34,825 nt of DNA from Deltaproteobacteria bacterium (GTDB lineage Bacteria > Desulfobacterota > Binatia > DP-6), in assembly GCA_005879795.1 (NCBI GenBank), contig VBKJ01000142.1:1-34825 (forward strand). The letters are read 5' to 3'. A program made the position numbers and the translations under genes. Every line of letters begins with the position of its first letter. Positions within the stretch are counted from its first letter, which is position 1. The notes under the pieces are model-generated. The model saw only the letters and a list, made by a program, of their open reading frames with translations, had not been told where the DNA came from and did no database searches. Below are positions 1-34,825 of this stretch, piece by piece.

Positions 1-57
1 GGGGTGTCACCGAGCGCAACTCAGACGCAGTGACCGGGCAGAGCACGATTGCCCTGC

Positions 58-300
58 CTACTTCGAGGCCAGCGGCACGAGCGGCGTGACCAGCAAGCCG
101 CGTTGCCCGTGCTCGCGGGTCCGTCGTTGGCGCTCCTCGGGTGGCAGGTCGACGTGGACCCCGGCCAAGTGCTCGGCGAACACCTCGTGGTGCCGGCGGC
201 CCCCCGCGAGGCCGGCGTAGCGCCAGGCGCAGAAAGGGCACGAGATCAGCTCGACTGGCTCCCGTTCGCACGGCACGGGGGCCGTCAACGCGGGCCGCAC
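58..300 (-). CDS. Small hypothetical protein with C2H2-like zinc-finger spacing
   Basis: I do not recognise this family. The frame gives about 80 residues from a GTG at 298-300. It holds a CPFC pair followed about 20 residues later by an HLAGVH segment, a spacing that could bind one zinc ion. The C-terminal half is rich in Arg and Glu. The gene is divergent from lgt, whose ATG lies 46 bp away, so the two would share a promoter region. The frame stays open further upstream into lgt, but that part is low-complexity shadow sequence, so I start at the GTG in the gap. No good ribosome binding site is visible. It could be chance open frame. Confidence 0.4.
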   Translation of the reverse strand: MRPALTAPVPCEREPVELISCPFCAWRYAGLAGGRRHHEVFAEHLAGVHVDLPPEERQRRTREHGQRGLLVTPLVPLASK

Positions 301-346
301 GACTTGGTTGCGGTGGACCCCTCCGCTATCATCGCTGCGCTCGCCG

Positions 347-1114
347 ATGATCCCGGATATCCTGCATATCGGGCCCGTTCCGATCCATCTCTTCGGGATC
401 TTCCTGGCCCTCGCGTTTCTCGCCGCCGGCTGGGCGGCGGGGCGGGAGTTCGAGCGCAGGGGGTACGACCCCGCGCTCGCGTCGTCGGCGGTGGTGTGGG
501 CGGCCGTCGGCGGGCTCGCGGTCGCGCGCCTCTGGATCGTGCTCGACGCCTGGCCCGAGTTCCTGCGCGCACCGTGGACCTTCCTCGTCACCGGCGGCGG
601 CTTCGTCTTCTACGGCGGGCTTCTCGGCGGCGCGATCGCGGTGACGGTGTTCTTCCGGCGCGAGCACATCCCGTGGCTCGCCGGCGCGGACGCGTCCGCA
701 CCGGCGATCGCGCTCGGGCAGGCGATCGGACGGCTCGGCTGCCAGGCGGCGGGCGACGGTGACTGGGGGACGGAGACGACGCTGCCCTGGGGGATGGCGT
801 ATCCGTACGCCGTGGTCGGGTGGGACAAGCCGCCCGGCGTGCGCGTGCACCCGACGCCGCTCTACGAGGCCGCCGCCTACGTGGCGATCTTCGCGCTCCT
901 CTGGCGCCTCCGGCGCGAGTCCGTACCCGCCGGCGCGCTCCTCGCGCTCTACCTCGTGCTCTCGGGCGTGGCGCGCTTCCTGGTCGAGTTCGTTCGCGTG
1001 AACCCGCGCCTCCTCTTCGGGCTCACCGAGGCGCAGCTCGTGAGTCTCGCGCTGGTCGCGCTCGGCGGCTGGTGGCTCCTCTCGAGGCGGGCGTGGCGAA
1101 CGGCCGTGGCCTGA
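347..1114 (+). CDS. lgt: Prolipoprotein diacylglyceryl transferase
   Basis: Lgt is the inner-membrane enzyme that transfers diacylglyceryl from phosphatidylglycerol to the lipobox Cys of prolipoproteins. The 255-residue product has the usual length and several hydrophobic segments. Visible family marks are the N-terminal IGPVPIHLFG segment, a FYGGLLGG loop, the signature GRLGCQAAGDGDWG, the HPTPLYEA motif and RFLVEFVR near the C-terminus. The signature is the GCxxAGDGxxG variant rather than the GNFxNxE form of the E. coli enzyme, and the E. coli His before the GGL loop is Tyr here; this variant is familiar from other bacteria. I chose the ATG at 347 because MIPDILHIGP is the family N-terminus. 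The next gene starts inside its last codons. Confidence 0.93.
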   Translation: MIPDILHIGPVPIHLFGIFLALAFLAAGWAAGREFERRGYDPALASSAVVWAAVGGLAVARLWIVLDAWPEFLRAPWTFLVTGGGFVFYGGLLGGAIAVTVFFRREHIPWLAGADASAPAIALGQAIGRLGCQAAGDGDWGTETTLPWGMAYPYAVVGWDKPPGVRVHPTPLYEAAAYVAIFALLWRLRRESVPAGALLALYLVLSGVARFLVEFVRVNPRLLFGLTEAQLVSLALVALGGWWLLSRRAWRTAVA

Positions 1115-1647
1115 GGATCCTGCTCGTCACGGGTGCGCTCGGGCTCGCGCTCGCCGGCGGCCTGCTCGCGCTCGCGCGGCGCGGCCCGGCGCTCGCGCCG
1201 GACTTCGCGGTCCCCGATCTCGCCGGCCGCACGGTCCGTCTCTCGGGCCTGCGCGGCAAGGTCGTGGTCCTCAACCTGTGGGCCACCTGGTGCGCGCCCT
1301 GCGTCGAGGAGATGCCGTCGCTCGAGCGGCTCCATGCCGCGCTCCGCGACGCGGACTTCGCCCTCCTCGCCGTGAGCCAGGACGAGGACGGGAAGCGGGT
1401 GGTCGTGCCGTTCGTCGAGCGCATGCACCTCTCCTTCCCCGTGTTGCTCGACCCGGAGCACCAGGTGGGCGACCGCTACGGCGTGTCGGGCTACCCCGAG
1501 ACCTTCGTGATCGACCGCAACGGCTACGTCGTCGAGCACGTGATCGGCCCGCGCGACTGGGCCGCGCCGGGCGAGATCGCCGCGCTCCAGGCGCTCATCG
1601 CCGCCGGGGACGGCCGCGGGGCGCCAGCGCCGCGCGCGCCTTCTTGA
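1093..1647 (+). CDS. TlpA/ResA-like membrane-anchored thioredoxin
   Basis: This encodes a 184-residue thiol-disulfide oxidoreductase of the TlpA/ResA/AhpC-TSA type that acts outside the inner membrane, typically in cytochrome maturation or thiol reduction. An N-terminal hydrophobic segment (residues 8-27) would anchor it. It is followed by APDFAVPDLAGRTVRLSGLR and then WATWCAPCVEEMPSL with the CXXC pair at residues 67 and 70. The cis-Pro region is GYPETFVID. The GTG start at 1093 lies inside the end of lgt, a 22-bp overlap suggesting translational coupling. The last 53 bp overlap the 3' end of the opposing ACT-domain gene. The family is clear; the exact substrate is not. Confidence 0.86.
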   Translation: MANGRGLRILLVTGALGLALAGGLLALARRGPALAPDFAVPDLAGRTVRLSGLRGKVVVLNLWATWCAPCVEEMPSLERLHAALRDADFALLAVSQDEDGKRVVVPFVERMHLSFPVLLDPEHQVGDRYGVSGYPETFVIDRNGYVVEHVIGPRDWAAPGEIAALQALIAAGDGRGAPAPRAPS

Positions 1648-2008
1648 GGTCGGAGACGCGCACGTAGATCACGGCCCGCCCGCCGCCCACGGGCGCGCTG
1701 CCGTAGGCGTACTCGATGTTGACACCCGCGCGGCCGAGGCGCTTGGCGACCCCCGCGAGCGCGCCGGCCTCGTCGGGCATGTCGAGGGCGACGAGCTGGG
1801 AGCTCACCACCAGCACGCCGCGGTCGCCGAGCAGGTGGAGCGCCTTCTGCGGCTCGCTCACCACCAGGCGGACGACGGCGTGGTCGACCAGGTTCGCGAC
1901 GGTGAGCGCGCGGATGCTTATCCCCTGGCGCGCCAGGTCGGCAGCCATCTCCGCCAGCACGCCCGCGCGGTTCTCGAGGAACGCCGAGAGCTGCGTCTCC
2001 ACCCGCAT
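1595..2008 (-). CDS. Tandem ACT-domain protein
   Basis: The 137-residue product consists of two ACT domains in tandem (about residues 3-65 and 72-128) and nothing else. ACT domains bind amino acids and regulate metabolic enzymes. The first domain begins with a TQLSAFLENRAGVLAEMAADLA pattern and the second with LDMPDEAGALAGVAKRLGRAGVNIEY, both typical of stand-alone ACT proteins. The ATG at 2006-2008 is preceded by GGAGGTGA, a strong ribosome binding site. It converges on the thioredoxin gene and overlaps its 3' end by 53 bp. No enzyme partner is adjacent, so its target is unknown. Confidence 0.86.
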   Translation of the reverse strand: MRVETQLSAFLENRAGVLAEMAADLARQGISIRALTVANLVDHAVVRLVVSEPQKALHLLGDRGVLVVSSQLVALDMPDEAGALAGVAKRLGRAGVNIEYAYGSAPVGGGRAVIYVRVSDLKKARAALAPRGRPRRR

Positions 2009-2165
2009 CGCCTCACCTCCCCGGAGCCTCCCGTAGCGGGCGCCGCTGAGGTTTGCAAGGCGCGGCGCAAAATGGCTTGCTCCGCGCTCGGCAGACGGCT
2101 AGACGTAGTTCTCGTTTTTCTCTCGGCGCCCGGGCACGTACCATGGCGCCCACGAGGTGCAGCGG

Positions 2166-3530
2166 ATGACCGGCAAGCGACGGAAGACGTGGGTCGGGGC
2201 GATCGGCCTGGCCGTGCTCCTGGCAGTGCTCTTCTCGGGCGGACGAGGGGTCCAGAAGGTCGACGCCGTGCCCAAGGAGTCCTACGAGGGGCTCGAGACC
2301 TTCACCAACATCCTCTCCATCATCCAGAAGAACTACGTCGACGAGGTCCAGACCAAGCAGCTGATCGAGGGCGCCATCAACGGGATGCTCGCCGCCCTCG
2401 ACCCCCACAGCGCCTACCTCACGCCCGACCTCTACCGGGAGCTCCAGGTCGACACCAAGGGCAGCTTCGGCGGCCTCGGCATCGAGATCACGAACCGCAA
2501 CGGCGTGCTCACCGTCGTCTCGCCCATCGAGGACACGCCCGCCTACCGCGCCGGGGTGAAGGCCGGCGATCAGATCCTGAAGATCGAGGGCGAGTTCACC
2601 AAGGACATGTCGCTGGTGGACGCGGTCAAGAAGATGCGCGGCCCGAAGGACACCAAGGTGACCCTCACCCTGAAGCGCGAGAACGTGCCCGAGCTCTTCG
2701 ACGTGACGCTCACGCGGGAGATCATCAAGATCCAGAGCGTCAAGTCGAAGATGCTCGACAAGGGCTACGGCTACGTGCGCGTGACGCAGTTCCAGGAGCG
2801 CACCGACGACGACCTCGAGCGGGCCCTCAAGAACCTCGACAAGGAGGCGGGCGGGCTCCAGGGCGTGGTCCTCGACCTGCGCAACGATCCAGGCGGCCTC
2901 CTGACGCAGGCGGTCAAGGTGGCCGACCTCTTCCTCGACTCGGGCCTCATCGTCTACACCGACGGCCGGCTCGAGAACCAGAAACAGAAGTACTTCGCGC
3001 ACAAGCCCGGCACGTGGGCCGACTTCCCGATGGTCGTGCTGGTGAACGGCGGGAGCGCCAGCGCCTCGGAGATCGTCGCGGGCGCGCTCCAGGACCACAA
3101 GCGCGCCCTCGTCCTCGGCACGCAGACCTTCGGCAAGGGCTCGGTGCAGACCATCCTACCCCTCGACGACACCTCGGCGCTGCGTCTCACGACCGCGCGC
3201 TACTTCACGCCGAGCGGCCGCTCGATCCAGGCGACCGGCATCGTGCCCGACATCATCATGGACCAGACCCCGCTCCTCGCCAAGGGCGACAAGGGCAACG
3301 GCCCCCTGCTGCGCGAGGCGAACCTGCCCCGTCACCTGGGCGGCGCGAAGGGCAAGGAGAAGGAAGGCAAGGACCGCGAGCCGGGCCCCGCCGGGCAGGC
3401 CCCGCCCGAGGGCGTGCCGGCCAACGTCAAGGAGGGCGAGCTCGGCTCCGACCCGCAGCTCGACCACTCGCTCGAGCTGCTCAAGAGCTGGCAGGTCTTC
3501 AAGACCTTCGTCGCGCGCCGCGAAGGGTGA
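2166..3530 (+). CDS. ctpA: S41-family C-terminal processing protease
   Basis: CtpA/Prc proteases cleave C-terminal ends of periplasmic and envelope proteins. The 454-residue product has a signal or anchor segment (residues 8-23), a helical N-terminal region, a PDZ domain (about 95-175, with GSFGGLGIEI and the typical RAGVKAGDQIL) and an S41 core. The catalytic Ser-Lys dyad is visible as S299 within GGSASASEI and K324 within TFGKGSVQT. The C-terminal 80 residues are charged and low in complexity. I chose ATG 2166 over GTG 2157 because GAGG at 2154-2157 sits eight bases upstream of it. It stands alone after a 157-bp gap and is followed 16 bp later by xseA. Confidence 0.93.
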   Translation: MTGKRRKTWVGAIGLAVLLAVLFSGGRGVQKVDAVPKESYEGLETFTNILSIIQKNYVDEVQTKQLIEGAINGMLAALDPHSAYLTPDLYRELQVDTKGSFGGLGIEITNRNGVLTVVSPIEDTPAYRAGVKAGDQILKIEGEFTKDMSLVDAVKKMRGPKDTKVTLTLKRENVPELFDVTLTREIIKIQSVKSKMLDKGYGYVRVTQFQERTDDDLERALKNLDKEAGGLQGVVLDLRNDPGGLLTQAVKVADLFLDSGLIVYTDGRLENQKQKYFAHKPGTWADFPMVVLVNGGSASASEIVAGALQDHKRALVLGTQTFGKGSVQTILPLDDTSALRLTTARYFTPSGRSIQATGIVPDIIMDQTPLLAKGDKGNGPLLREANLPRHLGGAKGKEKEGKDREPGPAGQAPPEGVPANVKEGELGSDPQLDHSLELLKSWQVFKTFVARREG

Positions 3531-3546
3531 TATGTAGGCGCGGGCG

Positions 3547-4905
3547 ATGCTCCGTGCCGAACCCGCGCCGCGCATCCTGACCGTCACCCAGCTCGCCGCC
3601 CTCGTGCGCGCGGCGCTCGAGGGCGGGGTGGGCAGCGTCTGGGTGGCGGGCGAGATCTCGAACCTCCGCCGTGCGCCCTCGGGGCACGTCTACTTCACGC
3701 TCAAGGACGAGGAGAGCCAGCTGGACGCGGTCCTCTTCCGGAGCGCCGCACAGGCGCTCGCCTTCCGGCCCGCGGACGGCATGGAGGTGCTGGTCTACGG
3801 GCGCGTGAGCCTCTACCCGGCGCGCGGCGCCCTCCAGCTCTACGTCGACACCATGGAGCCGCGCGGCCTGGGCGCGCTCCAGCTCGCCTTCGAACAGCTG
3901 AAGGCCCGCCTCGGCGCCGAGGGCCTGTTCGCCGCCGCGCGCAAGCGCCCCCTGCCGCGCTTCCCGCGCGCGGTCGGCGTCGTGACTGCGCTCGGCGGTG
4001 CGGTGATCCACGACATGCGGACGGTGCTGCGCCAGCGCTGGCCCGCGTGCGGCATCATCGTGCGGCCGGTGCGCGTACAGGGCGCAGGGGCGGGACGCGA
4101 GGTGGCGGAGGGGATCGCGGACCTGAACCGGCTGGGCGGCCTCGACGTCCTCATCGTCGGGCGGGGCGGCGGCTCGCTCGAGGACCTGTGGGCATTCAAC
4201 GAGGAGATAACGGCGAGGGCGATTGCGGCGTCGGCGATCCCGGTCGTCTCGGCCGTGGGCCACGAGGTCGACTTCACGATCGCCGACTTCGTGGCCGACG
4301 CGCGCGCCCCCACACCGACGGCCGCGGCCGCGCTCGTCGTCCCCGACCGCGAGGAGGTGGCCGCGGGCCTCGCGCGGGCCGAGGCGGGGCTCCGCCGCGC
4401 CCTCGCGCGCCGCGTGGCCGCCGCCCGCGAGCGCGTCGGCGGCCTCGAGCGCGCCCTCGGCGACCCGGCGCGCCGGGTCCGCGACCTGAGCCAGCGCATC
4501 GATGACCTCGCTGCGCGCGCGCGCCGGGGACTCCTCCGCCGGCTCGCCTGGGAGCGGCGCGAGGTGACGACGCTCGCGGCCCGCCTCGCGCGTAGCGGTC
4601 CGGCGCCGGGCCTGCCGCGCGCGCGCGAGCGCCTGGCCGCGGCGGGCGAGCGCCTCCGCTTCGCACTCGGCGTGCGGCTCGGGCGCGCGCGCGCGACGGT
4701 GGAGCAGGCGGCCGGACGGCTCGACGCCCTCTCGCCGCTCGCCTGCCTCGAGCGCGGCTACGCCATCGTGCGCCGGGGCGACTCGAGCGGCCCCGTGGTA
4801 CGCGACGCGGGCACGCTCGGCGCGGGCGACACCGTCGCCGTGGTGTTCGCGCGCGGCCGGGCCCGCGCGCGCATCGAGGCCTCCGAGCCCGACGAGAAGC
4901 CGTGA
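3547..4905 (+). CDS. xseA: Exodeoxyribonuclease VII large subunit
   Basis: XseA is the catalytic subunit of exonuclease VII, which degrades single-stranded DNA in both directions. The 452-residue length is normal. The N-terminal OB-fold begins with ILTVTQLAALVRAALEG and continues with VWVAGEISNLRRAPSGHVYFTLKD. The central catalytic domain has GVVTALGGAVIHDM, the glycine-rich GRGGGSLEDLWAFN and VSAVGHEVDFTIADFVAD. An Arg-rich coiled-coil region and a C-terminal LARGYAIV-like segment follow. The stop overlaps the ATG of xseB (TGATG), so the two subunits are translationally coupled. Confidence 0.95.
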   Translation: MLRAEPAPRILTVTQLAALVRAALEGGVGSVWVAGEISNLRRAPSGHVYFTLKDEESQLDAVLFRSAAQALAFRPADGMEVLVYGRVSLYPARGALQLYVDTMEPRGLGALQLAFEQLKARLGAEGLFAAARKRPLPRFPRAVGVVTALGGAVIHDMRTVLRQRWPACGIIVRPVRVQGAGAGREVAEGIADLNRLGGLDVLIVGRGGGSLEDLWAFNEEITARAIAASAIPVVSAVGHEVDFTIADFVADARAPTPTAAAALVVPDREEVAAGLARAEAGLRRALARRVAAARERVGGLERALGDPARRVRDLSQRIDDLAARARRGLLRRLAWERREVTTLAARLARSGPAPGLPRARERLAAAGERLRFALGVRLGRARATVEQAAGRLDALSPLACLERGYAIVRRGDSSGPVVRDAGTLGAGDTVAVVFARGRARARIEASEPDEKP

Positions 4906-5147
4906 TGGCCGAGCTGCCCGCCACGCCGCGCTTCGAGGACGCCCTGGCCGAGCTGGAAGGGCTGGTCCAGCGCCTGGAGAAGGGCGAGCTGCCGCTCGAG
5001 GAGTCGCTCGCCGCCTTCGAGCGCGGCATCGCGCTCGTGCGCTCGCTCGCGCAGCGCCTGGCCGAGGTCGAGCAGCGGGTCGAGGTGCTGCTCAAGTCCG
5101 AGGCCGGGAAGCTCGTGCTCCGCCCGCTCGAGACCGACGAGGAGTAG
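4905..5147 (+). CDS. xseB: Exodeoxyribonuclease VII small subunit
   Basis: XseB coats the helical arm of XseA and is needed for exonuclease VII activity. The 80-residue product shows the family pattern FEDALAELEGLVQRLEKGELPLEESLAAFERGIALVR, with the short conserved helices and a charged C-terminus. I use the ATG at 4905, which overlaps the xseA stop by one base, rather than the GTG just before it. The next gene, ispA, starts 5 bp after the stop. Confidence 0.93.
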   Translation: MAELPATPRFEDALAELEGLVQRLEKGELPLEESLAAFERGIALVRSLAQRLAEVEQRVEVLLKSEAGKLVLRPLETDEE

Positions 5148-5152
5148 GAGGC

Positions 5153-6016
5153 GTGGATCTCGAGCGCTACCTGGCGGCGCGCGGGCGCCTGGTCGAGCGC
5201 GCGCTCGCGGCGCGCTTCCCGCCCGCCCGTGCCCGCCTCCGCCAGGCGGTGCGCTACAGCCTCCTGGCCGGCGGGAAGCGCATCCGCCCGATCCTCGCCC
5301 TCGCCGCGGGCGAGGTCTGCGGCGCGCCGGCGCGCCGCGTCCTGCCCTTCGCCTGCGCGCTCGAGATGATCCACACCTACTCGCTCGTGCACGACGACCT
5401 GCCCGCGATGGACGACGACGACCTCCGCCGCGGCCAGCCGACCAGCCACAAGGTGTGGGGCGAGGGGCTCGCGATCCTGGTGGGCGATGCGCTCCTGACC
5501 GAGGCGTTCCGGGTGATGGCCGGCGCGCGCGGCGTGCCCCCGGCGCGCGCCCTCGGCGCAGTCGCCGAGGTGGCGGCGGCGGCGGGCGAGGCCGGCATGG
5601 TGGGCGGGCAGGCGCTCGACCTGGCCGCCGAGGGAAGCCGCGCGAGCCTCCGCCGTGTGCAGGACATCCACCGCCGGAAGACGGGCGCGCTTCTCCGCAG
5701 CGCGGTGCGCGTGGGCGCGCTGGTCGCCGGCGCCGACGCGCGCACGCTCCGGCGGCTGACGGCGTACGGCGAGCATCTGGGGCTCGCCTTCCAGATCGCC
5801 GACGACATCCTCGACGCCTCCGGCGACCCCGAGGCGGACGGGCGCACCGACCACGAGCTCGGCAAGGCGACGTACCCGGGCGTGCTCGGGCTGGCGGGCG
5901 CCCGCGCGGCGGCGGCGCGCGAGCGCGATGCGGCGCTGGCCGCGCTCCGCGGGCTCGGCCGGGCGGCCGAGGCCCTCCGCGCGCTCGCGGCGTACGTGGT
6001 CGCCCGGGCCTCGTAG
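5153..6016 (+). CDS. ispA: Farnesyl diphosphate synthase-type polyprenyl synthetase
   Basis: This cytoplasmic enzyme condenses IPP with DMAPP/GPP to make farnesyl diphosphate, the precursor of undecaprenyl, quinone and other isoprenoid chains. The 287-residue product has the first Asp-rich motif as DDLPAMD within SLVHDDLPAMDDDDLRRGQP and the second as DDILD within FQIADDILDASGD. The GGKRIRP substrate motif is at residues 41-47. The FARM with four residues between the Asp pairs is the bacterial FPP-synthase type, but product length cannot be proven. The start is GTG, with TAGGAG six bases upstream. It sits between xseB and tlyA, where many genomes also carry dxs; that gene is absent here. Confidence 0.93.
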   Translation: MDLERYLAARGRLVERALAARFPPARARLRQAVRYSLLAGGKRIRPILALAAGEVCGAPARRVLPFACALEMIHTYSLVHDDLPAMDDDDLRRGQPTSHKVWGEGLAILVGDALLTEAFRVMAGARGVPPARALGAVAEVAAAAGEAGMVGGQALDLAAEGSRASLRRVQDIHRRKTGALLRSAVRVGALVAGADARTLRRLTAYGEHLGLAFQIADDILDASGDPEADGRTDHELGKATYPGVLGLAGARAAAARERDAALAALRGLGRAAEALRALAAYVVARAS

Positions 6017-6022
6017 CCGCGG

Positions 6023-6757
6023 GTGGTGCGCGTTCGCATCGACCGCCTCCTCGTCGAGCGCGGGCTCGCCGCGAGCCGCGAGCGCGCCCGGCGCCTCGTC
6101 ATGACGGGCGACGTGCTCGTGGGCGACCGCCCGATCACCAAGCCGGGCGCGGAGGTCCCCGCCGATGCCGAGGTGCGCCTCCGCACCGCCGACTCGCCCT
6201 ACGTGAGCCGCGGCGGCGAGAAGCTCGCCGGCGCCCTCGACGCTTTCGGTCTCGAGGTGCGTGACCTGGTAGCGTTCGACGTGGGCGCCTCGACTGGAGG
6301 GTTCACGGACTGCCTCCTCCAGCGCGGCGCGCGGCGGGTGATCGCGCTCGACGTCGGCTACGGGCAGCTCGCGTGGAAGCTCCGGCACGACCCGCGCGTC
6401 GTGGTGATCGAGCGCACCAACGCGCGCCACCTGACGCCGGCCATGCTCCCCGAGGCCCCCGATTTAGCGGTCGTCGATGTCTCCTTCATCTCGCTCGCTA
6501 CCGTCCTGCCCGCCGTCGCGGGCGTCCTCGCCCCGCGCGGTACCATCGTCGCGCTCGTGAAGCCGCAGTTCGAGGTGGGGCGCGGCCGGGTGGGGAAGGG
6601 CGGCGTGGTGCGCGACCCCGCGCAGCGCGCCGAGGCGGTCGCCGGCGTGCGCACGGCGGCGGAGCAGCTCGGCCTCGCGGTGCGGGGAGAGGCGGAGTCC
6701 GTGCTGTCCGGCCCCAAAGGTAACCGCGAGGTGTTCATCTGGCTCGCGCGGTCGTAG
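6023..6757 (+). CDS. tlyA: TlyA-family rRNA 2'-O-methyltransferase
   Basis: TlyA proteins are S4-domain methyltransferases of the FtsJ fold; characterised members methylate riboses in 16S and 23S rRNA. The 244-residue product has an N-terminal S4 RNA-binding domain (RIDRLLVERGLAASRERARRL, residues 5-25 onward), a GGEKLAGAL linker, the SAM-binding DVGASTGGFTDCLLQRGA segment near residue 86, and the VKPQFEVGR motif. Two adjacent GTG codons (6023 and 6026) can serve as starts. It closes the xseA-xseB-ispA-tlyA run. A diverged, internally deleted fragment of the same gene is found 3 kb downstream at 9616-9803. Confidence 0.93.
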   Translation: MVRVRIDRLLVERGLAASRERARRLVMTGDVLVGDRPITKPGAEVPADAEVRLRTADSPYVSRGGEKLAGALDAFGLEVRDLVAFDVGASTGGFTDCLLQRGARRVIALDVGYGQLAWKLRHDPRVVVIERTNARHLTPAMLPEAPDLAVVDVSFISLATVLPAVAGVLAPRGTIVALVKPQFEVGRGRVGKGGVVRDPAQRAEAVAGVRTAAEQLGLAVRGEAESVLSGPKGNREVFIWLARS

Positions 6758-7253
6758 CGCCCGCGCGGCCGCGCGGCGGCGCCAGGGGAGGAGGCTGCTG
6801 TCCTGAGTGTTGTCAGGCTTGCGTGTGGCGGTGGTGGAAGCGGTGCTGGTCGTGGTCGCGCTTGCCCCCCAAGCGACCAGCACCGGGGGGCTGGTGCTAG
6901 TTTCGCGGTGAGGCGGTTCCGCCGCGCCGATGGTCGGTTTTCACAGCTTGGGCGCGCCCCGAGAAGGCGAACTATCGGCTTGCGAGAACAAAGGCGACCA
7001 CAGTCACCAGCGCCTCCACCACCGCGACCACCACCGTGAAACGCACGGCTTCCTGAAGGAACTGCGTCGGTTGGTTGTCGAAGCGGAACTTGTCGAACCG
7101 GAGGGGATCAGCACCGCGCGGGCGAAGCCTGAGGTGCGCGGTAGTGGACCCAGCGGGTGGCACCGCGATGAGCCCCAGCTCCGACTCATCCGGGGGTGGT
7201 CGGTTTTGAGATGGGCCACGGGTTGGCTTCGACTAGCACCCACGAGGGGGGGC
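6758..7253. other. Intergenic region with inverted repeats and REP-like hairpins
   Basis: No convincing gene lies in these 496 bp. They hold a perfect 16-bp palindrome (6761-6776) just after tlyA. An 11-bp inverted repeat (6842-6852 with 6874-6884) is followed by a shorter hairpin (AGCACC at 6879-6884 with GGTGCT at 6893-6898). A 32-bp segment at 6828-6859 recurs inverted at 6994-7025 with 26 matches. The 11-mer TGGTCGGTTTT occurs at 6931-6941 and 7197-7207. Two tiny frames cover the inverted copies (6807-6911 on plus, 6972-7163 on minus) and encode similar hydrophobic ends, but neither has strong start signals. The region precedes a RAYT-like transposase, so REP-type DNA is plausible. Confidence 0.5.
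6842..6900. repeat. REP-like hairpin cluster
   Basis: An 11-bp stem (6842-6852 with 6874-6884) and a second stem (AGCACC with GGTGCT, loop GGGGGGCT) stand back to back about 400 bp upstream of a Y1/RAYT-type transposase gene. RAYT proteins act on short imperfect palindromes of this size in other genomes. The pairing is visible in the sequence. The link to the transposase is inference, since only this copy was recognised here. Confidence 0.35.
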
Positions 7254-7280
7254 TTGACAACTATGCTGGCTTTCTATAAT
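7254..7280 (+). promoter_or_regulatory. Near-consensus sigma-70 promoter of the transposase gene
   Basis: A perfect TTGACA (7254-7259) and a perfect TATAAT (7275-7280) are separated by 15 bp, a little short of the ideal 17. Such an AT-rich core stands out against its GC-rich surroundings. Transcription would begin near 7287, leaving a leader of about ten bases before the ATG at 7296. This rules out the upstream ATG at 7263, which lies inside the promoter. Confidence 0.75.
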
Positions 7281-7295
7281 ATCTGCCCAATCAAG

Positions 7296-7975
7296 ATGTC
7301 GTATCGGCCTCGTCAGGGCGTGCTCCCGTTCCGGACCTGGGGCGGTCGCCGGCCGGGTGCGGGGCGCAAACCGGCTGGACCGAGGGCCGGTGTGCCCCAT
7401 CGGCGACGGCCCCTCCACCACGGCAGCCAGCCGGTCCACGTGACGCTGCGGGCCGTGCGCGGCCTACCCTCGCTACGCCGCGCGCGCCTCTTCCCGGGGC
7501 TGCGCCGCGGCCTCGCGGCCGCCTCCGCCGTGACCTTTCGCGTCGTGCACTACTCGGTCCAGGCGAACCACGTGCACCTCCTCGTCGAGGCCGAGGGGAC
7601 GCGGGCGCTCGGACGGGGGTGCAGGGGCTCGGCATCCGCCTGGCGAAGGCGATCAACCGCCGACTCGGGCGGAGGGGCCGCGTGTGGGCGGAGCGTTACC
7701 ACGGCCGGGCGCTGCGGACCCCTCGGGAGGTGCGCCACGGCCTCGTCTACGTGTTGCTGAACGGGCGCAAGCACGGGGTGATCGGCCGGGGAATCGATCC
7801 GTGTTCCTCGGGCGCGTGGTTCGGGGGATGGAGGGAGGGCGTCGAGCCGTCGCGGGAGCCAGCGCCGGTTGCGCGACCGCGGACGTGGTTGTTGAGCGTG
7901 GGCTGGCGGCGGACTGGCTCTATCGGCGTCGACGAGGCCCCCGCAGCGCCCGGAAGACGGACGGGCCGGTCTTGA
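7296..7975 (+). pseudogene. Frameshifted Y1/RAYT-type (REP-associated) transposase
   Basis: Y1 transposases of the IS200/RAYT group cut and join single-stranded DNA with a HUH motif and one Tyr. The first half (ATG 7296) shows QPVHVTLRAVRGLPSLR and the HUH core as NHVHLLVEAEGTRALGRG. The second half continues in another frame from about 7619 with GLGIRLAKAINRRLGR, VWAERYHGRAL and GLVYVLLNGRKHG, which includes the region of the catalytic Tyr. The break lies at a run of five G (7615-7619); one extra G would join both halves into a protein of about 226 residues. The intact promoter suggests recent damage or a sequencing error. RAYT genes are usually single-copy domesticated elements. Confidence 0.82.
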
Positions 7976-8057
7976 GTTCGTTTCAAGACCTCCGCTCTGC
8001 TACGCGGAGGGTGACGCTGGAGGGGCGGAACGTCTGAGCGCGCGTTGTCCGACGTTT

Positions 8058-8220
8058 GAGAGCCGCGACGCTCTGGCGGCGCTCGCCGCGGCGGAGCGGA
8101 CGGCGGCGATCAGCGAGGCGGCGCCCGCGAGCGTGTCGTGGATCCCGGCCGATGAGCGCGTGGCGCGCAACGGGGGCGCGGTACGCCGAGGCGCACCGCG
8201 CCGGCCCCGCCGCGGCCTGA
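8058..8220 (+). pseudogene. Short remnant of an unknown coding sequence, frameshifted
   Basis: I do not recognise the family. From about 8058 the frame reads ESRDALAALAAAERTAAISE, then APASVSWIPADERVARNG, with strongly G/C-ending codons as in real genes here. At a run of five G (8172-8176) the codon bias moves to another frame that reads ARYAEAHRAGPAAA and stops at TGA 8218-8220. Removing one G would join the two parts. No start codon with a ribosome binding site is evident, and the frame is open back to 7977, so the 5' end may be lost. It directly follows the transposase remnant. Confidence 0.42.
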
Positions 8221-8247
8221 GCTCGTCAGACCGGGTGCCCCGGCGAC

Positions 8248-8910
8248 TCAGGGAACCAACTGCCGCAGGGGCCCGTCGTCATCTGGGAAGTTCCGGGTGC
8301 TCAGAGCCTGGATGCCGGCGGTGTGATCCCCATTGAAGGGCGTCACCGTATTCGGGCACTCCGCCGCCTCCGCGTCTGCCGGCGAGTTGAACCAGAGCCC
8401 GAGGTGGAAGGTGTGGACCGGAGCCGTCGCGGGGTTCTCGTCGGCGTCAGGGAACGGCTGCTGGTCGTGCACGACAGGTGCGGGAGCGACGCCTGGCGCC
8501 ACGATGAACGTCTCGGTGTTGAAGCGACCGATGAAGCGCTGGCTCGCGCTCCCCTCGTCATCGGTCTGGATGTCGCCCTGGTACCAGGATAGGCCAAAGG
8601 GGGCATTGGGGACCTGGATCACGAAGAAGTCGAATTCCGTATTGGGCGGCAGCCCCTGCACCCGCACCCGCATGATCTCAACTGGACCGATCGAGGTGAC
8701 GGTGACCAGCCCGCGCGCGTCCGGCAGGCACCCCGCATTGTTGACCGTCGTCGAGCGCACCATGTCGAAGACTATCCTGTTCTCCGGTGGCCCCATCTTC
8801 GCAGCCGCCATCCCCGCGAGTCCCCCGAGCAGCGGTAGCAGCGCCAGCCCCCAGCCTCTCGAGCGTCTCCATGTTCGTGCTGTCAAATGCACGTACGAGC
8901 CAAATATCAC
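8248..8910 (-). CDS. Predicted secreted protein of unknown function
   Basis: The 220-residue product has a basic N-terminus followed by a hydrophobic signal-like segment (GWGLALLPLLGGLAGMAAA, about residues 20-38), so export is likely. The mature part starts near MGPPENRIVFDMVRSTTVNN and is rich in Asp, Pro and aromatic residues. It includes a beta-rich stretch (VEIMRVRVQGLPPNTEFDFF) that could form an immunoglobulin-like or CHRD-like sandwich, but no family motif is certain. The start is GTG at 8910 without a clear ribosome binding site; in-frame GTG and TTG codons a few residues later are alternatives. Codon use is less GC-biased than in its neighbours, which fits acquired DNA in this decay zone. 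Confidence 0.65.
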   Translation of the reverse strand: MIFGSYVHLTARTWRRSRGWGLALLPLLGGLAGMAAAKMGPPENRIVFDMVRSTTVNNAGCLPDARGLVTVTSIGPVEIMRVRVQGLPPNTEFDFFVIQVPNAPFGLSWYQGDIQTDDEGSASQRFIGRFNTETFIVAPGVAPAPVVHDQQPFPDADENPATAPVHTFHLGLWFNSPADAEAAECPNTVTPFNGDHTAGIQALSTRNFPDDDGPLRQLVP

Positions 8911-9138
8911 GTACGCGGCCGACGGGCGGCTTCGACGCCCTCATCGCACAGAGGCCCCAAGGAAATGCGCCGCAGGCTCCGGAAAGCCGTGACCCGGATC
9001 GTAGCAGAAGCGGAGGCCGGACGGTGTATGAATATTTGGTGACGTCGACGACGGGCGCGGTGGGGCGCGTCCGCGCCGCGATGGGGCGCCTCGGCGAGAT
9101 GTCATGCTCTGAACCAGCTCAACCTCGTCGGGCGCGAC

Positions 9139-9522
9139 ATGGAGGCGTCCGCGGCCTTCTATCGGCGACTCGGTATGGAGATCGAAGACAGCGGACCGGA
9201 TCATCGCACCGCCACGAACGCCGGCGCGCTCGACTTCGACCTCGATAGCCGCAACTTCGCGGAGGTCTGGAACAGCTCGACCGCGGACGCGCCCGGCGCA
9301 CCGTCCGTCGTGATTGGCTTTGGCGTCGCCTCGCGCGCGGAGGTCGACCGGCTGTATCAAGAGCTGACGGCCGCCGGCTACCGCGGCCAGCAACGCCCGT
9401 ACGACGCCTTCTGGGGGGCGCGCTACGCGATTGTCGAAGACCCCGACGGCAACCTCGTCGGCCTCATGAGCCCCTCCGACCCTGAGCGCCGCATCTGGCC
9501 GCCGAAACCAGCGCCGCGGTAG
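9139..9522 (+). CDS. VOC-superfamily (glyoxalase/bleomycin-resistance-like) protein, start disrupted
   Basis: VOC proteins are metal-binding dioxygenases, isomerases or antibiotic-binding proteins built from paired beta-alpha-beta-beta-beta modules. The reading frame shows MEASAAFYRRLGMEIEDSG, a middle region VVIGFGVASRAEVDRLYQEL and the C-terminal WGARYAIVEDPDGNLVGLMSP, all typical. The usual first strand is present upstream as LNQLNLVGRD, but it is reached only from CTG at 9109. The nearby ATG (9104) runs into a TGA at its third codon because of an apparent CT duplication (ATGCTCTGAAC where ATGCTGAAC is expected). The gene either uses CTG 9109, starts at ATG 9139 without its first strand, or is a fresh pseudogene. 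Confidence 0.72.
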   Translation: MEASAAFYRRLGMEIEDSGPDHRTATNAGALDFDLDSRNFAEVWNSSTADAPGAPSVVIGFGVASRAEVDRLYQELTAAGYRGQQRPYDAFWGARYAIVEDPDGNLVGLMSPSDPERRIWPPKPAPR

Positions 9523-9615
9523 TGGTGGCCCCGAGGAGCTGCGCCGGCCTCGGACGCCGGCGATCGGCAGCGGGCGACGGGAGCGCATCTCGGGTCAGCT
9601 CCTTGAAGCTCTGGT

Positions 9616-9803
9616 GTCGTCGTCATCGAGCGCACCAAAGCTCGCAGCCTGGCGCCGGTATCGCGCACGAAGCCCCGGATCCGGCGGTGGTCGACGCCTC
9701 CTTCATCTCGCTCGCCGCGGTGCTCCCTGCCGTGGCGAGCGTGCTGCGGCCGGGCCGCGCGATCGTTGCGCTCGTGAAGGTCTTCCTCTGGCTCGCAGCG
9801 AGG
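9616..9803 (+). pseudogene. Diverged, internally deleted fragment of tlyA
   Basis: The segment reads VVVIERTKARSLAPV, shifts frame once by a single-base deletion near 9650, and continues as PAVVDASFISLAAVLPAVAS, then VLRPGRAIVALVK, then VFLWLAARA. It matches TlyA residues from VVVIERTNARHL to the C-terminal VFIWLARS. About 93 aligned bases around ASFISL show roughly three-quarters identity to the intact gene at 6023-6757. Between IVALVK and VFLWLA exactly 168 bases (56 codons, corresponding to 6563-6730) are missing, so the deletion is in frame. No start or normal stop remains. It is a decayed paralogue or an imported homologue. Confidence 0.82.
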
Positions 9804-9862
9804 GCGCTCCCGCCGTCCCGCGGGGCTGGCGGGCGAGGCCCGTCGAGGCTAGATGGGCTCCC

Positions 9863-11233
9863 GTGCCTCCCCGGCGCACCCTCCGGTCCACCGTCTGCCT
9901 CGCCCTGGTGCTCGCTCCGAGTCTCCCGCACCGGGCCGCCGCGCGCGAGCCGCTGTCGTCGTTCGCGGACGTGCTCGACCGGGCCGAGCCCGGGGTGGTG
10001 AACATCGCGACGGTCGGACGCACCGAGGAGGGGGGCGAGCAGGAGACGATGCAGGACTTCCTCCACCGCTTCTTCGGCGAGGGGCCGCGGGTGCAGCGGA
10101 GCCTCGGCTCGGGCTTCATCATCTCGCCGGACGGCGAGATCGTCACCAACAACCACGTGGTGCAGGGGGCGGCGAAGATCCGCGTACGCATGGCGAACGA
10201 GGAGGAGCTCGAAGCCAGGGTGGTGGGCAGCGACAGCAAGACGGACGTCGCGCTTTTGCGCGTGAAGGCGCCGCGGCCCCTGCCGACGCTCCCGTTGGGC
10301 GACTCCGACGCGGTCAAGGTGGGCGACTGGGTGCTGGCGATCGGCAACCCCTTCGGTCTCACGCAGACGGCGACGGCCGGCATCGTGAGCGCCAAGGGGC
10401 GCTTCCTCGGTGAAGGGCCTTACGACGACTTCATCCAGACCGACGCCTCGATCAACCCGGGGAACTCGGGTGGCCCGCTGATCGACCAGCAGGGGCGCGT
10501 GATCGGCATCAACGCCGCCATCGTGAGCCCCGCGGGCGGCAACGTCGGCATCGGCTTCGCCGTGCCGATCAATCTGGCGCGCTGGGTGATCGACCAGTTG
10601 CGGGCGCACGGGGTCGTGGTGCGCGGCTGGATCGGGGTCGCGATCCAGTCCGTGACGCCCGACCTCGCTCGCTCCCTCGGCCTCGCCGCCGCCGAGGGCG
10701 CCCTGGTCGCCGACGTGACCGCCGGCGGCCCGGCGGCGAAGGCCGGCATCGCGCGGGGCGACGTGATCGAGCGCTGGGGCGAGCACGCCATCCGCCACTC
10801 GCGCGAGCTGCCGCTGCTGGTGGCCGGGACGGCTCCCGGCGCGCGCGTCGCGGTGACGCTCGTGCGCGACGGCCGGCAGCGCACGGTCGACGTCACGGTG
10901 GCGAAGATGCCGCCCCAGCCGCCGGGCGAGGGTCGCGCGGAGCCGAGCCCGGGCGGCGCCGAGGCGTGGGGCCTGAGAGTCGAGACGCTCGGGCCGCGCG
11001 ACGCGCGCCGCCTCGGCCTCGAGCCCGGCTCGGGCGTCCGCGTGGTCGACGTCGAGGACGGCAGCCCGGCCGATGAGGCCGGGCTCGAGCCGGACGACGT
11101 CATCGTGGAGGCGAACCGCCGTCCCATGCGCTCGCCCGCGGACCTCGGCCGCGCGCTCGCCGCGAGCCCGGGGCGCGCGCTCCTGCGCGTGCAGCGCGGC
11201 TCGGCGTCGCTCTTCGTCGAAATGACGCGCTAG
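9863..11233 (+). CDS. degP: DegP/HtrA-family periplasmic serine protease
   Basis: DegP-type proteases degrade or refold damaged envelope proteins. The 456-residue product has a signal peptide (about residues 1-27), a trypsin-like domain and two PDZ domains. The catalytic triad is visible as H98 in VTNNHVV, D128 in DSKTDVALL and S202 in INPGNSGGPLID. PDZ1 (about 265-345) includes GWIGVAIQSVTPDLARSLGL and PDZ2 (about 375-450) GVRVVDVEDGSPADEAGLEP. The GTG at 9863 gives the signal peptide directly; no ATG is in frame nearby. A long linker with MQDFLHRFFGEGPRVQ precedes the protease domain, as in DegP/DegQ. The 3' end abuts a palindromic element. Confidence 0.92.
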   Translation: MPPRRTLRSTVCLALVLAPSLPHRAAAREPLSSFADVLDRAEPGVVNIATVGRTEEGGEQETMQDFLHRFFGEGPRVQRSLGSGFIISPDGEIVTNNHVVQGAAKIRVRMANEEELEARVVGSDSKTDVALLRVKAPRPLPTLPLGDSDAVKVGDWVLAIGNPFGLTQTATAGIVSAKGRFLGEGPYDDFIQTDASINPGNSGGPLIDQQGRVIGINAAIVSPAGGNVGIGFAVPINLARWVIDQLRAHGVVVRGWIGVAIQSVTPDLARSLGLAAAEGALVADVTAGGPAAKAGIARGDVIERWGEHAIRHSRELPLLVAGTAPGARVAVTLVRDGRQRTVDVTVAKMPPQPPGEGRAEPSPGGAEAWGLRVETLGPRDARRLGLEPGSGVRVVDVEDGSPADEAGLEPDDVIVEANRRPMRSPADLGRALAASPGRALLRVQRGSASLFVEMTR

Positions 11234-11435
11234 CTAGGAGGCCGTCCGAGTAATCATGGCGGCTGCGGCGAACGATCCGGGGGCTGCGAGCGGCGTGCTC
11301 GCTCCTCCCTCCTGCGGCGGCCAACTCCCGGCGCGCGTCCCGCGCGCCGCACCTCGTCGGTCGTCGCTGCGCTTGCCGCTCTCGCTCCCCGGCTCGTTCG
11401 CCTCGCTCACCATGATTACTCGGACGGACTCCCAG
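11234..11435. repeat. MITE-like palindromic element with long inverted arms
   Basis: The 202-bp element directly follows the degP stop. Its ends are inverted copies: 18 bp are perfect (11242-11259 with 11410-11427), 24 of the outer 26 match, and the similarity extends to 49 of 61 positions (11234-11294 with 11375-11435). The centre holds a perfect 8-bp stem with a 3-base loop (11330-11348). No transposase is encoded. A related copy of one end stands alone at 14283-14308. The structure fits a non-autonomous mobile element or a large REP/BIME-like palindrome; transcribed, it would fold into one long hairpin and could act as a terminator or RNA-stability element for degP. Confidence 0.76.
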
Positions 11436-11448
11436 CGACAGCGCGAGC

Positions 11449-11907
11449 TCAGTCGATCGACTGCGGGTCGCTGCGCATGATGAGCGCCTCGTAGACCGGC
11501 AGCTGGCTCTGGTCCTCCTGCTCGATCTGACGCAGGAGGGCCACCACCTCCGGCTCCTCCGGATCCCAGTGCGCGGTCTGCTCGACCAGGCGGCGGCGCT
11601 TCGCCTGCGCGGCGTGCAGCGCGGCGACCGCTCGCTCCCACTGGTTGTTGCCGCCGGCCGTCGCCCGCGGCGCCGGCGGCGGCTGGCCGCCGAGGGCGAG
11701 GAGCCGCATCCGCAGCCACTCCGCGTGGCGCTCCTCGGTCTCGGCGAGCGCGCCGAGCGCGCTCGCGGCCTGCGGATAGCGCGCGCGCTCCGCGTGCGCG
11801 CGGAGCAGGGCCGCCTGCGCGGCCTCGGCGCGGTAATCCTCGGTCAGGTCCGCGAGCAGGTCGCGGACGCCGCCTTGGTTCCCGAAGAGGCGCGACAGGA
11901 GCCCCAT
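11449..11907 (-). CDS. Ferritin-like (rubrerythrin-type fold) protein
   Basis: The 152-residue product looks like a small four-helix bundle. Helix 1 carries [20 protein letters not shown] and helix 2 [20 protein letters not shown]; the EDYRAE and EERH segments resemble the metal-binding Glu and ExxH residues of ferritin-like proteins. After a Pro/Gly linker, two more helices follow ([20 protein letters not shown] and [19 protein letters not shown]). Whether all ligands for a di-iron site are present is uncertain. The ATG at 11907 gives MGLLSRLFG; an upstream ATG at 11946 is less likely. It is divergent from rpoZ. It might instead be an iron-free member of the superfamily. Confidence 0.74.
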
Positions 11908-12004
11908 GTGCGGGAGGCTCGTAGCGACCGCCCCGTGGCAAGTCAAGCGATTCCCTTGCTGGCGGATTTCCGTTACTAATTGCGGGAGGAGGTTCCGTCA
12001 CCGT

Positions 12005-12196
12005 ATGGCACGCATCACAGTCGAGGATTGCCTGCAGCGCGTTCCCAACCGCTTCGAGCTCGTCCTGCTCGCCGCCCGGCGGGCGAAGCAGCTGCTCAAG
12101 GGCGCACGCCCGCTGGTCGAGTCGGACAACAAGGAGATCGTGTCCGCGCTGCGCGAGATCGCCGCCGACAAGGTCCGCCTCAAGTACGGCGGCTGA
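12005..12196 (+). CDS. rpoZ: RNA polymerase omega subunit
   Basis: Omega helps assemble RNA polymerase by chaperoning beta-prime. The 63-residue product is short but complete for the core of the family: [30 protein letters not shown], then the [15 protein letters not shown] segment. A GGAGGAGG tract lies 12 bases upstream of the ATG. It is 10 bp upstream of the dnaJ-like gene and may be the first gene of a run that continues with dnaJ and rpoH. The spoT gene that often accompanies rpoZ is absent. Confidence 0.93.
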
Positions 12197-12206
12197 TGCG
12201 GGGGCG

Positions 12207-13286
12207 ATGGCGAAGGAGAAGGAGCGGGATCTCTACGCGGTCCTCGGCGTCGAGCGGAACGCCAGCGCGGAGGAGATAAAGAAGGCGTACCGCCGGCTCG
12301 CCCGCAAGCACCACCCCGACCTGAACCCCGGCGACAAGCAGGCCGAGGAGCGCTTCAAGGAGATCTCGGTCGCGCACGATGTCCTCACCGACCCGAGCAA
12401 GCGCAAGCTCTACGACGAGTTCGGCCTGGAGGGCCTGCAGGCCGGCTTCGATCCGGCGCGCGCGCGCGAGTACCGGCGCTGGGCCGAGAGCGGGCACGGC
12501 TTCTCGTTCCGGGGCGGGAGCCCGTTCGAGGGCTTCGGCTTCAGTGGCTTCGAGGGGCGGCGGCGCCGGCGCGAGGCGGAGGAGGAGCGTGGCTTCGCGG
12601 ACGTCATCGAGGAGCTGTTCGGCGCCGGCGCCGGCGCGCGCGCCACGCCGCGTACGGTGCGCGGCGCGGACGTCGAGCACCCGATCGAGGTGGACTTCCT
12701 CGATGCCCTCCGCGGCACGAAGACGGCGGTCAGCGTGCGCCGGCCCGCGCCGTGCCCGCAGTGCGGCGGCAGCGGCCGGCAGCGGATGCGCGCCTGCACG
12801 CGCTGCGGCGGCACCGGCACGGTGGAGCAGCGCGAGCAGCTCACGGTCAGGATTCCGGCCGGGGTGAGCGACGGCGCGCGCGTGCGCGTCCGGGGCAAGG
12901 GCGGGGTGGGGCGCGGCGGCGCTGCGGCGGGCGACCTCTACTTCGTGGTCAGGGTCCGGCCGCACCCGTTCCTCCAGCGCGACGGCAAGGACCTCACCAT
13001 CGAGGTGCCGATCACGGTCGGCGAGGCGATCCGCGGAGCCACCATCGCCGTGCCCACGCCGGACGGCAAGGTGCGACTCAAGGTGCCCAGGGGAAGCCAG
13101 AGCGGGCAGCGCCTTCGCCTCTCCGGGCGCGGCGTCCGCGATCCGAAGGGCGGCGCGCCGGGCGACCTCTACGTGCGCCTCATGGTGCAGGTGCCCACCG
13201 ACGGAGCGGCCGATCGCCTGAAGGATGCGGTCGAGGCGCTCGAGGAGGCGTACGGCGGCAACCCGCGGGCGCATCTTGCGGTCTAG
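12207..13286 (+). CDS. dnaJ: DnaJ-type co-chaperone with a reduced zinc-binding region
   Basis: J-domain proteins deliver substrates to DnaK and stimulate its ATPase. The 359-residue product has an N-terminal J domain (residues 8-70, with the HPD triplet in [10 protein letters not shown]), a Gly/Phe-rich region (about 92-120), an Arg/Glu-rich linker and the two C-terminal substrate-binding beta domains ending in [20 protein letters not shown] canonical DnaJ has four CxxCxGxG repeats; here only two are seen, CPQCGGSG and CTRCGGTG, enough for a single zinc site. It is intermediate between type I DnaJ and CbpA-like type II proteins. It lies between rpoZ and rpoH, fitting heat-shock control. Confidence 0.92.
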
Positions 13287-13308
13287 GAGGCGGTCCGCTC
13301 GGAGCGTC

Positions 13309-14274
13309 ATGGCACGCGACGCCGACATCCATCCCGAGGTGACGGTCCCGCCGCCCGCGGAGCGCGCCCCAGAGGCGGAGCGCGCCGTCGAGTCGCGCCC
13401 GGCGGGCGCGCTCGTCCCCACCGACGCGCTCCAGCGCTACCTGGCCGAGATCCGCCGCATCCCCGTCCTCTCGCGCGAGGAGGAGCACGAGCTCGCCGTG
13501 CGCTGGCACGAGCACGAGGACCGCCAGGCCGCGTGGCGCCTCGTCACTGCCAACCTCCGCCTCGTCGTGATGATCGCGCGCGAGTACCAGCGCGCCTTCC
13601 ACAACCTCCTCGATCTGGTCCAGGAGGGGAACGTCGGTCTGCTCGAGGCGGTCAAGAACTTCGACCCCTACCGCGGCATCCGCTTCCCGTCCTACGCGGT
13701 GTGGTGGATCCGCGCCTACATTATCCGCTACATCATGAACAACTGGCGCCTGGTGAAGGTCGGCACCACGCAGGCGCAGCGCAAGCTCTTCTTCAACCTC
13801 GCCAAGGAGCGCGAGCGACTCGAGCGCGAGGGCTTCAGCGCCACCCCCAAACTCATCGCCGAGCGCCTCGACGTGCGCGAGAGGGAAGTGGTCGAGATGG
13901 AGCAGCGGCTCGCGGCGCGCGACGTCTCGGTCGATGCGCCCCTCGGCGAGGAAGAGGACGCAACACTCCTTGATTTTCTGCCCAGCCGCGAGCAGACTGC
14001 CGACGCCGTCGCCGACGAGGAGTACCATCGGCTGGTCCGCCGGACGGCGAACGAGTTCCAGAAGACCCTCAAGGGGAAGGACCTGGTGATCTACGAGCGG
14101 CGGCTCGCGCCTCTCATGCGTGACGAGGAGCCCGTGACGCTGCAGGAGGTGGGCGACGAGTTCGGGATCACGCGCGAGCGGGTGCGGCAGATCGAGGCGC
14201 GGGTGAAGAAGCGGCTCGCCGAGTACATGCGCCAGCAGATACCGGACATCCGGGACATCGCGTTCGGCGCCTAG
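13309..14274 (+). CDS. rpoH: RNA polymerase sigma-32 (heat-shock) factor
   Basis: RpoH directs RNA polymerase to heat-shock promoters. The 321-residue product has sigma region 1.2/2 (LQRYLAEIRRIPVLSREEEH, then NLRLVVMIAREYQRAFHNLLDL and the -10-binding FPSYAVWWIRAYIIRYIM), region 3 and a C-terminal region 4.2 helix-turn-helix (VTLQEVGDEFGITRERVRQIEARV). The sequence QRKLFFNLAKER is the RpoH box that separates sigma-32 from RpoD and RpoS. The N-terminal 30 residues are a variable acidic extension. The ATG is 22 bp after the dnaJ-like gene. Placement next to a DnaJ gene suggests direct feedback between chaperone and sigma factor. Confidence 0.91.
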   Translation: MARDADIHPEVTVPPPAERAPEAERAVESRPAGALVPTDALQRYLAEIRRIPVLSREEEHELAVRWHEHEDRQAAWRLVTANLRLVVMIAREYQRAFHNLLDLVQEGNVGLLEAVKNFDPYRGIRFPSYAVWWIRAYIIRYIMNNWRLVKVGTTQAQRKLFFNLAKERERLEREGFSATPKLIAERLDVREREVVEMEQRLAARDVSVDAPLGEEEDATLLDFLPSREQTADAVADEEYHRLVRRTANEFQKTLKGKDLVIYERRLAPLMRDEEPVTLQEVGDEFGITRERVRQIEARVKKRLAEYMRQQIPDIRDIAFGA

Positions 14275-14282
14275 GCGGCTGG

Positions 14283-14308
14283 CCATGGTTACCCGGACAG
14301 ACTCCTAG
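14283..14308. repeat. Solo end of the palindromic element
   Basis: This 26-bp segment matches the right end of the element at 11234-11435 (11410-11435) at 22 of 26 positions, including CCATG, TTAC and ACTCCT. It lies just after the rpoH stop codon, as the full element lies just after degP. No inverted partner was found within a few hundred bases, so it is either a relic after deletion or a single REP-type unit. Confidence 0.65.
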
Positions 14309-14326
14309 GAGCCGCGCAGGGAGCCC

Positions 14327-15973
14327 ATGCAGATCCACGGTGGTCGCGTCGTGGCGCGCGCGCTCAAGCGGGAAGGCGTGCCCTACGTGTTCACGCTCTG
14401 CGGCGGGCACGTCATGTCGATCTACGACGGCTGCCTCGACGAGGGCATCGGCGTCATCGACGTGCGCCACGAGCAGTCGGCGGCGCACGCCGCCGACGGC
14501 TGGGCGCGCGTCACCGGACGGCCGGGGGTGGCGATCGTCACCGCCGGCCCGGGGCTGACCGACGCCGTGACCGGCGTCGCCACTGCCTGGCGCGCCAACA
14601 TCCCGATGCTGGTGATCGGCGGCCAGGCACCGCGCTTCTTCCAGGACATGGGCGGGCTCCAGGACATGGCGCACGTCGACCTGATGAAGCCGATCACCAA
14701 GTGGGCCGTCTCCGTGCCGCACGCCCGTCGCCTGGGTGAGTACGTCGCCTCCGCCTTCCGGGTCGCGACGACCAACGTGCCCGGCCCCGTCTTCCTCGAG
14801 ATGCCGCTCGACCTGCTCTTCGACAACGTCGAGGACAGCGAAGTCGTGGTGCCGGAGCAGTCGCGCACCGAGGCGGGCATCGCCCCCGATCCGCGCTACG
14901 TGGAGCGCGCCTTCGAGCTGCTCCGCGGGGCGCAGCGCCCGGTCTGCCTGGTCGGGAGCCAGCTCTTCTGGTCGCGCCGGCGCGAGGCGTACCCCGAGTT
15001 CGTGCGCACCTTCGCCATGCCGATCTACGTGAACGGCCAGGCGCGCGGCTCCCTCGACCCCGAGGACCCGCACTGGTTCCTGCACACGCGCAAGGACGCC
15101 CTCAAGCGCGCCGACGTGGTCCTCATCTTCGGTACGCCCCTCGACTTCCGCCTGGGCTACGGCCGCAGCTCGCACATCAACGAGGCGGCCAGGCTGATCC
15201 ACGTCGACCTGGACGGGCGCGAGCTGGGCAAGAACCGCGGCTGCGACGTCGGCATCATCGGCGACACGGGCCTGGTGATGGAGGCGCTCACCGCCTGCGC
15301 CCGCGCCGCGCGCTGGACGCCCGAGCTGTCGCGCGGCTGGCTCGGCGAGCTGCGCGCGCTCGAGAGGAAGAAGTGGGAGGCGCTCGCCCCGCAGCTCACC
15401 GCGGACGAGACGCCCGTCAACCCGCTCCGCCTGTGCGCCGAGGTGGACCGGCTGCTCACGCCCGCCACCATCGTGATCGGCGACGGCGGAGACTTCGTCG
15501 GCTCGGCCGCCAACGTCCTCCGTCCGCGCGGCTTCGGCCACTGGCTCGACGCGGGGCCGCTCGGCACGCTCGGCGCCGGCCCCGGCTACGCCATGGCGGC
15601 CAAGCTCGCCTCGCCCAGGAGCGACGTCATCATCATGTACGGCGACGGCGCCTTCGGCCTCAACATGATGGAGTTCGAGGCCTGCATCCGGCAGAAGATC
15701 AACATCGTGGGCGTGATCGGCAACGACGCGGCGTGGACCCAGATCCTGCGCGGCCAGGTGCAGATGTACGGCCCCGACCGCACGCCCGCGTGCCGGCTCG
15801 CCCCCAGTCGCTACGATCTCATGATCGAGGCGCTCGGCGGGCATGGCGAGTGGGTCGAGCGGCCGGAGCAGATCCGCCCCGCGCTCGAGCGGGCGCTCGG
15901 CGCCGGCAAGCCGGCGCTCGTCAACGTCCGCATCGGCACCAGCGACTTCCGCAAGGACGCGATCTCGGTGTAA
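14327..15973 (+). CDS. ThDP-dependent enzyme of the acetolactate synthase / 2-hydroxyacyl-CoA lyase family
   Basis: The 548-residue product has the three-domain layout of this family. The N-terminal Pyr domain carries the catalytic Glu (E49) in DVRHEQSAAHAADGWAR and a TAGPGLTD loop. The middle domain has the Rossmann-like VVLIFGTPLDFRLGYG segment. The C-terminal PP domain has the ThDP/Mg motif beginning at GDGAFGLNMMEFEA and ending near GNDAAW. The closest types I recognise are acetolactate-synthase-like proteins of the ILVBL/oxalyl-CoA decarboxylase group, which cleave or join 2-hydroxyacyl-CoA or 2-oxoacids; the substrate cannot be fixed from sequence. No ilvN-type small subunit is adjacent, which argues against a role in branched-chain amino acid synthesis. 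The ATG at 14327 is preceded by CAGGGAG. Confidence 0.9.
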   Translation: MQIHGGRVVARALKREGVPYVFTLCGGHVMSIYDGCLDEGIGVIDVRHEQSAAHAADGWARVTGRPGVAIVTAGPGLTDAVTGVATAWRANIPMLVIGGQAPRFFQDMGGLQDMAHVDLMKPITKWAVSVPHARRLGEYVASAFRVATTNVPGPVFLEMPLDLLFDNVEDSEVVVPEQSRTEAGIAPDPRYVERAFELLRGAQRPVCLVGSQLFWSRRREAYPEFVRTFAMPIYVNGQARGSLDPEDPHWFLHTRKDALKRADVVLIFGTPLDFRLGYGRSSHINEAARLIHVDLDGRELGKNRGCDVGIIGDTGLVMEALTACARAARWTPELSRGWLGELRALERKKWEALAPQLTADETPVNPLRLCAEVDRLLTPATIVIGDGGDFVGSAANVLRPRGFGHWLDAGPLGTLGAGPGYAMAAKLASPRSDVIIMYGDGAFGLNMMEFEACIRQKINIVGVIGNDAAWTQILRGQVQMYGPDRTPACRLAPSRYDLMIEALGGHGEWVERPEQIRPALERALGAGKPALVNVRIGTSDFRKDAISV

Positions 15974-15983
15974 GAGGCTCGCC

Positions 15984-16712
15984 GTGGACCGCACCGCGGG
16001 CATCCTCGTCATCGGCAACGAGATCCTCTCGGGCAAGGTCGTCGACACCAACTCCCCGTTTCTGACGCGTGAGCTCCGCGCGCTCGGGGTCTCCGTCCGC
16101 CGCATTCTCACCATCCCGGACGAGCTCGACGAGATCGCGACCGCCGTAGCCCAGTTCCACCGCGACTACGACCTGGTCTTCACCTCGGGGGGCGTCGGTC
16201 CCACCCACGACGACGTCACCATGGAGGGCGTGGCGCGCGGGCTCAATCGAAAGGTCATCCGTCACCCCGCCATCGCGGACAAGATCCGCGAGTACTTCCG
16301 CGACAAGGTGAACGAGGCGCGGCTCAAGATGTCGGAGGTCCCGGAGGGCGCCGAGCTGATCGTCGACGGCCGGCTCGGCTTTCCGACCATCAAGTGCGAG
16401 AACATCTACATCCTGCCCGGCATCCCGGAGATCCTGGAGCAGAAGTTCCAGGCCCTGCGCGAACGCTTCGCCGTCTCGCCCTACTTCCTGCGCGTCGTCT
16501 ACACGCGCGAGGGCGAAGGGGCGATCGCCGAGCACCTGAACGCGACCCTGGCGGCGTTCCCCGAGCTGCTGCTCGGCTCGTACCCGAAGATCGGCGACCC
16601 GGAGTTCGCGGTCAAGCTGACGCTCGAGTCGAAGGACGAGGCCTACGTCGAGCGGGCGCTCGCCCACCTCCTCGGCCTGCTCCCCGAGGAAGGGGTCGTG
16701 CGCACGGAGTAG
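15984..16712 (+). CDS. CinA N-terminal (MoCF) domain protein
   Basis: The 242-residue product is a stand-alone MoaB/Mog-type domain like the N-terminal half of CinA. It shows AGILVIGNEILSGKVVDTNS, LVFTSGGVGPTHDDVTMEGVA and the later ILPGIPEILEQKF segment. Full-length CinA (about 410 residues) adds a C-terminal NMN deamidase domain, which is absent. Related single-domain proteins have been linked to FAD/ADP-ribose pyrophosphatase activity or competence; the role here is undetermined. The start is GTG at 15984, with AGAGG about eight bases upstream, 10 bp after the ThDP enzyme gene, so the two are probably cotranscribed. Confidence 0.88.
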   Translation: MDRTAGILVIGNEILSGKVVDTNSPFLTRELRALGVSVRRILTIPDELDEIATAVAQFHRDYDLVFTSGGVGPTHDDVTMEGVARGLNRKVIRHPAIADKIREYFRDKVNEARLKMSEVPEGAELIVDGRLGFPTIKCENIYILPGIPEILEQKFQALRERFAVSPYFLRVVYTREGEGAIAEHLNATLAAFPELLLGSYPKIGDPEFAVKLTLESKDEAYVERALAHLLGLLPEEGVVRTE

Positions 16713-16775
16713 GGCGGGCGGGGAGCGCGTGACGCCACGCTTGAGCGCTCGTCGCCCTGTCGGTAGAGGTCGGGC

Positions 16776-17189
16776 GTGAGAACGCTCCGGCGTCTTCCCG
16801 CCGTCGTGTTCCTTCTCTCGGCCGTCGTCGGCTGCGGGCCTGGTGGCGACGATGGTTTTAGGCTGATCCACATCGACGATCTCGTCGCCATGCTCGGCAC
16901 GAGCGAACGAGCGGTCACGGTGCTGGATGCGAATGGCTCCGACTTCCGGGCGAAGGAGGGGGCCATCCCGGGCGCGACCCTCCTCTCGAGCCACAAGGCG
17001 TACGACGTCGACAAGGAGCTGCCGTCCCGCAAGGATGCGCCGCTCGTGTTCTACTGCGCCGACTCGCATTGAAGGGCCTCGCACGAGGCTGCCCGTCGGG
17101 CGGTCCGAGCCGGCTACGTGGACGTCAGCGTCATGGTGGATGGCCTGAAGGGCTGGAAGGCCGCGGGCAAGCCGGTCGTCAAGCCCTAG
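16776..17189 (+). CDS. Rhodanese-like lipoprotein with in-frame TGA (candidate selenoprotein)
   Basis: The frame begins at GTG 16776 after AGAGG and encodes a lipoprotein signal with lipobox VVGC (Cys20), so the protein would be anchored in the periplasm. A rhodanese-like domain follows: RLIHIDDLVAML, VTVLDANGSDFRAKEGAIPG and the active-site loop VFYCADSH with Cys94. The next codon is TGA (17070-17072). The same frame continues without a break for 38 residues (RASHEAARRAVRAGY, then VSVMVDGLKGWKAAGKPV) to TAG at 17187. In related rhodanese lipoproteins the loop is usually YCA-x-x-x-C-x-ASH, so TGA occupies the second Cys position. Reading it as selenocysteine gives 137 residues, the family length. 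A stop there would remove part of the active-site loop and the last helices. The alternative is a Cys-to-stop mutation or base error. Confidence 0.7.
17087..17105 (+). promoter_or_regulatory. SECIS-like hairpin downstream of the in-frame TGA
   Basis: The RNA can form an 8-bp stem (17087-17094 with 17098-17105, including two G-U pairs) closed by a 3-base loop GUC. The loop starts 22 bases after the TGA. Bacterial SECIS elements lie within the coding sequence, with the apical loop roughly 16-37 bases from UGA and a G among the first loop bases, and this hairpin meets both points. A competing 6-bp hairpin (17076-17081 with 17084-17089) overlaps it. Hairpins are common in such GC-rich DNA, so this supports the TGA reading but does not prove it. 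Confidence 0.45.
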
Positions 17190-17197
17190 AGACTCGA

Positions 17198-17233
17198 GCG
17201 GGGGACGGGGGCGCTGTCTCCCCCGTCCCCCGC
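17198..17233. terminator. Strong bidirectional hairpin terminator candidate
   Basis: A perfect 14-bp inverted repeat (17198-17211 with 17220-17233) with an 8-base loop lies between the stop of the rhodanese gene (17189) and the stop of the opposing secreted-protein gene (17239). Its position between convergent genes and its very stable G/C stem suggest transcription termination from both sides. It lacks a T tract, so it may work with Rho or simply mark RNA ends. Confidence 0.72.
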
Positions 17234-17238
17234 CCTCG

Positions 17239-17847
17239 TCACTGCGCCCTGCCCACGCCCACCGCCCCGCTCACCGCCGCCGAGGTCACGCCCGAGCCCG
17301 CGCACTGTGTGGGGTCGGCCTGGAACGTGACCGCGCCCTGGGCCTGATCCCCCGCGTAGCGCGTCGTGGTGACGGTCACCGTGCTCGGCTGGCCCGGCTG
17401 GGGGTTCACCACCGGCAGGGTCACGCTGGCCACGACGTTGCCCTGGAGGTTCACCGCGCCGGTGACCGCCTGCGTGGTGAAGCTGAGGACCGTGGTCGTG
17501 CCGTCGTTCCAGGCGGTGATGGCGACGCCCGCGCCGTTGCTGCTCGCGCACGAGCCGCTGCCGGTGGCCGGTGGCTCCTGTGCCGTGAGCCCGTTGACGA
17601 CGATCGTCTGACCGACGCTGACGGTTCCCTGCGCCGGAGCGCTGGGGTCGTTCGACTGGCAGCCGCTCAGCGTGCCGCCGAACGTGAAGCTGAAGCTCTG
17701 ATCCGTGTTGCTGAGACCGGGCGTGATGTTCGCCGTGCCAGCGAGCTGGCACGCGGCCCCGGACTGCGCCGCCGCCGGATGAGCCGCGATGAGCACGAGT
17801 CCGGCGACCGTGAGGGGTACCAACATCATGAGCTTACGCACCGTCAT
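17239..17847 (-). CDS. Secreted beta-rich protein of unknown function
   Basis: The 202-residue product has a clear signal peptide (MTVRKLMMLVPLTVAGLVLI, then AAHPAAAQS) with a likely cleavage after AAA-Q. The mature part is rich in Thr, Ser, Val and Gly and contains four well-spaced Cys residues that could form disulfides, with beta-strand patterns such as TTTVLSFTTQAVTGAVNL and STVTVTTTRYAGD. I do not recognise the family. The ATG at 17845-17847 is preceded by a strong GGGAGGGA ribosome binding site, which fixes the start. The 5' region is long and contains stable hairpins. Confidence 0.76.
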   Translation of the reverse strand: MTVRKLMMLVPLTVAGLVLIAAHPAAAQSGAACQLAGTANITPGLSNTDQSFSFTFGGTLSGCQSNDPSAPAQGTVSVGQTIVVNGLTAQEPPATGSGSCASSNGAGVAITAWNDGTTTVLSFTTQAVTGAVNLQGNVVASVTLPVVNPQPGQPSTVTVTTTRYAGDQAQGAVTFQADPTQCAGSGVTSAAVSGAVGVGRAQ

Positions 17848-18200
17848 TCCCTCCCTTTTTTGAGCCCCCGATGGCACGCCGCCCTCGGGATGACATTGAC
17901 CGGTTTCCCAGGGGTACGGGTCCCGGGGCGGGCCCCGGGGCATCTGCCCGCGCGTCGGGAGCGAGAAGCACGGCCATGAGCGAGCGGATAGTCCGGGGAT
18001 CGTTTCCGTCAATACCCACGTCGGAACGAGCGAAGTGCCGGGGGCCGGGTTGTTCGTCTGACCGGATCCGGGGCGGCGGAAGCGGCAATGAGGCGATCGC
18101 TGCCGCATGCAGGAGGCGGTTTTTCCCGTAAACAGGTGAGTGCGGGATCCGCGGCGCGGTGACATGATGGTGAGTGGAGTTAACCCCTGACGGGGCTTGC
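17848..18200. other. Divergent intergenic region with a strong hairpin
   Basis: This 353-bp gap lies between the secreted-protein gene on minus and the PAS gene on plus. It contains an 8-bp stem (17922-17929 with 17932-17939) and a weak minus-strand promoter candidate: TTGACG (reverse complement of 18007-18012) and TATCCG (reverse complement of 17985-17990) with a 16-bp spacer. That would give the secreted-protein mRNA a leader of over 100 bases. No known riboswitch consensus was recognised and no gene is supportable. Confidence 0.4.
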
Positions 18201-19589
18201 ATGCCGGAACTCAGGAGGGGTCAGCCGCGCGGATCGCTCCGCGCGCGACGTGCATTGAGTCCCGGGCGGGACGGCAGCGACACGGCGCGGACGCCTCCGG
18301 CCAACACCCAGGGCGCGCCGAAGAAGGGCGACGCCGGGTCGCGCGGGGCGCTCGACGCCAACATCATCATCGCGAACGCTCCCGACCCCGTGTTCGTCTC
18401 CGACCTCGAGGGCCGCATCCTGCAGGCCAACGAGGCGATCTCGGAGCTCCTCGGCTTCCGCCAGGACGAGCTGCTCGAGCAGTCGCTCTCGCGCTTCATC
18501 AGCCCGGAGGAGTCGCGGGAGTTCACGGCTGCGCTCCGCGAGGTGGTGGAACGCGGCGTCACGCGCAACGCGCGGCTCAATTCCCGCAGCGCCAGCGGGG
18601 AGGTCATTCCCACTAGCCTGAACGCCTCCGCCCTGCGCGGTCCGGAGGGCAGGGTGATCGGGGCGATCGGCATCCTGCGCGACATGCGTGAGGTCGACGA
18701 GGCGCGGCGCTACGCCGAGAGCCTGATCAAGAACGCCCCGGACCCGGTCTTCGTCTCCGACCTGGAGGGCAAGATCCTCCAGGCCAACGACGCCGTCTCC
18801 GAGCTCCTCGGCTTCCGGGAGGACGAGCTGCTCGAGCAGTCGCTCGCGCGCTTCATCAGCCCGGAGGAGACGCGCGAGTTCACGGCCGCGCTGCGCGAGG
18901 TGGTGGAGCGCGGCGTCACCCGCAACGCGATGCTCCACCCGCGCTCGGCCTCGGGCGAGGTCATTCCGACCAGCCTGAACGCGTCCGCGCTGCGCGACGT
19001 CGAGGGCAGGGTGATCGGGACGATCGGCATCCTGCGCGACATGCGCGAGCTCGACAAGGCTCGGGCGTACGCGGAGAGCCTCATCGAGAACGCCCCGGAC
19101 CCGGTCTTCGTCTCCGACCTGGAGGGCAAGATCCTGCAGGCCAACGAAGCCGTCTCGCAGCTCCTCGGCTTCCGGCCGGACGAGCTGCTCGAGCAGTCGC
19201 TGTCCCGGTTCATCGGCCCGGAGGAGACGCGCGAGTTCACGGCCGTGCTGCGGGAGGTGGTGGCGCGCGGCGCGACCCGCAACGCGCGCCTGAACCCTCG
19301 CAGCGCCTCGGGAGAGGTCATCCCGACGACGCTCAACGCCTCGGGGTTGCGGGACGCCGGTGGCAAGGTGATCGGCGTCATCGGCATCCTGCGCGACATG
19401 CGGGCCTACGAGCGCGTCGTGCGCGACCTGCGGGCGTCGCAGGCGGAGCTGCAGCAGAAGATCCTCGACCTCGAGAAATTCGAGGAGGTGGTCGTGGGCC
19501 GCGAGCTCAAGATGATCGCCCTGGAGAGGGAGGTGGAATCGCTCCGCCACCAGCTCGAACGGATGAAGGCGGAGAAGAGTCAGACGTGA
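18201..19589 (+). CDS. Stand-alone sensor protein with three tandem PAS domains
   Basis: The 462-residue product carries three PAS domains in tandem (about residues 59-170, 178-290 and 297-410), each starting with NAPDPVFVSDLEG and ending with IGILRDMR. It finishes with a coiled coil (LRASQAELQQKILDLEKF). There is no kinase, cyclase or DNA-binding domain, so it must act through partners. The PAS copies repeat with a period of exactly 357 bp. The stop overlaps the GTG of the next gene, a histidine kinase, so the two are coupled and this protein probably provides sensory input to it. I chose ATG 18201; GTG 18174 in the same frame is an alternative, and neither has a strong ribosome binding site. 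The ligand is unknown. Confidence 0.82.
   Translation: MPELRRGQPRGSLRARRALSPGRDGSDTARTPPANTQGAPKKGDAGSRGALDANIIIANAPDPVFVSDLEGRILQANEAISELLGFRQDELLEQSLSRFISPEESREFTAALREVVERGVTRNARLNSRSASGEVIPTSLNASALRGPEGRVIGAIGILRDMREVDEARRYAESLIKNAPDPVFVSDLEGKILQANDAVSELLGFREDELLEQSLARFISPEETREFTAALREVVERGVTRNAMLHPRSASGEVIPTSLNASALRDVEGRVIGTIGILRDMRELDKARAYAESLIENAPDPVFVSDLEGKILQANEAVSQLLGFRPDELLEQSLSRFIGPEETREFTAVLREVVARGATRNARLNPRSASGEVIPTTLNASGLRDAGGKVIGVIGILRDMRAYERVVRDLRASQAELQQKILDLEKFEEVVVGRELKMIALEREVESLRHQLERMKAEKSQT
18375..19445 (+). repeat. Three 357-bp intragenic repeats encoding PAS domains
   Basis: Units begin at 18375, 18732 and 19089 with the codons for NAPDPVFVSDLEG, giving a constant period of 357 bp (119 residues). 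Long stretches such as the PDPVFVSDLEG and SASGEVIPT segments are nearly unchanged between units, also at the DNA level. This points to recent tandem duplication or to homogenisation by recombination. Such repeats can lose or gain units by slippage, and short-read assembly may miscount them. Confidence 0.9.
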
Positions 19590-20752
19590 CCGTGTCCGGG
19601 TCCGCGAACGTGGCCGATCAGGAACCTCCGCCGGCAACGAGCATCGAGCGCCTCCTCGAGAGCGAGCCGCGCCTGCTCGAGTACCTGAGGGGGCTCGAGC
19701 AGCGCGTCCGCCGGGGCGAGGAGCGCCGTTGGGCGCTGCTCCACATCATGGCCGACATGAACCACCTGAACCAGCGGCTCGGCCAGCAGCGCGAGGCCAT
19801 GCTGCACATCCTGGGCGACTACGAGCAGGATCGCCGCCGGGTCATCCGGCAGGCCGAGCGGCTGGACAACTCGCGCCGCGCCCTGCTGCACATCCTCCAG
19901 GACGTGCATCAGTCCAATGAGCGGCTGGAGGATGGGCGCAAGGCCATGATCCACATCATGGGCGACCTGCGCGAGACCACCGAGGAGGTCCAGCGCCGCG
20001 AGCAGGAGCTGCGCGCCAAGCAGGAGCAGCTCGTGCAGGCGGGCAAGCTCGCCACGGTCGGCGAGCTCGCGACCGGGATCGCCCACGAGCTGAACAACCC
20101 CCTCAACAACGTCGGCCTGTTCGTGGGAAATGCGATCGACCACATCGAGCTCCGAACGGCCGACCAGGAGCGCCTCCTGGATGAGCTGCGCAATGCCATG
20201 CAGGAGGTGCGAAGGGCCACGGCGATCATCTCGCACCTCCGCACCTTCGGGCGGGTGGCGCCGGCCAGCCGCGAGCCCATACTGATCAACGGGGTGGTCC
20301 GACGCTCCTTCTCTCTCCTCTACGAGCACCTCCGCCTGCGCCAGATCGAGGTGCGCCTGGACCTCTGCCCGGAAGATCCGGTCGTCCTCGGCAACGCGAT
20401 CCAGCTCGAGCAGGTGCTCGTCAACCTCCTGACCAACGCCCGGGACGCCGTGGCGAACGCTCCACGGAAGCTCATTCACGTCGAGTCGACGGTCGGCGAG
20501 GGCACGGTCGACCTGCTCGTCCACGACACCGGCCCGGGCATCCCGGCGGGGCTGGAGGAGCGCATCTTCGACCCGTTCTTCACCACCAAGGACGTGGGAG
20601 CCGGCACCGGGCTCGGTCTCTCCATCGCCTACGGCATCGTCAAGGACCACGGGGGCACGATCTCGGTCGTCAGGGGTGCGAGCGCCGGCGACGGCGCCAC
20701 CTTCCTGGTGCGCCTGCCCCTGCCCACGCAGTCGGCCGAGCCGGCGGGGTGA
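19586..20752 (+). CDS. Sensor histidine kinase with heptad-spaced HI-x-x-D coiled coil
   Basis: The 388-residue cytoplasmic protein lacks membrane segments. Its C-terminal half is a standard kinase: phospho-acceptor His167 in TGIAHELNNPLNNV, N box NLLTNARDAV, G1 HDTGPGIP, the FDPFFTTK box and G2 GTGLGLSIAYGIV. The NNPL H-box belongs to the NtrB/AtoS-like HPK4 group. The N-terminal half is an unusual helical arm with four copies of an A-L/M-L/I-H-I-x-x-D motif with His at 53, 74, 102 and 123, spaced 21, 28 and 21 residues (multiples of seven). It starts with GTG overlapping the PAS gene stop and ends overlapping the hybrid kinase, so it sits in a three-gene signalling operon. Confidence 0.9.
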   Translation: MTVSGSANVADQEPPPATSIERLLESEPRLLEYLRGLEQRVRRGEERRWALLHIMADMNHLNQRLGQQREAMLHILGDYEQDRRRVIRQAERLDNSRRALLHILQDVHQSNERLEDGRKAMIHIMGDLRETTEEVQRREQELRAKQEQLVQAGKLATVGELATGIAHELNNPLNNVGLFVGNAIDHIELRTADQERLLDELRNAMQEVRRATAIISHLRTFGRVAPASREPILINGVVRRSFSLLYEHLRLRQIEVRLDLCPEDPVVLGNAIQLEQVLVNLLTNARDAVANAPRKLIHVESTVGEGTVDLLVHDTGPGIPAGLEERIFDPFFTTKDVGAGTGLGLSIAYGIVKDHGGTISVVRGASAGDGATFLVRLPLPTQSAEPAG

Positions 20753-20754
20753 CC

Positions 20755-22377
20755 ATGAAACGCGTACTGATCGTCGACGACGACTCGGCGTTGCTGAAGG
20801 CCCTTCCCGACACCGTGCGGCTGCGGTTGAAGGACGTGGACGTGGACAAGTGCGACTCGGCGGCGGCCGCGCTGAGCCGCCTGAGCGCCAGCGACTACGA
20901 TGTGGTCGTCGCCGACATCAAGATGCCCGGTATGGACGGCGTCGCCCTGCTGGCGGAGATCGGGAAGCTCCGGCCGGACACCCCGACGGTGCTCATCACC
21001 GGGCACGGTCACGACGACCTGGCGACGCTCGCCCTGCGCGGCGGGGCCTACGATTTCATCCAGAAGCCGATCGACCGGGACTACTTCATCGCCTCGCTGA
21101 CCCGTGCCATCGAGGCGCGTCAGGGGCGCCGCGAGCGCGAGGAGCGGCGCGTGCTCCTCGAGCAGCACGCCGAGGCGCTCGAGAAGATCGTCGAGGAGCG
21201 CACGCGCGAGCTGCGCGAGGCCAACCGGCTGAAGGACCAGTTCATGGCGACGCTGTCGCACGAGCTGCGCTCGCCGCTCGGCGCGATTCGCATGTGGGCG
21301 AGCCTGCTCCGCAGCGGCAATCTCGACGCGGAGCGGACCGCACGCGCGCTCGAGGCGATCGAGCGGAGCGCGATGACGCAGGCGCGACTCATCGAGGACC
21401 TCCTGGACGTGTCTCGCATCACCGCGGGGAAGCTCGCCATCGACATGCGGGTGGTCGATCCCGCGACCGTCGCCGAGACGGCGCTCGATGCGGTGCGCAC
21501 CGAGGCCGAGGCGAAGGAGGTCCGGCTGGAGCAGGCCTTCGAGCTCGGCGGGGGGCAGGTCCGGGGCGATCCGGCCCGTCTCCAGCAGATCGTGTGGAAC
21601 CTCCTCTCGAACGCGATCAAGTTCTCCGCCCGGGGCGGCCGTGTCGTCCTGCGGCTGGCGCGCGCCGAGGAGCAGGCCATCCTCTCCGTCCAGGACGAGG
21701 GCGAGGGGATCGCCCCCGACTTCCTGCCGCACGTGTTCGAGCCCTTCCGGCAGGGCGACAGCACATCCACGCGGGCGCATGGCGGCCTGGGTCTCGGGCT
21801 CGCGATCGTCCGCGATCTCGTCGAGGTGCACCACGGCACGATCGAGGTCGAGAGCCAGGGCAAGGGCCAGGGAGCGACCTTCACCGTCAAGCTGCCGCTC
21901 GCCCCAGCCTCGGAGGCGGCGCCTGAGGTCGCACAGCAGCCGGCGCTCTGCGGCGGGGAGTTCCACCCGAGCTTCGTCCTGCGGGGCGTGCGGGTGCTGC
22001 TCGTGGACGACGACCCGAGTGCCCGCGAGGCTGTCGTGGCGGTCCTCGAGCAGTCCGGGGCGAGCGTGCGCGCGGTCGGATCCGCCGCGGAGGCGGTCGA
22101 GAGCCTGGAGCTGGAGGCGCCCGACGTGCTGCTCAGCGACATCGCGATGCCGGGTATGGACGGCTACGCGCTCCTCGGCCGGGCGCGGGGGCGGCCACAC
22201 GGTGCCCGCCTGCCCGCCGCCGCGTTGAGCGCGTATGCCGGCACGACGGAGTGCGCTCGCGCCCTTGCCGCCGGCTTCCAGGCGCATCTCGGCAAGCCCG
22301 TCGACCCGGCGAAGCTGGTCGCGGTCGTGGCCCAGCTCGCGTACACGCCGCGCGAGCCAGTGGCCGTCGAGCGCTAG
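20755..22377 (+). CDS. Receiver-kinase-receiver hybrid signalling protein
   Basis: The 540-residue protein has a CheY-like receiver first (Asp54 in VVVADIKMPGMDG, Lys104 in FIQKPID), then a coiled coil, a HisKA domain with His169 in FMATLSHELRSPLG, an HATPase domain (N box NLLSNAIKF, G1 DEGEGIAP, G2 GGLGLGLAIV), and a second receiver (Asp462 in VLLSDIAMPGMDG, Lys514 in HLGKPVD). There are no membrane segments or input domains, so signal must come by phosphotransfer to the first receiver, most simply from the kinase encoded just upstream. No output domain exists in this operon. ATG 20755 follows a GGCGGGG tract; a GTG at 20749 overlaps the upstream stop. Confidence 0.91.
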   Translation: MKRVLIVDDDSALLKALPDTVRLRLKDVDVDKCDSAAAALSRLSASDYDVVVADIKMPGMDGVALLAEIGKLRPDTPTVLITGHGHDDLATLALRGGAYDFIQKPIDRDYFIASLTRAIEARQGRREREERRVLLEQHAEALEKIVEERTRELREANRLKDQFMATLSHELRSPLGAIRMWASLLRSGNLDAERTARALEAIERSAMTQARLIEDLLDVSRITAGKLAIDMRVVDPATVAETALDAVRTEAEAKEVRLEQAFELGGGQVRGDPARLQQIVWNLLSNAIKFSARGGRVVLRLARAEEQAILSVQDEGEGIAPDFLPHVFEPFRQGDSTSTRAHGGLGLGLAIVRDLVEVHHGTIEVESQGKGQGATFTVKLPLAPASEAAPEVAQQPALCGGEFHPSFVLRGVRVLLVDDDPSAREAVVAVLEQSGASVRAVGSAAEAVESLELEAPDVLLSDIAMPGMDGYALLGRARGRPHGARLPAAALSAYAGTTECARALAAGFQAHLGKPVDPAKLVAVVAQLAYTPREPVAVER

Positions 22378-22488
22378 GAGGCCGTGGCGTCGGCGATGGG
22401 AACGGCGTGGTCCAGCCGAGTGGCATCGGGCCGCGTGATCAGGTAGGAGAGGACGGCAACGGACCACGCGGTCCGAAGGAGGAGGGTC

Positions 22489-22863
22489 ATGAAGGGGTGG
22501 AGGGGTTCGCTCGGGGCGCTTGCGGTGCTCACCGCGCTCGCCACCGCACAGCCGGCTGAGGCCGGCTACCTCGAAGACGCCGGCTGGGGCTCGCTCACCG
22601 TGCTCAGCAACGTCGTCTACATGCCGGCGAAGCTGTGTTACGCGACGCTCGGCGGCCTGACCGGCGGGCTCGCGTTCGCGCTGACGGCTGGTGACCTGCA
22701 GACGGCGGAGACGGTGTGGGTGACGACCATGGGCGGCACCTACGTCGTGACGCCGGGCATGCTGCAGGGCCAGGAGCCGATCGCCTTCAGCGGCACGCCG
22801 GCCGGGACGAGCACCACCGCCGACACGCGTTCGGTCGAGGAGCGCCCGCTCGGCGGAAGCTGA
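22489..22863 (+). CDS. Small exported protein of unknown function
   Basis: The 124-residue product has a signal peptide (MKGWRGSLGALAVLTALATA, then QPAEAG) and a compact mature part with a hydrophobic Gly-rich helix (LCYATLGGLTGGLAFALTAGD) and GGTYVVTPGML. I recall similar small exported proteins in environmental proteobacterial genomes, but no function is known to me. The AAGGAGGAGGGTC tract right before the ATG is the best ribosome binding site in the window, suggesting high expression. The C-terminal 25 residues are Thr-rich and probably disordered. It may be independent of the flanking operons. Confidence 0.76.
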   Translation: MKGWRGSLGALAVLTALATAQPAEAGYLEDAGWGSLTVLSNVVYMPAKLCYATLGGLTGGLAFALTAGDLQTAETVWVTTMGGTYVVTPGMLQGQEPIAFSGTPAGTSTTADTRSVEERPLGGS

Positions 22864-22910
22864 GTCGCGTTGACCCTGGCGCGGCGGGCGTGAAATAGTC
22901 CGCCCGGTTC

Positions 22911-24077
22911 GTGTCCAGTCGCGCGGCGGTGATCACCGGCTGCGGAGCGGTTTCTCCGCTCGGCGTTGGCGTGCGTGCGCTGTGGGACGGCCTCCTCGCC
23001 GGCCACACGGCCATCGCGCCGATCCGCGGCTTCCCGGCCGACGATCTCACCCCGCGCTCGGCGGCGGAGGTACGCGACGTCGCCCGCACGGACCCCGACC
23101 GGGCGGGCGCCCTCGCGCTCGCGGCGGCCACCGAGGCGCTGGCGGATGCCGCGCTCGACCCGCGCGGGCTCGACGCCCGCCGGGTGGCCGTCGCGCTCGG
23201 CACCACGCTCGGGGGCATGCAGCTCTTCGAGCGCTGGATGGCGGGCGGCGAGCCGCTGCCGGCGGGTCTCGGGGCGATCCCGTACTACGGACCCGCGGTT
23301 CGCCTGGCCCGCACGCTCGCTTGCCGCGGGCCGGTCGCCACGGCGCAGCTCGCGTGCGCGTCCGGCACGCACGCGATCGCGCTCGCCGCGCACTGGGTAC
23401 GGACCGGGCGCGCCGACGTCGTGCTCGCCGGCGGGGCGGACCTCCTCTGCCGCTTCGTCGTGTCGGGCTTCAACTGCCTGAGGGCGACGGCCGACGTGGC
23501 GCGCCCCTTCGACGCCGCCCGGCGGGGCCTCGTCCTCGGCGAAGGGGGCGCGATCGTGGTGGTGGAGGACGCCACCCACGCCGCCCGGCGCGGGGCCCGT
23601 GTGCGCGCCCGCGTGCTCGGCGTCGGTGCCGCGGGCGACGCCACGCACATGACGGCGCCCGACCGCGAGGGCGGCGGCGCGGTGCGCGCGCTCCGGGCGG
23701 CCCTGGCCGGCGCCGCGACGCCGCCCGCTGCCGTCGGCCTCGTTTCGGCGCACGGCACCGGCACGCCCTACAACGACGCTATGGAGGCGGCGGCGATCAC
23801 GCGCGTCTTCGGCCGCCGGACGGTCCCCGTCAACTCGATCAAGGGGGCGATCGGCCACACCCTGGGCGCCGCGGGCGCCTTCGAGGCGATCGTGTGCGCG
23901 CGGGTGCTGGCGGAGGGCCGGATTCCGCCCACCGCGGGGCTCGCCACACCCGATCCCGCGTGCGACGGTCTGGATCTCGTCAAGGGGACGGCCCGCGCGC
24001 GCGCCGTCGAGGTCGCGGTCTCCAGCTCCTCCGGATTCGCGGGGACCAACGCCGCGCTCGTGCTCGGCCGCGCATGA
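22911..24077 (+). CDS. Beta-ketoacyl-ACP synthase (FabF-like), first ketosynthase
   Basis: The 388-residue thiolase-fold enzyme condenses acyl chains with malonyl-ACP. The Cys-His-His set is intact: C149 in QLACASGTHAIA, H281 in SAHGTGTPYND and K311/H316 in SIKGAIGHTLGAAGA. The C-terminal SSSSGFAGTNAALVL loop is also typical. The start is GTG 22911 after a short gap without a strong ribosome binding site. A weak promoter (TTGACC at 22870 with an AT-rich -10 near 22892) may lie upstream. It opens an apparent operon of eight lipid or polyketide genes; its stop overlaps the ATG of a ketosynthase-like gene lacking the active-site Cys, suggesting a heterodimer. Confidence 0.9.
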   Translation: MSSRAAVITGCGAVSPLGVGVRALWDGLLAGHTAIAPIRGFPADDLTPRSAAEVRDVARTDPDRAGALALAAATEALADAALDPRGLDARRVAVALGTTLGGMQLFERWMAGGEPLPAGLGAIPYYGPAVRLARTLACRGPVATAQLACASGTHAIALAAHWVRTGRADVVLAGGADLLCRFVVSGFNCLRATADVARPFDAARRGLVLGEGGAIVVVEDATHAARRGARVRARVLGVGAAGDATHMTAPDREGGGAVRALRAALAGAATPPAAVGLVSAHGTGTPYNDAMEAAAITRVFGRRTVPVNSIKGAIGHTLGAAGAFEAIVCARVLAEGRIPPTAGLATPDPACDGLDLVKGTARARAVEVAVSSSSGFAGTNAALVLGRA

Positions 24078-25036
24078 GGGACCCGGTCGCCATCACCGGC
24101 GCGGGCGCGGTGACGTCGCGGGACGTCTCGCTCGACGCGCTCCCCGAGGCGGTGCGGGCGCGCGCGGCACGCGCGGAGCGCGTGACCCAGCTCGTGCTCG
24201 CCGCGGCGGGGCGCGCACTCGTGGCGGCCGGTCTCGATGCGACCGACGGAGAGCCCCGGCCGCGGCTCGGCGTCGTGCTCGGCACGGCATTCGGGTGCTT
24301 CCTCACCAACGCCGCCTACGAGCGGCGGCTGCTCGAGGGTGGCCCCGCGGCCGCGAGCCCGCGTCTGTTCGCGGCCACGGTGTCGAACGCCGCCGCCGGC
24401 GAGCTCGCGATCGCGTACCGGCTGGGCGGGCCGTCGGTGACGCTCACGGCCGGCGCGGCGTCGGGCCTCGTGGCCCTCGGGCATGCCGCCGACCTGGTGC
24501 GCGCGGGCCACGCCGACGCGGTCGTGGCGGGCGGGGCCGACGCGCTCGACGACGACCTCCGCCGCTGGCTCGCCGCCGGCGGTCTCGATTGCGGGCGCGC
24601 GCCCGCCGAGGGGGCGGCGCTCGTCGTGCTCGAGCATGCGGAGCGCGCGCGCGGCCGCGCCGTCCTCGGCACCGTCGAGGGAGTCGGCGCCGGCTTCGAG
24701 CCGGACCCGGCGGGGGAGGGGGCCGGCGCCGGGCTCGCGGCCGCGGTCGCGACGGCGCTGGAGGAGGCCGGGCTCCTGCCCTCCGAGGTCCGCGTGGTGG
24801 TCTCGGCGGCGCCGCCGGCGCTCGCGGGGCTGGAGCGGCCGGCGCTCGGCGGCCTCGAGCCGCGGACGATCGTCCGCCCGAAGGATACCCTCGGCGAGAC
24901 CTTCGGCGCGGCCGGCACCCTCGGCCTGCTCGCCGCGCTGGCCGCGGCGCCGCGCGAGGGCGCGCTCCTCGTCCTCGACGTGTGCGCGAGCGGGCACGTG
25001 GCCGCACTGGTGGCGCGCGCGGGGGATGGGGCGTGA
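24074..25036 (+). CDS. Ketosynthase-like protein without catalytic residues (chain-length-factor-like)
   Basis: The 320-residue product keeps the ketosynthase fold (PVAITGAGAV at the N-terminus, GGPSVTLTAGAASGLVALGHA, VVAGGADALDDDL and a C-terminal GAAGTLGLLAAL). The nucleophile position is Ala (A128 in TAGAASG), the HGTGT motif is missing and the GHxxGAAG His is absent. It is about 70 residues shorter than a normal FabF. Such inactive partners, called chain-length factors, pair with an active ketosynthase in type II polyketide and aryl polyene systems and shape the product cavity. The ATG overlaps the upstream ketosynthase stop (ATGA), which supports a stoichiometric pair. The pairing is inference from order and sequence. 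Confidence 0.85.
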   Translation: MRDPVAITGAGAVTSRDVSLDALPEAVRARAARAERVTQLVLAAAGRALVAAGLDATDGEPRPRLGVVLGTAFGCFLTNAAYERRLLEGGPAAASPRLFAATVSNAAAGELAIAYRLGGPSVTLTAGAASGLVALGHAADLVRAGHADAVVAGGADALDDDLRRWLAAGGLDCGRAPAEGAALVVLEHAERARGRAVLGTVEGVGAGFEPDPAGEGAGAGLAAAVATALEEAGLLPSEVRVVVSAAPPALAGLERPALGGLEPRTIVRPKDTLGETFGAAGTLGLLAALAAAPREGALLVLDVCASGHVAALVARAGDGA

Positions 25037-25788
25037 GCTTCGCCGGCCGGTGCGTGCTGGTCACCGGCGGCTCGCGCGGCATCGGGCGCGCCACCGCCGA
25101 GGCGTTCGCGCGCGCAGGCGCGGCGGTCGCCTTCAACTACTCGCGCGCCGAGGACGAGGCCGAGGCGGCGGAGACGCTCGCCGCGCTCCGCGCCACGGGT
25201 GTGGCGGCGCATGCCGCGCGCGCCGACGTGGCCGACGCCGAGGCGGTGGCCCGCCTCTTCGCCGAGTTGCGCGAGGGGTTTGGCGGCGCGCCGGACATCC
25301 TGGTCAACAACGCCGCCGTCACCCACGACGCGCCCCTCATGCTGGTCACCGAGGAAGCCTGGGACCGCGTCATCGAGACGAACTTGAAGGGCGCCTACCT
25401 GTGTGCCCGCGCCGCGCTGCGCGCCATGATCGCCGCCCGCGGCGGGCGCATCGTGAACGTGGTCTCCCCCGCCGCCTTCCTCGGGCATGAGGGGGCGTCG
25501 GGCTACGCCGCCTCGAAGGGCGGGCTGGTCGCGCTCACGAAGTCGCTGGCGCGCGAGGTCGCGCGCTTCGGCATCACGGTGAACGCGGTCTCCCCGGGCC
25601 TCGTCGACACCAGGCTCGTGGCCGGCGGCGCCGCGGCGCGCCGCGACGAGCTCGCGCGGCAGATTCCGCTCGGCCGCCTCGCCCGCCCCGAGGAGGTCGC
25701 GGCCACCATCCTCTTCCTCGCCTCGCCCGCCGCGTCCTACGTCACCGGGACCACGCTTCACGTGGACGGCGGCCTCGCGATGCTCTAA
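25033..25788 (+). CDS. fabG: 3-oxoacyl-ACP reductase (FabG-type SDR)
   Basis: This NADPH-dependent reductase turns the 3-ketoacyl-ACP made by the ketosynthases into 3-hydroxyacyl-ACP. The 251-residue SDR shows the cofactor motif TGGSRGIGRATAEAFARAG, the NNAA motif (ILVNNAAVT) and the catalytic Ser145, Tyr158 and Lys162 in SPAAFLGHEGASGYAASK. The C-terminal GTTLHVDGG end is typical of FabG. The GTG start overlaps the previous stop (GTGA). As part of this operon it is likely the dedicated ketoreductase of the pathway rather than the housekeeping FabG. Confidence 0.92.
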   Translation: MSFAGRCVLVTGGSRGIGRATAEAFARAGAAVAFNYSRAEDEAEAAETLAALRATGVAAHAARADVADAEAVARLFAELREGFGGAPDILVNNAAVTHDAPLMLVTEEAWDRVIETNLKGAYLCARAALRAMIAARGGRIVNVVSPAAFLGHEGASGYAASKGGLVALTKSLAREVARFGITVNAVSPGLVDTRLVAGGAAARRDELARQIPLGRLARPEEVAATILFLASPAASYVTGTTLHVDGGLAML

Positions 25789-25800
25789 ACAGGGGCGGCC

Positions 25801-26061
25801 ATGGATCGTGACAGCCTCCGCCGCGAGGTGAAGGACCTCCTCGCCACCGGGCTCCGGCTCCAGATCGCCCCGGGCGACATCCCCGACGATGCGCCCATTT
25901 TCGGCGAGACGCTCGGCCTCGACTCGATCGACGCGCTCGAGCTGGTGGTGCTGGTCGAGGATCGCTTCCACGTCTCGATCCCCGACGAGGAGGTCGGGCG
26001 GCGCGCCTTCGGCTCGGTGGACGCGCTCGTCGACTTCATCCTCGCCGAGCGGCCGGGCTAG
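25801..26061 (+). CDS. Acyl carrier protein
   Basis: The 86-residue acidic helical protein carries the growing chain on a phosphopantetheine arm attached to Ser42 in GLDSIDALELV. The ETLGLDSIDALELVVLVEDR helix and a C-terminal DFILAERPG end fit the ACP fold. It stands in the middle of the operon, between the ketoreductase and the second ketosynthase, 12 bp after the former, and is most likely the carrier for all enzymes here. No phosphopantetheinyl transferase is encoded nearby, so a general one must activate it. Confidence 0.93.
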   Translation: MDRDSLRREVKDLLATGLRLQIAPGDIPDDAPIFGETLGLDSIDALELVVLVEDRFHVSIPDEEVGRRAFGSVDALVDFILAERPG

Positions 26062-26067
26062 CTGCGC

Positions 26068-27291
26068 GTGCCCCGACGGGTCGTGATCACGGGGGTCGGG
26101 GTGGTGTGCGCGCTCGGGGGCGACGTGCCGGCGCTCGCGGCGGGGCTCGTCGACGGGCGCTGCGCCATCGGCCCCTTGACGCTCTTCCCCTACCGGGGCC
26201 GCTGCCGGAGCGCGGCGCAGGTGCCCGAGGCGGTGCCGGCCGCGGTGGCCGCGCTGCCGCTCGCCACGACGCGCCGCCTCTCGCGGCCGGACCGGTTCGC
26301 GCTCGCCGCCGCGGCCGAGGCCTGCGGCGCGGCCGGCCTCGACGCGGGTCTCCGGCGGAGGGCGGCGCTCGCGGTCGGGGCGACCACGGGCGGCATGTTC
26401 GAGACCGAGGAAGTCTACCGGCGGCGCCGGGCGGGCGAGGAGCGGCGCTTCCGGCTCTCGCGCCTGTTGGGGACGCCGCTCTCGACCACGGCGGCGGCGG
26501 TGAGCCAGGCGCTCGGCTTCTACGGCCCGCAGGTGACGCTCTCGACCGCGTGCTCGTCGAGCGCGCTCGCGGTGGCCCTCGCCGCCGACTCGATCCGACG
26601 GGGCGAGGCGCGGGTCGCGCTCGCGCTCGGGACCGACGGCCTCTGCCGGCTCACCTACGCCGGTTTCGACGCCCTCCAGGCGCTCGACCTGGACCGCTGC
26701 CGGCCCTTCGACCGCCACCGGCGCGGCCTCTCGCTCGGCGAGGGCGCGGCCGCGCTGGTGCTGGAGGACGCGGAGCACGCCCGCGCCCGCGGCGCCCGCG
26801 CCCACGCCGCCCTCCTCGGCCACGGCACCGCAACGGATGCGCACCATCCGACCGCGCCGCATCCCGAGGGCCGGGGCGCGCTCGCCGCCCTGCGGGCGGC
26901 GCTCGCGGCCGCGGGGCTCCCGCCCGAGGCGATCGACTACGTGAACGCGCACGGCACCGGCACGCCGCAGAACGACGCGATGGAGGTGGGCGTGCTGCGC
27001 GCCGTCTTCGGGTCGCGCCTGGCACGCGTTCCCCTGAGCTCGACCAAGTCGCAGGTCGGCCACTGCCTGGGTGCGGCGGGCGCGATCGAGGCGGCGGTCA
27101 CGGTGGTGGCGCTCGACGAGGGGATCGTCCCGCCCACCGTCGGCCTGCGCGAGCCGGACCCGGCGTGGGCCGACCTGGATCTGGTGCGCACGCCCGGCCG
27201 GCGCGTGCCGCTCGGCGCCGCGCTCACCTCGTCCTACGGCTTCGGCGGCCACAACGTGACCCTCGTCCTCGGGCGGGCGGAGGGGCGATGA
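26068..27291 (+). CDS. Beta-ketoacyl-ACP synthase (FabF-like), second ketosynthase
   Basis: The 407-residue product is a complete ketosynthase with C162 in LSTACSSSALAVA, H295 in VNAHGTGTPQND and K327/H332 in SSTKSQVGHCLGAAGA. GSSGF-type loop residues appear as SSYGFGGHNVTLVLG. Compared with the first ketosynthase it has a classical TACSSS nucleophile loop, so the two are distinct and probably differ in chain length or starter. The GTG start follows the ACP stop by 6 bp, and the 3' end overlaps the second ketosynthase-like gene (ATGA). Confidence 0.92.
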   Translation: MPRRVVITGVGVVCALGGDVPALAAGLVDGRCAIGPLTLFPYRGRCRSAAQVPEAVPAAVAALPLATTRRLSRPDRFALAAAAEACGAAGLDAGLRRRAALAVGATTGGMFETEEVYRRRRAGEERRFRLSRLLGTPLSTTAAAVSQALGFYGPQVTLSTACSSSALAVALAADSIRRGEARVALALGTDGLCRLTYAGFDALQALDLDRCRPFDRHRRGLSLGEGAAALVLEDAEHARARGARAHAALLGHGTATDAHHPTAPHPEGRGALAALRAALAAAGLPPEAIDYVNAHGTGTPQNDAMEVGVLRAVFGSRLARVPLSSTKSQVGHCLGAAGAIEAAVTVVALDEGIVPPTVGLREPDPAWADLDLVRTPGRRVPLGAALTSSYGFGGHNVTLVLGRAEGR

Positions 27292-28451
27292 CGGACGTCG
27301 CGGTGACCGGCATCGGGGTGGTGAGCCCGTTCGGGCACGGGGTCGAGCCCTTCTGGCGCGGCCTCGTGGCGGGCACGTGCGGCCTCCGCCCGATCCGCCG
27401 CTTCGAGGTGCCGCGCGGCGTGGCGCTCGGTGGCGAGGTGCCGCCGCTCGAGCCGCGGGAGCTGGTGACGACCGCGATCGGCCGGCGCATCGACTGGGTG
27501 TCGCTCATGCTGCTGGCGGCCTGCCGCCTGGCGCTCGCCGACGCCGGCCTCGCGGCGCTCGAGCCGGCGCGCACCGGGCTCGGCCTCGGCTCGGCGTGGG
27601 GCAACCTGCAGGAGACGGGAGCCTTCCTCGACCGGCTCTTCACGCGGGGGGGCGGCAACCCGCTCCTCTTCCCGAACCTGGTCTTCAACGCGCCGCTCAG
27701 CTACGCCTCGATCGAGCTCGGCATCACCGGGCCGACCGCGATGCTCTCCGCCGCGGAGGCCTCGGGCGAGGCGGCGATCGCGTGGGGCGCCGAGCAGGTG
27801 GCCGAGGGCGGGGTGGACGTCTGCCTCGCCGGCGGTGCCGACGAGCTCGGCGCAGTGCTCCACCAGGTGCTGCGCGAGGGGCGGGTGGTCGCGTGCGGCG
27901 TGCCGCGTCCGCTCGACCCGGCGGCCGACGGCGCGTGCCCCGGCGAGGGCGCCGCGGTGCTCGTCCTCGAGCCGCTCGCGCGCGCCCGCGCGCGCGGCGC
28001 ACGCATCCGCGCCCGGCTGGTCGCTCCGCCCGGCTTCGCAGTACCTGCGCCGGTGCACGGCTGGGCGCGCGACCCGGTGCCGCTGGCCGAGGGGCTCGCA
28101 CGCACGGTGAGCGATGCCGACGTCGTATTCGCCGCCGCGAGCGGCCGTCCCGAGCTGGACGCGCTCGAGGCGGCGGCGCTCGCGCGCGCGCTCGGCGGGC
28201 GGCGCGTGACGGTCACCGCCGTGCGCGGCGCCCTCGGCGACTTCGGCGCCGCGGGGGCGCTCGCGGCGGCCGCCGCCGCGCTCGCCGTCTCGACCGGCCT
28301 CGTGCCGCCCACCTGCGGGCTCGTGCTCTCGGCACGCGCGGGCCTCGACGTGGTGACGGGCGCGGCGCGGCCGCGCGCCGTGCGGGTCGCGGCTGTGGAC
28401 GGTCTCGCCCGCGGCGGGCTCTGCCGGCCGCTTCGTCTGGAGGCCGTGTGA
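27288..28451 (+). CDS. Second catalytically dead ketosynthase-like protein (chain-length-factor-like)
   Basis: The 387-residue product has a ketosynthase fold starting VAVTGIGVVSPFGHGVEPFW, but the nucleophile position holds Glu (E157 in LSAAEASGEAA), the HGTGT motif is replaced by AASGRPELD, and the Lys/His of GHxxGAAG are replaced in VRGALGDFGAAGAL. In classical chain-length factors the Cys is often Gln; Glu here is a related change. It follows the second active ketosynthase with an ATGA overlap, mirroring the first active/inactive pair. The overlap with the dehydratase gene downstream is again four bases. Confidence 0.88.
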   Translation: MTDVAVTGIGVVSPFGHGVEPFWRGLVAGTCGLRPIRRFEVPRGVALGGEVPPLEPRELVTTAIGRRIDWVSLMLLAACRLALADAGLAALEPARTGLGLGSAWGNLQETGAFLDRLFTRGGGNPLLFPNLVFNAPLSYASIELGITGPTAMLSAAEASGEAAIAWGAEQVAEGGVDVCLAGGADELGAVLHQVLREGRVVACGVPRPLDPAADGACPGEGAAVLVLEPLARARARGARIRARLVAPPGFAVPAPVHGWARDPVPLAEGLARTVSDADVVFAAASGRPELDALEAAALARALGGRRVTVTAVRGALGDFGAAGALAAAAAALAVSTGLVPPTCGLVLSARAGLDVVTGAARPRAVRVAAVDGLARGGLCRPLRLEAV

Positions 28452-28852
28452 AAGCGTCCTTCGATCCCGTCCCGCGCCTGCCCCACGGGACGCCCTTCCT
28501 GCTCCTCGACCGCGTGCTCGAGATCGGCGAGCGGACGGGAGCGTTCTCGAAGCTGGTGAGCGCGGCGGACCCGTGCGTCGGACGTGACGGGCGGCTGCCC
28601 GCCGCCTTCGTGATCGAGGCGCTCGCGCAGGGCGGGGGCGCGCTCCTGGCTGCGCAGCGCGCGCCGGCCGCCGGCTACCTCGCCGCGGTGGACGACTTCC
28701 GCATGCTGGGCGAGGTGCGTGTCGGCGACGAGCTGCGCGTCGAGGTGGAGATCCTGCGCAACTTCGGCGGCGCGATCCTGCTGCGCGGCCGTGTGCTGGT
28801 CGACGGCGAGCTGTGCGCCGAGGGCCGCATCACGCTGAAGCCGCCGCGCTGA
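28448..28852 (+). CDS. FabZ/FabA-like hotdog-fold 3-hydroxyacyl-ACP dehydratase
   Basis: The 134-residue hotdog protein should remove water from 3-hydroxyacyl-ACP to leave a trans double bond. The active-site pair is visible as His13 in RLPHGTPFLLLDRV and Glu57 in AAFVIEALAQGGG; the latter helix is the family signature. The rest (VDDFRMLGEVRVGDELRVEV) forms the expected sheet. It resembles the ApeP/ApeI-type dehydratases of aryl polyene clusters. No enoyl reductase is in the operon, so double bonds would be kept. The GTG start is fused to the preceding stop. Confidence 0.89.
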   Translation: MKASFDPVPRLPHGTPFLLLDRVLEIGERTGAFSKLVSAADPCVGRDGRLPAAFVIEALAQGGGALLAAQRAPAAGYLAAVDDFRMLGEVRVGDELRVEVEILRNFGGAILLRGRVLVDGELCAEGRITLKPPR

Positions 28853-28913
28853 GCGTTCACAGACGCGGCCGCCCCTTGCCCGCGCGCGGCCGCTCCGCTA
28901 AAGCCGGCGCGCC

Positions 28914-29873
28914 ATGGACTGGAAGACGCTCCGCGCCACGCTGCGCTTCGACGGCGCGGCGTGGCGCCGCTTCGCGGAGCTCGGCTGCGTCTACGGCCCG
29001 GAGTGGTGGAAGCGCGGCTCCCCGCCGGTGATCGCGGCCATCATCTTCGCGATCGCGCGGGCCCAGCGAGCGGCGGTGCTCGCCAACCAGCGCCAGATCC
29101 GTGGGTCGGTCCGCGGGCCGAGTGGCTGGCTGCGCGAGCGCTGGCATGCCTACCGCGTGTTCGCGGAGTTCGCGCGCTCGGTCACCGAGGCCATGGAACA
29201 GTGGGGCCCGCGCCCGCGCCCGCTCGAGCTCCACGTCGTCGGCGCGGAGATCTTCGACGGCGCGCTCGCCGAGCACCGCGGCCTCGTCGTGCTGACCGGC
29301 CACTTCGGCTCCTGGGAGGTGGCGGCGCGGCACCTCTCCGGGCTCGGACGTCCGGTCAGCATGGTGGTCGCCCGCGAGCCCAACCCGACCGTGCGCGACT
29401 TCATGCACGCGATCCGCTCGCGGCACGGCTTCCGGGTGATCTACTCCGACCGCTCCGTCTTCACCGGGCTCCCCATCCTGCAAGCGCTCCGCCGCGACGA
29501 GATCGTCGGCATGCAGATCGAGCCGTGGGGCCCGATGCCCGGGAGCCACGAGGTCGAGTTCTGCGGCTGCCCGGCGCGCTTCCAGCTGGGGCCGTTCGCG
29601 GTGGCGCGGGTGGCGGGGGCGCCCATCGTGCCCGTGTTCGCCGTCCGCACCGGCATCCGGCGCTACGAGATCCGTGTCGTCGGGCGCTTCGACCCGAAGA
29701 CGCCGGCCGAGAGCGTGGCGGCGCTCGGCGCCACGGTGGGCGCGTACGAACGGCTTGTGCGCGAGGTGCCCGCGCAGTGGCTCATGTTCGAGGACGTGTG
29801 GGGCACGCCGGCGGCGGGCGCGTGCGCCGCCGACGAGGTGGTACCGCGAGCGGCGGGGCTGCGGCGGAGGTAG
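28914..29873 (+). CDS. LpxL/HtrB-family lysophospholipid or lipid A acyltransferase
   Basis: The 319-residue product belongs to the lipid A biosynthesis acyltransferase family. It shows the catalytic HX4E motif (His130 and Glu135 in LTGHFGSWEVAARHL), the VVAREPNPTVRDFMHAIR region and FAVARVAGAPIVPVFAVRTG. There is a hydrophobic segment near residues 39-56 that would associate it with the inner membrane. Being the last gene of the operon, 61 bp after the dehydratase, it probably moves the acyl chain from the carrier protein to a membrane lipid, as such enzymes do in aryl polyene clusters. The 3' end is Ala/Arg-rich and variable. Confidence 0.88.
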   Translation: MDWKTLRATLRFDGAAWRRFAELGCVYGPEWWKRGSPPVIAAIIFAIARAQRAAVLANQRQIRGSVRGPSGWLRERWHAYRVFAEFARSVTEAMEQWGPRPRPLELHVVGAEIFDGALAEHRGLVVLTGHFGSWEVAARHLSGLGRPVSMVVAREPNPTVRDFMHAIRSRHGFRVIYSDRSVFTGLPILQALRRDEIVGMQIEPWGPMPGSHEVEFCGCPARFQLGPFAVARVAGAPIVPVFAVRTGIRRYEIRVVGRFDPKTPAESVAALGATVGAYERLVREVPAQWLMFEDVWGTPAAGACAADEVVPRAAGLRRR

Positions 29874-29952
29874 CGGCGGCTCGCGCGGAGTATTCCGGTC
29901 GAAGAGGTGGATGTGTCTGGCAGGGGGCGATTCGCGCCGCTATGCTGCGCCC

Positions 29953-30363
29953 ATGGGGCTCACCACCATGCGGCTGCGGGTCGGGAACGTGGCCAACCCC
30001 GAGATCACCGAGGAGCTCGACTTCCTCGTGGATTCGGGCGCCATCTACTCGGTGGTTCCCGCGGAAGTCCTCGGCCGGCTCGGCGTTCGGCCCCTGGCGG
30101 AGCAGGAGTTCCGCCTGGCCAACGGGACGCGGATCGTCCGCAAGAAGGGGGTGGCCTTCTTTCGCTACGGGGACCGGGTAGGCGGCGCCGACGTCGTCTT
30201 CGGGGAGCCTGAGGATGCGCTGCTCCTCGGTGCCTTCACGCTCGAGTCGCTCGGGCTGTGCCTGGATCCCCTCCGGCGCGAGCTGCTCCCGGTGCCGATG
30301 ATCCTGGGTGTAATGACCCTGGGCGCCTGGAGCTCCGAGAGGCGGATTGCCTGTAGCGCGTAG
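29953..30363 (+). CDS. Retropepsin-like aspartic protease
   Basis: The 136-residue protein shows the single-domain retroviral-type aspartyl protease pattern: LDFLVDSGAIYSVVPAEVL with the catalytic DSG triad, the substrate-strand region EFRLANGTRIVRKKGVAFF and the second motif DALLLGAFTLESLGLCLDP. One domain supplies a single Asp, so it would act as a homodimer. Such small proteases are common in bacteria and their substrates are mostly unknown. The C-terminus (GVMTLGAWSSERRIACSA) looks like an extension beyond the usual end. Start ATG 29953 gives MGLTTMRLRV; ATG 29968 is possible. It is convergent with the radical SAM gene. Confidence 0.77.
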   Translation: MGLTTMRLRVGNVANPEITEELDFLVDSGAIYSVVPAEVLGRLGVRPLAEQEFRLANGTRIVRKKGVAFFRYGDRVGGADVVFGEPEDALLLGAFTLESLGLCLDPLRRELLPVPMILGVMTLGAWSSERRIACSA

Positions 30364-30446
30364 GCGCGCGCGGGGTATCGCCGGTCGCTGGTCGTTCTCT
30401 GTCGCCGACCACTCGGGGGTAAATCGCAGGGCTCCGCCGTCGCGCC

Positions 30447-31808
30447 CTACGAGATCGTCCCCCAGGCCTCCGGGTTCCGCCGCAGGTAACCGTTCACTTT
30501 GGCGTTCGCGACCACCATCGCGAGCGTCTCGAGCAGGTTCCGCCGCGGCGGGGGCACGAAGCGCCGCAGCATGCTGCGCACCGAGTAGAAGCCCGAGTAG
30601 ACGTACCGGAAGCCGTCGAGCATCTGCCCGGCCGTCATGTGAAGCGGGCGCACGACCGCGCTGCCGTAGTCGTAGTGGCCCCAGTCGCCGTCGAGGAGGC
30701 GGCCCGCGGCGAGCATGTCGGCGTGGAACTTGGTGCCGGGGTACGGGGCGGGCGTGAAGAGCTTCAGGAAGCCGATCTTGTTCTCCTCGAGCCAGCGTAG
30801 CGTCGCCGCGAAGGACTCCGGCGTGTCGCCGTCGAGCCCCACCATGACGAGCGCGATCACCTGGATGCCCCGCGCGCGGAGCTTCGCGATGTCCTCCGTG
30901 AAGCGGCGCGGGCGGTTGAAGGTCTTGGCGACCGCGGCGAGGCTCTCCTCGGAGAGACTCTCGAAGCCAATCGAGAGGACGCGGGCGCCCGAGCGCGCCA
31001 CCAGGTCGAGCAGCTCCGGGTCGCGCGCCACGTTGATCGTCGCCTGGCTCACCCACTGGACCTTGAAGGCGATGAGGCGCCGGAAGAGCTCCTTGGCCTC
31101 CTCGGGGCGGGCGATCGGGTTGTCGTCGAGGAAGAGCAGGCGGCGCGCGCCGAGGGCGCGCAGCTGCCGCACGTCCTCGATCACGTCGTCGACCGGGCGG
31201 GTGCGGAAGCTCCGGCTGTAGTAGGTCTGGACGGCGCAGTACTCGCACGGGTGCGGGCAACCGCGCGAGAAGAAGATCGGCCAGAAGAAGTACATGCGGT
31301 AGAGCCAGCTGGCGCGGAAGGCGTCGACCTTGAGCAGCGGCAGGCTCCACCAGTCGATGCCGGGGAGGTTCGTCAGGTCGTGCCAGCGCTCGGCGCGATA
31401 GATGCCGCGCGACCGCCCGGCCGCGAGGTCGGCGAGCACGTCCCGCCACACGTACTCCGCCTCGCCCGCAACCACGGCGTCGGCGTGCCGGAGCGACTCC
31501 TCGGGGACGAGCGACACCCACGTCCCGCCGAGGACGACCTTCTTGCCGCGCGCGCGGAAGTGATCCGCGAGATCGAAGGCGCGGCGGATCTGTGGGCCCA
31601 TGGCGGTCAACCCGACCACGTCCGCCTCGCGCTCGACACGCGCGAGGTCGAGGTCGGTCATCAGCTCGTCGGTGAACGAGACCTCGTGCGGCGGCGGCGT
31701 GAGGGCCTTCAGGTAGGGCAGGGTGATGCCGCTCGTCCAGTAGCGCGTCGTCTTGTGGAGGGATCCGTCGCGCCGGTAGTGCGTCGGCGAGATCAGGTGG
31801 ATGCGCAT
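30447..31808 (-). CDS. B12-binding-type radical SAM protein
   Basis: The 453-residue protein has an N-terminal cobalamin-binding-like Rossmann domain (VVGLTAMGPQIRRAFDLADH, then KVVLGGTWVSLVPEE) and a radical SAM domain with the iron-sulfur motif CX3CX2C (Cys184, 188, 191 in FFSRGCPHPCEYCA). The GFESLSEESL and LVMVGLDGDTPESF segments belong to the core. The layout matches BchE/HpnP/HpnJ-type enzymes that methylate or rearrange lipids, tetrapyrroles and natural products; no canonical DxHxxG His was seen in the B12 domain, so cobalamin use is not certain. The ATG at 31806-31808 starts MRIHLISPT. A short peptide gene lies 190 bp upstream on the same strand. Confidence 0.92.
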   Translation of the reverse strand: MRIHLISPTHYRRDGSLHKTTRYWTSGITLPYLKALTPPPHEVSFTDELMTDLDLARVEREADVVGLTAMGPQIRRAFDLADHFRARGKKVVLGGTWVSLVPEESLRHADAVVAGEAEYVWRDVLADLAAGRSRGIYRAERWHDLTNLPGIDWWSLPLLKVDAFRASWLYRMYFFWPIFFSRGCPHPCEYCAVQTYYSRSFRTRPVDDVIEDVRQLRALGARRLLFLDDNPIARPEEAKELFRRLIAFKVQWVSQATINVARDPELLDLVARSGARVLSIGFESLSEESLAAVAKTFNRPRRFTEDIAKLRARGIQVIALVMVGLDGDTPESFAATLRWLEENKIGFLKLFTPAPYPGTKFHADMLAAGRLLDGDWGHYDYGSAVVRPLHMTAGQMLDGFRYVYSGFYSVRSMLRRFVPPPRRNLLETLAMVVANAKVNGYLRRNPEAWGTIS

Positions 31809-31998
31809 CGCGGCGCGCGGATGATGGCGGCGGGGCCGGGGGGTGTCAAACGCGGGCGACGGCGAAGGTGCCGGGCGGTCGCGTTTCCAAGGCCGCTGCC
31901 ACTCTGGACCCGGAGCCGGGAGCCGACGGCCGGTGGTGCACCTGCGCACCAAACCGAGCGTCGTGAGGGGCCGGGCCGACTCGGGCCCGCGGCGCGGG

Positions 31999-32166
31999 TC
32001 AATCCGTCAGCGTGGCTGTGGCCCGGCTCCGTTCGGCGGCGGGTTGTCGTCGTCCGCCGCCGCTCGGCTGCGGAGTGGCTCCGGCGGGCACCGGGTTGCC
32101 GATCGCTGATGGTGCAACGCGCTCCTCGAGGTCCTCGATCTCCAACTGCAACTCTCTCTCCTTCAT
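31999..32166 (-). CDS. Short peptide with LEERVAP motif upstream of the radical SAM gene
   Basis: The 55-residue peptide begins MKERELQLEIEDLEERVAPS and continues with a Pro/Gly/Ala-rich tail (AIGNPVPAGATPQPSGGG, then Arg-rich). The LEERVAP stretch resembles N-terminal LEExxxP motifs of many short or secreted proteins in planctomycetes and other environmental bacteria. An upstream in-frame ATG at 32184 would add MPRKQT. GGAAG about seven bases before ATG 32166 may be the ribosome binding site. It is the only gene-like feature upstream of the radical SAM gene. It might be an unmodified small protein, or a precursor acted on by that enzyme; the latter is speculation. Confidence 0.42.
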   Translation of the reverse strand: MKERELQLEIEDLEERVAPSAIGNPVPAGATPQPSGGGRRQPAAERSRATATLTD

Positions 32167-32184
32167 CGTTTGCTTCCGGGGCAT

Positions 32185-32931
32185 ATGCTGGCTTGCTTCT
32201 TCAGTTCGCCATCTGGCCCGGAGTCGGACCGGCTCCCTCGCGCGGTGCCTTAACACGCTCGCGAAGCCTATGGGAAGCCCCTTGCGGCGCGTGCTCGCCC
32301 GGGTGGCGAGTCCATAGCAGGTGCTGCAGCCGCGAACCCGGGGGGACCGCACGCCCAGGCGGGCCGCGCACGTCCGCACGAGGCCATCCCGAGCGTCAGC
32401 TCGCTCCGTGAGGTTCCTGCCGAGCGGGAGTCGCATCGCCAGAGCCGGTCGACCAGCGAGGCTGAGCGCGGGCGCCGGTCGGCCTGCTGGGCACTCCGGC
32501 GCGGGACGTCGAACCCTCGCCGTCGTGCACCCGTGCCAGCTCGCGACGGGCCCTGGAGACCCCCGTGCAGCGGTGCCTTGCAGGCTCGCGTGTCTTGCAG
32601 AGCCGCAAGCCGCATGCCTGGGCTCCACCGTCCGATGGATGATCTCCGCCTCCGCACTCGCCGTGTGGACCTGATGCGCGAGCCCCGTGCGCGCCACCTG
32701 CCTGCTGCTGCCGACCCCACCCCACCGGCCGCGGCGCCCTCCGGCGCGACCGCGCTCACTCACTGACTTTCTGCGCAGATAGAGGGCGCGACCAGGCGGT
32801 CGCGCCAGCGCCGCCTGCCGGCCGGCGTGCGGGGCGCGCCACCGCGGCACACATCTTGAACAAGCGGTGCGCGAGCGTCGCACAGGTGACGCTCGTGAAG
32901 GCTTTCGAACGCACGACGAGGGGAAGGGTCA
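32185..32931. other. Long stretch without a supportable gene
   Basis: About 750 bp show several overlapping open frames on both strands, but none has a family-like sequence, consistent G/C-ending codons and a ribosome binding site together. The DNA is still GC-rich, with low-complexity Arg/Ala/Gly translations. It separates the minus-strand radical SAM and peptide genes from the plus-strand secreted protein, so it should contain two divergent promoters. No repeat, hairpin array or RNA gene was recognised in it. Confidence 0.5.
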
Positions 32932-34825
32932 ATGATGAGCGAAACGACGTCATCTCGTGGAGCGCGGCCCCGCGCGGCGATGCTGGGTCTACTGGCCATG
33001 CTGGCCGCACAGGCGGCGACGGCCAGCGCGGTCAGTCCGGACACGGCCAGCGCGTCCAGTCCGAACTTCGACGCCGTCGCCTGGATCCCGCTCACCTGCG
33101 ACAACCGGGACCTGATCTCGCACACGAGCCCAGCCGCCGTCGACTTCGCGGGCGACGCGACCTTCTCCCCCGCCTACCTCGCCCACGACGACGGCTTTCT
33201 CTACCTCCGCTACCGCATGGACGCGGACCCGAGTACGTTCGTCCAGTACTCCTGGACCGCGCTCATGCAGGTGCCGTCGGGTGATCCGTTCCAGTACCAG
33301 TACCAGCTCTCGCTCAACGGGAAGACGAACACCATCGAGATCTGGAAGAACACGATCGCCCAGGACATCAGCTTCTCCCCGCTCTTCCGCGACGGCTCGG
33401 AGGTGCAGCTCTTCTCACAGGACTACCACCTGGCGTCGACGGCCAACACGACCCCGCTCGCGCGCATCGTCTCCACCACCGACGGGTCGTACTTCGACGG
33501 CGACGCGGACTACTTCGTGGAATTTGCGTTCCCGGTCTCGGTGATGGTCACGAATGGCCTCATCGCGAGCGCCGCCGACCTCGACCGCTCGCTCTTCTTC
33601 CCCGCCACCGCGACGGACCCCAACAACTACAACAAGGGCCATCTGAACTGCACGTTCATCCCCGCAGCCACCCTGTCGGTCGACGTGACGATCAGGCCCG
33701 ATCAGGTCCCGGTGAACGTGACCACCCCGGTCGAGTTCACCATCGCCGTGCACAACGACGGGGTCGGAGCCGCCAAGGGTATCATCATCGACAACAGTGC
33801 CTTCCCGCCCTACCTGAGCAACGTCATGGTCCGGGTCTTCTCGGATGACCCGAGCGTGACGGCAACGGAAACGCAGACGAACCCGCTCGAGGTGAAGGTG
33901 CCGAGCCTGCTCCCCGGCGCCACCTTGACCATCCAGGTGATGGGTGACGCGAGGCCCGGCTGCGTCGACAGTGACTACACGGACGTGGCGACCGCGTCCG
34001 CCGTTAACGCCATGCCGACGACCGGCAGCGCCGTGCTGCACATCCAGCGCGCAAACGCGGAAGTGTGCGACGGCGTGGACAATAACTGCGACGGCCAAAT
34101 CGACGAGGGCGGGTCGGCGCTCTGCGACGACGGTAACCCGTGCAACGGAGCCGAGACGTGCGGCGGAGCCGCCGGCTGCCAGCCCGGCACGCCGCCCAGC
34201 TGCGATGACGGCAACGCCTGCACGGTCGACGGCTGCGACCCGCAGAGTGGCTGCACGCACGACCCCATCCCCGGCTGCGTCCCCTGCACCACCGCCGCGG
34301 ACTGCAACGACGGCAACGCCTGTACCACCGACACGTGCGATGCCGGCGCCTGCGCGCACGACCCCATCCCCGGCTGTGTCTCCTGCATCACCGCCGCGGA
34401 CTGCGACGACGGCAACGCCTGCAGCACCGACACCTGCGACGCCGGCGCCTGCGCGCACACGACCATCCCCGGCTGCGTCCCCTGCACCACCGCCGCCGAC
34501 TGCGGCGACGGCAACGCCTGCACCACCGACACCTGCGATGCCGGCGCCTGCGCGCACGCGCCCATCCCCGGCTGCGTGCCGTGCGCGACGGCGGCCGACT
34601 GCAACGACGGCAGCGCCTGCACCACCGACAGCTGCGATGCCGGCGCCTGCACCCACGCCACCATCCCCGGCTGCGTGGGGTGCGCGACGGCCACGGACTG
34701 CAACGACGGCAACGCCTGCACCACCGACACCTGCGACGCCGGCGCGTGCGGGCACGCCACCATCCCCGGCTGCGTGCTGTGCGCGACGGCCGCGGACTGC
34801 GGCGACGGTACCGCCTGCACCACCG
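32932..34825 (+). CDS. Large secreted protein with MopE-like Cys-rich repeats (3' end outside window)
   Basis: The frame starts at ATG 32932 (a second ATG follows directly) after GGGGAAGGG and stays open to the window end (631 codons). A signal peptide is evident (MLGLLAMLAAQAATASA). Residues about 45-250 form an Asp-rich domain of unknown fold. Residues about 250-370 look like a CARDB/DUF11-type beta sandwich (TTPVEFTIAVHNDGVGAAKG). Then come a MopE motif (EVCDGVDNNCDGQIDEG) and at least six Cys-rich units of 33 residues each. MopE is an outer-membrane/secreted copper-associated protein of methanotrophs; the repeats occur widely in deltaproteobacterial surface proteins, so copper binding should not be assumed. 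Its stop and any anchor are not visible. Confidence 0.9.
   Translation, partial: MMSETTSSRGARPRAAMLGLLAMLAAQAATASAVSPDTASASSPNFDAVAWIPLTCDNRDLISHTSPAAVDFAGDATFSPAYLAHDDGFLYLRYRMDADPSTFVQYSWTALMQVPSGDPFQYQYQLSLNGKTNTIEIWKNTIAQDISFSPLFRDGSEVQLFSQDYHLASTANTTPLARIVSTTDGSYFDGDADYFVEFAFPVSVMVTNGLIASAADLDRSLFFPATATDPNNYNKGHLNCTFIPAATLSVDVTIRPDQVPVNVTTPVEFTIAVHNDGVGAAKGIIIDNSAFPPYLSNVMVRVFSDDPSVTATETQTNPLEVKVPSLLPGATLTIQVMGDARPGCVDSDYTDVATASAVNAMPTTGSAVLHIQRANAEVCDGVDNNCDGQIDEGGSALCDDGNPCNGAETCGGAAGCQPGTPPSCDDGNACTVDGCDPQSGCTHDPIPGCVPCTTAADCNDGNACTTDTCDAGACAHDPIPGCVSCITAADCDDGNACSTDTCDAGACAHTTIPGCVPCTTAADCGDGNACTTDTCDAGACAHAPIPGCVPCATAADCNDGSACTTDSCDAGACTHATIPGCVGCATATDCNDGNACTTDTCDAGACGHATIPGCVLCATAADCGDGTACTT
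34201..34825 (+). repeat. 99-bp tandem repeats coding Cys-rich units
   Basis: Units begin with TGC codons at 34303, 34402, 34501, 34600, 34699 and 34798, a constant period of 99 bp, after a first 102-bp unit at 34201. Each unit encodes CxDGNACTTDTCDAGAC, then xHxxIPGCVxCxTAAD, with seven Cys. Variation is mainly in a few codons. The array continues beyond the window, so the number of units is unknown. Tandem repeats of this kind change copy number easily. Confidence 0.93.

Follow-up and report, generated by a model that had tools for sequence, protein, structure and literature searches.

The window, by which we mean the whole stretch of 34,825 nucleotides analysed here, carries on its forward strand a rhodanese-like gene with an in-frame TGA at codon 99. 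This gene, its upstream neighbour and the elements within it were placed as follows.

15981–16712, + strand: upstream neighbour, a molybdopterin-binding (MoCF_biosynth)/FLAD1-like protein (Pfam), lying 63 nt 5′ of the start of the rhodanese-like gene
16776–17189, + strand: coding sequence of the rhodanese-like predicted selenoprotein, 137 amino acids, with GTG start, codon 99 TGA read as selenocysteine (Sec) and TAG stop
16776–16835, + strand: putative signal peptide with a lipobox-like AVVGC, assigned by eye from the translation
17055–17057, + strand: TGC codon of Cys94 (in YC), at the canonical rhodanese catalytic Cys position and invariant in all homologues
17070–17072, + strand: TGA codon 99, predicted Sec of a C-x4-U loop, TGA in 28 genomes and TGC or TGT in Cys homologues
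17088–17104, + strand: SECIS-like hairpin GCUGCCC-GUC-GGGCGGU, with its triloop at 17095–17097, first base G, 22 nt after the UGA

Translation of the window revealed that the TGA is the sole interruption of the frame. The coordinates, GTG start, TGA position, TAG end and 137-residue read-through given in a first-pass annotation of the sequence were all exact on re-translation, and the residues it had cited (VFYCADSH, RASHEAARRAV and VSVMVDGLKGWK) were all present. The read-through product passed the gathering cut-off of Pfam Rhodanese (PF00581; 42.7 bits against 22.2, E 8.2e-11) with a match over residues 34–130, which includes the region after the TGA. Near the N-terminus it reads SAVVGC, to which SAVAGC and SAVVAC correspond as lipobox-like motifs in same-family homologues, and Cys20 would be the putative lipidated residue. 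Under table 11 the reading frame stops at codon 98, where standard annotation cuts the gene and loses its active-site loop; the same is expected for the 27 other genomes with this TGA, described below. A neighbourhood comparison across genera found no conserved neighbourhood or operon partner, the MoCF_biosynth/FLAD1-like neighbour not being conserved.

TGA and cysteine at one column

We searched 193 related genomes and then re-read the loci. In 28 genomes, all from the class Binatia and among them the window's own, that of a soil bacterium, TGA occupied the identical column, in contexts such as YCADSHU and YCHNQHUMASHEAARRA and in the general form YCxxxxU-MASHEAARRA. Set against these 28 TGA genes were 14 Cys genes with TGC or TGT at the Sec column, reading YCANTACMASHEAARRA, YCANQVCIASHEAARRA and others there. 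Cys homologues are present both inside Binatia and in further phyla (Candidatus Binataceae, Candidatus Binatia, Myxococcales, Kofleriaceae and Elusimicrobia); the wider list of Cys homologues came from a contig scan whose pattern included the Cys codon, so that only Cys forms could be returned. Sec and Cys copies stood in tandem in three genomes (G014, G064 and G097; loci L033, L034 and L040), and these pairs, with the Myxococcota Cys homologues, form a natural test of what Sec contributes in a sulfur-transfer loop.

The first-pass annotation had compared the gene with a Cys form, putting the TGA at the second Cys of YCAxxxCxASH. That form is now seen in the TGC/TGT homologues, and the placing was correct, with a spacing of C-x4-C/U in which the catalytic position is the first Cys, Cys94, and not the Sec. 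The comparison of homologues that it had suggested returned TGA at this column in 27 other genomes and Cys in others. It had held that assorted stop codons and frameshifts in relatives would speak against Sec; no other stop codon or frameshift was seen at the column among the homologues re-read, and the TGA was kept.

Between the window gene and its relatives, dN/dS was 0.15–0.32 over the 35 codons 3′ of the TGA, which means that the part after the UGA is translated. In the same comparisons dN/dS stayed below 1 before the TGA as well as after it, and the value after it was the lower.

The hairpin downstream of the UGA was compared with the published bacterial SECIS (bSECIS) model (PMC13188914), and has the apical triloop with G as first base, 22 nt after the UGA, and the 7-bp stem of that model; its local energy is −13.3 kcal/mol. 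In the TGA genes it begins 15 nt past the UGA, with the consensus GCYGCCC-GKC-GGGCRG (one exchange in stem and loop in L041). Folding energy was no better than that of shuffles (mean z −0.83 for Sec genes and −0.75 for Cys genes) and does not discriminate in GC-rich DNA, and we therefore asked instead how often synonymous codon choice would yield this exact hairpin, covering the five codons of Ala-Ala-Arg-Arg-Ala and calculating the expectation from the synonymous codons that the genes themselves use. All 28 TGA genes formed the loop G and the inner five pairs, where 4.05 would be expected; this count is drawn from related genes and not from 28 independent events. CGC was never used for either Arg in the Sec genes, while CGC CGC stood in all Cys genes with Arg-Arg there. 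Paired cells made up 97.3% of the hairpin alignment, against 31–66% when the pairings were slid; one pair covaried, from C-G to U-A, and in L041 an Arg had become Trp while a U-G pair was retained. Three of the 14 Cys genes also passed the hairpin test, having kept a related hairpin. At the hairpin site of the Sec copies, the Cys copies of the tandem pairs carry, in other codons, a GC-rich palindrome (CGCGC-GCC-GCGCG), which is perhaps a relic of the SECIS-like hairpin.

Selenocysteine machinery and rival readings of the TGA

The window's own genome (4.1 Mb in 280 contigs, 99.6% complete by markers) encodes a tRNA-Sec with anticodon UCA, which scored 81.4 bits, over the gathering cut-off, and was called SeC (tca) by ARAGORN (G000:C162). 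selA, selB and selD were not found in its assembled bin. Three genomes of the same family (G002, G003 and G006) carry the block pepA-cca-mdr-selA-selB, followed by selD in those whose contig extends far enough, and hscA-iscR-...-pepA of the window's genome is collinear with them. The contig concerned (G000:C157, 30159 bases, L096) breaks inside pepA, 4 bases past the match, and the essential gene cca is likewise not found in the bin. Since the contig ends in pepA, the order is collinear with that of same-family genomes and cca is missing too, the sel block most likely sits in an assembly gap. True absence of the Sec machinery was set aside as improbable on the synteny with same-family genomes and on the missing essential cca. 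A search of the bin for the genes expected downstream, on the far side of the gap, yielded no clear orthologues.

The search for selA, selB, selC and selD that the first-pass annotation had called for thus gave a divided answer, with tRNA-Sec found and selA, selB and selD missing from a bin whose contig breaks at their expected place. That a bin called 99.6% complete can lose its sel operon to a single contig break is a trap for the argument that a genome with no selA or selB has no selenoproteins. Of the 28 TGA genomes, 27 had a selA and 26 a selB match above the cut-off; G144, one of those without selB, is a bin 85% complete. Some of the tested genomes gave no full selA match; the TGA form was present in just one of these, the window's own, and G035, with neither selA nor selB, holds a stop-free (Cys-type) copy.

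Together, the conserved Sec/Cys column, the tRNA-Sec in the same genome, the SECIS-like hairpin, the sel genes of relatives and the probable gap that would explain their absence here lead us to predict, with high confidence, that the product is a selenoprotein: an exported lipoprotein with a single rhodanese domain and Sec at position 99. The first-pass claim of a candidate selenoprotein is supported by all five of these.

Were the TGA a true stop, whether in a pseudogene or not, the product would be a truncated rhodanese of 98 residues. The end of the table 11 frame at codon 98 and the failure to find selA, selB and selD in the bin both fit such a reading, but the tRNA-Sec is present, the probable assembly gap would account for the missing sel genes, and 27 other genomes have the same TGA with purifying selection on the protein downstream of it; we regard a plain stop as very improbable. 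Those 27 genomes led us to reject both a pseudogene and a sequencing or assembly error. For the latter, in which codon 99 would truly be TGC or TGT (Cys), the same codon recurs in separately assembled genomes of many genera and the window gene itself has the Sec-specific codons of the hairpin, which leaves it scarcely credible. Equally far-fetched is a reassignment of UGA to another residue, Trp or Gly: we found no point in its support, and against it stand the normal reading of neighbouring genes under table 11, the use of TGA as the terminal stop of this same gene in several relatives, the Cys at the homologous position and the tRNA-Sec.

Active site, proposed chemistry and known rhodanese selenoproteins

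An AlphaFold model (10 sequences; mean pLDDT 87.6) was matched by Foldseek to the rhodanese structures 6MXV, 2HHG, BH2092, YgaP and GlpE. In a profile alignment Cys94 aligned to the YC of 6MXV and to the active-site Cys of YgaP, and the loop holding the Sec99 stretch exceeded that of 6MXV by two residues. The window protein thus shares the rhodanese fold and the catalytic Cys position with YgaP (Escherichia coli) and 6MXV (Francisella), but the rhodanese domains of these two have no second Cys or Sec and their active-site loops are shorter (that of 6MXV by the two residues mentioned).

From this anatomy we propose that tRNA-Sec and SelB would decode the UGA as Sec, with the hairpin as guide, and that Cys94 and Sec99 probably form a Cys-Sec pair. 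Cys94 would accept sulfane sulfur as Cys-S-SH, the donor being thiosulfate, a polysulfide or a persulfide; attack of Sec99 on Cys94 would then free the sulfur as sulfide or pass it on, leaving a Cys94-Sec99 selenenylsulfide to be reset by a periplasmic thiol reductase. Sec99 would serve as a fast, oxidation-resistant resolving residue, and Cys homologues might carry out equivalent chemistry through a disulfide. We rate this sulfur chemistry, deduced from sequence and fold, as having an even chance of being right.

Alternatively, a real selenoprotein might employ Sec99 in redox reactions of peroxides or disulfides and not act as a sulfurtransferase. The majority of characterised selenoproteins are oxidoreductases (PMC9312934), and a catalytic loop that is longer than the canonical one and holds a second redox residue would suit that role; the protein has nevertheless kept both its catalytic Cys94 and the fold of a rhodanese, and no peroxidase-type motif was seen, which makes a redox function rather unlikely, if still one to be reckoned with.

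Rhodanese selenoproteins as a kind are known: a 2026 review lists five forms, UxxS, UxxG, CxU, UxxG and UxxxxU (PMC13188914). For this reason the description 'candidate new selenoprotein' in the first-pass annotation has to be trimmed. What stands is the family and its lineage, which appear undescribed, a literature search having found no description of the Binatia rhodanese family or of any selenoproteins in Binatia/Binatota; no NCBIfam cut-off was passed by the family. It seems to be an undescribed branch of Sec-containing rhodaneses and not a new kind, and extends Sec use to Binatia.

The first of the five forms is a rhodanese-like domain-containing selenoprotein (PF00581, UxxS, WP_010941598.1; PMC13188914). 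Compared by motif only, it resembles the window family in having one Sec followed by xxS (U-R-A-S or U-M-A-S), and its Sec may lie at the same column. Other members of the phylum also have C-x4-U-x-x-S rhodaneses (L097, L149, L153, L157 and others). We rank the family within the known kind because C-x4-U is common in other classes, often followed by xxS, and because form 1 may share the column. The C-x4-U rhodaneses of those classes fall apart from the Binatia family in a tree made by a quick method from few columns.

TsoB (NF045694, UxxxxU) has its second U five residues after its first, which is the spacing of Cys94 and Sec99; Sec at this column may thus have been seen before, in TsoB or in form 1. 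TsoB was the best NCBIfam hit of the window protein, which scored 42.3 bits (E 2.6e-11) against the profile, far from the cut-off of 805 bits, and only the rhodanese part was covered. Unlike TsoB, which is a rhodanese/DsbD fusion-like protein of 572 profile positions with two Sec, the window protein is a predicted stand-alone lipoprotein of 137 residues whose catalytic position holds a Cys. For TsoB the review cites Haft and Tolstoy (2025). In rhodanese_LYCAU (NF041203, form 3, CxU) a small rhodanese has Sec near the catalytic Cys, as the window protein does, but the latter reached 42.4 bits against a cut-off of 115 and has C-x4-U, not C-x-U. Tentatively, and at slightly less than an even chance, we suggest a sixth rhodanese selenoprotein form: an exported lipoprotein standing alone, whose Sec would be the resolving residue, not the catalytic one, and would form a selenenylsulfide with the catalytic Cys, together with the related Sec-rhodanese/K+-channel fusion described below.

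Other TGA rhodaneses and a further gene cluster

A second TGA gene in Binatia encodes a rhodanese with a C-x4-U loop fused to an Ion_trans_2 potassium channel (Pfam) with the filter SVGYGD.

L098, 1204–2460 (genome G131): rhodanese/K+-channel fusion
L101, 1147–2373 (genome G046): rhodanese/K+-channel fusion
L099 (genome G120) and L102 (genome G136): further fusions of this type

Their loops read YCGSATU, YCAKFTU and YCASDTU, and hairpins are present after the UGA; the fusion looks like a selenoprotein K+ channel.

In the phylum's other classes, TGA rhodaneses with C-x4-U were widespread (L147 and L149–L164), both as stand-alone exported proteins and as proteins of ~450 amino acids, and L160 has two rhodanese segments with C-x4-U in each. 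C-x-U TGA rhodaneses, as in NF041203, occur separately in the phylum (L100, L105, L106 and L108), and in L107 the TGA is at the catalytic Cys position itself, with a MoeB-like part downstream. Within the window, 22911–28852 holds a series of reading frames, recognised by eye, that resemble beta-ketoacyl synthase, acyl carrier, ketoreductase and dehydratase genes; the region has the look of a biosynthesis cluster for an aryl polyene or another fatty-acid-like product.
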